Shown here: one piece after another, positions 1 through 45,943 of the stretch
Position numbering within the stretch: the stretch's first letter is position 1
How the letters are laid out: each line of letters starts with the position of its first letter
From: Synechococcales cyanobacterium M55_K2018_004
GTDB lineage: Bacteria; Cyanobacteriota; Cyanobacteriia; Elainellales; Elainellaceae
Reading direction: 5' to 3'
Length of the DNA stretch: 45,943 nt
NCBI GenBank assembly: GCA_015295905.1
Contig: DVEB01000096.1
Span: 1-45,943, forward strand
Program-made: the position numbers and the translations under genes
The notes under the pieces: model-generated
The model's input: the letters and a program-made list of their open reading frames with translations, nothing else
Databases searched by the model: none
What the model was told of the DNA's origin: nothing

Positions 1-228
1 TATCATGCCAGCATTCAGAGTGAAGGGGATGCAATCACTGTCGGAGCGATCGCCTCTACCCGAAAGATGTGTGCAGCCGCATCATTAATGAATCAGGAGA
101 GTCGCTATTTGCAGGCGCTCCAAGCAGCAAATCGCATGGCTTTGGGAGAAAACGGCTTCCTCTACATTTACGTGGACGGGAATGAAACCCCACTTCGTTT
201 CTCACGAATGCATGGACAGCAAGCTTGA
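1..228 (+). CDS. META-domain (HslJ-like) protein, C-terminal part
   Basis: An open frame enters the window at base 1 and ends with TGA at 226-228, so only the last 75 residues are visible. The visible part contains TRKMC, then spaced helix residues (LQALQAAN) and a C-terminal strand, which matches the end of META/HslJ domains: a Thr-Arg-x-x-Cys segment followed by a YLxAL helix. Members are usually exported or lipoproteins of unclear function. The N-terminus, including any signal peptide, lies outside the window. A perfect 16-bp palindrome at 311-326 lies downstream and may act in 3' end formation. Confidence 0.7.
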   Translation, partial: YHASIQSEGDAITVGAIASTRKMCAAASLMNQESRYLQALQAANRMALGENGFLYIYVDGNETPLRFSRMHGQQA

Positions 229-310
229 TAGATATGCAACTGCGCATCCGCTCAATCAAGATGCTTGAAATTGACCTAAAGCGGAAGGGTGGGTGTTTTG
301 CCCGGGTGCG

Positions 311-326
311 AGGTGAGGCCTCACCT
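311..326. repeat. 16-bp perfect palindrome
   Basis: AGGTGAGGCCTCACCT reads the same on both strands. It lies between the convergent META-domain gene (+) and ilvH (-) and is followed on the plus strand by GTTTTC. It could be a weak bidirectional terminator stem, but there is no long T run. Confidence 0.4.
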
Positions 327-408
327 GTTTTCAGTGCATTGCCAACCCGGTAGGGTAGGCACATCGTCGATGGCCTGCTCTCATATTCCCCGGCCTGCCC
401 AAACAACA

Positions 409-930
409 CTAGAAAACCTTTGCCTCTAGGGACTTTAAGTATTCTGTATTCACACCTGATTCGCGGGTCAGGGCAATCTTGCCAGTCCGGGCGATTTCAC
501 GAATGCCAAAGCGGCTGAGCACTTGCACAATCGCCACTAGTTTGCCGGGATCGCCGACCACCTCTAGGGTGAGAGAGTCCTCGGCAACATCCACCACTCT
601 GGCGCGGAAAATTTGCGATAGCTCAATAATTTCGGAGCGGTTGCTACTGTCGGCATTGACCTTCATTAGCATCAGTTCTCGCTCAACACAGGGCACCTCG
701 GAGATATCTTGCACCTTGAGGACATTGATCAGCTTATAGAGTTGTTTCGTCAACTGCTCAATCGCTTGATCGTCGCCAGGGACCACCATTGTGATGCGCG
801 AGATGCCCGGCTGCTCTGCCGGACCAACGGCCAGACTCTCAATATTGAAGCCACGTCGGGCAAACAAGCCGGCAATGCGGGTCAACACTCCCGCTTCATC
901 TTCGACCAGGACGGAAATCGTGTGCTTCAT
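409..930 (-). CDS. ilvH: Acetolactate synthase small (regulatory) subunit
   Basis: The 173-residue protein begins [21 protein letters not shown] and continues with [10 protein letters not shown], the classic N-terminal ACT domain of IlvH/IlvN. The second half (about 80-165) is the C-terminal regulatory domain. The subunit binds the catalytic IlvB/IlvI and confers valine feedback inhibition on the first step of branched-chain amino-acid synthesis. The length is typical of cyanobacterial IlvH. The large subunit gene is not in the window, as is common in cyanobacteria. The ATG at 930 is the natural family start. Confidence 0.95.
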
Positions 931-1426
931 AAAACCAACCGACTGACAATAGCTGAGGGGAAAATCGCTCGCAGGAGAGTTGCTTTTCCGTAGGAGCGCA
1001 AGTGAGGACTAAGCTCTCATCTTATCGTGAGGGTGGGCGATCGCTCTCAGACCATCCACAGAGATTTGGGATCAGGCCCCGTAACTCCCTTTGGGGATGC
1101 CTAACGATAGGAGGCATTGCTTAATCCAAATATGATGTTTTGATGGGGAGGCCTGCAAAGCACGTCTCGCCATCAAAACATCATTGGCCAAATCAGCCAT
1201 GCCCGATAGGAGTGCAGCAGGCAGTGTGGTAAAAAAACCACCCCATCGGACACTTCTGAGGAAAAATCGGGCTTAGAATCAATGAGACGCTGATGTGGCA
1301 TTGATAAACGTACCGATGACTGTTTGGTGATCGGAAGCGATCCTTTGCGCCGCTATATGCCTCCCTCCAGCAACGCTGAAACGTTGATGGTATTCCCCTT
1401 AGTAGCCCCATCGTCAACCGTCATCT
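931..1426. other. Intergenic spacer between divergent ilvH and PEP-synthase-like gene
   Basis: No convincing gene is present in these 496 bases; an open frame on the minus strand at 1193-1417 has no recognisable motif. The spacer holds a 15-bp inverted repeat at 1132-1184, listed separately, and must carry the promoters of both flanking genes, for which I could not single out clear -35/-10 pairs. Confidence 0.5.
1132..1184. repeat. Hairpin repeat, D-like
   Basis: Arms ATGATGTTTTGATGG (1132-1146) and CCATCAAAACATCAT (1170-1184) are perfect complements. The loop contains GGCCTGCAAAG, a string that recurs in the structured elements near 11170 and, in part, near 32456. It is not followed by a T run, so a simple terminator is unlikely. 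Confidence 0.7.
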
Positions 1427-3865
1427 ATGCTTGTGGATAGCCTGAATCCTCTCCACCACTTGGATTTTCTGCGCTTAGACCAGATCCAGTCCGTCCATCG
1501 CAGCATCGTTGGGGAACAAGCATTTCATCTCAGCCTTTTAATGAAGCGGGGCTATCCCGTCGCTCCAGGACTTGTCATCTCTGCGACTGCCCTGCATCGG
1601 TTCTTGGGAACGATCGACTGGCCAGAGCCAATGTTCCGCGACTTGCCCAACTCTTCTTTGCATCTGGATGTCGAAAATTTCCGCCAACTCCAGGCAGTGG
1701 CCCAACAGATTCAGCAGGCGATCGCCACCACACCGTTAGCCTCTGACTGGCTCGCTGCGCTAGCAGAGCGAGTTGGGGAATTACAAGCAGACGTCCTGAT
1801 CTGGCAACCGTCGATCGCGCTCAAACGTGGGCTTGACCTGACCCTGGGCGATCGCACCCAGGGGTTATTGATGCCGCAAATCGGACGAACCGATCCTGAA
1901 TCGCTGGCCCAGTGTGTGCGGCAAGCCTGGGGGGAACTGTTTCGCGCCAGAAGTTTGTTCTACTGGCAACGCAGCCATACGCCACTGCAGCAGATTCAAT
2001 TTGCCGTATTGGTGCAACCGTTGAAGCGGGCGATCGCTTCTGGAGATTTGCAAATCAGTCAAGACCGTCTGAAAATTCGCTCAGTTTGGGGACTGATTCA
2101 ATCCTTGACCCGCGGCGAGGCCACCCCCGATGTGCAAGAGATTGACCTGAAGACGGGAGAAGTGCTCTTTCAGGCGCGGGGGAGCAAGGAATACCTGTAT
2201 CAGCCAACTCCAGTCCCCGTCCAAGATGGGCTAAACCCCACGAGATCACATCCCTGGTCTGTGATCCCCACGCCTGCGGCGCAACAGCAGCAGTTTGCTT
2301 TGCAGGACGCTGAGCGACAGCAGTTGATTGCGTGGGCACAGCAGTTGGCAACTGAGATGGGCCATCATCTTCGGGTGGAGTGGACAATTCACGAAGGCGT
2401 TGCCGATGTGCCCTCATCTCTCTGCCTGACGCAGGTTTGGATACAGCAGGCAACTGCCCCTCCTCCAGAGATCCCCCACACTCGTCATTGGTCTGCTGCG
2501 ATCCAGGATTGCCGGACCACGTCCCAACAGACCTTGAGGGGGAAGGCCGCTGCACCGGGGCGGGTGTTCGCTCCCCTCTGGGTTGTTCCACCGGGCACCC
2601 TTTCGACAGAAGAGATCCCGCCAAACGTGGTGGTGGCTGCCCAGTTCATTCCGTCCCAATGGGCAGTTCATCTCTCCCAGGTGGCTGGGTTAATTGCAGA
2701 GCAAGGCGGAATGACCAGCCATGCGGCAATTCTGGCACGAGAGTTGGGCATCCCTGCGGTGGTGGGAGTTGCCGATGCAACCCAACGTCTTCGGAGTGGT
2801 CAGGTGGTGTGCCTGGACGGCGATCGCGGTGTTGTTTATACCCTCTCCTGCCCAACGGCGACGGCAGATGAACCGCTCCCCAGCATAAGCGTTGTCAGTT
2901 CCCAGGAGTCGGTCAAGCGCGCGCCCCCCGTCGAGCCGCTCCTACAACCACCAGGAGTGACCACCGCAACTCAACTGATGGTGAATTTAGGACGACCTGC
3001 GAGCATTGATGCCCTGCGGCAGTTGCCGTTAGATGGGGTAGGGCTGCTGCGATCAGAACATTGGTTGCTGGATGTGTTGCAGGCAGATGGCTACCGCGAC
3101 CCGCAGGACTGGCAGGCTCTGACCCAGGCGATCGGCCAACGCCTCCGACCTATTGCTGAACAGTTTGCTCCTCGTCCAGTGTTTTACCGCAGCTTGGATC
3201 TGCGCTCCCACGAGTTTCGTCGTCTCTGGGGTGAGCCAGTCACTGACGTTGAGGCCAATCCTCTGCTGGGGGTGCATGGTGTGTTTCGCGATCGCCTCCA
3301 GCCCCAACTCTTCGATGCCCAACTCGCCGCCCTGCGCCACCTACAGCAAACAGGCCTGACCAACCTGCGGTTACTCCTGCCCTTTGTGCGGAGTGTAGAA
3401 GAGTTTTGCTTCTGCCGCGATCGTCTGCAACACGTTGGCTTAGACCAAACACCTGGGTTTGAGGTGTGGATCATGGCGGAAGTGCCTGCCATCCTGTTTC
3501 TCTTGCCAGACTTGGTGGCAGCAGGAGTCCAGGGCATCTCGATTGGCACCAATGACCTCAGCCAACTGTTGCTGGCGATCGACCGCGACCACCCCCAGAT
3601 GTCGGCTGCCTACGACGAAGCCCACCCAGCCGTGCTACGCGCCATCCATCACCTCATCAATGCGGCCAAGCGGGCGGGCATCCCCTGTGCCATCTGTGGC
3701 GAAGCACCAGCACTGCACCCAGACATCATTCCCGACCTGGTCCGTTGGGGCATCTCCAGTATTTCTGTGAGCCCAGCCGCCGTCGAGCAAACGCATCGGG
3801 CGATCGCCCAGGCAGAACAGGAACTCATTCTGGAAGCGGCTCGCCAAGTCTTGCACGACTCCTAG
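1427..3865 (+). CDS. PEP synthase/PPDK-family protein with degenerate ATP-grasp half
   Basis: This 812-residue protein has the length and domain order of phosphoenolpyruvate synthase. The swivelling phospho-histidine domain is intact (GGMTSHAAILAREL, His432). The C-terminal PEP/pyruvate TIM barrel is also intact: GVGLLRSEH, YRSLDLRSHEF, MAEVP, SIGTNDLSQ and CAICGEAP with Cys757 as the expected proton donor. The N-terminal nucleotide-binding part is not normal. The GGK-x-A-x-L-x-E motif reads GEQAFHLSLL, and the VRSSA-x-x-ED and FAGQ motifs are absent. Such cyanobacterial proteins are often labelled PEP-binding protein. Genuine PEP synthase activity is therefore doubtful. The stop codon overlaps the convergent ruvA stop by four bases. 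Confidence 0.85.
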   Translation: MLVDSLNPLHHLDFLRLDQIQSVHRSIVGEQAFHLSLLMKRGYPVAPGLVISATALHRFLGTIDWPEPMFRDLPNSSLHLDVENFRQLQAVAQQIQQAIATTPLASDWLAALAERVGELQADVLIWQPSIALKRGLDLTLGDRTQGLLMPQIGRTDPESLAQCVRQAWGELFRARSLFYWQRSHTPLQQIQFAVLVQPLKRAIASGDLQISQDRLKIRSVWGLIQSLTRGEATPDVQEIDLKTGEVLFQARGSKEYLYQPTPVPVQDGLNPTRSHPWSVIPTPAAQQQQFALQDAERQQLIAWAQQLATEMGHHLRVEWTIHEGVADVPSSLCLTQVWIQQATAPPPEIPHTRHWSAAIQDCRTTSQQTLRGKAAAPGRVFAPLWVVPPGTLSTEEIPPNVVVAAQFIPSQWAVHLSQVAGLIAEQGGMTSHAAILARELGIPAVVGVADATQRLRSGQVVCLDGDRGVVYTLSCPTATADEPLPSISVVSSQESVKRAPPVEPLLQPPGVTTATQLMVNLGRPASIDALRQLPLDGVGLLRSEHWLLDVLQADGYRDPQDWQALTQAIGQRLRPIAEQFAPRPVFYRSLDLRSHEFRRLWGEPVTDVEANPLLGVHGVFRDRLQPQLFDAQLAALRHLQQTGLTNLRLLLPFVRSVEEFCFCRDRLQHVGLDQTPGFEVWIMAEVPAILFLLPDLVAAGVQGISIGTNDLSQLLLAIDRDHPQMSAAYDEAHPAVLRAIHHLINAAKRAGIPCAICGEAPALHPDIIPDLVRWGISSISVSPAAVEQTHRAIAQAEQELILEAARQVLHDS

Positions 3866-4488
3866 CGACTTAACCAGGCGATTGTCTCACGAATCCACAC
3901 GTCTGAGTCAGCAGTTTTGCTGATGGCCGACTGTTGCCCCACGGCCCGCAGCGCTTGCATGATCTCGTTGCTGGTATAGCCCAGGGCTAGCAAGGTAATC
4001 TCGACCTCTTCTTGGATGGTGGTGTCAGGCCCTGCATCAGGCCGGCTGGTCAGACCAGACTGCGATCGCCACTCCGCCAGTTTGGTCTTGAGCTCCAAGG
4101 CCACCCGCTCTGCCGTTCTTGCCCCCACTCCCGGTGTACGGGCGAGCAGGCGTGTGTTGCCCGATACGATGGCCTGCACCAAGTCTGGCAAGCTGAGGGT
4201 ATCTAGGAACGCGATCGCCAGTTGTGGCCCCACGCCGCTGACGCTGATCAACTGCCGGAATAGGTCGCGCTCTGCCATTGAGCCAAAGCCGTACAGCACC
4301 ATTTGGTCTTCCTTGACCTGTAGGTGGGTAAACACCTGCACCGTTTCACCAATTGGGGGGAATTGCTGGATCAGACGCGGTGCCACCTGGAGGTCGTAAC
4401 CCACCTGGTTCACTTCCAGCGTCATCACCACCCGTGTGCTGCTCAGCTTTTGAACGTTTGCTAGAATGCCTCGGAGATAGCTAATCAT
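3862..4488 (-). CDS. ruvA: Holliday junction branch-migration protein RuvA
   Basis: The protein starts MISYLRGILANV, the family N-terminus of the OB-fold domain, so I place the start at 4488 rather than at an upstream in-frame codon. It carries two helix-hairpin-helix motifs (SGVGPQLAIAFLDTL and GVGARTAERVALELK) and a C-terminal domain III (EEVEITLLALGYTSNEI) that contacts RuvB. The 208-residue length is normal. RuvA tetramers bind four-way junctions and load RuvB. ruvB and ruvC are not adjacent. A 10-bp tandem duplication lies directly upstream of the start. Confidence 0.95.
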   Translation of the reverse strand: MISYLRGILANVQKLSSTRVVMTLEVNQVGYDLQVAPRLIQQFPPIGETVQVFTHLQVKEDQMVLYGFGSMAERDLFRQLISVSGVGPQLAIAFLDTLSLPDLVQAIVSGNTRLLARTPGVGARTAERVALELKTKLAEWRSQSGLTSRPDAGPDTTIQEEVEITLLALGYTSNEIMQALRAVGQQSAISKTADSDVWIRETIAWLSR

Positions 4489-4492
4489 CGTC

Positions 4493-4512
4493 AGTAGTCT
4501 TCGGTAGTCTTC
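4493..4512. repeat. 10-bp tandem duplication upstream of ruvA
   Basis: AGTAGTCTTC is followed at once by GGTAGTCTTC (9 of 10 identical), four bases upstream of the ruvA start codon on the minus strand. Confidence 0.75.
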
Positions 4513-4603
4513 AGCCTGGAGTGAGGGTGTTGGCGTGGGATTGCAGGGTACAGACGCAGAGGCCACACACAGGTGTACTTTTGTACTGATGTTTTACCAT
4601 CTT

Positions 4604-5551
4604 CTACCAAACCTCTTCCAAATGCACCCCAAGCAGCCGTAAAAAAACGGTTTCCAGGTCAATCTCCAGCGCTTCGTTGGTAATCAGCGTTAGGCCGCGA
4701 TCGCCTGCAAACCGAGTAATCGCCCGTTGCACTACAGACACATCTGCGGCGGCAGTACGCAGGGTGTAGATCCAGCGATCGCCTGCGTGTTCCACTAGAG
4801 AGGCAGCCCTGACGCCGGGGATCGCTCTTAGGGCATCCAGCGTTGTGTCATCCGCCCCGACTAGGATAATACGCAGACTGCCGTTGCTGTAGCTGCTGAG
4901 CAGTGCCTGCGTAGGAGCTGTCTTGACCAACTGGCCTTTGTTCAAAATCGCAACGTAGTCGCTAATCCGCTGCACATCCTCCAGGCTGTGCGTCGAGAAG
5001 ACTACAGTGGTTTCATCTCGCAAACTCTGTAACAACGCTAAAATCTCTGCCCGTCCCAGTGGGTCGAGGGCAGACCCCGGTTCATCTAGAATGACAACGG
5101 CAGGCCGACCAACCAGCGCCTGGGCAATGCCTAGCCGTTGTCGCATTCCCGCCGAATAGGTCCGACAGGGACGCTGAGCAACCTTGGCAAGGCCAGCCCG
5201 GTCGAGCAGGTCGTTAAGACGAGACCGAGGTGCCCCACCATAGAACTCTGCTGTGTATTTCAAGACCTCTCGCCCTGTCATCCAAGGATAAAAGTTGGGG
5301 TCCTGAGCCAGATAACCCAAATGGCGACGATGTTCGCCACGACGACTCACAGGCACGCCGTTGACCCAAACACTGCCCCGTGTGGCCTCGATCAAGCCCA
5401 CCAAAATTTTAATCGTGGTGGTTTTGCCAGCACCCGTTGGCCCCAGTAATCCAAACATAGAACCGTGGGGCACGTCCAGAGTCAGGTCTTGCAGGGCAGT
5501 AAAGGCGCCGTATTGCTTCGTCAGGTTTGCGATTGAAACAGCAAAGGACAT
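4604..5551 (-). CDS. ABC transporter ATP-binding protein (ABC-2/NosF type)
   Basis: Walker A is GPTGAGKTTT, the signature is YSAGMRQRLGIAQAL, Walker B is VVILDEPGSALDP and the switch histidine is in STHSLED. The C-terminal 90 residues resemble the extension of CcmA/NosF-type ATPases. I chose ATG 5551 (MSFAVSIANLTKQYG); a TTG at 5578 is possible but its GGAG lies only two bases upstream. The gene follows the permease at 5584-6354 with a short gap, so the two probably form one transporter. The substrate cannot be told from sequence. Confidence 0.9.
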   Translation of the reverse strand: MSFAVSIANLTKQYGAFTALQDLTLDVPHGSMFGLLGPTGAGKTTTIKILVGLIEATRGSVWVNGVPVSRRGEHRRHLGYLAQDPNFYPWMTGREVLKYTAEFYGGAPRSRLNDLLDRAGLAKVAQRPCRTYSAGMRQRLGIAQALVGRPAVVILDEPGSALDPLGRAEILALLQSLRDETTVVFSTHSLEDVQRISDYVAILNKGQLVKTAPTQALLSSYSNGSLRIILVGADDTTLDALRAIPGVRAASLVEHAGDRWIYTLRTAAADVSVVQRAITRFAGDRGLTLITNEALEIDLETVFLRLLGVHLEEVW

Positions 5552-5583
5552 GGTGGGAGTACAGGAAGAATGCAACAATACTC

Positions 5584-6354
5584 CTAAAGCTCCTGCCGGC
5601 TAAATAGACGTTGGGTGGCGATCGCCATGCCTGCCATCCACAGCACATACCCCCAGAGTTTTGCACCATGGATGGGACGGGCGATCGCCCAGTCCAGGAA
5701 ATGAGTGGGATAGAGGGTGAGCAGGGGTTGCAATGCTAAAGGCAGGTTGTCCAGCAGTAAAGGGGCAACACTGACCAGCAGTGCTCCAGCACCAACGCCT
5801 GCGGTTTCCTTCAGCAGGCAACTTAGGAGCAGGCAAAGTAAGACCCAGAAGCCAATGGCGCAAAAGGCACCCACGTAGGCCATGAGAACACCCCCTAGGT
5901 TGGGCAGGGCAGGTCCATGCAGCGCTTCAATCACCGCCAAGACACCTCCCTGAAGGACGATGCCCAACAGCCACACCATCAGGGTTGTGCCCAACCACTT
6001 GGCGGCCAACACGGCAGAACGAGACAGGGGTTTGCTGAGGCTCCAGGCCAGTGTGCCGCTCTCCCGCTCTCGCACCATGGCGCCCATCGCCGAAAAAATG
6101 CTGATCAGCGTGATCCAGATGGCGTTATTGGCATACATAGTCATCACATTGGTGATCACCTCAGCACGAGTGGGGGGGGTCACTCCTTGGGGCAGGAAAA
6201 ACGTGTTGACCCCCAGCAGGGCAACTCCCCCCAGCAACGCAGCGACCAAGAAAAAGGCGATCGCCACTCGTTTGGTTCGCCATTCCCGCAGTTCTTTCCG
6301 CAGGAAAGGGACAAATCCCATGAGGCTTACCGGCGCTGAAATCGAGATAGTCAT
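5584..6354 (-). CDS. ABC-2 type permease (NosY-like)
   Basis: The 256-residue protein begins with a cytosolic LRKELREWRTKR segment, then has about six hydrophobic segments, and carries ERESGTLAWSLSKPLSR. That is the motif of ABC-2 permeases of the NosY/GldF kind: a cytosolic loop after the second membrane helix with a conserved E-x-G-T. It is the upstream gene of a two-gene unit with the ATPase. The cargo is unknown. Confidence 0.88.
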   Translation of the reverse strand: MTISISAPVSLMGFVPFLRKELREWRTKRVAIAFFLVAALLGGVALLGVNTFFLPQGVTPPTRAEVITNVMTMYANNAIWITLISIFSAMGAMVRERESGTLAWSLSKPLSRSAVLAAKWLGTTLMVWLLGIVLQGGVLAVIEALHGPALPNLGGVLMAYVGAFCAIGFWVLLCLLLSCLLKETAGVGAGALLVSVAPLLLDNLPLALQPLLTLYPTHFLDWAIARPIHGAKLWGYVLWMAGMAIATQRLFSRQEL

Positions 6355-6895
6355 GCGGCTTACGGGTCTTTCAAAGGTGATGCAAAGGCAGTCAGTGAAG
6401 GGCTATCCGTTGGCTATCAGTTCAGTGGAATACCATCAGTTCGGGTGAAGCGGGGGGGTGGGGTACCGCGCCGTGCGCGGCGCTCCAACCCCCTGGATGT
6501 TTCGTGCATGAAACATCCAGGATCTCAGCGCATCCCGAATTCACATGACGTTAGGAAAGTTAGGATGCGACCAATTCAGGTAGGGCCGCAACACTTTTTC
6601 TCAGTCTTCCGTTGAATTACGGATCGCCACTTGGTAGCTTTATGATAAGCCAACACCTTCTACCGGATCTCCGCATTTTGGTTCAGCTCACGCACTCCAG
6701 CAAGGGGTAGGGGTTAAGCCTCTATGCTGACGGCTGCTGTCCCTCAGGCCGATGAGACATGGTACGGGGCTAACGATCTCCTGACACGCTGCCAAACGTC
6801 CTCCTGTAAGATGGGGACTTGCCTAGTTCGGTTTGCGCTGCTGGGAATAGGCCAGATCGAGATTGATCTGTCAGGCTCAATCGAAGGATGTTTTA
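6355..6895. other. Intergenic spacer with R-family repeat and leader of the protease gene
   Basis: The 541 bases separate two divergent units. The first third carries an R-family repeat. A possible -10 (TAAGAT, near 6808) lies in the second half upstream of the protease, with only a weak -35 match about 19 bases before it. No gene with recognisable motifs is seen; a frame at 6724-7209 overlaps the protease out of frame and is a shadow. Confidence 0.4.
6432..6553 (+). repeat. R-family composite folded repeat, copy 1
   Basis: Outer arms are CATCAGTTCGGGTGAAGCGGG and CGCATCCCGAATTCACATGACGTTA in imperfect complement. Inside are a GC-rich imperfect stem (about 6446-6492) and a second stem CTGGATGTTT/AAACATCCAG at 6493-6520 with perfect 10-bp arms. 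The same outer arms recur at six or more other places in the window. Confidence 0.8.
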
Positions 6896-8428
6896 ATGAT
6901 TACTCTTTTGATTCTGTTGGTTGCACTGGGAGTGTTGGGCTGGGGCTTCTACCGTGCCAGACCCTTTGGCAAGCTGGGCATTCTGGCGTGGCTCCAGTCG
7001 GTGGTGCTAATGGCTCCTTGGCTGACATTTTTTGGCCTGTTTTCCTTGGGGATTTACCTAAATCTCGCAGTGGTGCTGCTATTGCTGGTGGCCTCCATTG
7101 GGTTATACGTTTTCCTGGGCAGTCGTTTGCGCGCGATGGGCCAAGACCCTACTGTGCAGCAGCAGATTGCACGTACATCTCAGGCCCAAGCTCCAGAGAA
7201 CAAGCCTGAGCCCACGACCGATGCTACGCCCCCCACGCCCCCTGTTGCTGACACTGCGGAACTGACGCCCCCCACAAATGCTCCGGTTGGGGCGGATCAG
7301 AATGCCACGGATATGACCAAAATGCCTGCTGAGGATTTGGCAGCGCTGCAAGGCATTTTTGGCATCGATACGTTTTTCGTGACAGAGACCATTCCTTACC
7401 AGGAAGGTGCCATTTTTAAGGGCAACTTGCGCGGCGATCCAGAAAGTACCTACTCGCGGCTATCGTCTCACTTAAGGGAACGTCTGGGCGATCGCTATAA
7501 TCTCTTCCTGGTGGCTGGCCCCGAAGACCGACCGACGGTGGTGGTGTTGCCCAGTAGCAACGCCCCCAAAGCCACCACTGTGCCTCAGTTTATCCTGGCG
7601 GTTGTCCTGGCGATCGCCACCTTGTTGACCTGCGCCCAAGCCACAGGCTTTTTGCTCGGGTTTGATCTGCTGCAACAGCCAGACCGGTTCGTCCAGACTC
7701 TTCCCATCACCATGGGAATTGTAACCGTGCTGGCCGCCCACGAACTGGGGCATCGGTGGTTGGCCCATCGTCACCGAGTCAAGCTCAGCCCGCCCTTTTT
7801 CCTACCCACCCTACAGATTGGTTCCTTTGGGGCGCTGACTCGGTTTGAGTCCCTGCTGCCCAATCGCAGTGTGCTGTTTGATGTGGCCTTTGCAGGGCCA
7901 GCCGCGGGAGGCATTGTTGCCCTGGGGATGGTGTGTCTGGGGCTGGTGCTGTCGCACCCGGGTAGCCTGTTTCAAATCCCCTCTGGATTTTTCCAGGGGT
8001 CGATCCTGGTGGGCACCCTAGCGCGGGTGGTGCTGGGGGATGCCCTGCAACAACCCCTGGTGGATGTCCACCCCCTGCTGGTGGTGGGCTGGTTGGGGTT
8101 GGTGATCACTGCAATTAACCTGATGCCAGCCGGCGCTTTGGACGGCGGACGCATCGTGCAGGCAATCTATGGACGGCGGACAGCAGGCCGTACAACCGTT
8201 GCGACCATCATCCTGTTGGGAATTGTCTCGTTTGTTAACCAATTGGCCCTGTACTGGGCAATCGTCATTCTTTTCTTGCAACGCGATCTGGAACGTCCGG
8301 CTTTCAATGAACTCTCAGAACCGGATGATGCTCGTGCAGCGCTGGGGTTACTGGCGCTTTTTTTGATGGCTGCTACGCTACTTCCGCTCACACCCTCCCT
8401 AGCTGGTCGGCTTGGGATTGGAGGCTAG
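6896..8428 (+). CDS. EGY-like site-2 metalloprotease (peptidase M50)
   Basis: The 510-residue membrane protein carries HELGH at 282-286 (zinc ligands and catalytic Glu) and NLMPAGALDGG with Asp416, the second half of the M50 site. A GNLR string (in AIFKGNLRGDP) precedes the membrane core; GNLR is a hallmark of plant and cyanobacterial EGY proteases. Two N-terminal hydrophobic helices are followed by a Pro/Thr-rich linker. I chose ATG 6896 because AAGGA lies seven bases upstream; a start at 6863 would add 11 residues without membrane character. Family members cleave substrates inside the membrane; the substrate here is unknown. The PIN-domain gene follows after seven bases. Confidence 0.88.
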   Translation: MITLLILLVALGVLGWGFYRARPFGKLGILAWLQSVVLMAPWLTFFGLFSLGIYLNLAVVLLLLVASIGLYVFLGSRLRAMGQDPTVQQQIARTSQAQAPENKPEPTTDATPPTPPVADTAELTPPTNAPVGADQNATDMTKMPAEDLAALQGIFGIDTFFVTETIPYQEGAIFKGNLRGDPESTYSRLSSHLRERLGDRYNLFLVAGPEDRPTVVVLPSSNAPKATTVPQFILAVVLAIATLLTCAQATGFLLGFDLLQQPDRFVQTLPITMGIVTVLAAHELGHRWLAHRHRVKLSPPFFLPTLQIGSFGALTRFESLLPNRSVLFDVAFAGPAAGGIVALGMVCLGLVLSHPGSLFQIPSGFFQGSILVGTLARVVLGDALQQPLVDVHPLLVVGWLGLVITAINLMPAGALDGGRIVQAIYGRRTAGRTTVATIILLGIVSFVNQLALYWAIVILFLQRDLERPAFNELSEPDDARAALGLLALFLMAATLLPLTPSLAGRLGIGG

Positions 8429-8435
8429 TCAACTT

Positions 8436-9224
8436 ATGGTGTTTAATCCTTCGATTTTTCTAGTGTTAGATTCTGGCACGCTCTCTGAGGTCAGTTCCCG
8501 CGAGTGGCTAGAGTTTTCTCGCCCTGGCCGGGTCTACATTCCGCAACCCGTCTATGAAGAGATGCGGATGATGTTTGACCGCAACCCCGACCCCGACCTG
8601 GAAAGGCTGACCATTGCCTTTAACCGCTTCTACCCCACCAGTGGTTGGGAGATCACTGAGGTGAATGCTCACCACCCTGTTCTCAAGGTGCCCACGAATC
8701 ACGGCATGCCCCGACGGGCTAGGATCTCCCTCGCCGTGGCGCGCTGTGCCTACGGTCTCTCGCTCAAGTTTCCGGGGGCTCTGGTGGTGATGGTGACGAG
8801 CGATCGCTCCCTAATCCAGAAGCTGCAAGAAATCCCCAGTGTGAACCTGTGTGCCATCACCGGGCAATCCCTCTTGCAGTGGGCACGTACCGGGCAACGC
8901 CCCGTTGCCGTTGCTCAAAAGCTGCAAGAGTTTCGCACCACTACGGGACTAAACTCTGGGTTGCTGAATGCAACGCCGACGGCCACCACTTCCCGCACCA
9001 GCACCACCTCTGTCAGCACGGCGGCCTCAACCCGCTCTACCCCTCGCCGGTCTAGAGCGCAGCCCGACCTGGTTCCGGCTGAATCACTCAATCAAGGCAT
9101 CTCGCTCCTCCTGGCCCTGGGTGGGTTGCTGATCGCTGGCTGGCTGATCTGGGCCTTGATCCACCATGTCCGCTTGAATGAACAGCTCTGGCGACCACTA
9201 AACCCCAGCGAACAAAGGCAGTAG
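8436..9224 (+). CDS. Membrane-anchored PIN-domain-like protein
   Basis: The first 150 of 262 residues look like a PIN nuclease fold: Asp12 in FLVLDSGTL, Glu41/42 in PQPVYEEM and Asp123 in VMVTSDRSLI occupy the positions of the acidic cluster. A Thr/Ser-rich linker (about 165-215) leads to one C-terminal membrane helix (LLLALGGLLIAGWLIWALI). ATG 8436 is preceded by GGAGG at 8420-8424, which lies within the last codons of the protease gene, so translation is probably coupled. PIN domains are usually RNases, often toxins, but a tail-anchored one beside an intramembrane protease is not a typical toxin. The function is unknown. Confidence 0.75.
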   Translation: MVFNPSIFLVLDSGTLSEVSSREWLEFSRPGRVYIPQPVYEEMRMMFDRNPDPDLERLTIAFNRFYPTSGWEITEVNAHHPVLKVPTNHGMPRRARISLAVARCAYGLSLKFPGALVVMVTSDRSLIQKLQEIPSVNLCAITGQSLLQWARTGQRPVAVAQKLQEFRTTTGLNSGLLNATPTATTSRTSTTSVSTAASTRSTPRRSRAQPDLVPAESLNQGISLLLALGGLLIAGWLIWALIHHVRLNEQLWRPLNPSEQRQ

Positions 9225-9238
9225 TCGCCAACGTCTGA

Positions 9239-10984
9239 CTAGAAGCGATAGTTTACGCTGAAGTAAAATCCTTGATCCTGGGCATTCTCACCGCGATTGT
9301 CTAGATCCACTAGAGGCAGGGCTGCATCCAGTCGCAGACTGAGTTGGGGGAAGGGGGTCCACAGCAGGCCCATCCCGACGCCTGCTAACACATTTTGGTC
9401 TGGCTCTTGAACGGGGTTGTCAGCATCGTTCCAGACGATGCCGAAGTCGGCAAAGGGAGCCACTTGCAAAGTGGCCGAGCCAGCTTCGTTGCGTACCAGG
9501 GTAATGCGGTCTTCCACTGCAAGCCGAATGCCGTTGTCGCCAATGCGGGCGTTCTGGCGGAAGCCCCGCACCGACTGGCCGCCGCCAATCAAAAACTGTT
9601 CTGAGGAAGGCAGGGGATCGGGCGTGAGTTGCACATCGGCCTGGAGAATCAGCAGGTTTCTGGGATTGAGAATTTGGACGCGCTGCACCTGGCCTAACCA
9701 ACTGACAAACTGACCATTGGGTTCGCTGCCGCGGGTGGCAGCAAACAACTCCGTCCCCAGGCTAAACTGCGATCGCAACACCCAGGCCCCCCGCGTATCA
9801 CGGCGGATGTAGTCTTGCCCTAGCTTAAACACGCTGGTGGTGCTGGCAGAAATTGGGAAAATTTCGTTAAAGAAGCTGCTGCCCTGCCGGTAGGTAAACC
9901 CAACAGAGACAGCCAGTTCTTCCCGGGGCGATCGCCGCAAGGGTTGGCGAAAGCTGACCTCGTATAGATCAGCGTTGCCCGTGATGTCGATCAGCACATT
10001 GGGGTTGGTGATCTCGAAATCACTGGGAGCCACCCGCAGTTGCAGGGTGCCGTTCATGGGGTTGAGGGGAATGCGGTAGCTGAAGTCAAACTGAGTCGAG
10101 CCGCCAGTGGTGGTGCGGAAGATTTGTGCTTCCATCAGGTCGCCCCACCCCGTTAGGTTGCGATAGCTGGCGTAGACCCCCACGCGCTCAGACCCCACAT
10201 CGGGGGGGGAATAGTTATCGATGCTGAGCTGCGCCGAAAAGGGATTGGCCTCTGTCACGCGTACTGACAAAATGCTCCGTCCTAGCCCGGTCCCTGCTCT
10301 GAGGCTGGCCTCCACGTTTTCAAATAATGGATCTAGACGGAGCAGCCGCAGTTGGTTTTCTAGGTCGGCTTGGTTGAGGGGAGTACCCGCTCCCAGGTTA
10401 ATCCGATCGCGGATGTAGTCGGGGTTTGTTCGGTTTGCACCGTCAATATCGATCCGTTCTAGGCTGCCCTCAATCACTCGGATCTGCACAACCCCGTCAC
10501 GCACCAGTTGATCGACCAGGATGGCTCGTGAGGTTAAGTATCCCCGATTAAGGTAGAGCTGCGTGATTTGGTCGGCCACACTGCGGAGTTGAGCCAAGGT
10601 GAGCGATCGCCCTTGCAACGGCTGCACAATCGGAGCGAGGTCTGCTGGGGTCAAAATGGAACTGTCAATGACCTCAATTTTCTCCACCAAAATTTGGATG
10701 GTTTCATCGCTAGGCAGCGTTGGTGGCGTTGGTGGCGTTGGTGTTGGTAAAACAGGAGCCTGCTCTTCGGGGGACCGTGGGGTTGATGCAGGGGCGGGTT
10801 GCAAAAAGTCATTGCGGTTAGGATTGGCGGGAGCCGGTTGGGGAGGTGCAGTTTGAGCTATAGGGGCTGGTTCAGCCCGTATACCCGCCATCCCTGCAAA
10901 AACTTCAGCCAACCCTAGCCCCAGACAGAGCAGCCCTCGACTCGATAAATGCTTGAAGCTCGACAAATCTTTGAAAACAGTCAC
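9239..10984 (-). CDS. Two-partner secretion transporter, ShlB/FhaC (TpsB) type
   Basis: The 581-residue protein has a signal peptide (about 1-37), a Pro-rich linker, POTRA-type repeats (about 90-235; VEGSLERIDIDGANR-like region) and a C-terminal beta barrel ending in NYRF with terminal Phe. The loop-6 motif appears as GGGQSVRGFRQN. Barrels of this class export large beta-helical TpsA proteins or act as surface-antigen assembly factors. No TpsA gene is next to it, so a partner must lie elsewhere. The linker is coded by near-tandem GGCGTTGGT units at about 10715-10745 (plus-strand reading), giving PTPPTPPT. Confidence 0.88.
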   Translation of the reverse strand: MTVFKDLSSFKHLSSRGLLCLGLGLAEVFAGMAGIRAEPAPIAQTAPPQPAPANPNRNDFLQPAPASTPRSPEEQAPVLPTPTPPTPPTLPSDETIQILVEKIEVIDSSILTPADLAPIVQPLQGRSLTLAQLRSVADQITQLYLNRGYLTSRAILVDQLVRDGVVQIRVIEGSLERIDIDGANRTNPDYIRDRINLGAGTPLNQADLENQLRLLRLDPLFENVEASLRAGTGLGRSILSVRVTEANPFSAQLSIDNYSPPDVGSERVGVYASYRNLTGWGDLMEAQIFRTTTGGSTQFDFSYRIPLNPMNGTLQLRVAPSDFEITNPNVLIDITGNADLYEVSFRQPLRRSPREELAVSVGFTYRQGSSFFNEIFPISASTTSVFKLGQDYIRRDTRGAWVLRSQFSLGTELFAATRGSEPNGQFVSWLGQVQRVQILNPRNLLILQADVQLTPDPLPSSEQFLIGGGQSVRGFRQNARIGDNGIRLAVEDRITLVRNEAGSATLQVAPFADFGIVWNDADNPVQEPDQNVLAGVGMGLLWTPFPQLSLRLDAALPLVDLDNRGENAQDQGFYFSVNYRF

Positions 10985-11070
10985 AGTACTCCTTCTCCCA
11001 CAGCCGTGCTCAGTTTAGCCTTCCCGGTGCTTGAATTGCTAGCCATGGGTTGTCTGGCAGCCCAGAACTA

Positions 11071-11267
11071 ATACCGATTCCGTCGGTTCTGAGACCAAGT
11101 TATTGGGGTGTATGTCACGCTTGCCCTCGGTTCCCCTGTTCCCAGATTGGGAGAATGGCTAGGAGATGAGGGCCTGCAAAGGTGACATACATGCTCTCAG
11201 TTGTTGTGGTGTAAAACGTTCGCATCACGCACGTTTTACACCACAACCGGCCATTTTATAGACGAAT
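11071..11267 (-). repeat. S-family folded repeat, copy with internal insertion
   Basis: Read on the minus strand it begins CGGAATTCGTCTATAAAAT, has a hairpin GTTGTGGTGTAAAACGT/ACGTTTTACACCACAAC (11203-11219 and 11231-11247, perfect 17-bp arms) and ends ACCGACGGAATCGGTAT. The copy at 34287-34390 has the same start, hairpin and end but lacks the roughly 90 bases between hairpin and end that hold the D-type element here. Confidence 0.8.
11109..11192. repeat. D-family structured element inside S copy
   Basis: Outer arms GTATGTCAC and GTGACATAC flank CCCAGATTGGGAGAATGGC and GAGATGAGGGCCTGCAAAG. A similar core, TTGGGAGCAGGAGCTGGGGG followed by ATAAGGGCCTGC, is found at 32431-32462 within different arms. 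Confidence 0.7.
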
Positions 11268-11320
11268 TCCGCATGAACCATCTAGCTCTAGGGTTGGAGC
11301 ATTAGCACAACGAGCACGCA

Positions 11321-11356
11321 CAAAAAAGATGTGGGAGACTGAGTCCCACATCTTTT
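11321..11356 (-). terminator. Rho-independent terminator of the RRM gene
   Basis: AAAAGATGTGGGA (11324-11336) and TCCCACATCTTTT (11344-11356) form a perfect 13-bp stem with a seven-base loop. Read on the minus strand the stem is followed by TTTTTTG. It lies about 45 bases after the stop of the RNA-binding protein gene. Confidence 0.85.
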
Positions 11357-11400
11357 CAAGTAAAGACTGCTGAATTGAAGGTGAAGGAGGTCGAAGGCGT

Positions 11401-11730
11401 TTAAAACTGGCGATCTGAGCGCCCTGCGCGGGAAAACTCAGTACGACCATTGCCACCCCAGCCACCACCGGAAGGACGCTTATTCTCTTCACGGGGGCGA
11501 GCTTTGTTGACGCGAAGCTCGCGTCCCATCCACTCGGCGCCATCTAGAGCGTCAATTGCCGCTTCCTCTTCAGTGTCGGAAGACATCTCGACAAACCCAA
11601 AACCACGCAAACGACCAGTCTCCCGGTCAACTGGAAGCTGGACGCGCTTAACCGTACCGTAATCTGCAAAAACGGTTTCAAGATCCTCTTGCGTAACCTT
11701 GTAGGAAAGGTTACCCACATAAATCGACAT
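11401..11730 (-). CDS. RRM-type RNA-binding protein (cyanobacterial Rbp)
   Basis: The 109-residue protein is one RNA-recognition motif plus a short tail. RNP2 is IYVGNL at the very N-terminus and RNP1 is RGFGFVEM at about 43-50. The tail is Gly/Arg-rich (GGGWGGNGR) and ends in RQF, as in cyanobacterial Rbp proteins, several of which are induced by cold and help place mRNAs at the thylakoid. A long AT-richer leader of about 100 bases precedes the ATG, which would fit post-transcriptional control. A strong terminator follows. Confidence 0.93.
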   Translation of the reverse strand: MSIYVGNLSYKVTQEDLETVFADYGTVKRVQLPVDRETGRLRGFGFVEMSSDTEEEAAIDALDGAEWMGRELRVNKARPREENKRPSGGGWGGNGRTEFSRAGRSDRQF

Positions 11731-11935
11731 GGAGCAACTCCGAACTCAGAATGGAAAGAGATTGAAATTCGGAGCACTGCCTGTCACGAAAAGAACAAAA
11801 CGAGACTGCCGAATCAAAACTCAAGTTCAGTCTAGCATAGGATTCTGGCGATTATGACCCATATTTTGGCAGCAGTTTTCATTTTGTTTTGGACTTCCTA
11901 GTATGGTGTTCGCCCGCCCGTGGCAGGCTGACACC

Positions 11936-12060
11936 AACGTAAATTCTGAAGACGCCGAAACCCTTGCTGTTCCGAGTGCGTCACGTCTGGCGCAGCAAGG
12001 GTTTTAGGGGATCGCGCTGGGCACAGTGCCCTAAAACCCACTTAACCTGAACTGACGTTA
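11936..12060 (-). repeat. R-family composite folded repeat, copy 2
   Basis: On the minus strand it begins TAACGTCAGTTCAGGTTAAG. It holds two hairpins: AAACCCTTGCTG/CAGCAAGGGTTT (11958-11969 and 11993-12004) and TTTTAGGG/CCCTAAAA (12002-12009 and 12029-12036). The far arm ends near 11936 with AACGT. Orientation is opposite to copy 1. Confidence 0.8.
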
Positions 12061-12067
12061 GCCCCCC

Positions 12068-12087
12068 ACTAGACGTAACTAGACGTG
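12068..12087. repeat. 10-bp tandem duplication
   Basis: ACTAGACGTA is directly followed by ACTAGACGTG, just outside the end of R-family copy 2. Confidence 0.75.
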
Positions 12088-12181
12088 GGATGTTTATCCT
12101 GAGAATTGCTGCGTGGGGACTTCGTACACAGCACCTTCTTGATTGGGTGAGGAAGCTCCACAGTATCTTCGTCCAGACGAT

Positions 12182-13009
12182 TTACCGGGCATAGCCTGTC
12201 GCTCTTAAGAAGCTGCTGAGATGGTTAAAAAATTGTTGGCGATCGCCCAGGCGATACACCGTCCGCACCCGCTGCCAACCATCCGCGGCCTGACCCAGTT
12301 GGTATTTGCTAGCCAGGTATGCAGCAAGCAACCCTTTGACATTGAGACCGTCGCTATCAATCCCGCTGCGGCGTTGTTCATCAAAGGCTTGCCACAGAGC
12401 AGCGGCATGTTGATAGATCAACTCTGGAAAGTTAAGGGTATCATCCTGCATCGTACCGCCTTGGTAGCGCCAGATTTGCAAGGGGTAGGCGGAGGCGGCG
12501 TAGGCAGTAAATTCGTAGGCAAAGCGGTCGTCTTCGCTCTCAAATTCGAGGGTTTCAGGTTGGCTATCCAGGTCACGCAGACGGTAGCCTCGGTTACCCC
12601 ACTGGTGAGTGATCGCCGTGTACTGGTTCGATGCGGGATTATAGCGATAGATCAGGCTGTAGGTACAACAGTGCGCTCCCCCCGTATATAGGTCGAGCAA
12701 CACCTCCGGTTCGCGATCGCCGTCTAGGTCAACGACCCGAAAGGTATCTGTGGAAACCTCCACCAGCGGACGATCGTAGGGGCTATCAACAGGCACCGCT
12801 GCATTCAGAACGGCAGTCCCACCACGAGTAATCTGCAACCGGATGTTGGTGAATTGCAGCGCGTCTACTCGTTCGTAGGACAGTTCAGCCTGAACCTGGC
12901 CAGCCTGCGATCGCCACACTTCCGACGCAGAGGCAGCACTGGCAACTAGGGCCAGCGACCCGGTCACTAGCGCCATGCTGGCCCAAAGTTTTGCCTGGAA
13001 ACGTTTCAT
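12182..13009 (-). CDS. Secreted protein with integrin-like DxDGD repeat, function unknown
   Basis: The 275-residue protein starts with a clear signal peptide (MKRFQAKLWASMALVTGSL, cleavage likely after ASA at about 29). The centre holds VVDLDGDREPEVLLDL, an FG-GAP/calcium-loop-like motif, followed by GGAHCC and an aromatic strand (TYSLIYRY). I do not recognise a named family beyond conserved cyanobacterial periplasmic proteins. The C-terminal 90 residues are helical. It is a single-gene unit flanked by R-family repeats on both sides. Confidence 0.75.
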   Translation of the reverse strand: MKRFQAKLWASMALVTGSLALVASAASASEVWRSQAGQVQAELSYERVDALQFTNIRLQITRGGTAVLNAAVPVDSPYDRPLVEVSTDTFRVVDLDGDREPEVLLDLYTGGAHCCTYSLIYRYNPASNQYTAITHQWGNRGYRLRDLDSQPETLEFESEDDRFAYEFTAYAASAYPLQIWRYQGGTMQDDTLNFPELIYQHAAALWQAFDEQRRSGIDSDGLNVKGLLAAYLASKYQLGQAADGWQRVRTVYRLGDRQQFFNHLSSFLRATGYAR

Positions 13010-13044
13010 GGGATGTTTAACGTAGATCTTTCCTCATCCTAATT

Positions 13045-13132
13045 CACGTCAGTTCGGGTTAAGCGGGTTTTGGGTCACGTGCGCGTCGCGCACGGAACAG
13101 CAAGGGTTTCAGCGTATCCCGAGTTCACGTTA
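13045..13132 (+). repeat. R-family repeat, copy 3 (one hairpin lost)
   Basis: It begins CACGTCAGTTCGGGTTAAGCGGG and ends CGTATCCCGAGTTCACGTTA. Only one short palindrome, GTGCGCGTCGCGCAC (13079-13093), remains, followed by GGAACAGCAAGGGTTTC, which is one arm of the first hairpin seen in copies 2 and 5. This looks like an internal deletion derivative. Confidence 0.8.
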
Positions 13133-13170
13133 ATTCCACTGCGGCAAAGATGTTTCCGCCTAGAAAGCGC

Positions 13171-13494
13171 TTACTTCTGGCGCCTCGAACGAAACGTCGG
13201 GGCTTTGCTGCGACGAAAAACTCGCTGCCACCACGGCTGTGCACCTCCTGGCTGAGGTTGCCGTTGAAACAGTCGCGATCGCAAACCTCTGGGACCTTCA
13301 TCGGAAGGGGCTTGGGCCACCTTTTTGGGGGGCGACTGGTCACGTCGATTCCAGTAGGAGACCATCAGCCCGGCTGCAAAACCGCCCACGCCCCCCAGCA
13401 CCATCGCCAACAGCACCGGATAGCCCAGCAGCACAAATACCAGCAGGAAAACGCCCCAGAGCTTGATAATGGCACCAACCCCATCATTTTGCAT
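13171..13494 (-). CDS. Small membrane protein of unknown function
   Basis: The 107-residue protein has one or two hydrophobic helices at about 8-45 (LWGVFLLVFVLLGYPVLLAMVLGGVGGFAAG) with a Gly-rich end, then a basic, Arg/Pro-rich cytosolic tail. The ATG at 13494 has GAGG six bases upstream, a convincing ribosome binding site. I do not recognise the family. It lies about 100 bases upstream of the kinase fusion gene, on the same strand. Confidence 0.65.
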   Translation of the reverse strand: MQNDGVGAIIKLWGVFLLVFVLLGYPVLLAMVLGGVGGFAAGLMVSYWNRRDQSPPKKVAQAPSDEGPRGLRSRLFQRQPQPGGAQPWWQRVFRRSKAPTFRSRRQK

Positions 13495-13594
13495 GGGTGA
13501 CCTCAGGAAAATTGCAACGGTAGCGCTGTGCGCGTTGACTTTGGTTTCCCCTCGCCAGAGCGGCAGGTAGTGATGACCACCAGGGGCGGCTGAC

Positions 13595-15136
13595 TCAAGG
13601 CGATGCCAGCAGTGGCGTCAGTTGAGGGTGTAGGTCTTGCGTGGTGTCGATCGTGACAACGTGGGGCAACTCTGCGGGCGTGAATGACTCCAACGTTTGT
13701 TGGGCCAGAATGGCTGGGGTGGCATCGGCGATGTCACCAACCCGTTGCTGCAAGCGGCTCTGCAACACTTCTAGGGGCGCATAGCAGGCACAGATTTGGA
13801 GCGGCAGGTGGTGGGCGGCAGCCTGGGCGATCGCCACTTGCCGTAACGCCTGTCGGTCATATTTGGCATCCAGAATCACTGAGTAGCCTTCGGTTGCCAG
13901 CAAAATGCCCAGGTCTAGTAGGCGCTGGTAGGTGCGTTGCGTCATGGCAGGGGTATACAGGTCATCGCTGCCCCGCTCGTTCAGGGGAACACCCCCTAGG
14001 TGTTTGCGGACGGCATCAGAACGGATGTGAATGGCATTGAGTTGTTGCGCGAGTTGGCGGGCCGTCGTGCTCTTGCCCGAACCAGAGAGGCCCGACATGA
14101 GGAGGATCCGTCCGGTTCTGGGTTGCAGACAGTCCCAAGCGAGGGTGTAGTAGGGAGCAGCGATCGCCCGTGCTTGTTCCTTTTCGGTCTCTGGAATACT
14201 GGGGTCATCCAGCAGGAACGAGGTCACCTTTGCCCGCACGTAAGCCTGCCGACTGGTGTAGAGCGGCAACACGCGCAAGCCTTCCCAGTCGCCCGTTTGC
14301 TCCACGTAGGTGTTGAGGAAAATCGTTGCCAAGTCCCGGCGTTTGCGGATCTCTAAGTCCATCATGATGTAGCCGATGTCAAACATGAAATCGACAAAGC
14401 GGAAGGGTTCGTTGAACTCGATGCAGTCAAACAGCAGGAGTTTACCGTTCCAATAGGCAATGTTGCGTAGGTGCAGGTCGCCGTGGCACTCGCGGATGCA
14501 GTTCTGCTGGATGCGGCTCTCTAGCAGATCCCGGCGCTCGGCAAAAAACCGATCGGTCCAGGCGCGGGTTTTGTCAAACTGCTCTTGCGTTTGGGGGCCA
14601 CCGATGTATTTTTGGGTTTGTTCGTAATTTTCGTCAAACGCCTGACGCACGTTTTCAACTCGCCCGAAGCTGCGGATGTAGTCATCGGTGTAGGCGTTCA
14701 GGTGAAACTGGGCGATCGCCTCTGCCAGTTGCACCATCAGCTCTGCCGTTAGTTCGCCCCGCTCGTCTAGGCTGGTGAGCAGTGCTTCCTGAGGAAACTG
14801 CCGCATCTTCACCGCATAGTCCACCACGTCACCCCCACCCCCTAGGTGATAGCGTCCGTTGGTCTGGGTAATCGGGATGACCTCCAGGTAGAGTTCTGCC
14901 GCGCCACGCCGATTCAGTCGCAGTTCCTCTTCACAGAAATGCCGCCGCAGTTCCAGAGTGGAATAGTTGAGAAAGCCAAAATTCACGGGTTTCTTGACTT
15001 TGTAGGCATACTCTCCGGTCAAGACCACATAGGAAACGTGGGTCTGGAGCAACTGGAGTGGCTCCTGCACTGCATGCGGATAGAACTCCGCCTGGGTCAT
15101 TTGCTGGATCAGGGGTGGCAGCACGGCATCAGTCAT
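13595..15136 (-). CDS. APH-like / P-loop kinase fusion protein
   Basis: The 513-residue protein joins two domains. Residues about 1-330 resemble aminoglycoside phosphotransferase-like kinases, with CHGDLHLRN (catalytic loop) and LLFDCIEF (metal-binding Asp). Residues about 340-513 are a P-loop kinase like gluconate kinase: GLSGSGKST with Lys355, then IRSDAVRKHLGG. This COG2187/COG0645 arrangement is known in many bacteria, but no substrate is established that I can name. The N-terminal part has VLTGEYAYKVKKPV, the family ATP-contact region. A 26-bp tandem duplication begins immediately upstream of the ATG. Confidence 0.85.
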   Translation of the reverse strand: MTDAVLPPLIQQMTQAEFYPHAVQEPLQLLQTHVSYVVLTGEYAYKVKKPVNFGFLNYSTLELRRHFCEEELRLNRRGAAELYLEVIPITQTNGRYHLGGGGDVVDYAVKMRQFPQEALLTSLDERGELTAELMVQLAEAIAQFHLNAYTDDYIRSFGRVENVRQAFDENYEQTQKYIGGPQTQEQFDKTRAWTDRFFAERRDLLESRIQQNCIRECHGDLHLRNIAYWNGKLLLFDCIEFNEPFRFVDFMFDIGYIMMDLEIRKRRDLATIFLNTYVEQTGDWEGLRVLPLYTSRQAYVRAKVTSFLLDDPSIPETEKEQARAIAAPYYTLAWDCLQPRTGRILLMSGLSGSGKSTTARQLAQQLNAIHIRSDAVRKHLGGVPLNERGSDDLYTPAMTQRTYQRLLDLGILLATEGYSVILDAKYDRQALRQVAIAQAAAHHLPLQICACYAPLEVLQSRLQQRVGDIADATPAILAQQTLESFTPAELPHVVTIDTTQDLHPQLTPLLASP

Positions 15137-15188
15137 AGGGGTGTTGGCTAGGCAGTAGGTTTAGGGGTATTGGCTAGGCAGTAGGTTA
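15137..15188. repeat. 26-bp tandem duplication
   Basis: The unit AGGGGTGTTGGCTAGGCAGT plus AGGTTT is repeated once at 15163-15188 with two changes (24 of 26 identical). The first unit abuts the start codon of the APH/P-loop gene, so the duplication alters its leader. Confidence 0.9.
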
Positions 15189-15282
15189 AAGAACGCTTCT
15201 GTTGTAGCTTACCGGGAAAGCGATCGCCCTAGCTTCAAGTTTCAATCAAGCGGCACCTCCGCCCAAACCATCGTGGGTCACA

Positions 15283-18200
15283 TCAGCCACGCTCATGAGC
15301 GTAGGGGAAGGTTATTTCAAAGCGGGTGCCCTGGCTGCGGTCGAGGGAAAGTTTGCCCTGGAGTTGACTGGTCAGACTTTGGACAATCAGCAAGCCCAAG
15401 GACTCTGTATGTTCAATATCGAACTCGGGAGGAATGCCAATGCCATCATCTGCCACAATCAGCTTTAGGGCAGGAGAGACAGTTGCTTGGGCGGTGTCTG
15501 GCTGAAGTCGCACCAGAACGGTTCCTGATATGTCATTAGGGAAGGCGTACTTCAGAGCATTCGAGACCAATTCGTTGCAGATTAGCCCACAGGGAATGGC
15601 CGCATCAACGGAGAGAGAAAGGCCCTCTGTATCAATCGTGGGCACAATTTTTTGAGGATTGACCCCATAGGAACGGAACAAATTCCTGACCAAGGTTTGC
15701 AGATAATCACCAAAATCAATGCTGTTTAAGTTAGGCGACCGATACAGCTGCTCGTGGATCAGCGCCATTGATTGCACCCGGTTTTGGGCTTCCTGGAGCA
15801 ACAATATCGTCTGGCGATCGCTGATCTGACTGGACTGCATCCGCAAAAGACTGGTAATAATTTGCAGGTTGTTTTTGACGCGGTGATGAATTTCTTTAAG
15901 CAGGACTTCCTTCTCGCGCAGAGACTCGCGGATCTGCGCTTCCCCGCGTTTGCGCTCGGTGATATCCATCCCGACTCCAATGAGTTTGATGGGCACGCCT
16001 GCCTCATCGAACAAATAGGCCCCCCGACTATAGCGCCAACGCACCTGACCATCAGGCCAAACCAGTCGGTGCTCTGCCTCATAAACAGATCCTTGCTCCC
16101 GTGCCTCCTGCAATTTCTGTTCCATATACTCGCGGTCATCGGGATGAGTGCAGCGCTGAACGAGTTGGAAGGTCGGGTAGGGGCTGATCTCCGTGCCGTC
16201 TTGCAGCAGGACGCGCTGCTGCTCGTCGGTGCGAAATCCCCACAGTTCGTAGTTTTCTTGCGACCAGACTTGTCGGTCGGTGCGCAGGTCCCATTCCCAG
16301 GTGCCCATGCGAGCGACTGAGAGGGCCAGCTTCAGTTGGGCCGTACGCTGTTGCACTTGCTGCTCTAGGTTTTGGTTAAGTTGTTGGACTTGGTGAAACA
16401 GTTGGGACTGTTGGATGGCGATCGCCATCTGGTCGGCTAGGGCCTGAGCCAGTTCAATCTGCTCTGGAGGCCAGGCGGCGATCGCCTGCTGCCGCCGCAG
16501 GCTAAAGCTGCCCCACGTAGCTCCATTCACCACCACTGGCACCAGTAACCACGCCCCCACACAGGTTTGGGCGATCGCTCGATTCACGTCATCGTCAATC
16601 TGATTGACGTCCGCGACTTGCACAACCTCGCCGCGCTTCAGTCGTTCGGCAAAGGGATTGTTCTCATCGGGAATTTCTCTAACCAGATCATGCTGTACAG
16701 TTCCTGCCTGGTCGTAGGCAGCAATGTGTCGCCAGCATTTGCGCTCTGGTAGGTATTGGGCAATCACGGCATGGTCTATCGGCATGATCCGGGCAACTTC
16801 GGTGGCGGCGGTTGCCACAATCGCGTTTAGGTCTAGTGACTGACGGATGGCCCGCACCAGCCGATTCACAGACTGCTCGCGTTGCACCTGCCGCTGGAGC
16901 GCCTGTTCAGCCGCTTTGCGCTCGGTCACGTCTCGCGAAATACTCAAAATCGACTCAATCTTCCCCGATGCATCCCATTCCGGAACAATCACCGTTTCAA
17001 AGGAACGCACCCCCACAAGGGTGAGGGCCTCAAACTCAGCAATTTGTTTTTCGCCCGTCGCCAATAGGCGTTGTGCCAATGTTTCCCAAGCATGGACTAA
17101 TGGTTCGGGCATACCCATCTCACGGCAGGTCTTGCCCAAAAAACTTGCAGCAGGCATCCCCATCAGGCGAGTCACCGCTGGACTCACGTAGATATAGCGA
17201 AGCTCCGTATCAAACCGTCGGATCATATCGGGCGAATTTTCCACCAAGGTCTGATACTGCTGTTGAGCAGTTCTTAGGGAGAATTCAGTCTGTTTCAAAT
17301 CGGTAATATCGGTGGCGACCCCAATGATCTGACGGGGAGCGCCTGTGGCGGTGCGGCTAAACACCTTATCTCGGCTCAGCAACCAGCGCCACTCTCCATT
17401 TTTGTGTTGCATCCGATATTCCAGTTCCAAGACCTCCCCATCTGCCGGTGTGAAGCACCGTTGGACATTTTGGCTAAGCCGGGGCAAATCTGCTGGATGA
17501 ACTAGCCGTACAAAAAGATGACTGCCCATCGCCTGAATTTCTTCAGGAGAATAGCCCAAAATACTTTCAACTTGAGGATTGACATAAACATTACGATTTT
17601 CAATCAGGTCATAGACGTAGAGAATGGCTAAGGTTGTTTCTGCGATCTGGTCGGTCAAGCGCTGCTGGTGTTGCAGCGCCGTTTCCGCTTGCTTGAGGTT
17701 GGTCAGGTCACGCGCCGTGAGCACAACGCCTGCGATCGTGCCCGCTTGCTCGCTGTAGGGAGCCAACACCACGCTCATAAAGCGACACTGCCCCCTGGGA
17801 AAGTCAAACCACGCCTCAAATTGTACCGTTTCCCCCGTCAGGCAGCGGTCAAAATAAGCTTTGTACTGAGTTTGAAATGTTGCTTCACCGATAATGTCTG
17901 CAACAGTATGCCCCACTAGCCCCTCTAAGTGGTCTGGCACCCACTCTAGGCAGGCCGGATTTGCCAGTTGATAGCGGTAGCTGCGATCGACCAACGCCAT
18001 CAGGTCGGGGGTGACTTCCACCAAACGCTCGTAGCGACGTAGGTTCACCTCAGCCGCTTGGCGTTCTGCTTCGGCCCGTTTGCGATCGCTAATATCGACA
18101 ATCGTGCCCACCATTCGCACGGCTTCCCCCGCCGCATTGTAGAGGGCTTTCCCCCGGCTGGTCATCCAGCGCACCGTTCCATCTGGATGGATGACCCGAT

Positions 18201-18972
18201 ACTCCACGTACAAGGTCTTTCCAGTTTGCAGCGAGTCCAGTACAGTTGCTTCAGTGACTTCTAGGTCGTCTGGATGCACGCAGTTGCGCCAGGTTTCATA
18301 GCCAACAGGGGGATCCTGCGGTTCCAGCCCCAGCAAGCGGAAATGATTGGCATTCCAGGTGCTCTGGTTGCATTGGGGATTCCAGTCCCAAAAGCCAGTA
18401 TTCGTCAGTTCCAGCGCAAGGCGCAGTCGTTCTTCTTGAACGCGCAGGCGCTCCTCTGTTGCCTTCCGCTCAGTAATATCAACCGCACAGCCATTGACAA
18501 GCCAGCAGTTGGCGACCTCATCTCGGCGCGAGACGTAGGCAGCAGAAATCCAGCGCAGTGAGCCATCCCGATGAAAAAAGCGGTATTCTGCCGTGGCCTC
18601 ACCCTCTGCCAAAAACGCCTCAAACAACGGCAGAATCACCTGCTCCCAGTCCTCTGGATGGACTCGACTGTTCCAGCAGTTGGGGTCTGCCATGAGTTCT
18701 GCAGCGGTAAAGCCAAACAGACGCTCGGCCCCCGCGGACTGATACTCGTATTCCCAGGTGCAGTCGGCATAGACTCGAAAGCAGATGAGGGAGGCCGTTG
18801 TATTATCAAGCACGTAGCGGAGCCTAGCCTCGGCTGCCTGGTGAGATGCTTTGCTCCGTTCGAGTTCTTGCTGGCTACGCTGCACCTGATCTTCCAACTC
18901 GGCAATGCGAGCCTGGAGTTGTTCGATCAGTCCTTTCTGTGACTCAGACTCAAACGCAAGAGAAGGGGGCAT
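15283..18972 (-). CDS. Multi-PAS/GAF sensor histidine kinase (HisKA_2 type)
   Basis: The 1229-residue soluble kinase has an N-terminal coiled coil (about 12-50), five PAS/PAC units (about 50-170, 180-300, 310-430, 435-560, 570-690), a GAF domain (about 700-860), a sixth PAS (about 880-1010), then EIHHRVKNNLQ with phospho-acceptor His1030 and an HATPase_c domain (NALKYAF, DDGIGIP, LGLLIVQSL). HisKA_2 kinases often sense light or redox; none of the PAS units shows an obvious cofactor cysteine. There are no membrane segments and no receiver domain, and no response regulator lies nearby, so it is an orphan. Start ATG 18972 lacks a clear ribosome binding site. Confidence 0.93.
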   Translation of the reverse strand: MPPSLAFESESQKGLIEQLQARIAELEDQVQRSQQELERSKASHQAAEARLRYVLDNTTASLICFRVYADCTWEYEYQSAGAERLFGFTAAELMADPNCWNSRVHPEDWEQVILPLFEAFLAEGEATAEYRFFHRDGSLRWISAAYVSRRDEVANCWLVNGCAVDITERKATEERLRVQEERLRLALELTNTGFWDWNPQCNQSTWNANHFRLLGLEPQDPPVGYETWRNCVHPDDLEVTEATVLDSLQTGKTLYVEYRVIHPDGTVRWMTSRGKALYNAAGEAVRMVGTIVDISDRKRAEAERQAAEVNLRRYERLVEVTPDLMALVDRSYRYQLANPACLEWVPDHLEGLVGHTVADIIGEATFQTQYKAYFDRCLTGETVQFEAWFDFPRGQCRFMSVVLAPYSEQAGTIAGVVLTARDLTNLKQAETALQHQQRLTDQIAETTLAILYVYDLIENRNVYVNPQVESILGYSPEEIQAMGSHLFVRLVHPADLPRLSQNVQRCFTPADGEVLELEYRMQHKNGEWRWLLSRDKVFSRTATGAPRQIIGVATDITDLKQTEFSLRTAQQQYQTLVENSPDMIRRFDTELRYIYVSPAVTRLMGMPAASFLGKTCREMGMPEPLVHAWETLAQRLLATGEKQIAEFEALTLVGVRSFETVIVPEWDASGKIESILSISRDVTERKAAEQALQRQVQREQSVNRLVRAIRQSLDLNAIVATAATEVARIMPIDHAVIAQYLPERKCWRHIAAYDQAGTVQHDLVREIPDENNPFAERLKRGEVVQVADVNQIDDDVNRAIAQTCVGAWLLVPVVVNGATWGSFSLRRQQAIAAWPPEQIELAQALADQMAIAIQQSQLFHQVQQLNQNLEQQVQQRTAQLKLALSVARMGTWEWDLRTDRQVWSQENYELWGFRTDEQQRVLLQDGTEISPYPTFQLVQRCTHPDDREYMEQKLQEAREQGSVYEAEHRLVWPDGQVRWRYSRGAYLFDEAGVPIKLIGVGMDITERKRGEAQIRESLREKEVLLKEIHHRVKNNLQIITSLLRMQSSQISDRQTILLLQEAQNRVQSMALIHEQLYRSPNLNSIDFGDYLQTLVRNLFRSYGVNPQKIVPTIDTEGLSLSVDAAIPCGLICNELVSNALKYAFPNDISGTVLVRLQPDTAQATVSPALKLIVADDGIGIPPEFDIEHTESLGLLIVQSLTSQLQGKLSLDRSQGTRFEITFPYAHERG

Positions 18973-19229
18973 AATTTTGGAAGTGGTAAAACGCCATTGA
19001 TCAGGAGAGTGAGCGCTTTAGGAAGCCCGCCACAAGAGACACAAACAGAGTCTCGGGCGATGCACTCACTTTCTAGAAGAAACCAATAACCGTATCGTAC
19101 CCAATCAAGCCTGCGACATTTTGCGGGTCAGTCGTTTGTAGGGCTGACTTCAGACTACTCGTTTAAGGGGGGCTGAAGCTCTAGAGAGCTACCATTCCAT
19201 CATGCCCCCGCCGGACGGACTAAAACTAC

Positions 19230-19280
19230 ACCAGGGGTCAGAGGGGCGCACCTCCAGGGTGTGACCCTCTGACCCCTGGT
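19230..19280. repeat. Hairpin with 16-bp perfect arms
   Basis: ACCAGGGGTCAGAGGG (19230-19245) pairs with CCCTCTGACCCCTGGT (19265-19280). No T run follows on either strand. Confidence 0.8.
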
Positions 19281-19299
19281 TGTCATCCCGAGAATTACC

Positions 19300-19334
19300 G
19301 TGTGGCAATACCTACGACGCGGGCATTGCCACAC
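19300..19334. repeat. Hairpin with 10-bp perfect arms
   Basis: GTGTGGCAAT (19300-19309) pairs with ATTGCCACAC (19325-19334). It stands between the previous hairpin and an R-family copy. Confidence 0.75.
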
Positions 19335-19358
19335 CCCTGATACCCTGAAGGCCAGCTA

Positions 19359-19458
19359 CGCTGAACCCCCTGCTGTGCCGTGAACGCCCGTGCGCAACCT
19401 GCATGGCGCAGTGCCCCAAAACCCGCTTAACCACACCTGACTTAACCAGACCTGACGG
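19359..19458 (-). repeat. R-family folded repeat, copy 4 (diverged)
   Basis: The minus-strand reading begins CGTCAGGTCTGGTTAAG, has GTTTTGGGGCACTGCGC and ends GGTTCAGCGTAGCTG. The starting arm is duplicated: CTTAACCACACCTGA at 19426-19440 and CTTAACCAGACCTGA at 19441-19455 on the plus strand. Confidence 0.7.
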
Positions 19459-19499
19459 TTGATACCCTTGAGCCTCAATCCTCGTGGCGGCCTGACTGG

Positions 19500-20846
<1,347 letters not shown>

Positions 20847-20877
20847 CTAGAATTTGTCTAATATCACGCAAACTTCC

Positions 20878-20907
20878 ATTATTTGCAGGGGATGTCCCCC
20901 CTGTCAA
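20878..20907 (-). promoter_or_regulatory. Candidate purA promoter with embedded dyad
   Basis: On the minus strand TTGACA (20907-20902) and AATAAT (20883-20878) are separated by 18 bases, a good sigma-70-type fit, about 45 bases upstream of the purA start. The spacer holds the dyad CAGGGG/CCCCTG (20886-20891 and 20898-20903), which could be an operator. Confidence 0.5.
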
Positions 20908-20941
20908 CGGTAAACATACGAACTTCTACGAGAGGGATTAA

Positions 20942-21988
20942 GTGGCTTTATACGCGGAGTTACATCGCCACCTGGGGGGCTCCGTAGTTCCCCGGATTCT
21001 ATGGCGCTATTTCCAACGCAGTCGGGAAGATCTGGCTAGCAAATTTGATGCTTACGAAGACTTTGAAGACTTCTACACTCGCCCCCGCAACACCCTAGAT
21101 GAGTATCTAGAGTTGCATACGCTGGTAGAGAGTGTGCAGACGGATGAAACGCTGCCCTATTTTGTCTATCGCCTAATGCGGGGAGCCTATGTGTTTGAGA
21201 ACCTGGCCTACCTAGAACTGCGCTATACCCCTTACCTGCGGACGCCAGAACATCTGAGCCAGAACGACCGAATCGAGGCGATGCGGTCGATTGTTGAGGT
21301 GGTGGGCAGAGCTTCGCAACTAGGGGAATACCCGATTGTGACTAGTCAAATTCTCTGTATGCACTCGCGCCTACCCATGGAGGTGAACCGGGCAATTGTC
21401 GATCTGGCGGCTCAGATGCCTCAGTATGTCTGCGGCATTGACTTGGCGGGGGGAGACAACCACTATGGCGATCGCCTCCAGGAATTCATCGCCCTGTATG
21501 AGTATGCGCGATCGCTCGGCCTTAACACCACCGGACATCTCTATGAAACGCCCGCAGGGTGCCACCCCGAACTGCTGCCCTTGCTGATGCGTATTGGTCA
21601 CGGCATCCAGATCCCGCTGAAGCACCCCGAACTGCTGCCAGAGGTGGCCCGTCGCGGCCAATGCCTGGAGGTTTGCCCCACGACCTACCTAAAGACTGGC
21701 ACTCTGCAAGACCTGCACCAGCTCAAAGTTGTGTTCGATCGCTGCTTTGAGGCGGGGGTCGATATTGCCATCTGCACCGACAACGCTGGCCTGCACAATG
21801 TTCGACTACCGTTTGAGTACGAGAGCCTGCTGACCCACGACATCATCGGCTTTGAAGAGCTGCAAGCCTGTCAGGATGCAGCTTTCCGTCATGCCTTCGC
21901 CTGGAAGTATGAGCAGCGACCGGAGCGGATTCTAAACCAGGTGTTGCGATCGCAGCCCGACACCGTGCCCGGAGTACCACTCTACTAA
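20942..21988 (+). CDS. Adenosine/adenine deaminase-like metal-dependent hydrolase
   Basis: The 348-residue protein has the amidohydrolase signature of the adenosine deaminase family: H8-x-H10 (HRHLGGS), His199 and Glu202 in GHLYE (equivalent of HAGE), His220 in RIGHG, and CPTTYLKTG. The last metal ligand is Asp280 in CTDN; family deaminases have two aspartates here (TDDP), so the purine-contacting second Asp is Asn281. It may deaminate a different substrate. The gene starts with GTG at 20942 and is divergent from purA, which suggests a purine role, but the exact reaction is uncertain. Its stop codon begins a 16-bp tandem duplication. Confidence 0.8.
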   Translation: MALYAELHRHLGGSVVPRILWRYFQRSREDLASKFDAYEDFEDFYTRPRNTLDEYLELHTLVESVQTDETLPYFVYRLMRGAYVFENLAYLELRYTPYLRTPEHLSQNDRIEAMRSIVEVVGRASQLGEYPIVTSQILCMHSRLPMEVNRAIVDLAAQMPQYVCGIDLAGGDNHYGDRLQEFIALYEYARSLGLNTTGHLYETPAGCHPELLPLLMRIGHGIQIPLKHPELLPEVARRGQCLEVCPTTYLKTGTLQDLHQLKVVFDRCFEAGVDIAICTDNAGLHNVRLPFEYESLLTHDIIGFEELQACQDAAFRHAFAWKYEQRPERILNQVLRSQPDTVPGVPLY

Positions 21989-22017
21989 AACTGGCTCATA
22001 GTAAAACTGGCTCACAA
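21986..22017. repeat. 16-bp tandem duplication at the stop codon
   Basis: TAAAACTGGCTCATAG (starting with the TAA stop of the deaminase-like gene) is followed by TAAAACTGGCTCACAA, 14 of 16 identical. Confidence 0.85.
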
Positions 22018-22052
22018 CAAGAGGAAACGCTATGTCATAGCGTTTCCTCTTG
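22018..22052. terminator. Perfect palindromic stem, probable bidirectional terminator
   Basis: CAAGAGGAAACGCTATG (22018-22034) and CATAGCGTTTCCTCTTG (22036-22052) are perfect 17-bp arms around one base. There is no T run on the plus side, so its role as a terminator of the deaminase-like gene is inferred. Tandem duplications flank it on both sides. Confidence 0.55.
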
Positions 22053-22055
22053 CTA

Positions 22056-22089
22056 AAACGTGATAGTGACTCAAACGTGATAGTGAACG
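22056..22089. repeat. 17-bp tandem duplication
   Basis: AAACGTGATAGTGACTC is followed by AAACGTGATAGTGAACG; the first 14 bases are identical. It leads directly into R-family copy 5. Confidence 0.8.
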
Positions 22090-22210
22090 GGAATTGCGGA
22101 TACGCTGAAACTCTTGCTGTTCCGCGTGCAACACGCACGGAACAGCAAGAGTTTTGGGGCACCGCGTACGTCGCAGTACCCCAAAACCCGCTTAACCAGA
22201 CCTGACGTTA
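22086..22210 (-). repeat. R-family composite folded repeat, copy 5 (best preserved)
   Basis: Two strong hairpins sit side by side: AAACTCTTGCTGTTCCG/CGGAACAGCAAGAGTTT (22108-22124 and 22138-22154, perfect 17-bp arms) and GTTTTGGGG/CCCCAAAAC (22151-22159 and 22179-22187). Outer arms (minus strand TAACGTCAGGTCTGGTTAAG and GCGTATCCGCAATTCCCG) close them, so the whole can fold as a three-way junction. It ends 14 bases before the psb27 stop. Confidence 0.85.
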
Positions 22211-22223
22211 GTGACGATGTCAT

Positions 22224-22622
22224 CTATGCTTCGCGCTTCAGAGCCGATTCAACCTGCTTAAATTCCTGTTCCAGACGTTGCTTCAGCTTTTCAGGGATGG
22301 GGCGGTTGGGGTAAGACGCGTAATGGCCTGCTAGGGAATTCAAGGCCGTCCGCATGGTGGTGAAGGAACTCAACTTGGCCAGCGATGAGTCGCGCCGATA
22401 GCGGGCAGCAAAATCATTGATTAGTCTGCGAGCTTCTGCCTGAGCTGCCGACTTTTGGGGAGCGTCGTCGGGCAAGGTTAGCGCTGTTCTAAGGCTTTCA
22501 ATTACCGCGAGGGTATCTTGACGGTAGTTGCCCGACAACCCGGCTGGTGCTCCAGAGCACCCCATCAGACCAACGACCAGCACCAGAGCTAACGCAAACG
22601 CACGCGACAAAAATCTTTTCAT
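22224..22622 (-). CDS. psb27: Photosystem II assembly lipoprotein Psb27
   Basis: The 132-residue protein has a lipoprotein signal (LALVLVVGLMGC, lipidated Cys at about 22) and the Psb27 helical-bundle motifs: NYRQDTLAVIESLR, AEARRLINDFAARYRRD, FTTMRTALNSLAGHY and LKQRLEQEFKQVE. Psb27 sits on the lumenal face of CP43 and holds assembling or repairing photosystem II ready for manganese-cluster insertion. Length is typical. An R-family repeat follows its 3' end. Confidence 0.96.
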   Translation of the reverse strand: MKRFLSRAFALALVLVVGLMGCSGAPAGLSGNYRQDTLAVIESLRTALTLPDDAPQKSAAQAEARRLINDFAARYRRDSSLAKLSSFTTMRTALNSLAGHYASYPNRPIPEKLKQRLEQEFKQVESALKREA

Positions 22623-22750
22623 ATCACCTCAGCAGAGTAGGGCAGGGGTTCGATGTGTATCAGGAATTACAACATCGGGGATCAAGCAATATTCGTTATC
22701 TTATCTTGATCCGTTACCGATGCCAGCAAAAATTATTATGAGAACACCTC

Positions 22751-24175
22751 TCAGCTTAGTTTCTGTTGTTCTCTGCGGGCCTTCAGCTTCAGGAGAACCT
22801 CTGCGTGGATTTCGCGGGTGATTGGATAGAAGTAAGCAAGAATGAGGCTGATCACCAGCAGAACGGCGGGAAAGACCCCAGTAGCCAGGCGGATGGCCTC
22901 CGTTGCAGCGACGGGTTGTTCAGGCATGGGTTGTCCGGCAACACGTTCGATGAATCCAGCCTGACGGAGGACAACCCCGACAGCAAACAGCCCTACCCCC
23001 CGACTAATTTTCTGCCCTAGGGTCATGAAGCTATAGAAAATCCCTTCTCGTCGCTGCCCCGTCTGCAACTCATCCAGTTCAATTACATCGGGGAGCATCG
23101 ACCAAGGAATTAGGTAGGCAGTAGACACACCAAAACCCACCACAACCGCTAGGGGATAGACTAGGTTGGTCTGTTCAGGGCGGAGCATCATCAAGCCAAT
23201 TTGACCGACGAGCCAGAGGCTAATGCCTAGAAAATAGGCTCCTTTTTTGCCGATGCGCTGGCTCACTTGGTTCCACACTGCCAGCATCAGGAGTGCGGTG
23301 ATCTGGACGGCGATCGCTGCCTGAGTGACCGACGTCTCTGGCAACTGCATCCAATTGACAATGTAGAAGGGCAGGATGGCGGCTGTGTTCTGAAAGGCCA
23401 GCCAGGAGCAGAGATAAATTCCCATGACAAACAGAAAGGCGCGGTTGCTAAAGGCAATGCGGATCTGTTGCAGCAGAGGCATGGCAGCTTCAGCTTCAAT
23501 TTGTTCGCGGGTGACCTCAGCGGCGATCGCCCGATGCCAGATGCCCCAGGCACACCAGAACAGGGGCAGGGTGGAGAGAACGGCTGTCACCAGTCCCAGC
23601 ACAATGTATTGGAGCTTTGGATCACTCTGATAGAGCGCAAAGATGACCTGCGCCAGAACTAACGATAAAATGCTGCCGCCAATCGAGAAGGCAAAGCGGA
23701 AGCTGTTGAGACTAGTACGCTCGTCATAGTCCTGCGTCAGTTCGGGGGTGAGCGCGGTGTAGGGCAGGTTGACGACCGTAAAGAAGGTGTTAGAGACTAA
23801 GGCGATCGCCAGGTAGTACCCAAATAAGACCCACTGATTGCTGGCTGGCACAATCCACTGCAAGAAGTAGGTGATACCAAACGGGATTGCGCCATACACA
23901 ATCCACGGTAGGCGACGTCCCCAGCGGTGTTGGGTGCGATCGCTCACAACACCCACCATAGGGTCATTCACCGCATCCCAGATATTGCCTAGCAGCAAAA
24001 TACTACCTGCTAGCGCCGGGTTTAAGCCTGCCACATTGACCAGGAAGTAGAGCAGGAAAAACACCAGGATATTGGCCGTGATTGCAGGGCCAAGATCGCC
24101 CGCTCCGTAAGCAAGTTTCTCCTTAAGAGAGAGGTGACCCTGGACAGATTGGGCAGATTCAACAGGATTGGACAT
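22751..24175 (-). CDS. GPH-family (MelB-like) sugar:cation symporter, MFS
   Basis: The 474-residue protein has about 12 membrane helices and the GPH signature NIWDAVNDPMVGVVSDRT in helix 2, followed by RRLPWIVYGAIPFG. The first Asp residues of this motif bind the coupling cation in MelB. Members import sugars or glycosides with Na+ or H+. The protein ends LKARREQQKLS in the cytosol. The gene is divergent from the phosphoribosyltransferase gene. Substrate not identifiable. Confidence 0.9.
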   Translation of the reverse strand: MSNPVESAQSVQGHLSLKEKLAYGAGDLGPAITANILVFFLLYFLVNVAGLNPALAGSILLLGNIWDAVNDPMVGVVSDRTQHRWGRRLPWIVYGAIPFGITYFLQWIVPASNQWVLFGYYLAIALVSNTFFTVVNLPYTALTPELTQDYDERTSLNSFRFAFSIGGSILSLVLAQVIFALYQSDPKLQYIVLGLVTAVLSTLPLFWCAWGIWHRAIAAEVTREQIEAEAAMPLLQQIRIAFSNRAFLFVMGIYLCSWLAFQNTAAILPFYIVNWMQLPETSVTQAAIAVQITALLMLAVWNQVSQRIGKKGAYFLGISLWLVGQIGLMMLRPEQTNLVYPLAVVVGFGVSTAYLIPWSMLPDVIELDELQTGQRREGIFYSFMTLGQKISRGVGLFAVGVVLRQAGFIERVAGQPMPEQPVAATEAIRLATGVFPAVLLVISLILAYFYPITREIHAEVLLKLKARREQQKLS

Positions 24176-24387
24176 CAGGTTTTCGTGGAATTCCGTGATC
24201 CAGTTGTATCATTCTCATCTATAGCAGGCCTAAATATTTTGTGAAGCAGTCCGTTGTGATCACAGCCCCCATGGCAAGGCTCGTCTGCCGCACAACTTGA
24301 AACCAGCGATGGCTCTAGCCAACCGCCGTTGCTCGCTCGCCAAGCCGCTGACTGAACCGACAACTCACCACTAAGCATTCATCTTCT

Positions 24388-24912
24388 ATGTCTGACCTCT
24401 ACGTTTCCTGGGAAGAGTACCATCACCTGATCGAAAAGCTTGCTGTCAAGGTCTATGAGTCCCAATGGCAGTTCAACCAAATTATTTGCTTGGCCAAGGG
24501 TGGGTTGCGCGTAGGCGATATCCTCTCCCGATTGTTTGACCAACCGCTTGCCATTCTCTCCACCTCTTCCTACGGTGGCGTTGGCAACCGGGTACGCGGG
24601 TCGGTCACCTTTTCTCGTGACCTGTCCATGACAACAGCAAATTTAGGGAGCCACATCCTACTCGTGGATGACTTGGTGGATTCAGGGGTGACACTGAAGC
24701 GAACGCTCACCTGGCTCGATCGCAAGTACGGCTTTTACATTGAAGAAGTTCGCACGGCTGTCCTTTGGTACAAGGATTGTTCTGTCATTAAACCGGACTA
24801 CTACGTCGATTACCTAGCAGACAATCCCTGGATTCACCAACCCTTTGAACCCTACGAAGACATGACACCAGAAGAGTTGCTGGCGAAGTGGGCAGCTTCC
24901 CCAAGTTCGTAG
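24388..24912 (+). CDS. Phosphoribosyltransferase, xanthine/hypoxanthine type
   Basis: The 174-residue protein carries the PRPP-binding motif ILLVDDLVDSGVTL at about 89-102 and an N-terminal CLAKGGLRVGDILSR segment, the PPi loop of type I PRTases. The conserved YVSWEEYHHLIEKLA start is shared with bacterial Gpt-like proteins and with archaeal HGPRT relatives. It probably salvages a purine base to its nucleotide, but base specificity cannot be assigned. Confidence 0.88.
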   Translation: MSDLYVSWEEYHHLIEKLAVKVYESQWQFNQIICLAKGGLRVGDILSRLFDQPLAILSTSSYGGVGNRVRGSVTFSRDLSMTTANLGSHILLVDDLVDSGVTLKRTLTWLDRKYGFYIEEVRTAVLWYKDCSVIKPDYYVDYLADNPWIHQPFEPYEDMTPEELLAKWAASPSS

Positions 24913-24974
24913 TCGTTTTAGGTTAGGACAGCGCGTTTTGCAGGAAACTCTCTGCAACCATAAGCGACAGCCCA

Positions 24975-25781
24975 CTACTCGGCAGTTGCACAGTCAAAAA
25001 TCGCTTCCTGCTGCTCTGAACCGAAGATATAGTCGTACTCAAAGTGTAGGGAATTGGGGTGACGAATGATGGAAAAACCAAACAGACTGACTAGATCAGT
25101 GGTAAACGTTGCCATCACAAGTTCAATCAGTTTTCGTTCGGAAATCTCTGGTTTCTGCACAAAGTAACTACGCTTGGCAAAAAAGACGCCCTCGTCCTTA
25201 GGAACAATGATGCCATTGACCCGATGGGCGTGTTGAATGGGTTTGATATAGGTATTGATAAATTCTTCCTGGTTGCGTTGCAGCCGGTAGAGTCGCTCAT
25301 GCTCCAACCAGCTCATGCGAAACATCATTTGTAGTAGCTCGAAGCCCAGAATATAGTTGAAAACATTATTTCGTTCCTCAGTACTGAATACCAACCGCAG
25401 CGCCGATTCTAGGTATAGCTCGGGTTGACGACGGGCATCCTGTGCCGAGTGAATGTAGAACTGCCGGATATACCGCCGCAACACTGTTGCGTTTAGCTCG
25501 GTATTAATCCGAAATTCCTTGAGATACTCCCGGACGCGCTGCTCAGTTTCCTTGTCCTCCAGCTTCTTGGAGACCAAGCCATCAGCAGTGTAATCATCCA
25601 AAAACTCTGCCTGCGTTTCTGGCGACGCGGCAGACATCAGATAACAGAGCGAGAGGACATAGCGACGCTGATGCCAGGGCAAACTCTCAAACCAGGCTTT
25701 TGCCTCGGGGGGCAATTTTCCCAGAATATTCTCTGGAGTAGACAGGAGAGGAAATGTAACGCGGTTGCTTTTGACTTCCAT
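24975..25781 (-). CDS. Conserved cyanobacterial protein of unknown function
   Basis: I do not recognise a named family. The predicted 268-residue protein is soluble and rich in charged helices, with motifs that look strongly constrained: WHQRRYVLSLCYLMSAASPE, LRRYIRQFYIHSAQDA, YRLQRNQEEFINTYIKPI and IIVPKDEGVFFAKR. No signal peptide or membrane helix is seen. I place the start at 25781 (MEVKSNRVTFPLLS); an upstream in-frame extension of 61 residues is low-complexity and crosses an exact tandem duplication, so it is unlikely to be translated. It lies about 210 bases downstream of aspS, on the same strand. Confidence 0.7.
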   Translation of the reverse strand: MEVKSNRVTFPLLSTPENILGKLPPEAKAWFESLPWHQRRYVLSLCYLMSAASPETQAEFLDDYTADGLVSKKLEDKETEQRVREYLKEFRINTELNATVLRRYIRQFYIHSAQDARRQPELYLESALRLVFSTEERNNVFNYILGFELLQMMFRMSWLEHERLYRLQRNQEEFINTYIKPIQHAHRVNGIIVPKDEGVFFAKRSYFVQKPEISERKLIELVMATFTTDLVSLFGFSIIRHPNSLHFEYDYIFGSEQQEAIFDCATAE

Positions 25782-25801
25782 AGTAGGGGCAAGTAGGGGC
25801 A
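25782..25801. repeat. 10-bp exact tandem duplication
   Basis: AGTAGGGGCA occurs twice in a row, directly upstream of the start of the conserved unknown gene. Confidence 0.85.
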
Positions 25802-25992
25802 CCGGCAGAGGTGTATACGGGTGTTTTTTTACACCTAGGGAGAGAATGCGACGGTAAAAATTCGTCGCCCTAGTATTCCCCACTGTCCCTTCAGGATATC
25901 GAGTTCCAGGTGATCGAGAATGGGAGACTTGGGGCGTGTGACCTACGCCCCCACCAGATCCCAATCAATGTGAAGGCCGCTAGATCAGACCG

Positions 25993-27789
25993 TTAGGACT
26001 GACCCTTTTCAGGTTTATAGGTGGAAGCAATCTGCAATTCCTTGAGTTGCTTGTCATCCACTCTGGAAGGAGCATTGGTGAGCATACAGCGGGCCTGCTG
26101 CGTTTTGGGAAAGGCGATCGCGTCTCGGATCGATTCTTCACCAGCCAGCAACATCACCAGCCGGTCTAAGCCGTAGGCAATCCCACCGTGGGGAGGGGTG
26201 CCATATTCAAACGCCTCCAGCAAAAAGCCAAACTTATTGCGGGCTTCCTCCTCTGACAGGCCAATGGTTTCAAACACCTGCTGCTGCAAGTCGGGTTGGT
26301 AGATTCGCAGACTCCCCCCTCCGATTTCAAACCCGTTAAATACTAGGTCATAGGCTTGAGCACGGGCTGTTTTCAAGTCATTGCGGTCTTCTGGAAAAGG
26401 TGAAGTGAATGGGTGGTGCAGGGCTTCCAGCCGCTGCTCATCCGCATTCCATTCAAACATCGGGAAATGGGTAATCCACAGGAGATGAATTTGATCCGTG
26501 GGGATCAGGTTCATCTCCCGCGCCACCACCTGACGCAGCCGATCGAGCGTTTTGTTGACCGTGGGCGCATCTCCAGCGCCAAACAGCAGTAGGTGTCCGG
26601 CTTGAGCACCCGTCCGCTGCAGGATCGCTTGTTTCTGTGCCGTCGTCAGGTTGTCCTTAATGGCGCCGATCGTATCAATCTCGCCATCCTCGCGTACCCG
26701 AATGTAGGCCAGTCCTTTGGCTCCGGCCTCAACTGCTTCCTTGAACAGGTCGCCACCCGGTTTGATCCGCACATTTGAGATGGTGTCATTGCCGTTGGGG
26801 ATTGGCAGGATTTTAACGATTCCTCCCTTCTGCACCGCATCCGCAAACACCTTGAAGCCGGAGTCTTGCAGCACCTCCGACACATCCACGAGTTCCAGCC
26901 CGTAGCGGGTGTCTGGCTTATCGCAGCCATAGCGGTCCATCGCTTCCGCATAGGTGAGACGCGGGAAGGGGCGCGGCAGGTCGATCCCCTTCACCTGCTT
27001 AAAGATGTGGCAGACAAGCCGTTCGTTCAAGTCCAGGATTTCGTCCTGGGTCATGAAGCTCATCTCCATATCTAACTGAGTGAATTCGGGTTGGCGGTCA
27101 GCCCTCAGGTCTTCATCACGGAAGCAGCGAGCAATCTGGTAGTAACGATCGAACCCGGCCACCATGAGGATTTGCTTGAACAACTGGGGGGACTGGGGCA
27201 GAGCGTAAAACTCACCAGGGTTGACCCGGCTGGGCACTAGATAGTCCCGCGCCCCTTCAGGAGTTGAGCGGGTGAGCACGGGGGTCTCAACTTCGATGAA
27301 GCCCTCCGTATCTTCTAAAAATCGCCGGATGGCCTTAATCACCTGATGGCGTAGTTGCAGGTTTTGGCTCATCCGCTCTCGCCGCAAGTCCAAGTAGCGA
27401 TACTTAAGGCGCAGGTCTTCGCGCACTGGCTCAGATTCGGCGGTAGAAACCTGGAAGGGGAGTTGCTTGCGGACGGCGTTCAGTAGTTCGATCTGATCTG
27501 CATAGATTTCGACTTCGCCCGTAGCTAATCGAGGATTCAGCGATTCAGGCGGACGTTGAGTGACCCGTCCAGTGACTTTCACAACATATTCGTTACGTAG
27601 GCTATCGGCCAGTTTGTAGGAGTTGGGGGTGCGTTCGGGGTCGCTGACGATCTGAGCAATGCCCGTGCGATCGCGCAGATCTAAAAAAATCACGCCGCCA
27701 TGATCTCGCCGCCGATCGACCCATCCAAACAGGGTGACGGTTTCACCGACGTGTTCGGCTCTGAGTTGACCGCAATAGTGAGTTCGCAT
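25993..27789 (-). CDS. aspS: Aspartyl-tRNA synthetase
   Basis: The 598-residue protein starts [16 protein letters not shown], with an N-terminal OB-fold anticodon-binding domain. The class II core has motif 2 [16 protein letters not shown] and motif 3 [13 protein letters not shown]. The bacterial GAD insertion lies in the middle. It charges tRNA-Asp; without a GatCAB context it cannot be told whether it also charges tRNA-Asn. I chose ATG 27789 over an in-frame extension of 15 residues because the family begins at MRTHYCG. Confidence 0.97.
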
Positions 27790-27936
27790 GGCTCTGAATA
27801 ATCTTTCCTGAAATAGACAAGGGACTGCAAGCAAACCTTTTCATTATCCAGTATTGCTGGGAAATCCGATCCGACTTCGGTTCAATTGCAGCCGTTTCCG
27901 CTCAAGGATGAGGCGGCCAGGTCAGATATGGCTGGT

Positions 27937-28617
27937 CTAATTTACCTGGGTAAGCTTGAACGGGTTAAAATCTGTGTCCCTATCGTAGTAGTCTTCGTGT
28001 TCCTGCTGCTTCAGCCAGCCAGTCACCCAATATGTGATTGGGGTGAACAAGGCTTCGACACCGCACTTGAAGATGTAGTTAGAAACTACCAGCGTCCACA
28101 GCAGGCTATTGGGCAGTGTCCCAGCGAAGGCGATCGCCACAAACAGGGCCGTATCCACCCACTGGCCCACTAAAGTAGAGCCAATCGTCCGCATCCATAG
28201 GTGTCGTCCGTTGGTGACGATCTTCATTTTTGCCAGGGTAAAGGAGTTCGAGAATTCTCCAGCAAAGTAGGCGATCAGACTGGCGAAGACAATGCGAGGA
28301 GCCTGGCCCAAGATGGCTTCGTAGGCGGCCTGATGATTCCAGCCTTCTGCAGGTGGCAATGCCCCCACAACTGCAAAGGTGACGGACATGAGCGCTGCCG
28401 ACAAAAAGCCAATCCAAATCACCTTGCGCGATCGCGCATAACCATACACCTCGGTGAGGATGTCCCCGAAAATGTAGCTGAGGGGAAACAGAATGGTGCC
28501 GCCATCAAAGGTAAAGGGGCCGAGATTGAGAATCTTGGTTGAAGCGATGTTTGAAATTAAGAGCACTGCAACAAAGAAACCTGTGATGGTGTCGAGGTGT
28601 TTGTAGGCTTTCGGCAT
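27937..28617 (-). CDS. Queuosine precursor transporter (YhhQ/DUF165 family)
   Basis: The 226-residue membrane protein has about six helices and the family strings LLISNIASTKI, GTILFPLSYIFGDILTEVYGY and FAGEFSNSF. YhhQ proteins import queuosine precursors (preQ0/preQ1) used for tRNA modification. I chose ATG 28617; an upstream TTG is less likely. It follows the divergent petL-like region and is on the same strand as aspS, 147 bases upstream of it. Confidence 0.88.
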   Translation of the reverse strand: MPKAYKHLDTITGFFVAVLLISNIASTKILNLGPFTFDGGTILFPLSYIFGDILTEVYGYARSRKVIWIGFLSAALMSVTFAVVGALPPAEGWNHQAAYEAILGQAPRIVFASLIAYFAGEFSNSFTLAKMKIVTNGRHLWMRTIGSTLVGQWVDTALFVAIAFAGTLPNSLLWTLVVSNYIFKCGVEALFTPITYWVTGWLKQQEHEDYYDRDTDFNPFKLTQVN

Positions 28618-28748
28618 AGGGCAAGTCGCAACCTGAAGAGAAGACAAAAACAGCGGGGAAAGTTTGACTCATCCCGCCTTAGCTCTTTCGAATCATAGAA
28701 AGCGATTGAGGGTTGTGGATTTAAGCACCTGGACGGATCAGGTCAGGG

Positions 28749-28820
28749 GTGAACCACGGAGGCACGGAGAGCACGGAGTTAGCCTCTGTAATCTCTGTGG
28801 TCTCTGTGTCTCTGTGGTGA
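28749..28820. repeat. Cacggag/ctctgtg repeat (ubiquitous bacterial type)
   Basis: The stretch has ACCACGGAGGCACGGAGAGCACGGAG followed, after a short spacer, by CTCTGTGGTCTCTGTGTCTCTGTGGT, which is an imperfect inverted copy. Such CACGGAG/CTCTGTG palindromes are scattered through many bacterial genomes. Confidence 0.6.
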
Positions 28821-28835
28821 CTATCCCCCTCTTCC

Positions 28836-28928
28836 TCAGATGAGATTGGCACCCCGCAGAACCTTAAACAGGCCAATTGCGGTGACGAAGACTGCCCCCA
28901 AAATGACCACGTAAGCAACAATGCCCAT
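28836..28928 (-). CDS. petL: Cytochrome b6f subunit PetL-like mini-protein
   Basis: A 30-codon frame, too short for a usual gene call, encodes MGIVAYVVILGAVFV followed by a second half ending in LRGANLI. One membrane helix spans residues 3-20. The length (cyanobacterial PetL is 30-32 residues), the start (A/G-IVAY) and the LRxAxxI ending match PetL, a small subunit that stabilises the cytochrome b6f complex. The GGAGA ribosome binding site lies eight bases upstream of the ATG. Alternatives are another single-helix photosynthetic subunit. It is divergent from aroB. Confidence 0.7.
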   Translation of the reverse strand: MGIVAYVVILGAVFVTAIGLFKVLRGANLI

Positions 28929-28981
28929 GAATGAATCTCCCAACACGTCTTAAAACATTGCATTACCCCTATTGAACCATT

Positions 28982-29003
28982 GATCTGCATCGGATCTGCA
29001 TCG
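28982..29003. repeat. 11-bp exact tandem duplication
   Basis: GATCTGCATCG occurs twice in a row in the spacer between the petL-like gene and aroB. Confidence 0.85.
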
Positions 29004-29061
29004 GTTGAGGTGGGATAATGATGCTCTCTCCCTGCTGTTGTGTCCAAGCTCAGGTCATGCC

Positions 29062-30186
29062 ATGAAGTCTGTGATCCCCGTCAACCTACCTCAGCAGTCC
29101 TACGAGATTGCGATCGCCCCTGCCAGTCTTGCTCACCTGGGGAGTTGGATGCAGCCCCTCAAGTTGGGCAAAAAAGTGCTGCTGGTCTCCAACCCCATGG
29201 TCTTTAAGCACTATGGGCAACAAGTGTTGGACTCCCTCGTCCAAGCTGGCTTTCAGGTCTCGCCATGCCTGTTGCCAGCAGGCGAGCGCTACAAGACGCT
29301 GAACTCCGTCCAAAAGATCTACAACGTTGCCCTAGCACATCGATTGGAACGTTCCTCCACGATTGTTGCCCTGGGGGGCGGGGTGATTGGTGATATGGCA
29401 GGCTTTGCGGCAGCAACTTGGCTACGGGGGATCAACTTTGTGCAGGTGCCTACTTCCCTGCTGGCAATGGTGGATGCCTCGATCGGGGGCAAAACTGGAG
29501 TCAACCACCCCCACGGCAAAAACCTGATCGGTGCTTTTCACCAACCTCGGCTTGTGGTGATCGACCCGCAGGTATTGGCGACTCTGCCCGCACGCGAGTT
29601 CCGCGCTGGCATGGCAGAGGTGATTAAGTATGGCGTGATCTGGGATGCGGAACTATTTGCAGCGCTGGAAGCGGCCCAACGGCTAGACCAACAGCGCTAT
29701 GTCTCTGCTGACTTGATGCAGATGATCTTGACCCGCTCCTGTCAGGCCAAAGCTGAGGTGGTTAGCCAGGACGAAAAGGAAGCAGGGCTACGGGCGATCC
29801 TCAACTACGGTCACACGATTGGTCATGCGGTGGAAAGTCTGACAGGCTATCGTGTGGTCAACCATGGCGAAGCAGTGGCGATCGGGATGGTGGCCGCAGG
29901 CGCGATCGCCCTCCAACTTGGCCTCTGGAAGCAGACCTGTAGCGATCGCCAGCGTGCTCTGATCGAAAAAGCTGGACTTCCAACCTGCCTCCCGGCTGGA
30001 CTCGACCTCGAGGCAATCCTCGACAGTTTGCAGACTGATAAGAAGGTGAAGGATGGGCGCGTTCGCTTTGTTCTGCCTACCGACATTGGCCAATGTACCG
30101 TCACCGACCAAGTGACTGCGGCGGTGATTCGCACGGTGCTGCAGACGTTGGACTCGTCAATAGCCGCTCGACCAGCGGTGCAGTGA
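29062..30186 (+). CDS. aroB: 3-Dehydroquinate synthase
   Basis: The 374-residue protein has the NAD-binding [14 protein letters not shown], the substrate loop [19 protein letters not shown], metal ligands in GHTIGHAVE and [10 protein letters not shown]. It closes DAHP to 3-dehydroquinate in the shikimate pathway. ATG 29062 has AGG seven bases upstream and begins MKSVIPVNL. The last dozen residues (after VLQTL) extend past the usual family end and are antisense to the DUF1361 gene, which overlaps by 86 bases. Confidence 0.97.
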
Positions 30187-30775
30187 TCCAAAAAAGCACA
30201 GTGATCACTAAAAATGTGGTCACGATGACCAGCAGCGATCGCCCCATCACCAAATCGTGTAGCCCCCTAACCAACACCTGCCTGGGTCGGGTGGCCAAGT
30301 CCCAACTGTTGAACCGCTCAAACCGCCCCAGGTATACTCCCACCGCACTCAGCCCATGCAGCATGAATTGGATTGGTTGAGACCACTGGCCCCAGCCCTG
30401 ATTCTGCAGAAATTTGCTGAGGAGGACTAGGGAAACTGCGTAGGCGGCAAATCCCGCTAATAGAAACAGAACGTACTGGGGCAAAATCACTAGCACAACG
30501 GTTGAGTGCGATCGCTCCCATCCCCAGGTCTCTATTAGGTGCAGAGTATCTGTCAGGATGTAGGGAGCATTCGGCAGAAAGGCCACGAACAGGGCGACGC
30601 CCAGCAGCCACACGCCCCTTTGTAGCGGGCTTTGCGTCTGCCAGGAGAAGCGAGTTTGAAACAGGGCGATCGCCAGCCCCAGCGGTATCCACGCCAGCAA
30701 TAGGTTCCATCCCATCCAGCAGAGGTTGCTCCTCAGCACTTGCAGTGCATGGGTGATCCAGTCAAGCAGTTCCAT
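30101..30775 (-). CDS. DUF1361 family membrane protein
   Basis: The 224-residue protein has six or so membrane helices with the DUF1361 signatures [14 protein letters not shown] and [16 protein letters not shown]. The function of the family is unknown. Its ATG directly follows the stop of the GTPase gene (stop 30776-30778, start 30773-30775), so the two are translationally coupled. Its 3' end is antisense to the aroB 3' end. Confidence 0.85.
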
Positions 30776-32173
30776 TCACGCTTGCCTCTTAAACCGTTCT
30801 TGGGCTGTTTTGAAGGCTTCCTGCATGACGGCTTGGATCTTCTCAGGGTCAGGTTTTATGCCACCCATCAGGTCTCCGAAGTAAACGCAGGCTCCTTCAC
30901 CCAAGGCCCAGGTGTAGGCCGCTGCCCAGGATGCGGCAATGATACTCCCCAGGCCAGGGATAAATTTGATCAGTTCGCGTCCAATCGCCTGTGCCAGGAA
31001 TCCCCCAGCGATCGCGCTCACCACCCCACCGGCCTGAGAAGGCGTCAGGATCTGGCCATACAATTGTCCCAGCAGGCTGATCATCGAGACCTGTAGCGTC
31101 GTCAGCACAGGCATGGTTGCAAAGGGGAGAGGCACTGCCGCAAGTGTCGCTGCCATGATGGAAAAGGCGAGGATGTAACGACGACCGACATCCCGGTAGA
31201 GGTTGCCAATTTGTTTACCCACTTCCCCATCTAACAACTGATGGATCGCGCGAGCCTCAGCTTCTGGTAGCAGGTCAGCCAAGCAGTCACGCAGGCTTTC
31301 GAGGCCGTAGAACACGGGAGTGTAGCCGTCTTCTTCGCGAGTAAAGTCAATCACCAAAGCGCGATCGCACACCCCTTGAAAGTTTGCTTGCAAAGCGGCA
31401 AAAGCCCGCTGCACCGACTCAAGCTGGGGTGGATAGGGGGGATGGTTGTCCGTACTAGACGGATAGACCTCGTGCAGGTTTGTGACTGCCAGCAAACAGG
31501 GAATTTCAGGAAACTGCTGGCGTAACTGCTGAGCAATTTGCCGCAGCGAATCCGTTGCAAAGTCGTTAATTTTGACGGTGAGAATAAAAACTCTCGCACG
31601 ACGCTCACCTTGCCTGAGGTCGTTCGTTAGTTCAGAAACAATCGTTTCAACATTGCGATTGACATCCCCCAACCCAACCGTGTCAGTAAAGATCAACAGA
31701 GGCAAGTCTTCCGAGGGATAGGCATAGCGTTGGGTGTGCTGGGTGTGGGGCCGAAACCCTTGACCCACAATTTCTGCAGAAACCCCCGTGAGCCCCCGTA
31801 TGATGGAACTTTTTCCTGCTTGGGGTTTGCCGATCAGAATGGCCTCAGTGGTCGGCAACTCAGCCCGTACCCGTTCAAGAATCGTCGCGATTTGCTCCTC
31901 ACTGACGCTAAACCACTGCACGACTGTCTGAGCCACTTGGTCGATGGGGAGATGGTTTTTTAGGCTGGCGATCGCCCCCTGCCACACACCAGCCACCTGA
32001 CCCACTACCTGCTCCATCCAGGAGGAATTTTTTGCTGCCACGGGCGGCTGTGAATCGGCCACGTTGAGCGACGAGGATACCACATCCGGAGCGATCGCAC
32101 CTTGCGGGTCTGAAGCTGGCGAGGCATCCGGCGGCGGTTGGGAGACGGCGTTTTTCGGAGGATACTCAAGCAT
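30776..32173 (-). CDS. GTPase with DUF697/YcjF-like membrane domain
   Basis: The 465-residue protein has a disordered N-terminus (about 1-100), a G domain with P-loop GKPQAGKSS (Lys121) and G3 FTDTVGLGD, and a C-terminal DUF697-like part with hydrophobic helices (YILAFSIMAATLAAVP, TLQVSMISLLGQLYG, FIPGLGSIIAASW). The G4 position reads TNLHE (Asn232), where family members have TKxD-like text, so base specificity may be altered. Related proteins are YeeP/YcjX-type or cyanobacterial ERA-like GTPases linked to membrane stress. It is the first gene of a two-gene unit with DUF1361. Confidence 0.85.
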   Translation of the reverse strand: MLEYPPKNAVSQPPPDASPASDPQGAIAPDVVSSSLNVADSQPPVAAKNSSWMEQVVGQVAGVWQGAIASLKNHLPIDQVAQTVVQWFSVSEEQIATILERVRAELPTTEAILIGKPQAGKSSIIRGLTGVSAEIVGQGFRPHTQHTQRYAYPSEDLPLLIFTDTVGLGDVNRNVETIVSELTNDLRQGERRARVFILTVKINDFATDSLRQIAQQLRQQFPEIPCLLAVTNLHEVYPSSTDNHPPYPPQLESVQRAFAALQANFQGVCDRALVIDFTREEDGYTPVFYGLESLRDCLADLLPEAEARAIHQLLDGEVGKQIGNLYRDVGRRYILAFSIMAATLAAVPLPFATMPVLTTLQVSMISLLGQLYGQILTPSQAGGVVSAIAGGFLAQAIGRELIKFIPGLGSIIAASWAAAYTWALGEGACVYFGDLMGGIKPDPEKIQAVMQEAFKTAQERFKRQA

Positions 32174-32324
32174 CGCTGGAATCAGTACGGATGACGGTGT
32201 GAGATGACAGGCAAGAGCGCCGGGTGAATAGAGGCTATTGATAAAAGCACACGCTTATTCAATAAAAATCAGATGTCTACCTAGTAGACTGGGTTGATAA
32301 TGCAAAGAATAATGAGAGACCCAT

Positions 32325-32346
32325 AACTCCGCTGAAACTCCGCTGA
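32325..32346. repeat. 11-bp exact tandem duplication
   Basis: AACTCCGCTGA occurs twice in a row just before the D-family element. Confidence 0.85.
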
Positions 32347-32385
32347 TAGTGCTGCCGAAGTACCTTGAGGGGGTTGGGTGACAGA

Positions 32386-32478
32386 GAAGAGAGCACTGTG
32401 CCCCTTTTCTCTTAGGTCTTTTCTCCTAGGTTGGGAGCAGGAGCTGGGGGATAAGGGCCTGCGGTGAAATGCTCTTCA
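32386..32478. repeat. D-family structured element
   Basis: AAGAGAGCA and TGCTCTT form outer arms, CCCCTT and AAGGGC the next pair, and the core has TCCTAGGTTGGGAGCAGGAG and GGGGGATAAGGGCCTGC. The core resembles the element at 11109-11192 although the outer arms differ. Confidence 0.65.
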
Positions 32479-32507
32479 CCCTAGGCAACTTAACCCTAGG
32501 CAAAGAG
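32478..32507. repeat. 15-bp tandem duplication
   Basis: ACCCTAGGCAACTTA is followed by ACCCTAGGCAAAGAG; the first 11 bases are identical. It abuts the D-family element. Confidence 0.75.
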
Positions 32508-32799
32508 TCTAAGTCGTTACTTTCGATTTGCTATGTTCCTTATTTAGGATAAATCTTCCGGTGGGAAACGTCTGCTGCTTCCAGGTACTGCTTCACTGCC
32601 AAAACGATACGGAAAACCGCGATCGCCCCAAATCTTGGGACTGCTTAATGCAAAGCCGATGGTTTGAGTCAGAGGCGCACTCCATACACGACTCACTCCA
32701 TTCTTTATTCCATTTTTTATACTGAATGCAGTCACAGCAACTAGAACATGGAAAGACATCCCCCCAGACAACGCATCCCCTACTCCTGCGCGATCGCCC

Positions 32800-34197
32800 A
32801 TGACTGTTGAAGCTAAAATTTCTCCTGCCTTCAGTGCCTTTCTGTCGGAGAGTGGTCCCAACGATCGGCGCGATGCCATCGTGATTTACGAGGCGCCAGC
32901 GCTCGAGGACAGCCCCGACCCGACGCAGCTCTGGGAGAGTGAGACGCGGCAAAAGTACCTAAAAGAGCGGATCAAAGTTCAGAAATCAGTAGCAGCAGAA
33001 CTGTTCGAGACCTACAAAACTGCTGGCGCGGAGCGATTGCCCGACCACCAACCTCCTGCCGTTAGCAAAATTGGCTCCGGTGCCCTGCCAATTGCAACTG
33101 TTGAGGTGACTCGTAGAACGCTGCCTGCCTTGGCCAAACACCCCAGCGTGGTGGCGATCTTGCCCAACCAAAAGATCCAGCTTATCCGCCCCAGTGCGAT
33201 CGCCTACGACGACCTCAACCGTCAGGAGGCAAAGCAGGGAATCACCTGGGGCTTGCAACAGCTTGGCATCCCCGACCTGTGGGCATACAGCAAAGGGGCA
33301 AACATTAACGTGGCGGTATTGGACACAGGGGTCTTCAGTGAACACCCGGCTCTCCAGGATCGGGTCAAGGATTTTGTGGTGATTGACCCAATGGGGCGAC
33401 GCATCACCGCTGATCCGCCGTTTGACAGTGGGCAGCACGGCACTCACGTTTGTGGCATCATTGCAGGCGGCAAAACGCCGGAGGGCGTTGCGATTGGCAT
33501 TGCCCCCGAAGCAAATCTGCTAGCGGCAAACGTGATGATTGGCGAGGCCACCCTGCAAACCCTGATGGAGGGAATCTCTTGGGCAGTGGAAAAGGGCGCG
33601 CATGTGCTGAACCTATCCCTCGGCTTCATGTACTACGAACCCAAATTTGCCCGGGTGTTTGAGTTGTTGCAAAACCAGTTTAATATCTTGCCTGTTGTGG
33701 CGATCGGCAACGAAGCGCACGGCAACTCTCGCTCTCCTGGCAACGCCTACAGCGCTTTTTCCGTGGGCGCGGTAGAACGAATGTCCCACAATCGCCTTGA
33801 CGTTGCATCCTTCAGTAGCGGAGCCAGCCTTGTCTTCCCTGGGCAAACCGCCTACGCACTGGTCACAAAGCCCGATGTCGTTGCCCCCGGTACGCAGGTC
33901 TATTCCTGCATTCCCCCCCAAGACCAACCTGATGGCAGTTACTACTATACCTACATGGACGGCACTTCAATGGCCGCCCCCCACGTCGCCGGGGTAGTTG
34001 CCTTGCTGATGGCCATCTTTCCTAAGATGCCCGTAACTAAAATTCTACAGGTCTTGAAGGACACTGCCAAGCACCCCGATGGTGAAAGACGTCGCCCCGA
34101 CAACCGCTGGGGCTACGGGCTGATCCAACCGCTGGAGGCATTGCAGGCGCTCAAACATGAGGCGACGCCGCAGGCGGAGCGGGACAAGTCCATCTGA
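32800..34197 (+). CDS. Subtilisin-like serine protease (S8), no signal peptide
   Basis: The 465-residue protein has the catalytic triad Asp175 (AVLDTGV), His213 (GQHGTHVCG) and Ser390 (GTSMAAPHVAG), with oxyanion Asn304 (AIGNEAHGN). Residues about 1-125 form a prodomain-like part (RDAIVIYEAP ... GALPIATVEVTRRTLPALA ... VVAILPNQKI). No signal peptide or transmembrane helix is seen, so it is probably cytosolic or is released by another route. The next gene encodes a free-standing protein that resembles this prodomain. A degenerate R-family repeat begins at the stop codon. Confidence 0.92.
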   Translation: MTVEAKISPAFSAFLSESGPNDRRDAIVIYEAPALEDSPDPTQLWESETRQKYLKERIKVQKSVAAELFETYKTAGAERLPDHQPPAVSKIGSGALPIATVEVTRRTLPALAKHPSVVAILPNQKIQLIRPSAIAYDDLNRQEAKQGITWGLQQLGIPDLWAYSKGANINVAVLDTGVFSEHPALQDRVKDFVVIDPMGRRITADPPFDSGQHGTHVCGIIAGGKTPEGVAIGIAPEANLLAANVMIGEATLQTLMEGISWAVEKGAHVLNLSLGFMYYEPKFARVFELLQNQFNILPVVAIGNEAHGNSRSPGNAYSAFSVGAVERMSHNRLDVASFSSGASLVFPGQTAYALVTKPDVVAPGTQVYSCIPPQDQPDGSYYYTYMDGTSMAAPHVAGVVALLMAIFPKMPVTKILQVLKDTAKHPDGERRRPDNRWGYGLIQPLEALQALKHEATPQAERDKSI

Positions 34198-34273
34198 CGT
34201 TGAAGCCTTGACTTTCTATGGCGTCGTCGTGCATGAAAAATCAGGGGTTTCAGCGTCTCTCAAATTCACGTTA
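34194..34273 (+). repeat. R-family repeat, copy 6 (degenerate)
   Basis: The stretch has TGACGTTGAAGCC at its start, which includes the subtilase TGA, and GGGGTTTCAGCGTCTCTCAAATTCACGTTAG at its end. The inner hairpins are lost. Match to the family is partial. Confidence 0.55.
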
Positions 34274-34286
34274 GGATAGTGTTACA

Positions 34287-34390
34287 CGGAATTCGTTTAT
34301 CAAATAGCAATTTGTTGTGGTGTAAGGTGTGAGCGTAGTGCACGTTTTACACTGCAATAGGTTGACTGAGTGACCGACGGAGTCGGTATC
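34287..34390 (+). repeat. S-family folded repeat, simple copy
   Basis: It begins CGGAATTCGTTTATCAAATAG, has an imperfect hairpin TTGTTGTGGTGTAA ... TTTACACTGCAA and ends ACCGACGGAGTCGGTAT. The same three parts appear in the copy near 11.1 kb. Confidence 0.75.
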
Positions 34391-34413
34391 ATACGGGGGC
34401 AATCAAGCTTACA

Positions 34414-34435
34414 TTGATCGACTCTTGATCGACTC
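34414..34435. repeat. 11-bp exact tandem duplication
   Basis: TTGATCGACTC occurs twice in a row in the spacer upstream of the prodomain-like gene. Confidence 0.85.
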
Positions 34436-34489
34436 ATCAGCCATGTGATCGCCTACTTAGAGCGATCGCTCTTGAAGGAAGTGCTAGTC

Positions 34490-34897
34490 ATGACCGCAGC
34501 AAAGCGTCCTGCTTCGCAAGAAAAACTGAGTTCTACTTTTCGCAAGCGCCTGCAAACGTTGAAACCCCATCAACAGGTGCGAGCGGTCGTGTTGCTGCAC
34601 ACCGAGCCAGTCTCCCCGGCCCAAACGCGGCAGACCGCCTCTGAACGGCAGGCTGCGATCGCTGCTCTACGCAATTCCGCCCAACAGGCATACCAGGCGA
34701 TCGCGCCCATCCTTGAACGCTTCGGCGGCCACCCGCTGGCCAGTCGCCCCAACGCCCTCGGTGCCATTCCGATCGAGATTACTGCCGAGGGAGTGAAAGC
34801 GCTAGCTCAGTCTGACTGGGTGGATGGCATTTTGGAAGATCAACCGATTCAACCCGTAGATGCTGCGATGAACGTGAAGTCGATCACCACCGCTTGA
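34490..34897 (+). CDS. Stand-alone prodomain/inhibitor-like protein (I9-like)
   Basis: The 135-residue protein has no signal peptide. Its layout parallels the N-terminal 125 residues of the upstream subtilase: RAVVLLHTEP against DAIVIYEAP, a helical middle with regular Arg/Gln spacing, then GAIPIEITAEGVKALAQ against GALPIATVEVTRRTLPALA, and VDGILEDQPIQPV against VVAILPNQKIQLI. Such I9-like folds fold and inhibit subtilases. I infer a trans-acting chaperone or inhibitor of the neighbouring protease. ATG 34490 has AAGGA upstream (about 11 bases); an upstream GTG at 34445 is less likely. The family name is not one I can state with certainty. Confidence 0.65.
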   Translation: MTAAKRPASQEKLSSTFRKRLQTLKPHQQVRAVVLLHTEPVSPAQTRQTASERQAAIAALRNSAQQAYQAIAPILERFGGHPLASRPNALGAIPIEITAEGVKALAQSDWVDGILEDQPIQPVDAAMNVKSITTA

Positions 34898-35072
34898 GAC
34901 GTTTTGCACCCGCGCAACACACCTCGACTGATGAGTTTGCGCGAGTGCATCTATTGCCCCCCCCTGCAACAGGATGCGTTAGTGACATCAACCATCCTGC
35001 AACTGGGGGATTGCAAACGTGACAGAAGCATGAGCGCAATTTAGTCCAAGCTGCAGCGGAGCAGCAAACCAC

Positions 35073-35840
35073 TCAGAGCAACACGGAGCCAAGGGCGATC
35101 GCCACCCCTGCGCCAATAAAGGTGTTAACAATATTCACCATCTCATTGGTAAGCCAGCGATAGTTCGACTGCAACGTGGCCCCAATCACGCTTTCTAGGT
35201 TTGTGGCAATAAACGCAGCGATGACGCAAAGGGCCACCCCTACCGGGGTAATCAGCCCCACTGCCCAGGCAACCAGAGCGATCGCTACTGCGGCCACCAC
35301 CCCTGCTAGGGTGCCCTCCAGACTCACCGCTCCTTCTGTTCCTCTGGGAACCGGTTGAAAAGTTGTGATCAGAAACGTACGTTTACCGTAAGCTTTGCCA
35401 ATTTCAGTAGCAGTTGTGTCGGCGAGTTTGGTACTCATGCTAGCAACGTACCCCAGGATCAACAGGCTGGTGATCAGTGCAGCCCCTTCATTGCCCATAC
35501 CCTCATTGCCCATAACAGTATAGGCTGCTAGGGCACAGAGAGTAGCCACCAGTGCTGACCCCCAGACGTTCTCTGGCCCCCGTGCCCCCGAACGCTTCTC
35601 TGCAATGCCTGCGGCTTCCTTTTGGGCCAGACCAACACGCGTCACCGCAGACCCCACTAAAAAGTAGAACATCATCACGACATACCCCTGCCAGCCTAGG
35701 GTGCCCCACAAAACGACGCCCAGCACCCAGGCATGCACAAGCCCAGCGGGGGTCAGCAATTTTTTCGGAGCAATCCAGGTCAGGCCTAGCAGAACAGTGT
35801 TGAGGGCGATCGCCACTAGCCATTGAGTCAGAAGATCCAT
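35073..35840 (-). CDS. DUF92/TIGR00297 membrane protein, VTE6-like phytyl-phosphate kinase
   Basis: The 255-residue protein has about six to seven membrane helices and the DUF92 strings GARGPENVWGSALVAT, ASMSTKLADTTATEIGKAYG and TEGAVSLEGTLAG. Plant VTE6 and its cyanobacterial relative phosphorylate phytyl-phosphate on the way to phytyl diphosphate for tocopherol and chlorophyll. The sequence contains MGNEGMGNEG, coded by a 15-bp tandem duplication, in a loop between membrane segments. It is a single-gene unit. Confidence 0.85.
   Translation of the reverse strand: MDLLTQWLVAIALNTVLLGLTWIAPKKLLTPAGLVHAWVLGVVLWGTLGWQGYVVMMFYFLVGSAVTRVGLAQKEAAGIAEKRSGARGPENVWGSALVATLCALAAYTVMGNEGMGNEGAALITSLLILGYVASMSTKLADTTATEIGKAYGKRTFLITTFQPVPRGTEGAVSLEGTLAGVVAAVAIALVAWAVGLITPVGVALCVIAAFIATNLESVIGATLQSNYRWLTNEMVNIVNTFIGAGVAIALGSVLL
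35487..35516. repeat. In-frame 15-bp tandem duplication inside VTE6-like gene
   Basis: TTCATTGCCCATACC is followed by CTCATTGCCCATAAC (13 of 15 identical). It is a multiple of three and yields the repeated pentapeptide MGNEG in the encoded protein. Confidence 0.85.
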
Positions 35841-35868
35841 GCCAGTTCCCCTTGAGTTCCCTCCTCAT

Positions 35869-35886
35869 CTTATGGCGCTTATGGCG
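35869..35886. repeat. 9-bp exact tandem duplication
   Basis: CTTATGGCG occurs twice in a row, about 30 bases upstream of the VTE6-like start. Confidence 0.75.
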
Positions 35887-35950
35887 CTACGCGCTCATGG
35901 TGTCAAACGCGAGACACGGCTGCAGTTCCCAGGTTAGTGGGACGACTATC

Positions 35951-35978
35951 TATATCGCTGCCGATATATCGCTGCCGA
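35951..35978. repeat. 14-bp exact tandem duplication
   Basis: TATATCGCTGCCGA occurs twice in a row in the spacer. Confidence 0.9.
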
Positions 35979-36164
35979 CCTCTGCAACCTTGTTTGTCGT
36001 CCCCACGTTAGTGGGCTGACTAAGTTTGCAATAGTCAGCATTGCAAGCAATGTCCCTACAAACGATAGCCAAAATCCAGCGGAAGTGGTGCCTTCATGCA
36101 CAGCTAAGAGGAGAGGGCTATCATAGGAAACAATGTTGACATTTCTTAATAGTGCGATCGCCTC

Positions 36165-37580
36165 ATGCTAATTTCCGCTTCCGGGCTTGCCCGCATCAAG
36201 GAATCAGTGACGGAGAGGGTGTTGTTTGGCAACAAGCCCACTCCAGAACTAATGGCTATCCTGCTGGTCTACTTCGTACAGGGGATCCTGGGGTTGGCGC
36301 GGCTGGCAGTCAGCTTTTTCTTGAAGGATGAGCTGGGCCTGAGTCCGGCAGAAGTATCTGCCCTGATTGGGGTGGCAGCGATCCCCTGGATGGTGAAACC
36401 ATTGTTTGGCTTCATCTCCGACGGCTTCCCGGTGCTGGGCTATCGCCGTAGACCTTACCTGGTGTTGTCGGGCGTGTTGGGTACATTGTCCTGGGTGCTG
36501 ATGGCGACCGTGGTCAATAGTGCCTGGAGTGCTACGGCAGCGATCGCCCTCAGTTCGCTGGCGATCGCCTTCAGTGATGTGATTGTTGATTCGCTGGTGG
36601 TGGAACGGGCGCGGGCAGAGTCCGTTAGTGCGGCAGGTTCACTACAGTCCCTCTGCTGGGGCACGTCTGCCCTGGGAGGGCTGATCACGGCCTACTTCAG
36701 TGGCTACCTGCTGGAACACTTCACAACCCGCAACGTTTTTGCCATTACAGCAACCTTTCCGCTGATTGTTTCCCTGGTGGCCGCCCTCATTCGCGAGAGC
36801 CGGGTCACGGAGTCCACCAGCCTGCAAGAGATGGGTGGCCAAGTCAAGGAACTGTGGGGAGCCGTCACCCAGAAGGCAATTCTGTTGCCGACTGCTTTTC
36901 TCTTTCTGTGGCAGTCTACGCCTTCGGCAGAATCTGCTTTCTTCTTCTTCACCACCAATGAACTGGGGTTCTCGCCCGAATTTTTGGGACGGGTGCGCCT
37001 AGTCACCAGCATTGCCTCCCTGTTTGGCGTCTGGATGTTTCAGCGGTTCTTTAGGGCAGTGCCTTTCCGCCAAATTTTTGGCTGGACGACGATCATTTCT
37101 GCCCTCCTAGGCATGACGATGTTGCTGCTGGTAACACATACGAATCGAGCCCTAGGCATTGATGACCACTGGTTTAGCTTGGGTGATAGTCTGATCCTGA
37201 CGGTCATGGGGCAAATCGCCTATATGCCAGTGCTGGTGCTAGCGGCGCGGCTCTGTCCTGCCGGTATCGAGGCAACCCTGTTTGCCTTGCTGATGTCGGT
37301 GACCAACCTAGCGGGACTGCTCTCCTACGAGATAGGGGCAGGACTCACCCACCTGTTGGGAGTCACCGAAACGAACTTCGACAAGCTCTGGTTACTCGTT
37401 GTCATTACCAACCTCAGTACCTTGTTGCCGCTGCCCTTCCTGAGCTGGCTGCCAGAGGAAGCAGAAGCAATGCCTGGACGCGACCTCCCAGACGTCGTGC
37501 TCTCAGACGTGATGACGACTCCGGTTGAAGCGATCGCCCCCCTGGAAACCGCCGCCTCCGAAACTCCCTTGCTCAGCTAG
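36165..37580 (+). CDS. Folate-biopterin transporter (BT1/FBT family)
   Basis: The 471-residue protein has 12 membrane helices and the BT1 signatures LLVYFVQGILGLARLAVSFF, FLKDELGLSPAEVS, WMVKPLFGFISDGFP and YRRRPYLVLSG. Cyanobacterial and plastid members transport folates or pterins. The C-terminal 40 residues are hydrophilic. A carotenoid oxygenase gene follows after 158 bases on the same strand. Confidence 0.9.
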   Translation: MLISASGLARIKESVTERVLFGNKPTPELMAILLVYFVQGILGLARLAVSFFLKDELGLSPAEVSALIGVAAIPWMVKPLFGFISDGFPVLGYRRRPYLVLSGVLGTLSWVLMATVVNSAWSATAAIALSSLAIAFSDVIVDSLVVERARAESVSAAGSLQSLCWGTSALGGLITAYFSGYLLEHFTTRNVFAITATFPLIVSLVAALIRESRVTESTSLQEMGGQVKELWGAVTQKAILLPTAFLFLWQSTPSAESAFFFFTTNELGFSPEFLGRVRLVTSIASLFGVWMFQRFFRAVPFRQIFGWTTIISALLGMTMLLLVTHTNRALGIDDHWFSLGDSLILTVMGQIAYMPVLVLAARLCPAGIEATLFALLMSVTNLAGLLSYEIGAGLTHLLGVTETNFDKLWLLVVITNLSTLLPLPFLSWLPEEAEAMPGRDLPDVVLSDVMTTPVEAIAPLETAASETPLLS

Positions 37581-37738
37581 TGGGCCATCTGCTGCGCAGC
37601 TTGCCCCCGGCTCAAATGCCTCTCCAGGCACAGTGGAACGTCAACCGGACTCCTCTTTGTCTGGTCAGGCCAAGGGCTGGGTGAAGATCACGCTCACCGC
37701 CTACATGCCTTTGCTTTCCCTACTCGCCACCTCCACCT

Positions 37739-39223
37739 ATGCAACTGCAAGACAAATCTGCTATCGCACCGCGCTCCTACGACATCGCTGAGTGGCATAA
37801 AGGCTATCGCTCGGTGAGTCAGGAGTTAGACTACGAGATTGATGAGATTGAGGGAGAAATCCCCGTTGAGCTAAACGGCACGTTGTTTCGCAATGGGCCT
37901 GGTCTGCTAGATATCAACGGTCAACCCTTCCACCACCCCTTCGATGGGGATGGCATGATCTGCGCGATCGCCTTTCAGAACGGACGCGCCCACTTCCGCA
38001 ATCGGTTTGTGCGGACGGAGGCATTTGTGGAGGAACAGCAGGCAGGCCGTATCCTCTATCGCGGCGTGTTTGGGACGCAAAAGCCGGGGGGAATTCTCGC
38101 CAATGCCTTCGACTGCCGCATCAAAAATATCGCGAATACCAATGTCATCTATTGGGGCGGAAAATTACTCGCCCTCTGGGAGGCGGCAGAACCCTATCGG
38201 CTAGATCCCCAAACCCTGGAAACCCTGGGGAAGGATGATCTGGATGGACTGCTGCCACCGGGAGGGGCGATCGCAGCCCATCCCCACGTTGATCCTGTCT
38301 GCGCTGCGGATGGTGGCACCCCCTGCCTAGTCAACTTTGCAATGAAACCAGGACTCTCGACCACCCTAACAGTCTACGAGTTCAGTCCATCTGGAAGACT
38401 ACTGCGCAAACGCAGCCACGCCACTCCTGGGTTCGCCTTCATTCACGACTTTGCCATCAGCGAACATTACGCCATCTTCTTTCAGAATCCGGTTTCGTTT
38501 AATCCGCTGCCCTGGTTGTTGGGCCTCAGGGGCGCCGGACAGTGCATCACCTTCCAGACTGGCAAGCCGACCCAAGCGATCATTGTGCCTCGCTTTGGGA
38601 ATGCCCCCGTCAAAACAATCCCCGTTGAGGCTGGGTTTGTCTTCCACCATGCCAACGCCTTTGAGCAAGACAATGTCCTCGTTGTCGATTCCATCTGCTA
38701 CGAGGCGCTGCCCTCTGTGGAGCCGGGGGCAGACTATCGCCAGACCAACTTTGAGTCCCTGGCCCCCGGCCAACTGTGGCGGTTCCGCTTCGACCTAGAG
38801 CGGGGCACCGTTGAGCAGCAGCGACTTGAAGACCGTTGTGTAGAGTTCCCCAGCGTGCACCCCAATCACGTCGGACGCCCCTACCGCTACGCCTACATGG
38901 GAGCCGCCCACCATCCAACGGGGAATGCTCCCCTTCAGGCGATTCTCAAGCTGGATCTGCTGACAGGAGAACGACAACTGTTCAGTCTAGCCCCGCATGG
39001 GTATGCGGGAGAGCCTGTCTTTGTGCCCTTCCCGGACGGCAGTGCAGAAGATGATGGTTGGGTATTATCTCTCTTTTTCAACGGCAAGCAGGAGCGATCG
39101 GAACTGGTCATCCTAGACGCACGGGACTTGACGCAGGGGGCGATCGCCCGTCTCACCCTAAAACAGCACATTCCCTACGGACTGCACGGCAATTTTTACC
39201 CCATGACCTTTCATCATTTTTGA
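37739..39223 (+). CDS. Apocarotenoid-15,15'-oxygenase-like carotenoid cleavage dioxygenase
   Basis: The 494-residue protein has the four Fe2+-binding histidines of the RPE65/CCD family: His183 (AAHPHVDP), His236 (FIHDFA), His304 (FHHANAF) and His483 (LHGNFYP). The start (YRSVSQELDYEIDEIEGEIP, then GTLFRNGPGLL and HPFDGDGMI) matches cyanobacterial apocarotenoid oxygenase (Diox1). It cleaves apocarotenals to retinal; the substrate range here is inferred. A strong terminator-like stem lies about 90 bases after the stop. Confidence 0.92.
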   Translation: MQLQDKSAIAPRSYDIAEWHKGYRSVSQELDYEIDEIEGEIPVELNGTLFRNGPGLLDINGQPFHHPFDGDGMICAIAFQNGRAHFRNRFVRTEAFVEEQQAGRILYRGVFGTQKPGGILANAFDCRIKNIANTNVIYWGGKLLALWEAAEPYRLDPQTLETLGKDDLDGLLPPGGAIAAHPHVDPVCAADGGTPCLVNFAMKPGLSTTLTVYEFSPSGRLLRKRSHATPGFAFIHDFAISEHYAIFFQNPVSFNPLPWLLGLRGAGQCITFQTGKPTQAIIVPRFGNAPVKTIPVEAGFVFHHANAFEQDNVLVVDSICYEALPSVEPGADYRQTNFESLAPGQLWRFRFDLERGTVEQQRLEDRCVEFPSVHPNHVGRPYRYAYMGAAHHPTGNAPLQAILKLDLLTGERQLFSLAPHGYAGEPVFVPFPDGSAEDDGWVLSLFFNGKQERSELVILDARDLTQGAIARLTLKQHIPYGLHGNFYPMTFHHF

Positions 39224-39260
39224 CGTAGAGGTTGCGGGGGGTGCGCCCCCACACCCCTAC

Positions 39261-39286
39261 CAAGCTGGACTTTCAAGCTGGACTTT
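39261..39286. repeat. 13-bp exact tandem duplication
   Basis: CAAGCTGGACTTT occurs twice in a row downstream of the carotenoid oxygenase gene. Confidence 0.9.
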
Positions 39287-39312
39287 ATGGCGCGTCGCGC
39301 CTGGGTTAGGGC

Positions 39313-39369
39313 AAAGCATTGTGTGGGAACCCAGCGCCGCGGGGGTTCCCACACAATGCTTTTTTTACT
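39313..39369 (+). terminator. Terminator-like stem with 20-bp perfect arms
   Basis: Arms AAAGCATTGTGTGGGAACCC (39313-39332) and GGGTTCCCACACAATGCTTT (39343-39362) flank a ten-base loop, followed by TTTTTA on the plus strand. It terminates transcripts of the carotenoid oxygenase, and by its symmetry might also act on the adenylate cyclase gene, whose 3' end faces it. Confidence 0.75.
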
Positions 39370-39539
39370 TACATTTACTTTTTACATTTACATTATGAGC
39401 ACCTAGCGCCATAGGCTATTTTCACGACTTGCGCTGCAAAACGTGCTCTCAGAGGGCGTTTCGCAGCTTAGCCTAGGCTCCAATGTGTGACAGGTTGCAA
39501 CAAGTTGTGACCTGGAGCAACCGCAGGTTTGCTCGCAGC

Positions 39540-42290
39540 CTATTTCTCGGTCAATGTCCACACCCCATCATCCCAAGTCTCGTCTGTAGGGGGATGCATC
39601 AGCCAGTGGTTACAACGCTTCAAATGAAGCTCTGCGGCTTTGTCGGCATTGTCTATCTCTTCCAAGATAGTGGCGAAAGCAGTCATTGCCTTCGTAAACT
39701 GGCGGTTCAGATAAAACTGACGGCCTTCTTGATACAGCTCAATGCAGCGTTTCTTAGCATCGGAGAGCGGTTCAGAGGCCAGTCCCACCAGTTCGTAGAT
39801 GCTGACGGGTTTGGTCTTGCCCTTGACGCGAATGCAGTCCAATTCTCGCGCCCAGATGCGGTCAGCACAGGGTTTATACGTGTTTTCGCTGATGACAATA
39901 TCGGTGCCGTAGTTTTTGCTGGCACTCTCCAACCGGGCCCCCAGGTTAACGCCATCCCCGATTGCTGTAAACTCCATCCGTTTGCTGGAGCCAATGTTGC
40001 CGCTGATTACCACATCAGAATTGATGCCAATCCCAATCTTGATCGGCTGCTGGTTTTGGGTGGCTCGCTTGGCGTTAAATTCGGCCAGCCGGTGACGCAT
40101 CTCGATCGCACTCTGAACAGCCATCCACTGGTGGTCTGCCAAGGGGAGCGGCGAACCATACACTGCCATGATGGCGTCACCGATGTACTTGTCGAGGGTG
40201 CCCTTGTAGGTAAAGACAGCATCCACCATTGGCTCGAAGTACTCGTTGAGCATTTCGATCACCTCTTCGGCGGTCATGCTCTCGGTCAGGCTGGTGTAGC
40301 CCCGGATATCGGAGAACAGCACAGAAACGTCCTTGCGATCGCCCCCCATCTTTGCGGCGTCGGGGTTTTCGAGCAACTGTTCCGCCAACTCCTGCGTCAT
40401 GTAGCGGTACATAGTGCTTTTCAGCCGCTTTTCGTCGCTGATGTCGTCCATCACCACCAGCACGCCAGAGACCTGCTGGTTATCGTTGGCATCGGCGATT
40501 GTGTTGATCGACAGATGGATGCTGTGCTGCTCCCGTCCATGAACGGCCTGTAATGTTTGGTCGGGGTAGTACTGTTGCCGACTCTTCTCATCCTTGGCCG
40601 ACAGCGCACTCTGGAACCAGTGGGCAAAATTTGCTTTCTCGATGGAGATCAGTTCAGTAATCGGCTTCCCTTCCAGGGAACTGCCCTCCTGCAAGCCCAG
40701 CAACGCCAGCGCACTCTCATTCGCTGCCAGGATGCGCCCCTCCTTGTCGGTGGAGATCACCCCGTTGGAGAGCGATCGCAAGATATCCCGCTGCATCTGT
40801 TCTTGCTGCTTCACCGTGGCAAACAACTTGGCGTTTTGCAGGGCAACCCCAGCCTGGATGTTAAACGCCTTCATGAATTCCTGATCGTTGCGGTTGAAGC
40901 TGGCTCGCCAGATTTCTGGCGCCTCTGGGTAGTTAGCAGGATCATAGGGGGGATAGTCGCCCTGCTTCTTCTTGTTGATCAGTTGGGTGACGGCAATCAA
41001 CTCGCCATCAGCATTGAAGACAGGCATACAGAGCATACTGCACGTCCGATAGCCGGTCTTCTTATCAGTTTCCTTGGCAGTTTCGGAGTTAGGGTGGTCG
41101 TACAGATCAAACGGGATCAGCAGAGGCACCCCGCTCATGGCCACTTGTCCAGCAAAACCAGCATCCATCGGGATGCGAATTTCCTGTAACTTGCCGTTGA
41201 TAGGCAACTTTGTCCACAGTTGGTGGCGATCGCGATCCAAGAGCCATAACGTACTGCGATCGGCCTGCATCAGTTCTTTGGCCTCATCCATCACCCGCCC
41301 CAAGGTTTCCTCTAGGTCAAGGCTGCTCTGGCTAAGGGCTTTGGTGGCCTTCATTAGAGCAGAGGCGGCGCGTTGCTGCTGAGTCGCCTTGTAGAAGGAG
41401 CGGGAAGACTCCAAGATCAGACGAATGGAGGGGGCAAATTCCTCAAACACCTGCTCGTCTTGATGGGTGAACCCCCCGAGGTCGATCTTGTCCTCTAGGG
41501 CTGCATGGATCTCAGCATTGGGCTTGAGTTTATTGATCAACTGCACCACCGCCACCAAGTTACCCTCATCGTTGAGCAACGGCATGGCTAGCATGGTGTA
41601 GGTGCGGTAGTGGTTCTTCTTATCAAGCGCTTGGGCGGCTTGAGAACGGGGATCATCGTAGAAATCGTAGGGAATGTTGACGACTCGCTTACTGGTAGCA
41701 ACTTCCCCCGCGATCCCAACGTTCTTTGGGATGCGTAGCTCTAGGTGATTGCCCCGTTCGTCTTTGGCGACAATTGACCAGAGTTCATCTTTTTCCTCGT
41801 CTAGCAGAAAAATAGTGGTGCGATCGGCATTGAGGAGTTCTCCCGTTTTGAGGGTAATTGATCGCAGCATTTCATCCAGGATGGCATCAAATCCACGGGA
41901 ATCCAGCACACTGTCGAGCATGGAGAGGGTCTGGTTGACCACCCGCAGCTTTTGCTCTACATCAGTCACAACCTGTTTGAAGGTGTCCTGCGTCAGGGGG
42001 GCTAGAAAGGCAGAGAAGGAACCTTTGGCAGCCGTCAACGCACCGCCAGGACTAGGGGTAATTTCTGCGGCAGAGAGGGGCTGGACTTCCCAAGCGGCAG
42101 ACTGACTTTCACCGTCTGACTGATGGCCCACCAGTTCTGCCGTGCCAGCGGCTGCCGCAGTTGCCCCAGCCCCAATCACCTCGACCTGTACCGTTGTCAC
42201 GATGTCCTCTGGAGCGGGGGGCTTTGCCGCCTCGGAGAGGATCGCCCTGTCTGAATTGGGATTGCGATTGGGGGAGGATGGAAGAGTCAT
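39540..42290 (-). CDS. GAF-GAF-PAS class III adenylate cyclase (CyaB1/CyaB2-like)
   Basis: The 916-residue protein has a disordered Ala-rich start, two GAF domains (about 130-310 and 320-500), a PAS domain (about 525-635), a class III cyclase domain (about 650-840) and a TPR-like tail. Metal aspartates are Asp661 (LFSDIRGYT) and Asp705 (YIGDAIM). Adenine-specifying Lys701 (LDKYIGD) and Thr775 (MEFTAIGD) mark the bicarbonate-responsive class IIIb. The order GAF-GAF-PAS-cyclase-TPR is that of Anabaena CyaB1/CyaB2, whose GAF domains bind cAMP. ATG 42290 (MTLPSSPNRN) is preferred over an upstream TTG. Confidence 0.93.
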   Translation of the reverse strand: MTLPSSPNRNPNSDRAILSEAAKPPAPEDIVTTVQVEVIGAGATAAAAGTAELVGHQSDGESQSAAWEVQPLSAAEITPSPGGALTAAKGSFSAFLAPLTQDTFKQVVTDVEQKLRVVNQTLSMLDSVLDSRGFDAILDEMLRSITLKTGELLNADRTTIFLLDEEKDELWSIVAKDERGNHLELRIPKNVGIAGEVATSKRVVNIPYDFYDDPRSQAAQALDKKNHYRTYTMLAMPLLNDEGNLVAVVQLINKLKPNAEIHAALEDKIDLGGFTHQDEQVFEEFAPSIRLILESSRSFYKATQQQRAASALMKATKALSQSSLDLEETLGRVMDEAKELMQADRSTLWLLDRDRHQLWTKLPINGKLQEIRIPMDAGFAGQVAMSGVPLLIPFDLYDHPNSETAKETDKKTGYRTCSMLCMPVFNADGELIAVTQLINKKKQGDYPPYDPANYPEAPEIWRASFNRNDQEFMKAFNIQAGVALQNAKLFATVKQQEQMQRDILRSLSNGVISTDKEGRILAANESALALLGLQEGSSLEGKPITELISIEKANFAHWFQSALSAKDEKSRQQYYPDQTLQAVHGREQHSIHLSINTIADANDNQQVSGVLVVMDDISDEKRLKSTMYRYMTQELAEQLLENPDAAKMGGDRKDVSVLFSDIRGYTSLTESMTAEEVIEMLNEYFEPMVDAVFTYKGTLDKYIGDAIMAVYGSPLPLADHQWMAVQSAIEMRHRLAEFNAKRATQNQQPIKIGIGINSDVVISGNIGSSKRMEFTAIGDGVNLGARLESASKNYGTDIVISENTYKPCADRIWARELDCIRVKGKTKPVSIYELVGLASEPLSDAKKRCIELYQEGRQFYLNRQFTKAMTAFATILEEIDNADKAAELHLKRCNHWLMHPPTDETWDDGVWTLTEK

Positions 42291-42543
42291 GGCGAGTCCA
42301 GAGTCACAGGGAGATGCTACCAAACTTAAAGTTACCCAACAGTGGGTCAGAATCCACAGGAAGCATTGCAGTCGCTTCTCTTCTTTCTACGGGCGTTTCC
42401 ACGCCTCCACCGCAAAACTGAGCGCCTTTAGTCACAGAATTTGTTACTACGACTTTAGCGACTGAGGGCGATCGCGGCAAGCGACAGAGAATACCGTTTG
42501 GGATTTGGTCACTTTGGAATTTTCACTGGATGCGTTGATGCGT

Positions 42544-44568
42544 TTAGCTGGCAAACATCTGGTCAATGATGTGCTGGTAGCGATCGCTGACGACGTTGCG
42601 GCGAATTTTGAGCGTCTGGGTGAGCAGGCCATTTTCGATGGTGAACGGATCGGCAATCAGGTCGAACACAATGACTTCATCATCACGACGATAGCCAGGG
42701 CGATTACGCACTTCGCGGTTGAGCTCCTCCCGGAAGAGGTCGCGGACAGGTTTCTGGCGCAGGGCTTCTAGCAACGGTGGGTAGGGTTCCAGGGGGTTGG
42801 TGGACTGGGAACGGGGGGGAATGAGGTGGTGAGCAACTGCCCAGGCTTCTAGAGCCTCCAGGTTGGGCACAATCAATGCGCCCAAGTATTTTTGGTCTTG
42901 TCCCACCAACATAATCTGATCGATGTACGGGCTTCTTAAACAAGCATCTTCGATTGGTTGCGGTTCAATATTTTCTCCGTTGGTTAACACAATCGTATCT
43001 TTCGCCCGCCCAGTCAGTACGATTTGACCTTCTGGCGTCAACCAACCAATATCTCCCGTATCAAACCAACCATTTGAATCAATTGCTTTTTGTGTGGCTT
43101 CTGGGTTACGAAAATAGCCTTGCATCACCTGCGGGCCGCGTGCCAGCACGAGGCCTCGTTGTCCAGCAGGCAGGGGCCGGCGTGACTCCACATCCACAAT
43201 CCTGAATTCGGTATTGGCGATCGGTAGTCCTGAGGCGCCACGTAGGTTGCGCCAGAAGCGACGGGCACTCAACACGGGAGCCGTTTCCGTCAGACCATAC
43301 CCCACTAGGATTTGCACACCAATAATTTCAAAAAAGTCCTCTAGGTGTTGGGCCAGAGAACCGCCGCCACAGATGATCTGTTTCAGCTTGCCCCCAGTAG
43401 CCTGCTGGATCTTGTTGTAGACCATTAGCTCGCCCAGGTAATGCAGCGGAGCCAGCGTGAGTGTGGTCACCCATGCCTGAATCTTCTCCTGACCTGTGGG
43501 GTTCAGGTTTTGCAGATCCAAGCCCTTCCAGGTGCGAACGGCTTTGATGTAACGCTGACTGATGCCCAAAAACCGCTCGATTAGCCGCTGCATCCGGGGG
43601 GGGCGATCGCGCAGGGACTTCTGGATGCCCTCGTAGATTGACTCCCACAGGCGCGGCACACCCACTAAATACTGCGGCGTGTAGGTCTGCATATCTTGCT
43701 TCAGGTAGCGGCGGTTGGTGTAGATCTGGGTGCAACCCTGGGCCAAGGTGAAGTATTCGCCAATCCGCCCAAAGCTGTGCCAGGTGGGTAAAATGCTGAG
43801 GGTGCGATCGCCCACAGCAGGCTGAATGATTGCGGTCAAGGCCACTAGTTGATAGATAAAGTTACGGTGCGACAGCATCACCCCTTTTGGTTTGCCCGTG
43901 GTGCCAGAAGTATAGAGCAGGGTCGCAAGAGTCTCTGGGGTGTGGTGGGTGGGGGTTGGCGATCGCTCCGCTCCTAGGCTCATCAGGTGCTCAAAATTAA
44001 GCGTTTTGATGCCATTCACTGCTGGGGGAACTTCATTGGAGAGTAGCACGATCCATCGCAGCGGCAGCGTCAAGCATTCTGGCAGGAGTTTCTTTAGGGT
44101 CTTGGCATCCTCCACCACCAGCCCCATACTGCCGCTGTGTTCCAGGATATAGAGCAATTCCTCTCGGTCTGCCGCAGACGACCGCACGGCATCGGCAGCC
44201 CCTGCCCGCATGATGCCCTGGTCAGCAATCATCCAGCGAGCGCTGTTATCGGCAAATAGCGCCACCCGAGGGGGCAAATTGGCCTCCTCGGGATGGGGGG
44301 GAAAGAGAGGATCAATCCCTAACGTCTGCAAGCCACTGGCAAATTGTTCGATCTGCTGACGCAGGTCGGCGTAGGTGAGACTGAGTGGAACTTTGGCGTG
44401 GGGATCGATCAAGGCAACTACATGGGGAAACAGACGAGCCGTAATGTCCCACATCTCAGGCAGCGATCGCAGTTCAGAATAATCGACCAGTCCTGTCCGC
44501 TCCAACCGCTCACGCAGCGTGAACTGGTAGTTGCCTGAAAATGGCTCGCTTGTCTGATGGTCGCCCAT
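42544..44568 (-). CDS. Acyl-ACP synthetase / long-chain fatty acid-CoA ligase (AAS type)
   Basis: The 674-residue AMP-forming enzyme has TLLYTSGTTGKPKGVMLSH, VGYGLTETAPVLSAR, WFDTGDIGWL and GRAKDTIVLTNGENIEP. The internal helical insertion (about 325-420; IERFLGISQRYIKAVRTWKG) is typical of cyanobacterial and plastid AAS enzymes, which recycle free fatty acids to acyl-ACP. I chose ATG 44568 (MGDHQTSEP); an in-frame upstream extension of 43 residues lacks family similarity. It is divergent from the dehydrogenase gene. Confidence 0.9.
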   Translation of the reverse strand: MGDHQTSEPFSGNYQFTLRERLERTGLVDYSELRSLPEMWDITARLFPHVVALIDPHAKVPLSLTYADLRQQIEQFASGLQTLGIDPLFPPHPEEANLPPRVALFADNSARWMIADQGIMRAGAADAVRSSAADREELLYILEHSGSMGLVVEDAKTLKKLLPECLTLPLRWIVLLSNEVPPAVNGIKTLNFEHLMSLGAERSPTPTHHTPETLATLLYTSGTTGKPKGVMLSHRNFIYQLVALTAIIQPAVGDRTLSILPTWHSFGRIGEYFTLAQGCTQIYTNRRYLKQDMQTYTPQYLVGVPRLWESIYEGIQKSLRDRPPRMQRLIERFLGISQRYIKAVRTWKGLDLQNLNPTGQEKIQAWVTTLTLAPLHYLGELMVYNKIQQATGGKLKQIICGGGSLAQHLEDFFEIIGVQILVGYGLTETAPVLSARRFWRNLRGASGLPIANTEFRIVDVESRRPLPAGQRGLVLARGPQVMQGYFRNPEATQKAIDSNGWFDTGDIGWLTPEGQIVLTGRAKDTIVLTNGENIEPQPIEDACLRSPYIDQIMLVGQDQKYLGALIVPNLEALEAWAVAHHLIPPRSQSTNPLEPYPPLLEALRQKPVRDLFREELNREVRNRPGYRRDDEVIVFDLIADPFTIENGLLTQTLKIRRNVVSDRYQHIIDQMFAS

Positions 44569-44770
44569 GCCCAAAATCCCCCGGTTGCAGTTTTGTGTTT
44601 CACGAACGCGGACTGTGAAAACCAGAATAACCGCGAACTCCAATGGTTTGCAAAGTTGCCGTTGGTGTGGCCAACCGGATGATTCGTTTAATTGCATCCA
44701 AACTCCAAGTCATGATGCAGGGAGGCGCTCCTCAGTAAACTGAGAGAAGCTCGCTGCTTGCCTTGCCCCT

Positions 44771-45751
44771 ATGACACTGCCAACGGTCTTTATCACGCGC
44801 CCAATTCCCGCCAGTCTGGATGCCTTATCTGCGGTGGCAACGGTGGAAGTCTGGACGGAGCGACAGCCCCCCCCAGTAGAGGTGCTGCGCGAAAAAATGG
44901 CGATCGCCGATGGCCTGCTCTGTCTCCTCACCGACCGCATCGACCGTGCTTTGTTGCAAGCCTCACCCCAGCTTAAGGTGATTAGCCAGATGGCAGTGGG
45001 ATACGACAACATTGATATCGCTGCCGCCACCGAGCGAGGCATCCCCGTTGGGCACACTCCCGGTGTTTTGACCAATGCCACGGCAGACTTTACCTGGGCA
45101 CTGCTGATGGCCGCGGCTCGCCGAGTCGTGGAGGGCGATCGCTTCACCCGTGCAGGTCTCTGGCAGACCTGGGAACCTGACCTACTACTGGGGCCAGAGG
45201 TCAGTGGGGCAACCCTGGGTATCGTCGGGCTTGGACGAATTGGGCAGGCCGTGGCCAGACGAGCCATCGGTTTTAATATGCGGGTGCTGTACTGCGGTCA
45301 ACACCCCAGCGCTGCGGCTCCAGCCGTAAATGCCGACTTCGTTTCCTTTGAAACCCTCCTGCAAACTGCCGACTTCGTTTCCCTACACGTTCCCCTGACA
45401 CCAGAAACATACCATTTGATCGACGATCGTGCTTTTTCCCAGATGAAACCCAGCGCCATCTTAGTCAATACCGCCCGGGGGGGCGTGGTGGATCAAGCTG
45501 CCCTGTTTCGTGCCCTCTCCCAAGGCCAGATCGCCGCTGCGGCTATTGATGTCACCGACCCTGAACCCCTGCCTATGGATAGCCCCCTACTCACCCTCGA
45601 CAATTTGATCATCACCCCCCATCTGGGCAGCGCCAGCCAGCAAACCCGCACAAAGATGGCACAGATGGCGATCGCTAATTTGATAGCAGGGCTACAGGGC
45701 AGCCCATTGCCCCACTGTGTCAACCCTGAGGTATATCATGCGTGCCCTTGA
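44771..45751 (+). CDS. D-isomer-specific 2-hydroxyacid dehydrogenase (glyoxylate/hydroxypyruvate reductase type)
   Basis: The 326-residue protein has the nucleotide motif [16 protein letters not shown], substrate Arg in NTARGGVVD, Glu in DVTDPEPLP and catalytic His in ITPHLGSAS. The sequence [20 protein letters not shown] is the usual family segment. It reduces glyoxylate or hydroxypyruvate with NAD(P)H, which fits photorespiratory metabolism, but phosphonate or other hydroxyacid substrates are possible. The gene starts at ATG 44771; its 3' end abuts R- and S-family repeats. Confidence 0.9.
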
Positions 45752-45753
45752 AG

Positions 45754-45802
45754 TAACGTCAGTTCGGGTGAAGCGGGGTTTCGCCAATCCAGAATTCACG
45801 TT
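45754..45802 (+). repeat. R-family repeat, copy 7 (both hairpins lost)
   Basis: It reads TAACGTCAGTTCGGGTGAAG at the start and AATCCAGAATTCACGTT at the end with a very short middle. A further fragment, TAACGTCAGTTCGGATTAA, begins at 45814 and runs into the S-family copy. Confidence 0.8.
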
Positions 45803-45831
45803 GCAGTCCTAGCTAACGTCAGTTCGGATTA

Positions 45832-45935
45832 ATACGGAATCCGCCTATAAAGTAGCAGTTAGTTTTTAGTAGAACGCCCGCTGCGCGGGCGTTCTACTAA
45901 AAACTAACCGACCCTATAAGCAACGGATTCCGTAT
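45832..45935. repeat. S-family folded repeat, near-perfect copy
   Basis: Outer arms ATACGGAATCCG (45832-45843) and CGGATTCCGTAT (45924-45935) are perfect 12-bp complements. Inside, 24-base arms at 45858-45881 and 45885-45908 are perfect complements around a three-base loop. Between them lie CCTATAAAG and CCCTATAAG. This is the most intact S copy. Confidence 0.9.
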
Positions 45936-45943
45936 AAAAGGGT

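Follow-up and report, generated by a model that had tools for sequence, protein, structure and literature searches.

Free-standing propeptide-like inhibitors of subtilases are, to our knowledge, known from eukaryotes only, where they occur in fungi, plants, and malaria parasites, and the intracellular subtilisins (ISPs) carry a short N-terminal propeptide. A literature search, with most subscription journals outside its coverage, returned no description of a bacterial free-standing propeptide-like subtilase inhibitor. In Plasmodium, SUB1-ProM is a stand-alone, subtilisin-propeptide-like protein that is a proven inhibitor and is encoded beside subtilase genes (PMC6993865). Subtilisin propeptides dock through their beta-sheet on two surface helices of the protease, with Glu69 and Asp71 (BPN' numbering) capping the helix ends, while the tail enters the active site; the tail of the PfSUB1 propeptide was reported to be dispensable for inhibition (PMC6993865). 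Among the peptidases of bacterial NACHT/STAND conflict systems, trypsin-like and caspase-like enzymes predominate; neither "prodomain" nor "propeptide" occurs in the account of these systems (PMC7159879).

The locus described here lies in a cyanobacterial contig of 45,943 nucleotides, referred to in full as the window, from an assembly of 5.0 Mb. It consists of a subtilase gene followed on the same strand by a gene for a free-standing protein resembling the prodomain of that subtilase. The following features were assigned:

32800 to 34197, plus strand: subtilase (family S8), 465 aa, from the Peptidase_S8 profile, the catalytic triad, and alignment of N304 (oxyanion)
32815 to 33192, plus strand: I9-type N-terminal prodomain of the subtilase, approximately residues 6 to 131, from KISPAF to VVAILPNQKIQLIRP, by profile and model
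33295 to 34119, plus strand: Peptidase_S8 catalytic domain, residues 166 to 440, by Pfam profile
34198 to 34489, plus strand: gap of 292 nt between the two genes, by repeat search and simple site scan
34490 to 34897, plus strand: free-standing prodomain-like protein, 135 aa, from KLSSTF to VDGILEDQPIQ, with an I9-like fold, by ORF, profiles, and model

The subtilase matched Peptidase_S8 with an E value of 2.4e-47 (162.1 bits against a cut-off of 21.8), which places it in family S8. Its N-terminal piece matched Inhibitor_I9 weakly, near the end of this domain (E 0.013; 16.6 bits, below the curated cut-off of 21.2), in agreement with the first-pass annotation, which had described an N-terminal prodomain-like region. 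With the triad residues D175, H213, and S390, in that order, and the oxyanion residue N304 invariant across 17 aligned full-length family members, the window subtilase is probably active. Both the subtilase N-terminus (MTVEAKISPAF...) and that of the free-standing protein (MTAAKRPASQEK...) are hydrophilic, so that, as had been claimed, no signal peptide was apparent in either by eye. The pair is flanked by a GTPase/DUF697-like gene and a DUF92 gene. The former, at 30776 to 32173 on the minus strand, is the divergent upstream neighbor of the subtilase; its product is a GTPase that matched DUF697 below threshold, and the gene gave no sign of belonging to the pair.

The length of 135 aa for the free-standing protein is counted from an ATG preceded at a short distance by AAGGAAG, which resembles a ribosome-binding site; if translation began at an alternative GTG at 34445, the product would be 150 aa long. 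No match to the protein was found in Pfam (E up to 5) or NCBIfam. Its score for PF05922 did not reach the gathering threshold, and it was therefore rejected as a member of that family. When 60 relatives were searched with the standard I9 profile (PF05922), a single match was returned, within a 510-aa frame, and thus Pfam cannot see this family. The 292-nt gap was thought at first to be filled by repeats. This was not the case: no repeat of at least 12 nt was found, and a single 11-nt tandem pair (TTGATCGACTC, twice) is present at 34414 to 34435. A simple scan of the gap located no promoter-like or terminator-like site.

Direct comparison of the two proteins by BLASTP was marginal (E 0.001), and their likeness was settled by profile searches and a profile-profile match. 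When a profile built from six free-standing relatives was run against the complete genome of the window in six frames, it hit exactly two places, the free-standing gene itself and the subtilase N-terminus (E 5e-5). With hhalign, 18 free-standing proteins matched 17 prodomains with a probability of 97.7 and an E value of 1.6e-12 over 118 columns, from the common KIS-x-x-F start to the last strand. The free-standing profile also gave 24 real prodomains scores of 12 to 36 bits, against 9.2 bits for the best of 4000 shuffled sequences. These comparisons demonstrated that the free-standing protein is homologous to the subtilase's own prodomain. The in-order alignment of prodomain motifs noted in the first-pass annotation was hence not due to chance, and the view that the next gene encodes only a domain of this type was borne out. 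Against PDB sequences, the free-standing profile found no prodomain and the prodomain profile found one doubtful example, 1v6c, which has the PNQ motif in common; the link to PDB prodomains was made through fold comparison only.

The model of the free-standing protein (pLDDT 77, built from six sequences) had the order strand, long helix, strand, helix, strand, as expected of a prodomain fold. The prodomain part of the subtilase model showed the identical order with pLDDT mostly >80; the full subtilase model was good in this part and of low quality in some stretches of the catalytic domain. A Foldseek search given no hint returned ProN-Tk-SP first (E 8.6e-4), followed by Tk-subtilisin and the propeptides of subtilisins E and BPN'. 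By VIA-align, the model matched 3afg with Z 9.7 and an rmsd of 5.7 over 99 residues, and POIA1, a free-standing inhibitor in complex with subtilisin, at rank 3 with Z 6.5 and an rmsd of 2.6 over 72 residues. Z values of 6 to 7 are modest taken alone; the subtilisin-prodomain fold was accepted because propeptides were concentrated at the top of the lists and because of the sequence homology. Further down the VIA list, folds of the ribosomal S6 and MORF type appeared; they were set aside as instances of the common ferredoxin-like fold.

The last strands were compared by eye, ungapped, using KKDPSVAYVEEDHVAHAY of BPN', AQSDWVDGILEDQPIQPV of the free-standing protein, and AKHPSVVAILPNQKIQLI of the subtilase's own prodomain. 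The position of BPN' Asp71 corresponded to D117 in the free-standing protein (Asn in 1 of 18 sequences) and to an invariant Asn, Asn123, in the own prodomain, while that of Glu69 was Leu in both. On this alignment D117 may be read as a canonical docking residue that the free-standing protein has retained. The C-terminal tail of the free-standing protein varies and is nearly absent in Arthrospira, where the protein ends IIEDQDIN; for this reason any real inhibition may depend on the surface of the sheet.

The free-standing gene was intact in 18 cyanobacterial genomes: that of the window, G029, G020, G008, G024, G002, G170 (Phormidium tenue), G089, G542, G556 (Chroococcidiopsidaceae), G600, Nostoc sp. 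WHI, Amazonocrinis, a Nostoc MAG, Anabaena azotica, Fischerella sp. PCC 9431, Arthrospira sp. PCC 9108, and Lyngbya aestuarii. The names for G556 and G170 derive from loci identical in sequence to L056 and L057. The gene before it was a full-length family subtilase in 14 of the 18; of the other four genomes, two had a damaged subtilase there, one had a fragment, and one had none. The damaged neighbors, truncated or split, were in Amazonocrinis and the Chroococcidiopsidaceae MAG, and in A. azotica only residues 273 to 453 of the subtilase were left; some of the breaks may be assembly errors. No family subtilase was found in the genome of Fischerella sp. PCC 9431. Adjacency to a subtilase, damaged neighbors included, was thus observed in 17/18 genomes, and this co-occurrence survey confirmed that the linkage is conserved in cyanobacteria. 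In the tight operons the gaps were 6 to 22 nt; the gap of the window pair is 292 nt. The subtilase itself is rare (in a sample of 390 genomes from the class, 13 had it), and every genome of this sample with an intact free-standing gene also had the subtilase. An alignment-based scan of genome contigs located 12 loci, all cyanobacterial; a single-sequence scan of the contigs returned nothing, and no relatives were found in viral contigs or plasmids.

Two further observations concern individual loci. The orphan free-standing gene of Fischerella sp. PCC 9431 (L055, 4709 to 8429) has a longest ORF that overlaps the end of a gene for a 1078-aa HD-CE/HSP90-like ATPase, which is unrelated to the pair. 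In Arthrospira (L058, 7872 to 8000) and G542 (L068, 2855 to 2974), the ORFs run 5' of the likely MKISPEF start and include a hydrophobic stretch. This probably represents an over-extended start, with a secreted form as the other possibility.

Subtilases lacking the partner fell into two clades of the subtilase tree, one of six genomes (f34) and one of four (f11), which amounts to two changes in total; in all ten genomes the subtilase ORF was full-length with no adjoining free-standing gene. Several genomes of the f34 clade (L062 to L066) had small gene pairs in the position downstream of the subtilase that appeared toxin-antitoxin-like by eye. In G045 and G091 (L045, 5092 to 6726; L046, 257 to 1732), which also have no free-standing gene, a low-complexity insert was present within the catalytic domain before VTFFSSGAS. 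In a tree of the domain, 18 free-standing and 24 prodomain sequences, even the divergent pair of G089, separated cleanly with support of 100/100. The two clean clades suggest one early duplication or split, followed by two losses, as the simplest reading; the tree is unrooted and cannot prove the direction of the split. Distances among free-standing proteins tracked those among the neighboring prodomains (r 0.85; 0.67 without near-copies and an outlier; 0 of 10000 permutations). With median distances of 0.57, 0.55, and 0.33 for the free-standing protein, the prodomain, and the catalytic domain, the free-standing protein has evolved at about the rate of the prodomain, and the catalytic domain more slowly than either. 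The dN/dS values of four close pairs, approximately 0.03 to 0.34, demonstrated purifying selection.

In six genomes a NACHT gene was found directly upstream. Two of them, Nostoc sp. WHI and Phormidium tenue, have a NACHT gene for a protein of 947 to 949 aa (NACHT E 5.7e-17 and 7e-14), with 6 nt between its end and the start of the subtilase and another 15 to 19 nt between the subtilase and the free-standing gene; in four more genomes the NACHT gene was truncated, frameshifted, or partly covered. All placed NACHT loci fell in one subclade of the subtilase tree. Neither the NACHT protein nor the free-standing protein matched PADLOC, and the NACHT protein had no match in the PDB. In G346 (L047, 6772 to 7655), a NACHT remnant (residues 1 to 259) adjoins a free-standing remnant (residues 95 to 121) with no subtilase between them, and an Imm1-family gene lies just upstream.

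The pair of subtilase and free prodomain, conserved in scattered cyanobacteria and sometimes encoded behind NACHT, looks like a protease checked by a dedicated inhibitor. We favor, with moderate confidence, a cognate pair in which a cytosolic subtilase is held inactive in trans by a separate prodomain-like inhibitor. The pair is real and conserved, and the proposed mechanism is likely. The subtilase would fold in the cytosol using its own I9-type prodomain; the free protein would approach from outside, dock on the catalytic domain, and block the mature protease until it is removed by a signal, which in one clade could originate from the product of the NACHT gene directly upstream. The demonstrated homology, fold, conserved linkage, purifying selection, and intact triad support this trans-inhibition, as do the distances that track those of the neighboring prodomain, the Asp at D117, and the precedent of SUB1-ProM, while the variable tail, the blindness of Pfam and NCBIfam, the two clades without the gene, and the 292-nt gap count against it. 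The small protein might instead serve mainly to help the catalytic domain fold, acting between molecules, rather than as a lasting inhibitor. Propeptides of mesophilic bacterial subtilisins are described as both chaperones and inhibitors (PMC10580911), and some members have a short free-standing tail or lack it. However, every full-length subtilase of the set has its own prodomain, two clades do without a helper gene, and the free-standing gene has stayed intact in genomes that lack the subtilase or retain a fragment of it (L055 and L054, which may be recent losses); a helper role is considered unlikely.

The arrangement in the NACHT subclade raises the tentative possibility that the pair is the effector part of an NLR-like anti-phage or cell-death module in which NACHT senses, the subtilase cuts, and the free-standing prodomain prevents misfiring. 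This would be a wider setting for trans-inhibition and not its opposite, with the two-gene form of the window as a core or a derived form. It is favored by the NACHT gene 6 nt upstream of the subtilase in two genomes and its damaged or partly covered counterparts in four more, by the adjoining remnants in G346, and by the patchy presence (13/390) and frequent decay; against it, the association is limited to one subclade and did not extend to the window, and PADLOC recognized neither protein. A role as a defense effector in the NACHT clade is possible. The idea of the first-pass annotation survived both of its own refuting conditions, a structure lacking the prodomain fold and a missing linkage in other genomes. 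The self-contained switch that it proposed became doubtful in part: two subtilase clades lack the gene and in one clade NACHT shares the operon. Those two clades also indicate that the protease can be tolerable without its partner. They weigh heavily against a toxin-antitoxin-like pair whose bearer would die on losing the free-standing protein, since ten genomes have a full-length subtilase and no adjoining antidote gene. The tight operon and the partner genes left intact beside damaged or lost subtilases (L051, L054, L055, and L056) would fit such a pair, but it was rejected for the window and appears very improbable. Least probable of all is a reading of the small gene as a duplication by-product without function. 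It is invisible to Pfam and dispensable in some lineages, yet it has one early origin, is under purifying selection, and keeps invariant residues in the 18 genomes.

Among described systems, the window pair would belong in kind with the free-standing propeptide-like subtilase inhibitors, of which no bacterial form was found in the literature searched. A conserved, side-by-side, apparently cytosolic bacterial pair would show how a cell safely carries a cytoplasmic subtilase. ISPs are likewise intracellular, and their propeptide was reported to be inhibitory (PMC6220982), whereas the window family has a full I9-like prodomain and a second, free copy. IetAS, an anti-phage system of an ATPase and a subtilase, resembles those relatives that pair the subtilase with a P-loop NTPase; in contrast, the P-loop partner is NACHT, in one clade only, and a third, prodomain-only gene is present. 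The PADLOC IetS profile matched the subtilases weakly and over only part of IetS. The window pair was rejected as IetAS, with no IetA ATPase beside the subtilase (the neighbors being the GTPase/DUF697-like and DUF92 genes) and no PADLOC match for the relatives' NACHT; it was rejected as bNACHT because no NACHT gene is present beside it. Bacterial NACHT/STAND conflict systems (PMC7159879; bNACHT, PMC12169576) place NACHT beside a peptidase, as in the six genomes of relatives, where the order NACHT, subtilase, prodomain forms a concrete candidate immune module of a protease effector with a dedicated brake. It could represent a bacterial NLR-like system, a possibility that we put forward with reserve, in which a NACHT sensor frees a cytosolic subtilase from its free-standing prodomain inhibitor, the window carrying the protease-inhibitor core. 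POIA1 of Pleurotus ostreatus (PDB 1v5i) and other eukaryotic free-standing I9 inhibitors have the subtilisin-prodomain fold in common with the window protein. Unlike POIA1, to which it is 15% identical, the window-type gene adjoins its presumed target, and its product has an extra N-terminal KISPEF segment common with the own prodomain of the subtilase. The likeness to SUB1-ProM (PMC6993865) extends to a separate propeptide-like gene adjoining subtilase genes, conservation within a lineage, a predicted I9-like fold, and an incomplete C-terminal tail. SUB1-ProM is eukaryotic, is located in the parasitophorous vacuole, and is a proven inhibitor, whereas the window pair is bacterial, has no apparent signal peptide, and includes a putative inhibitor.
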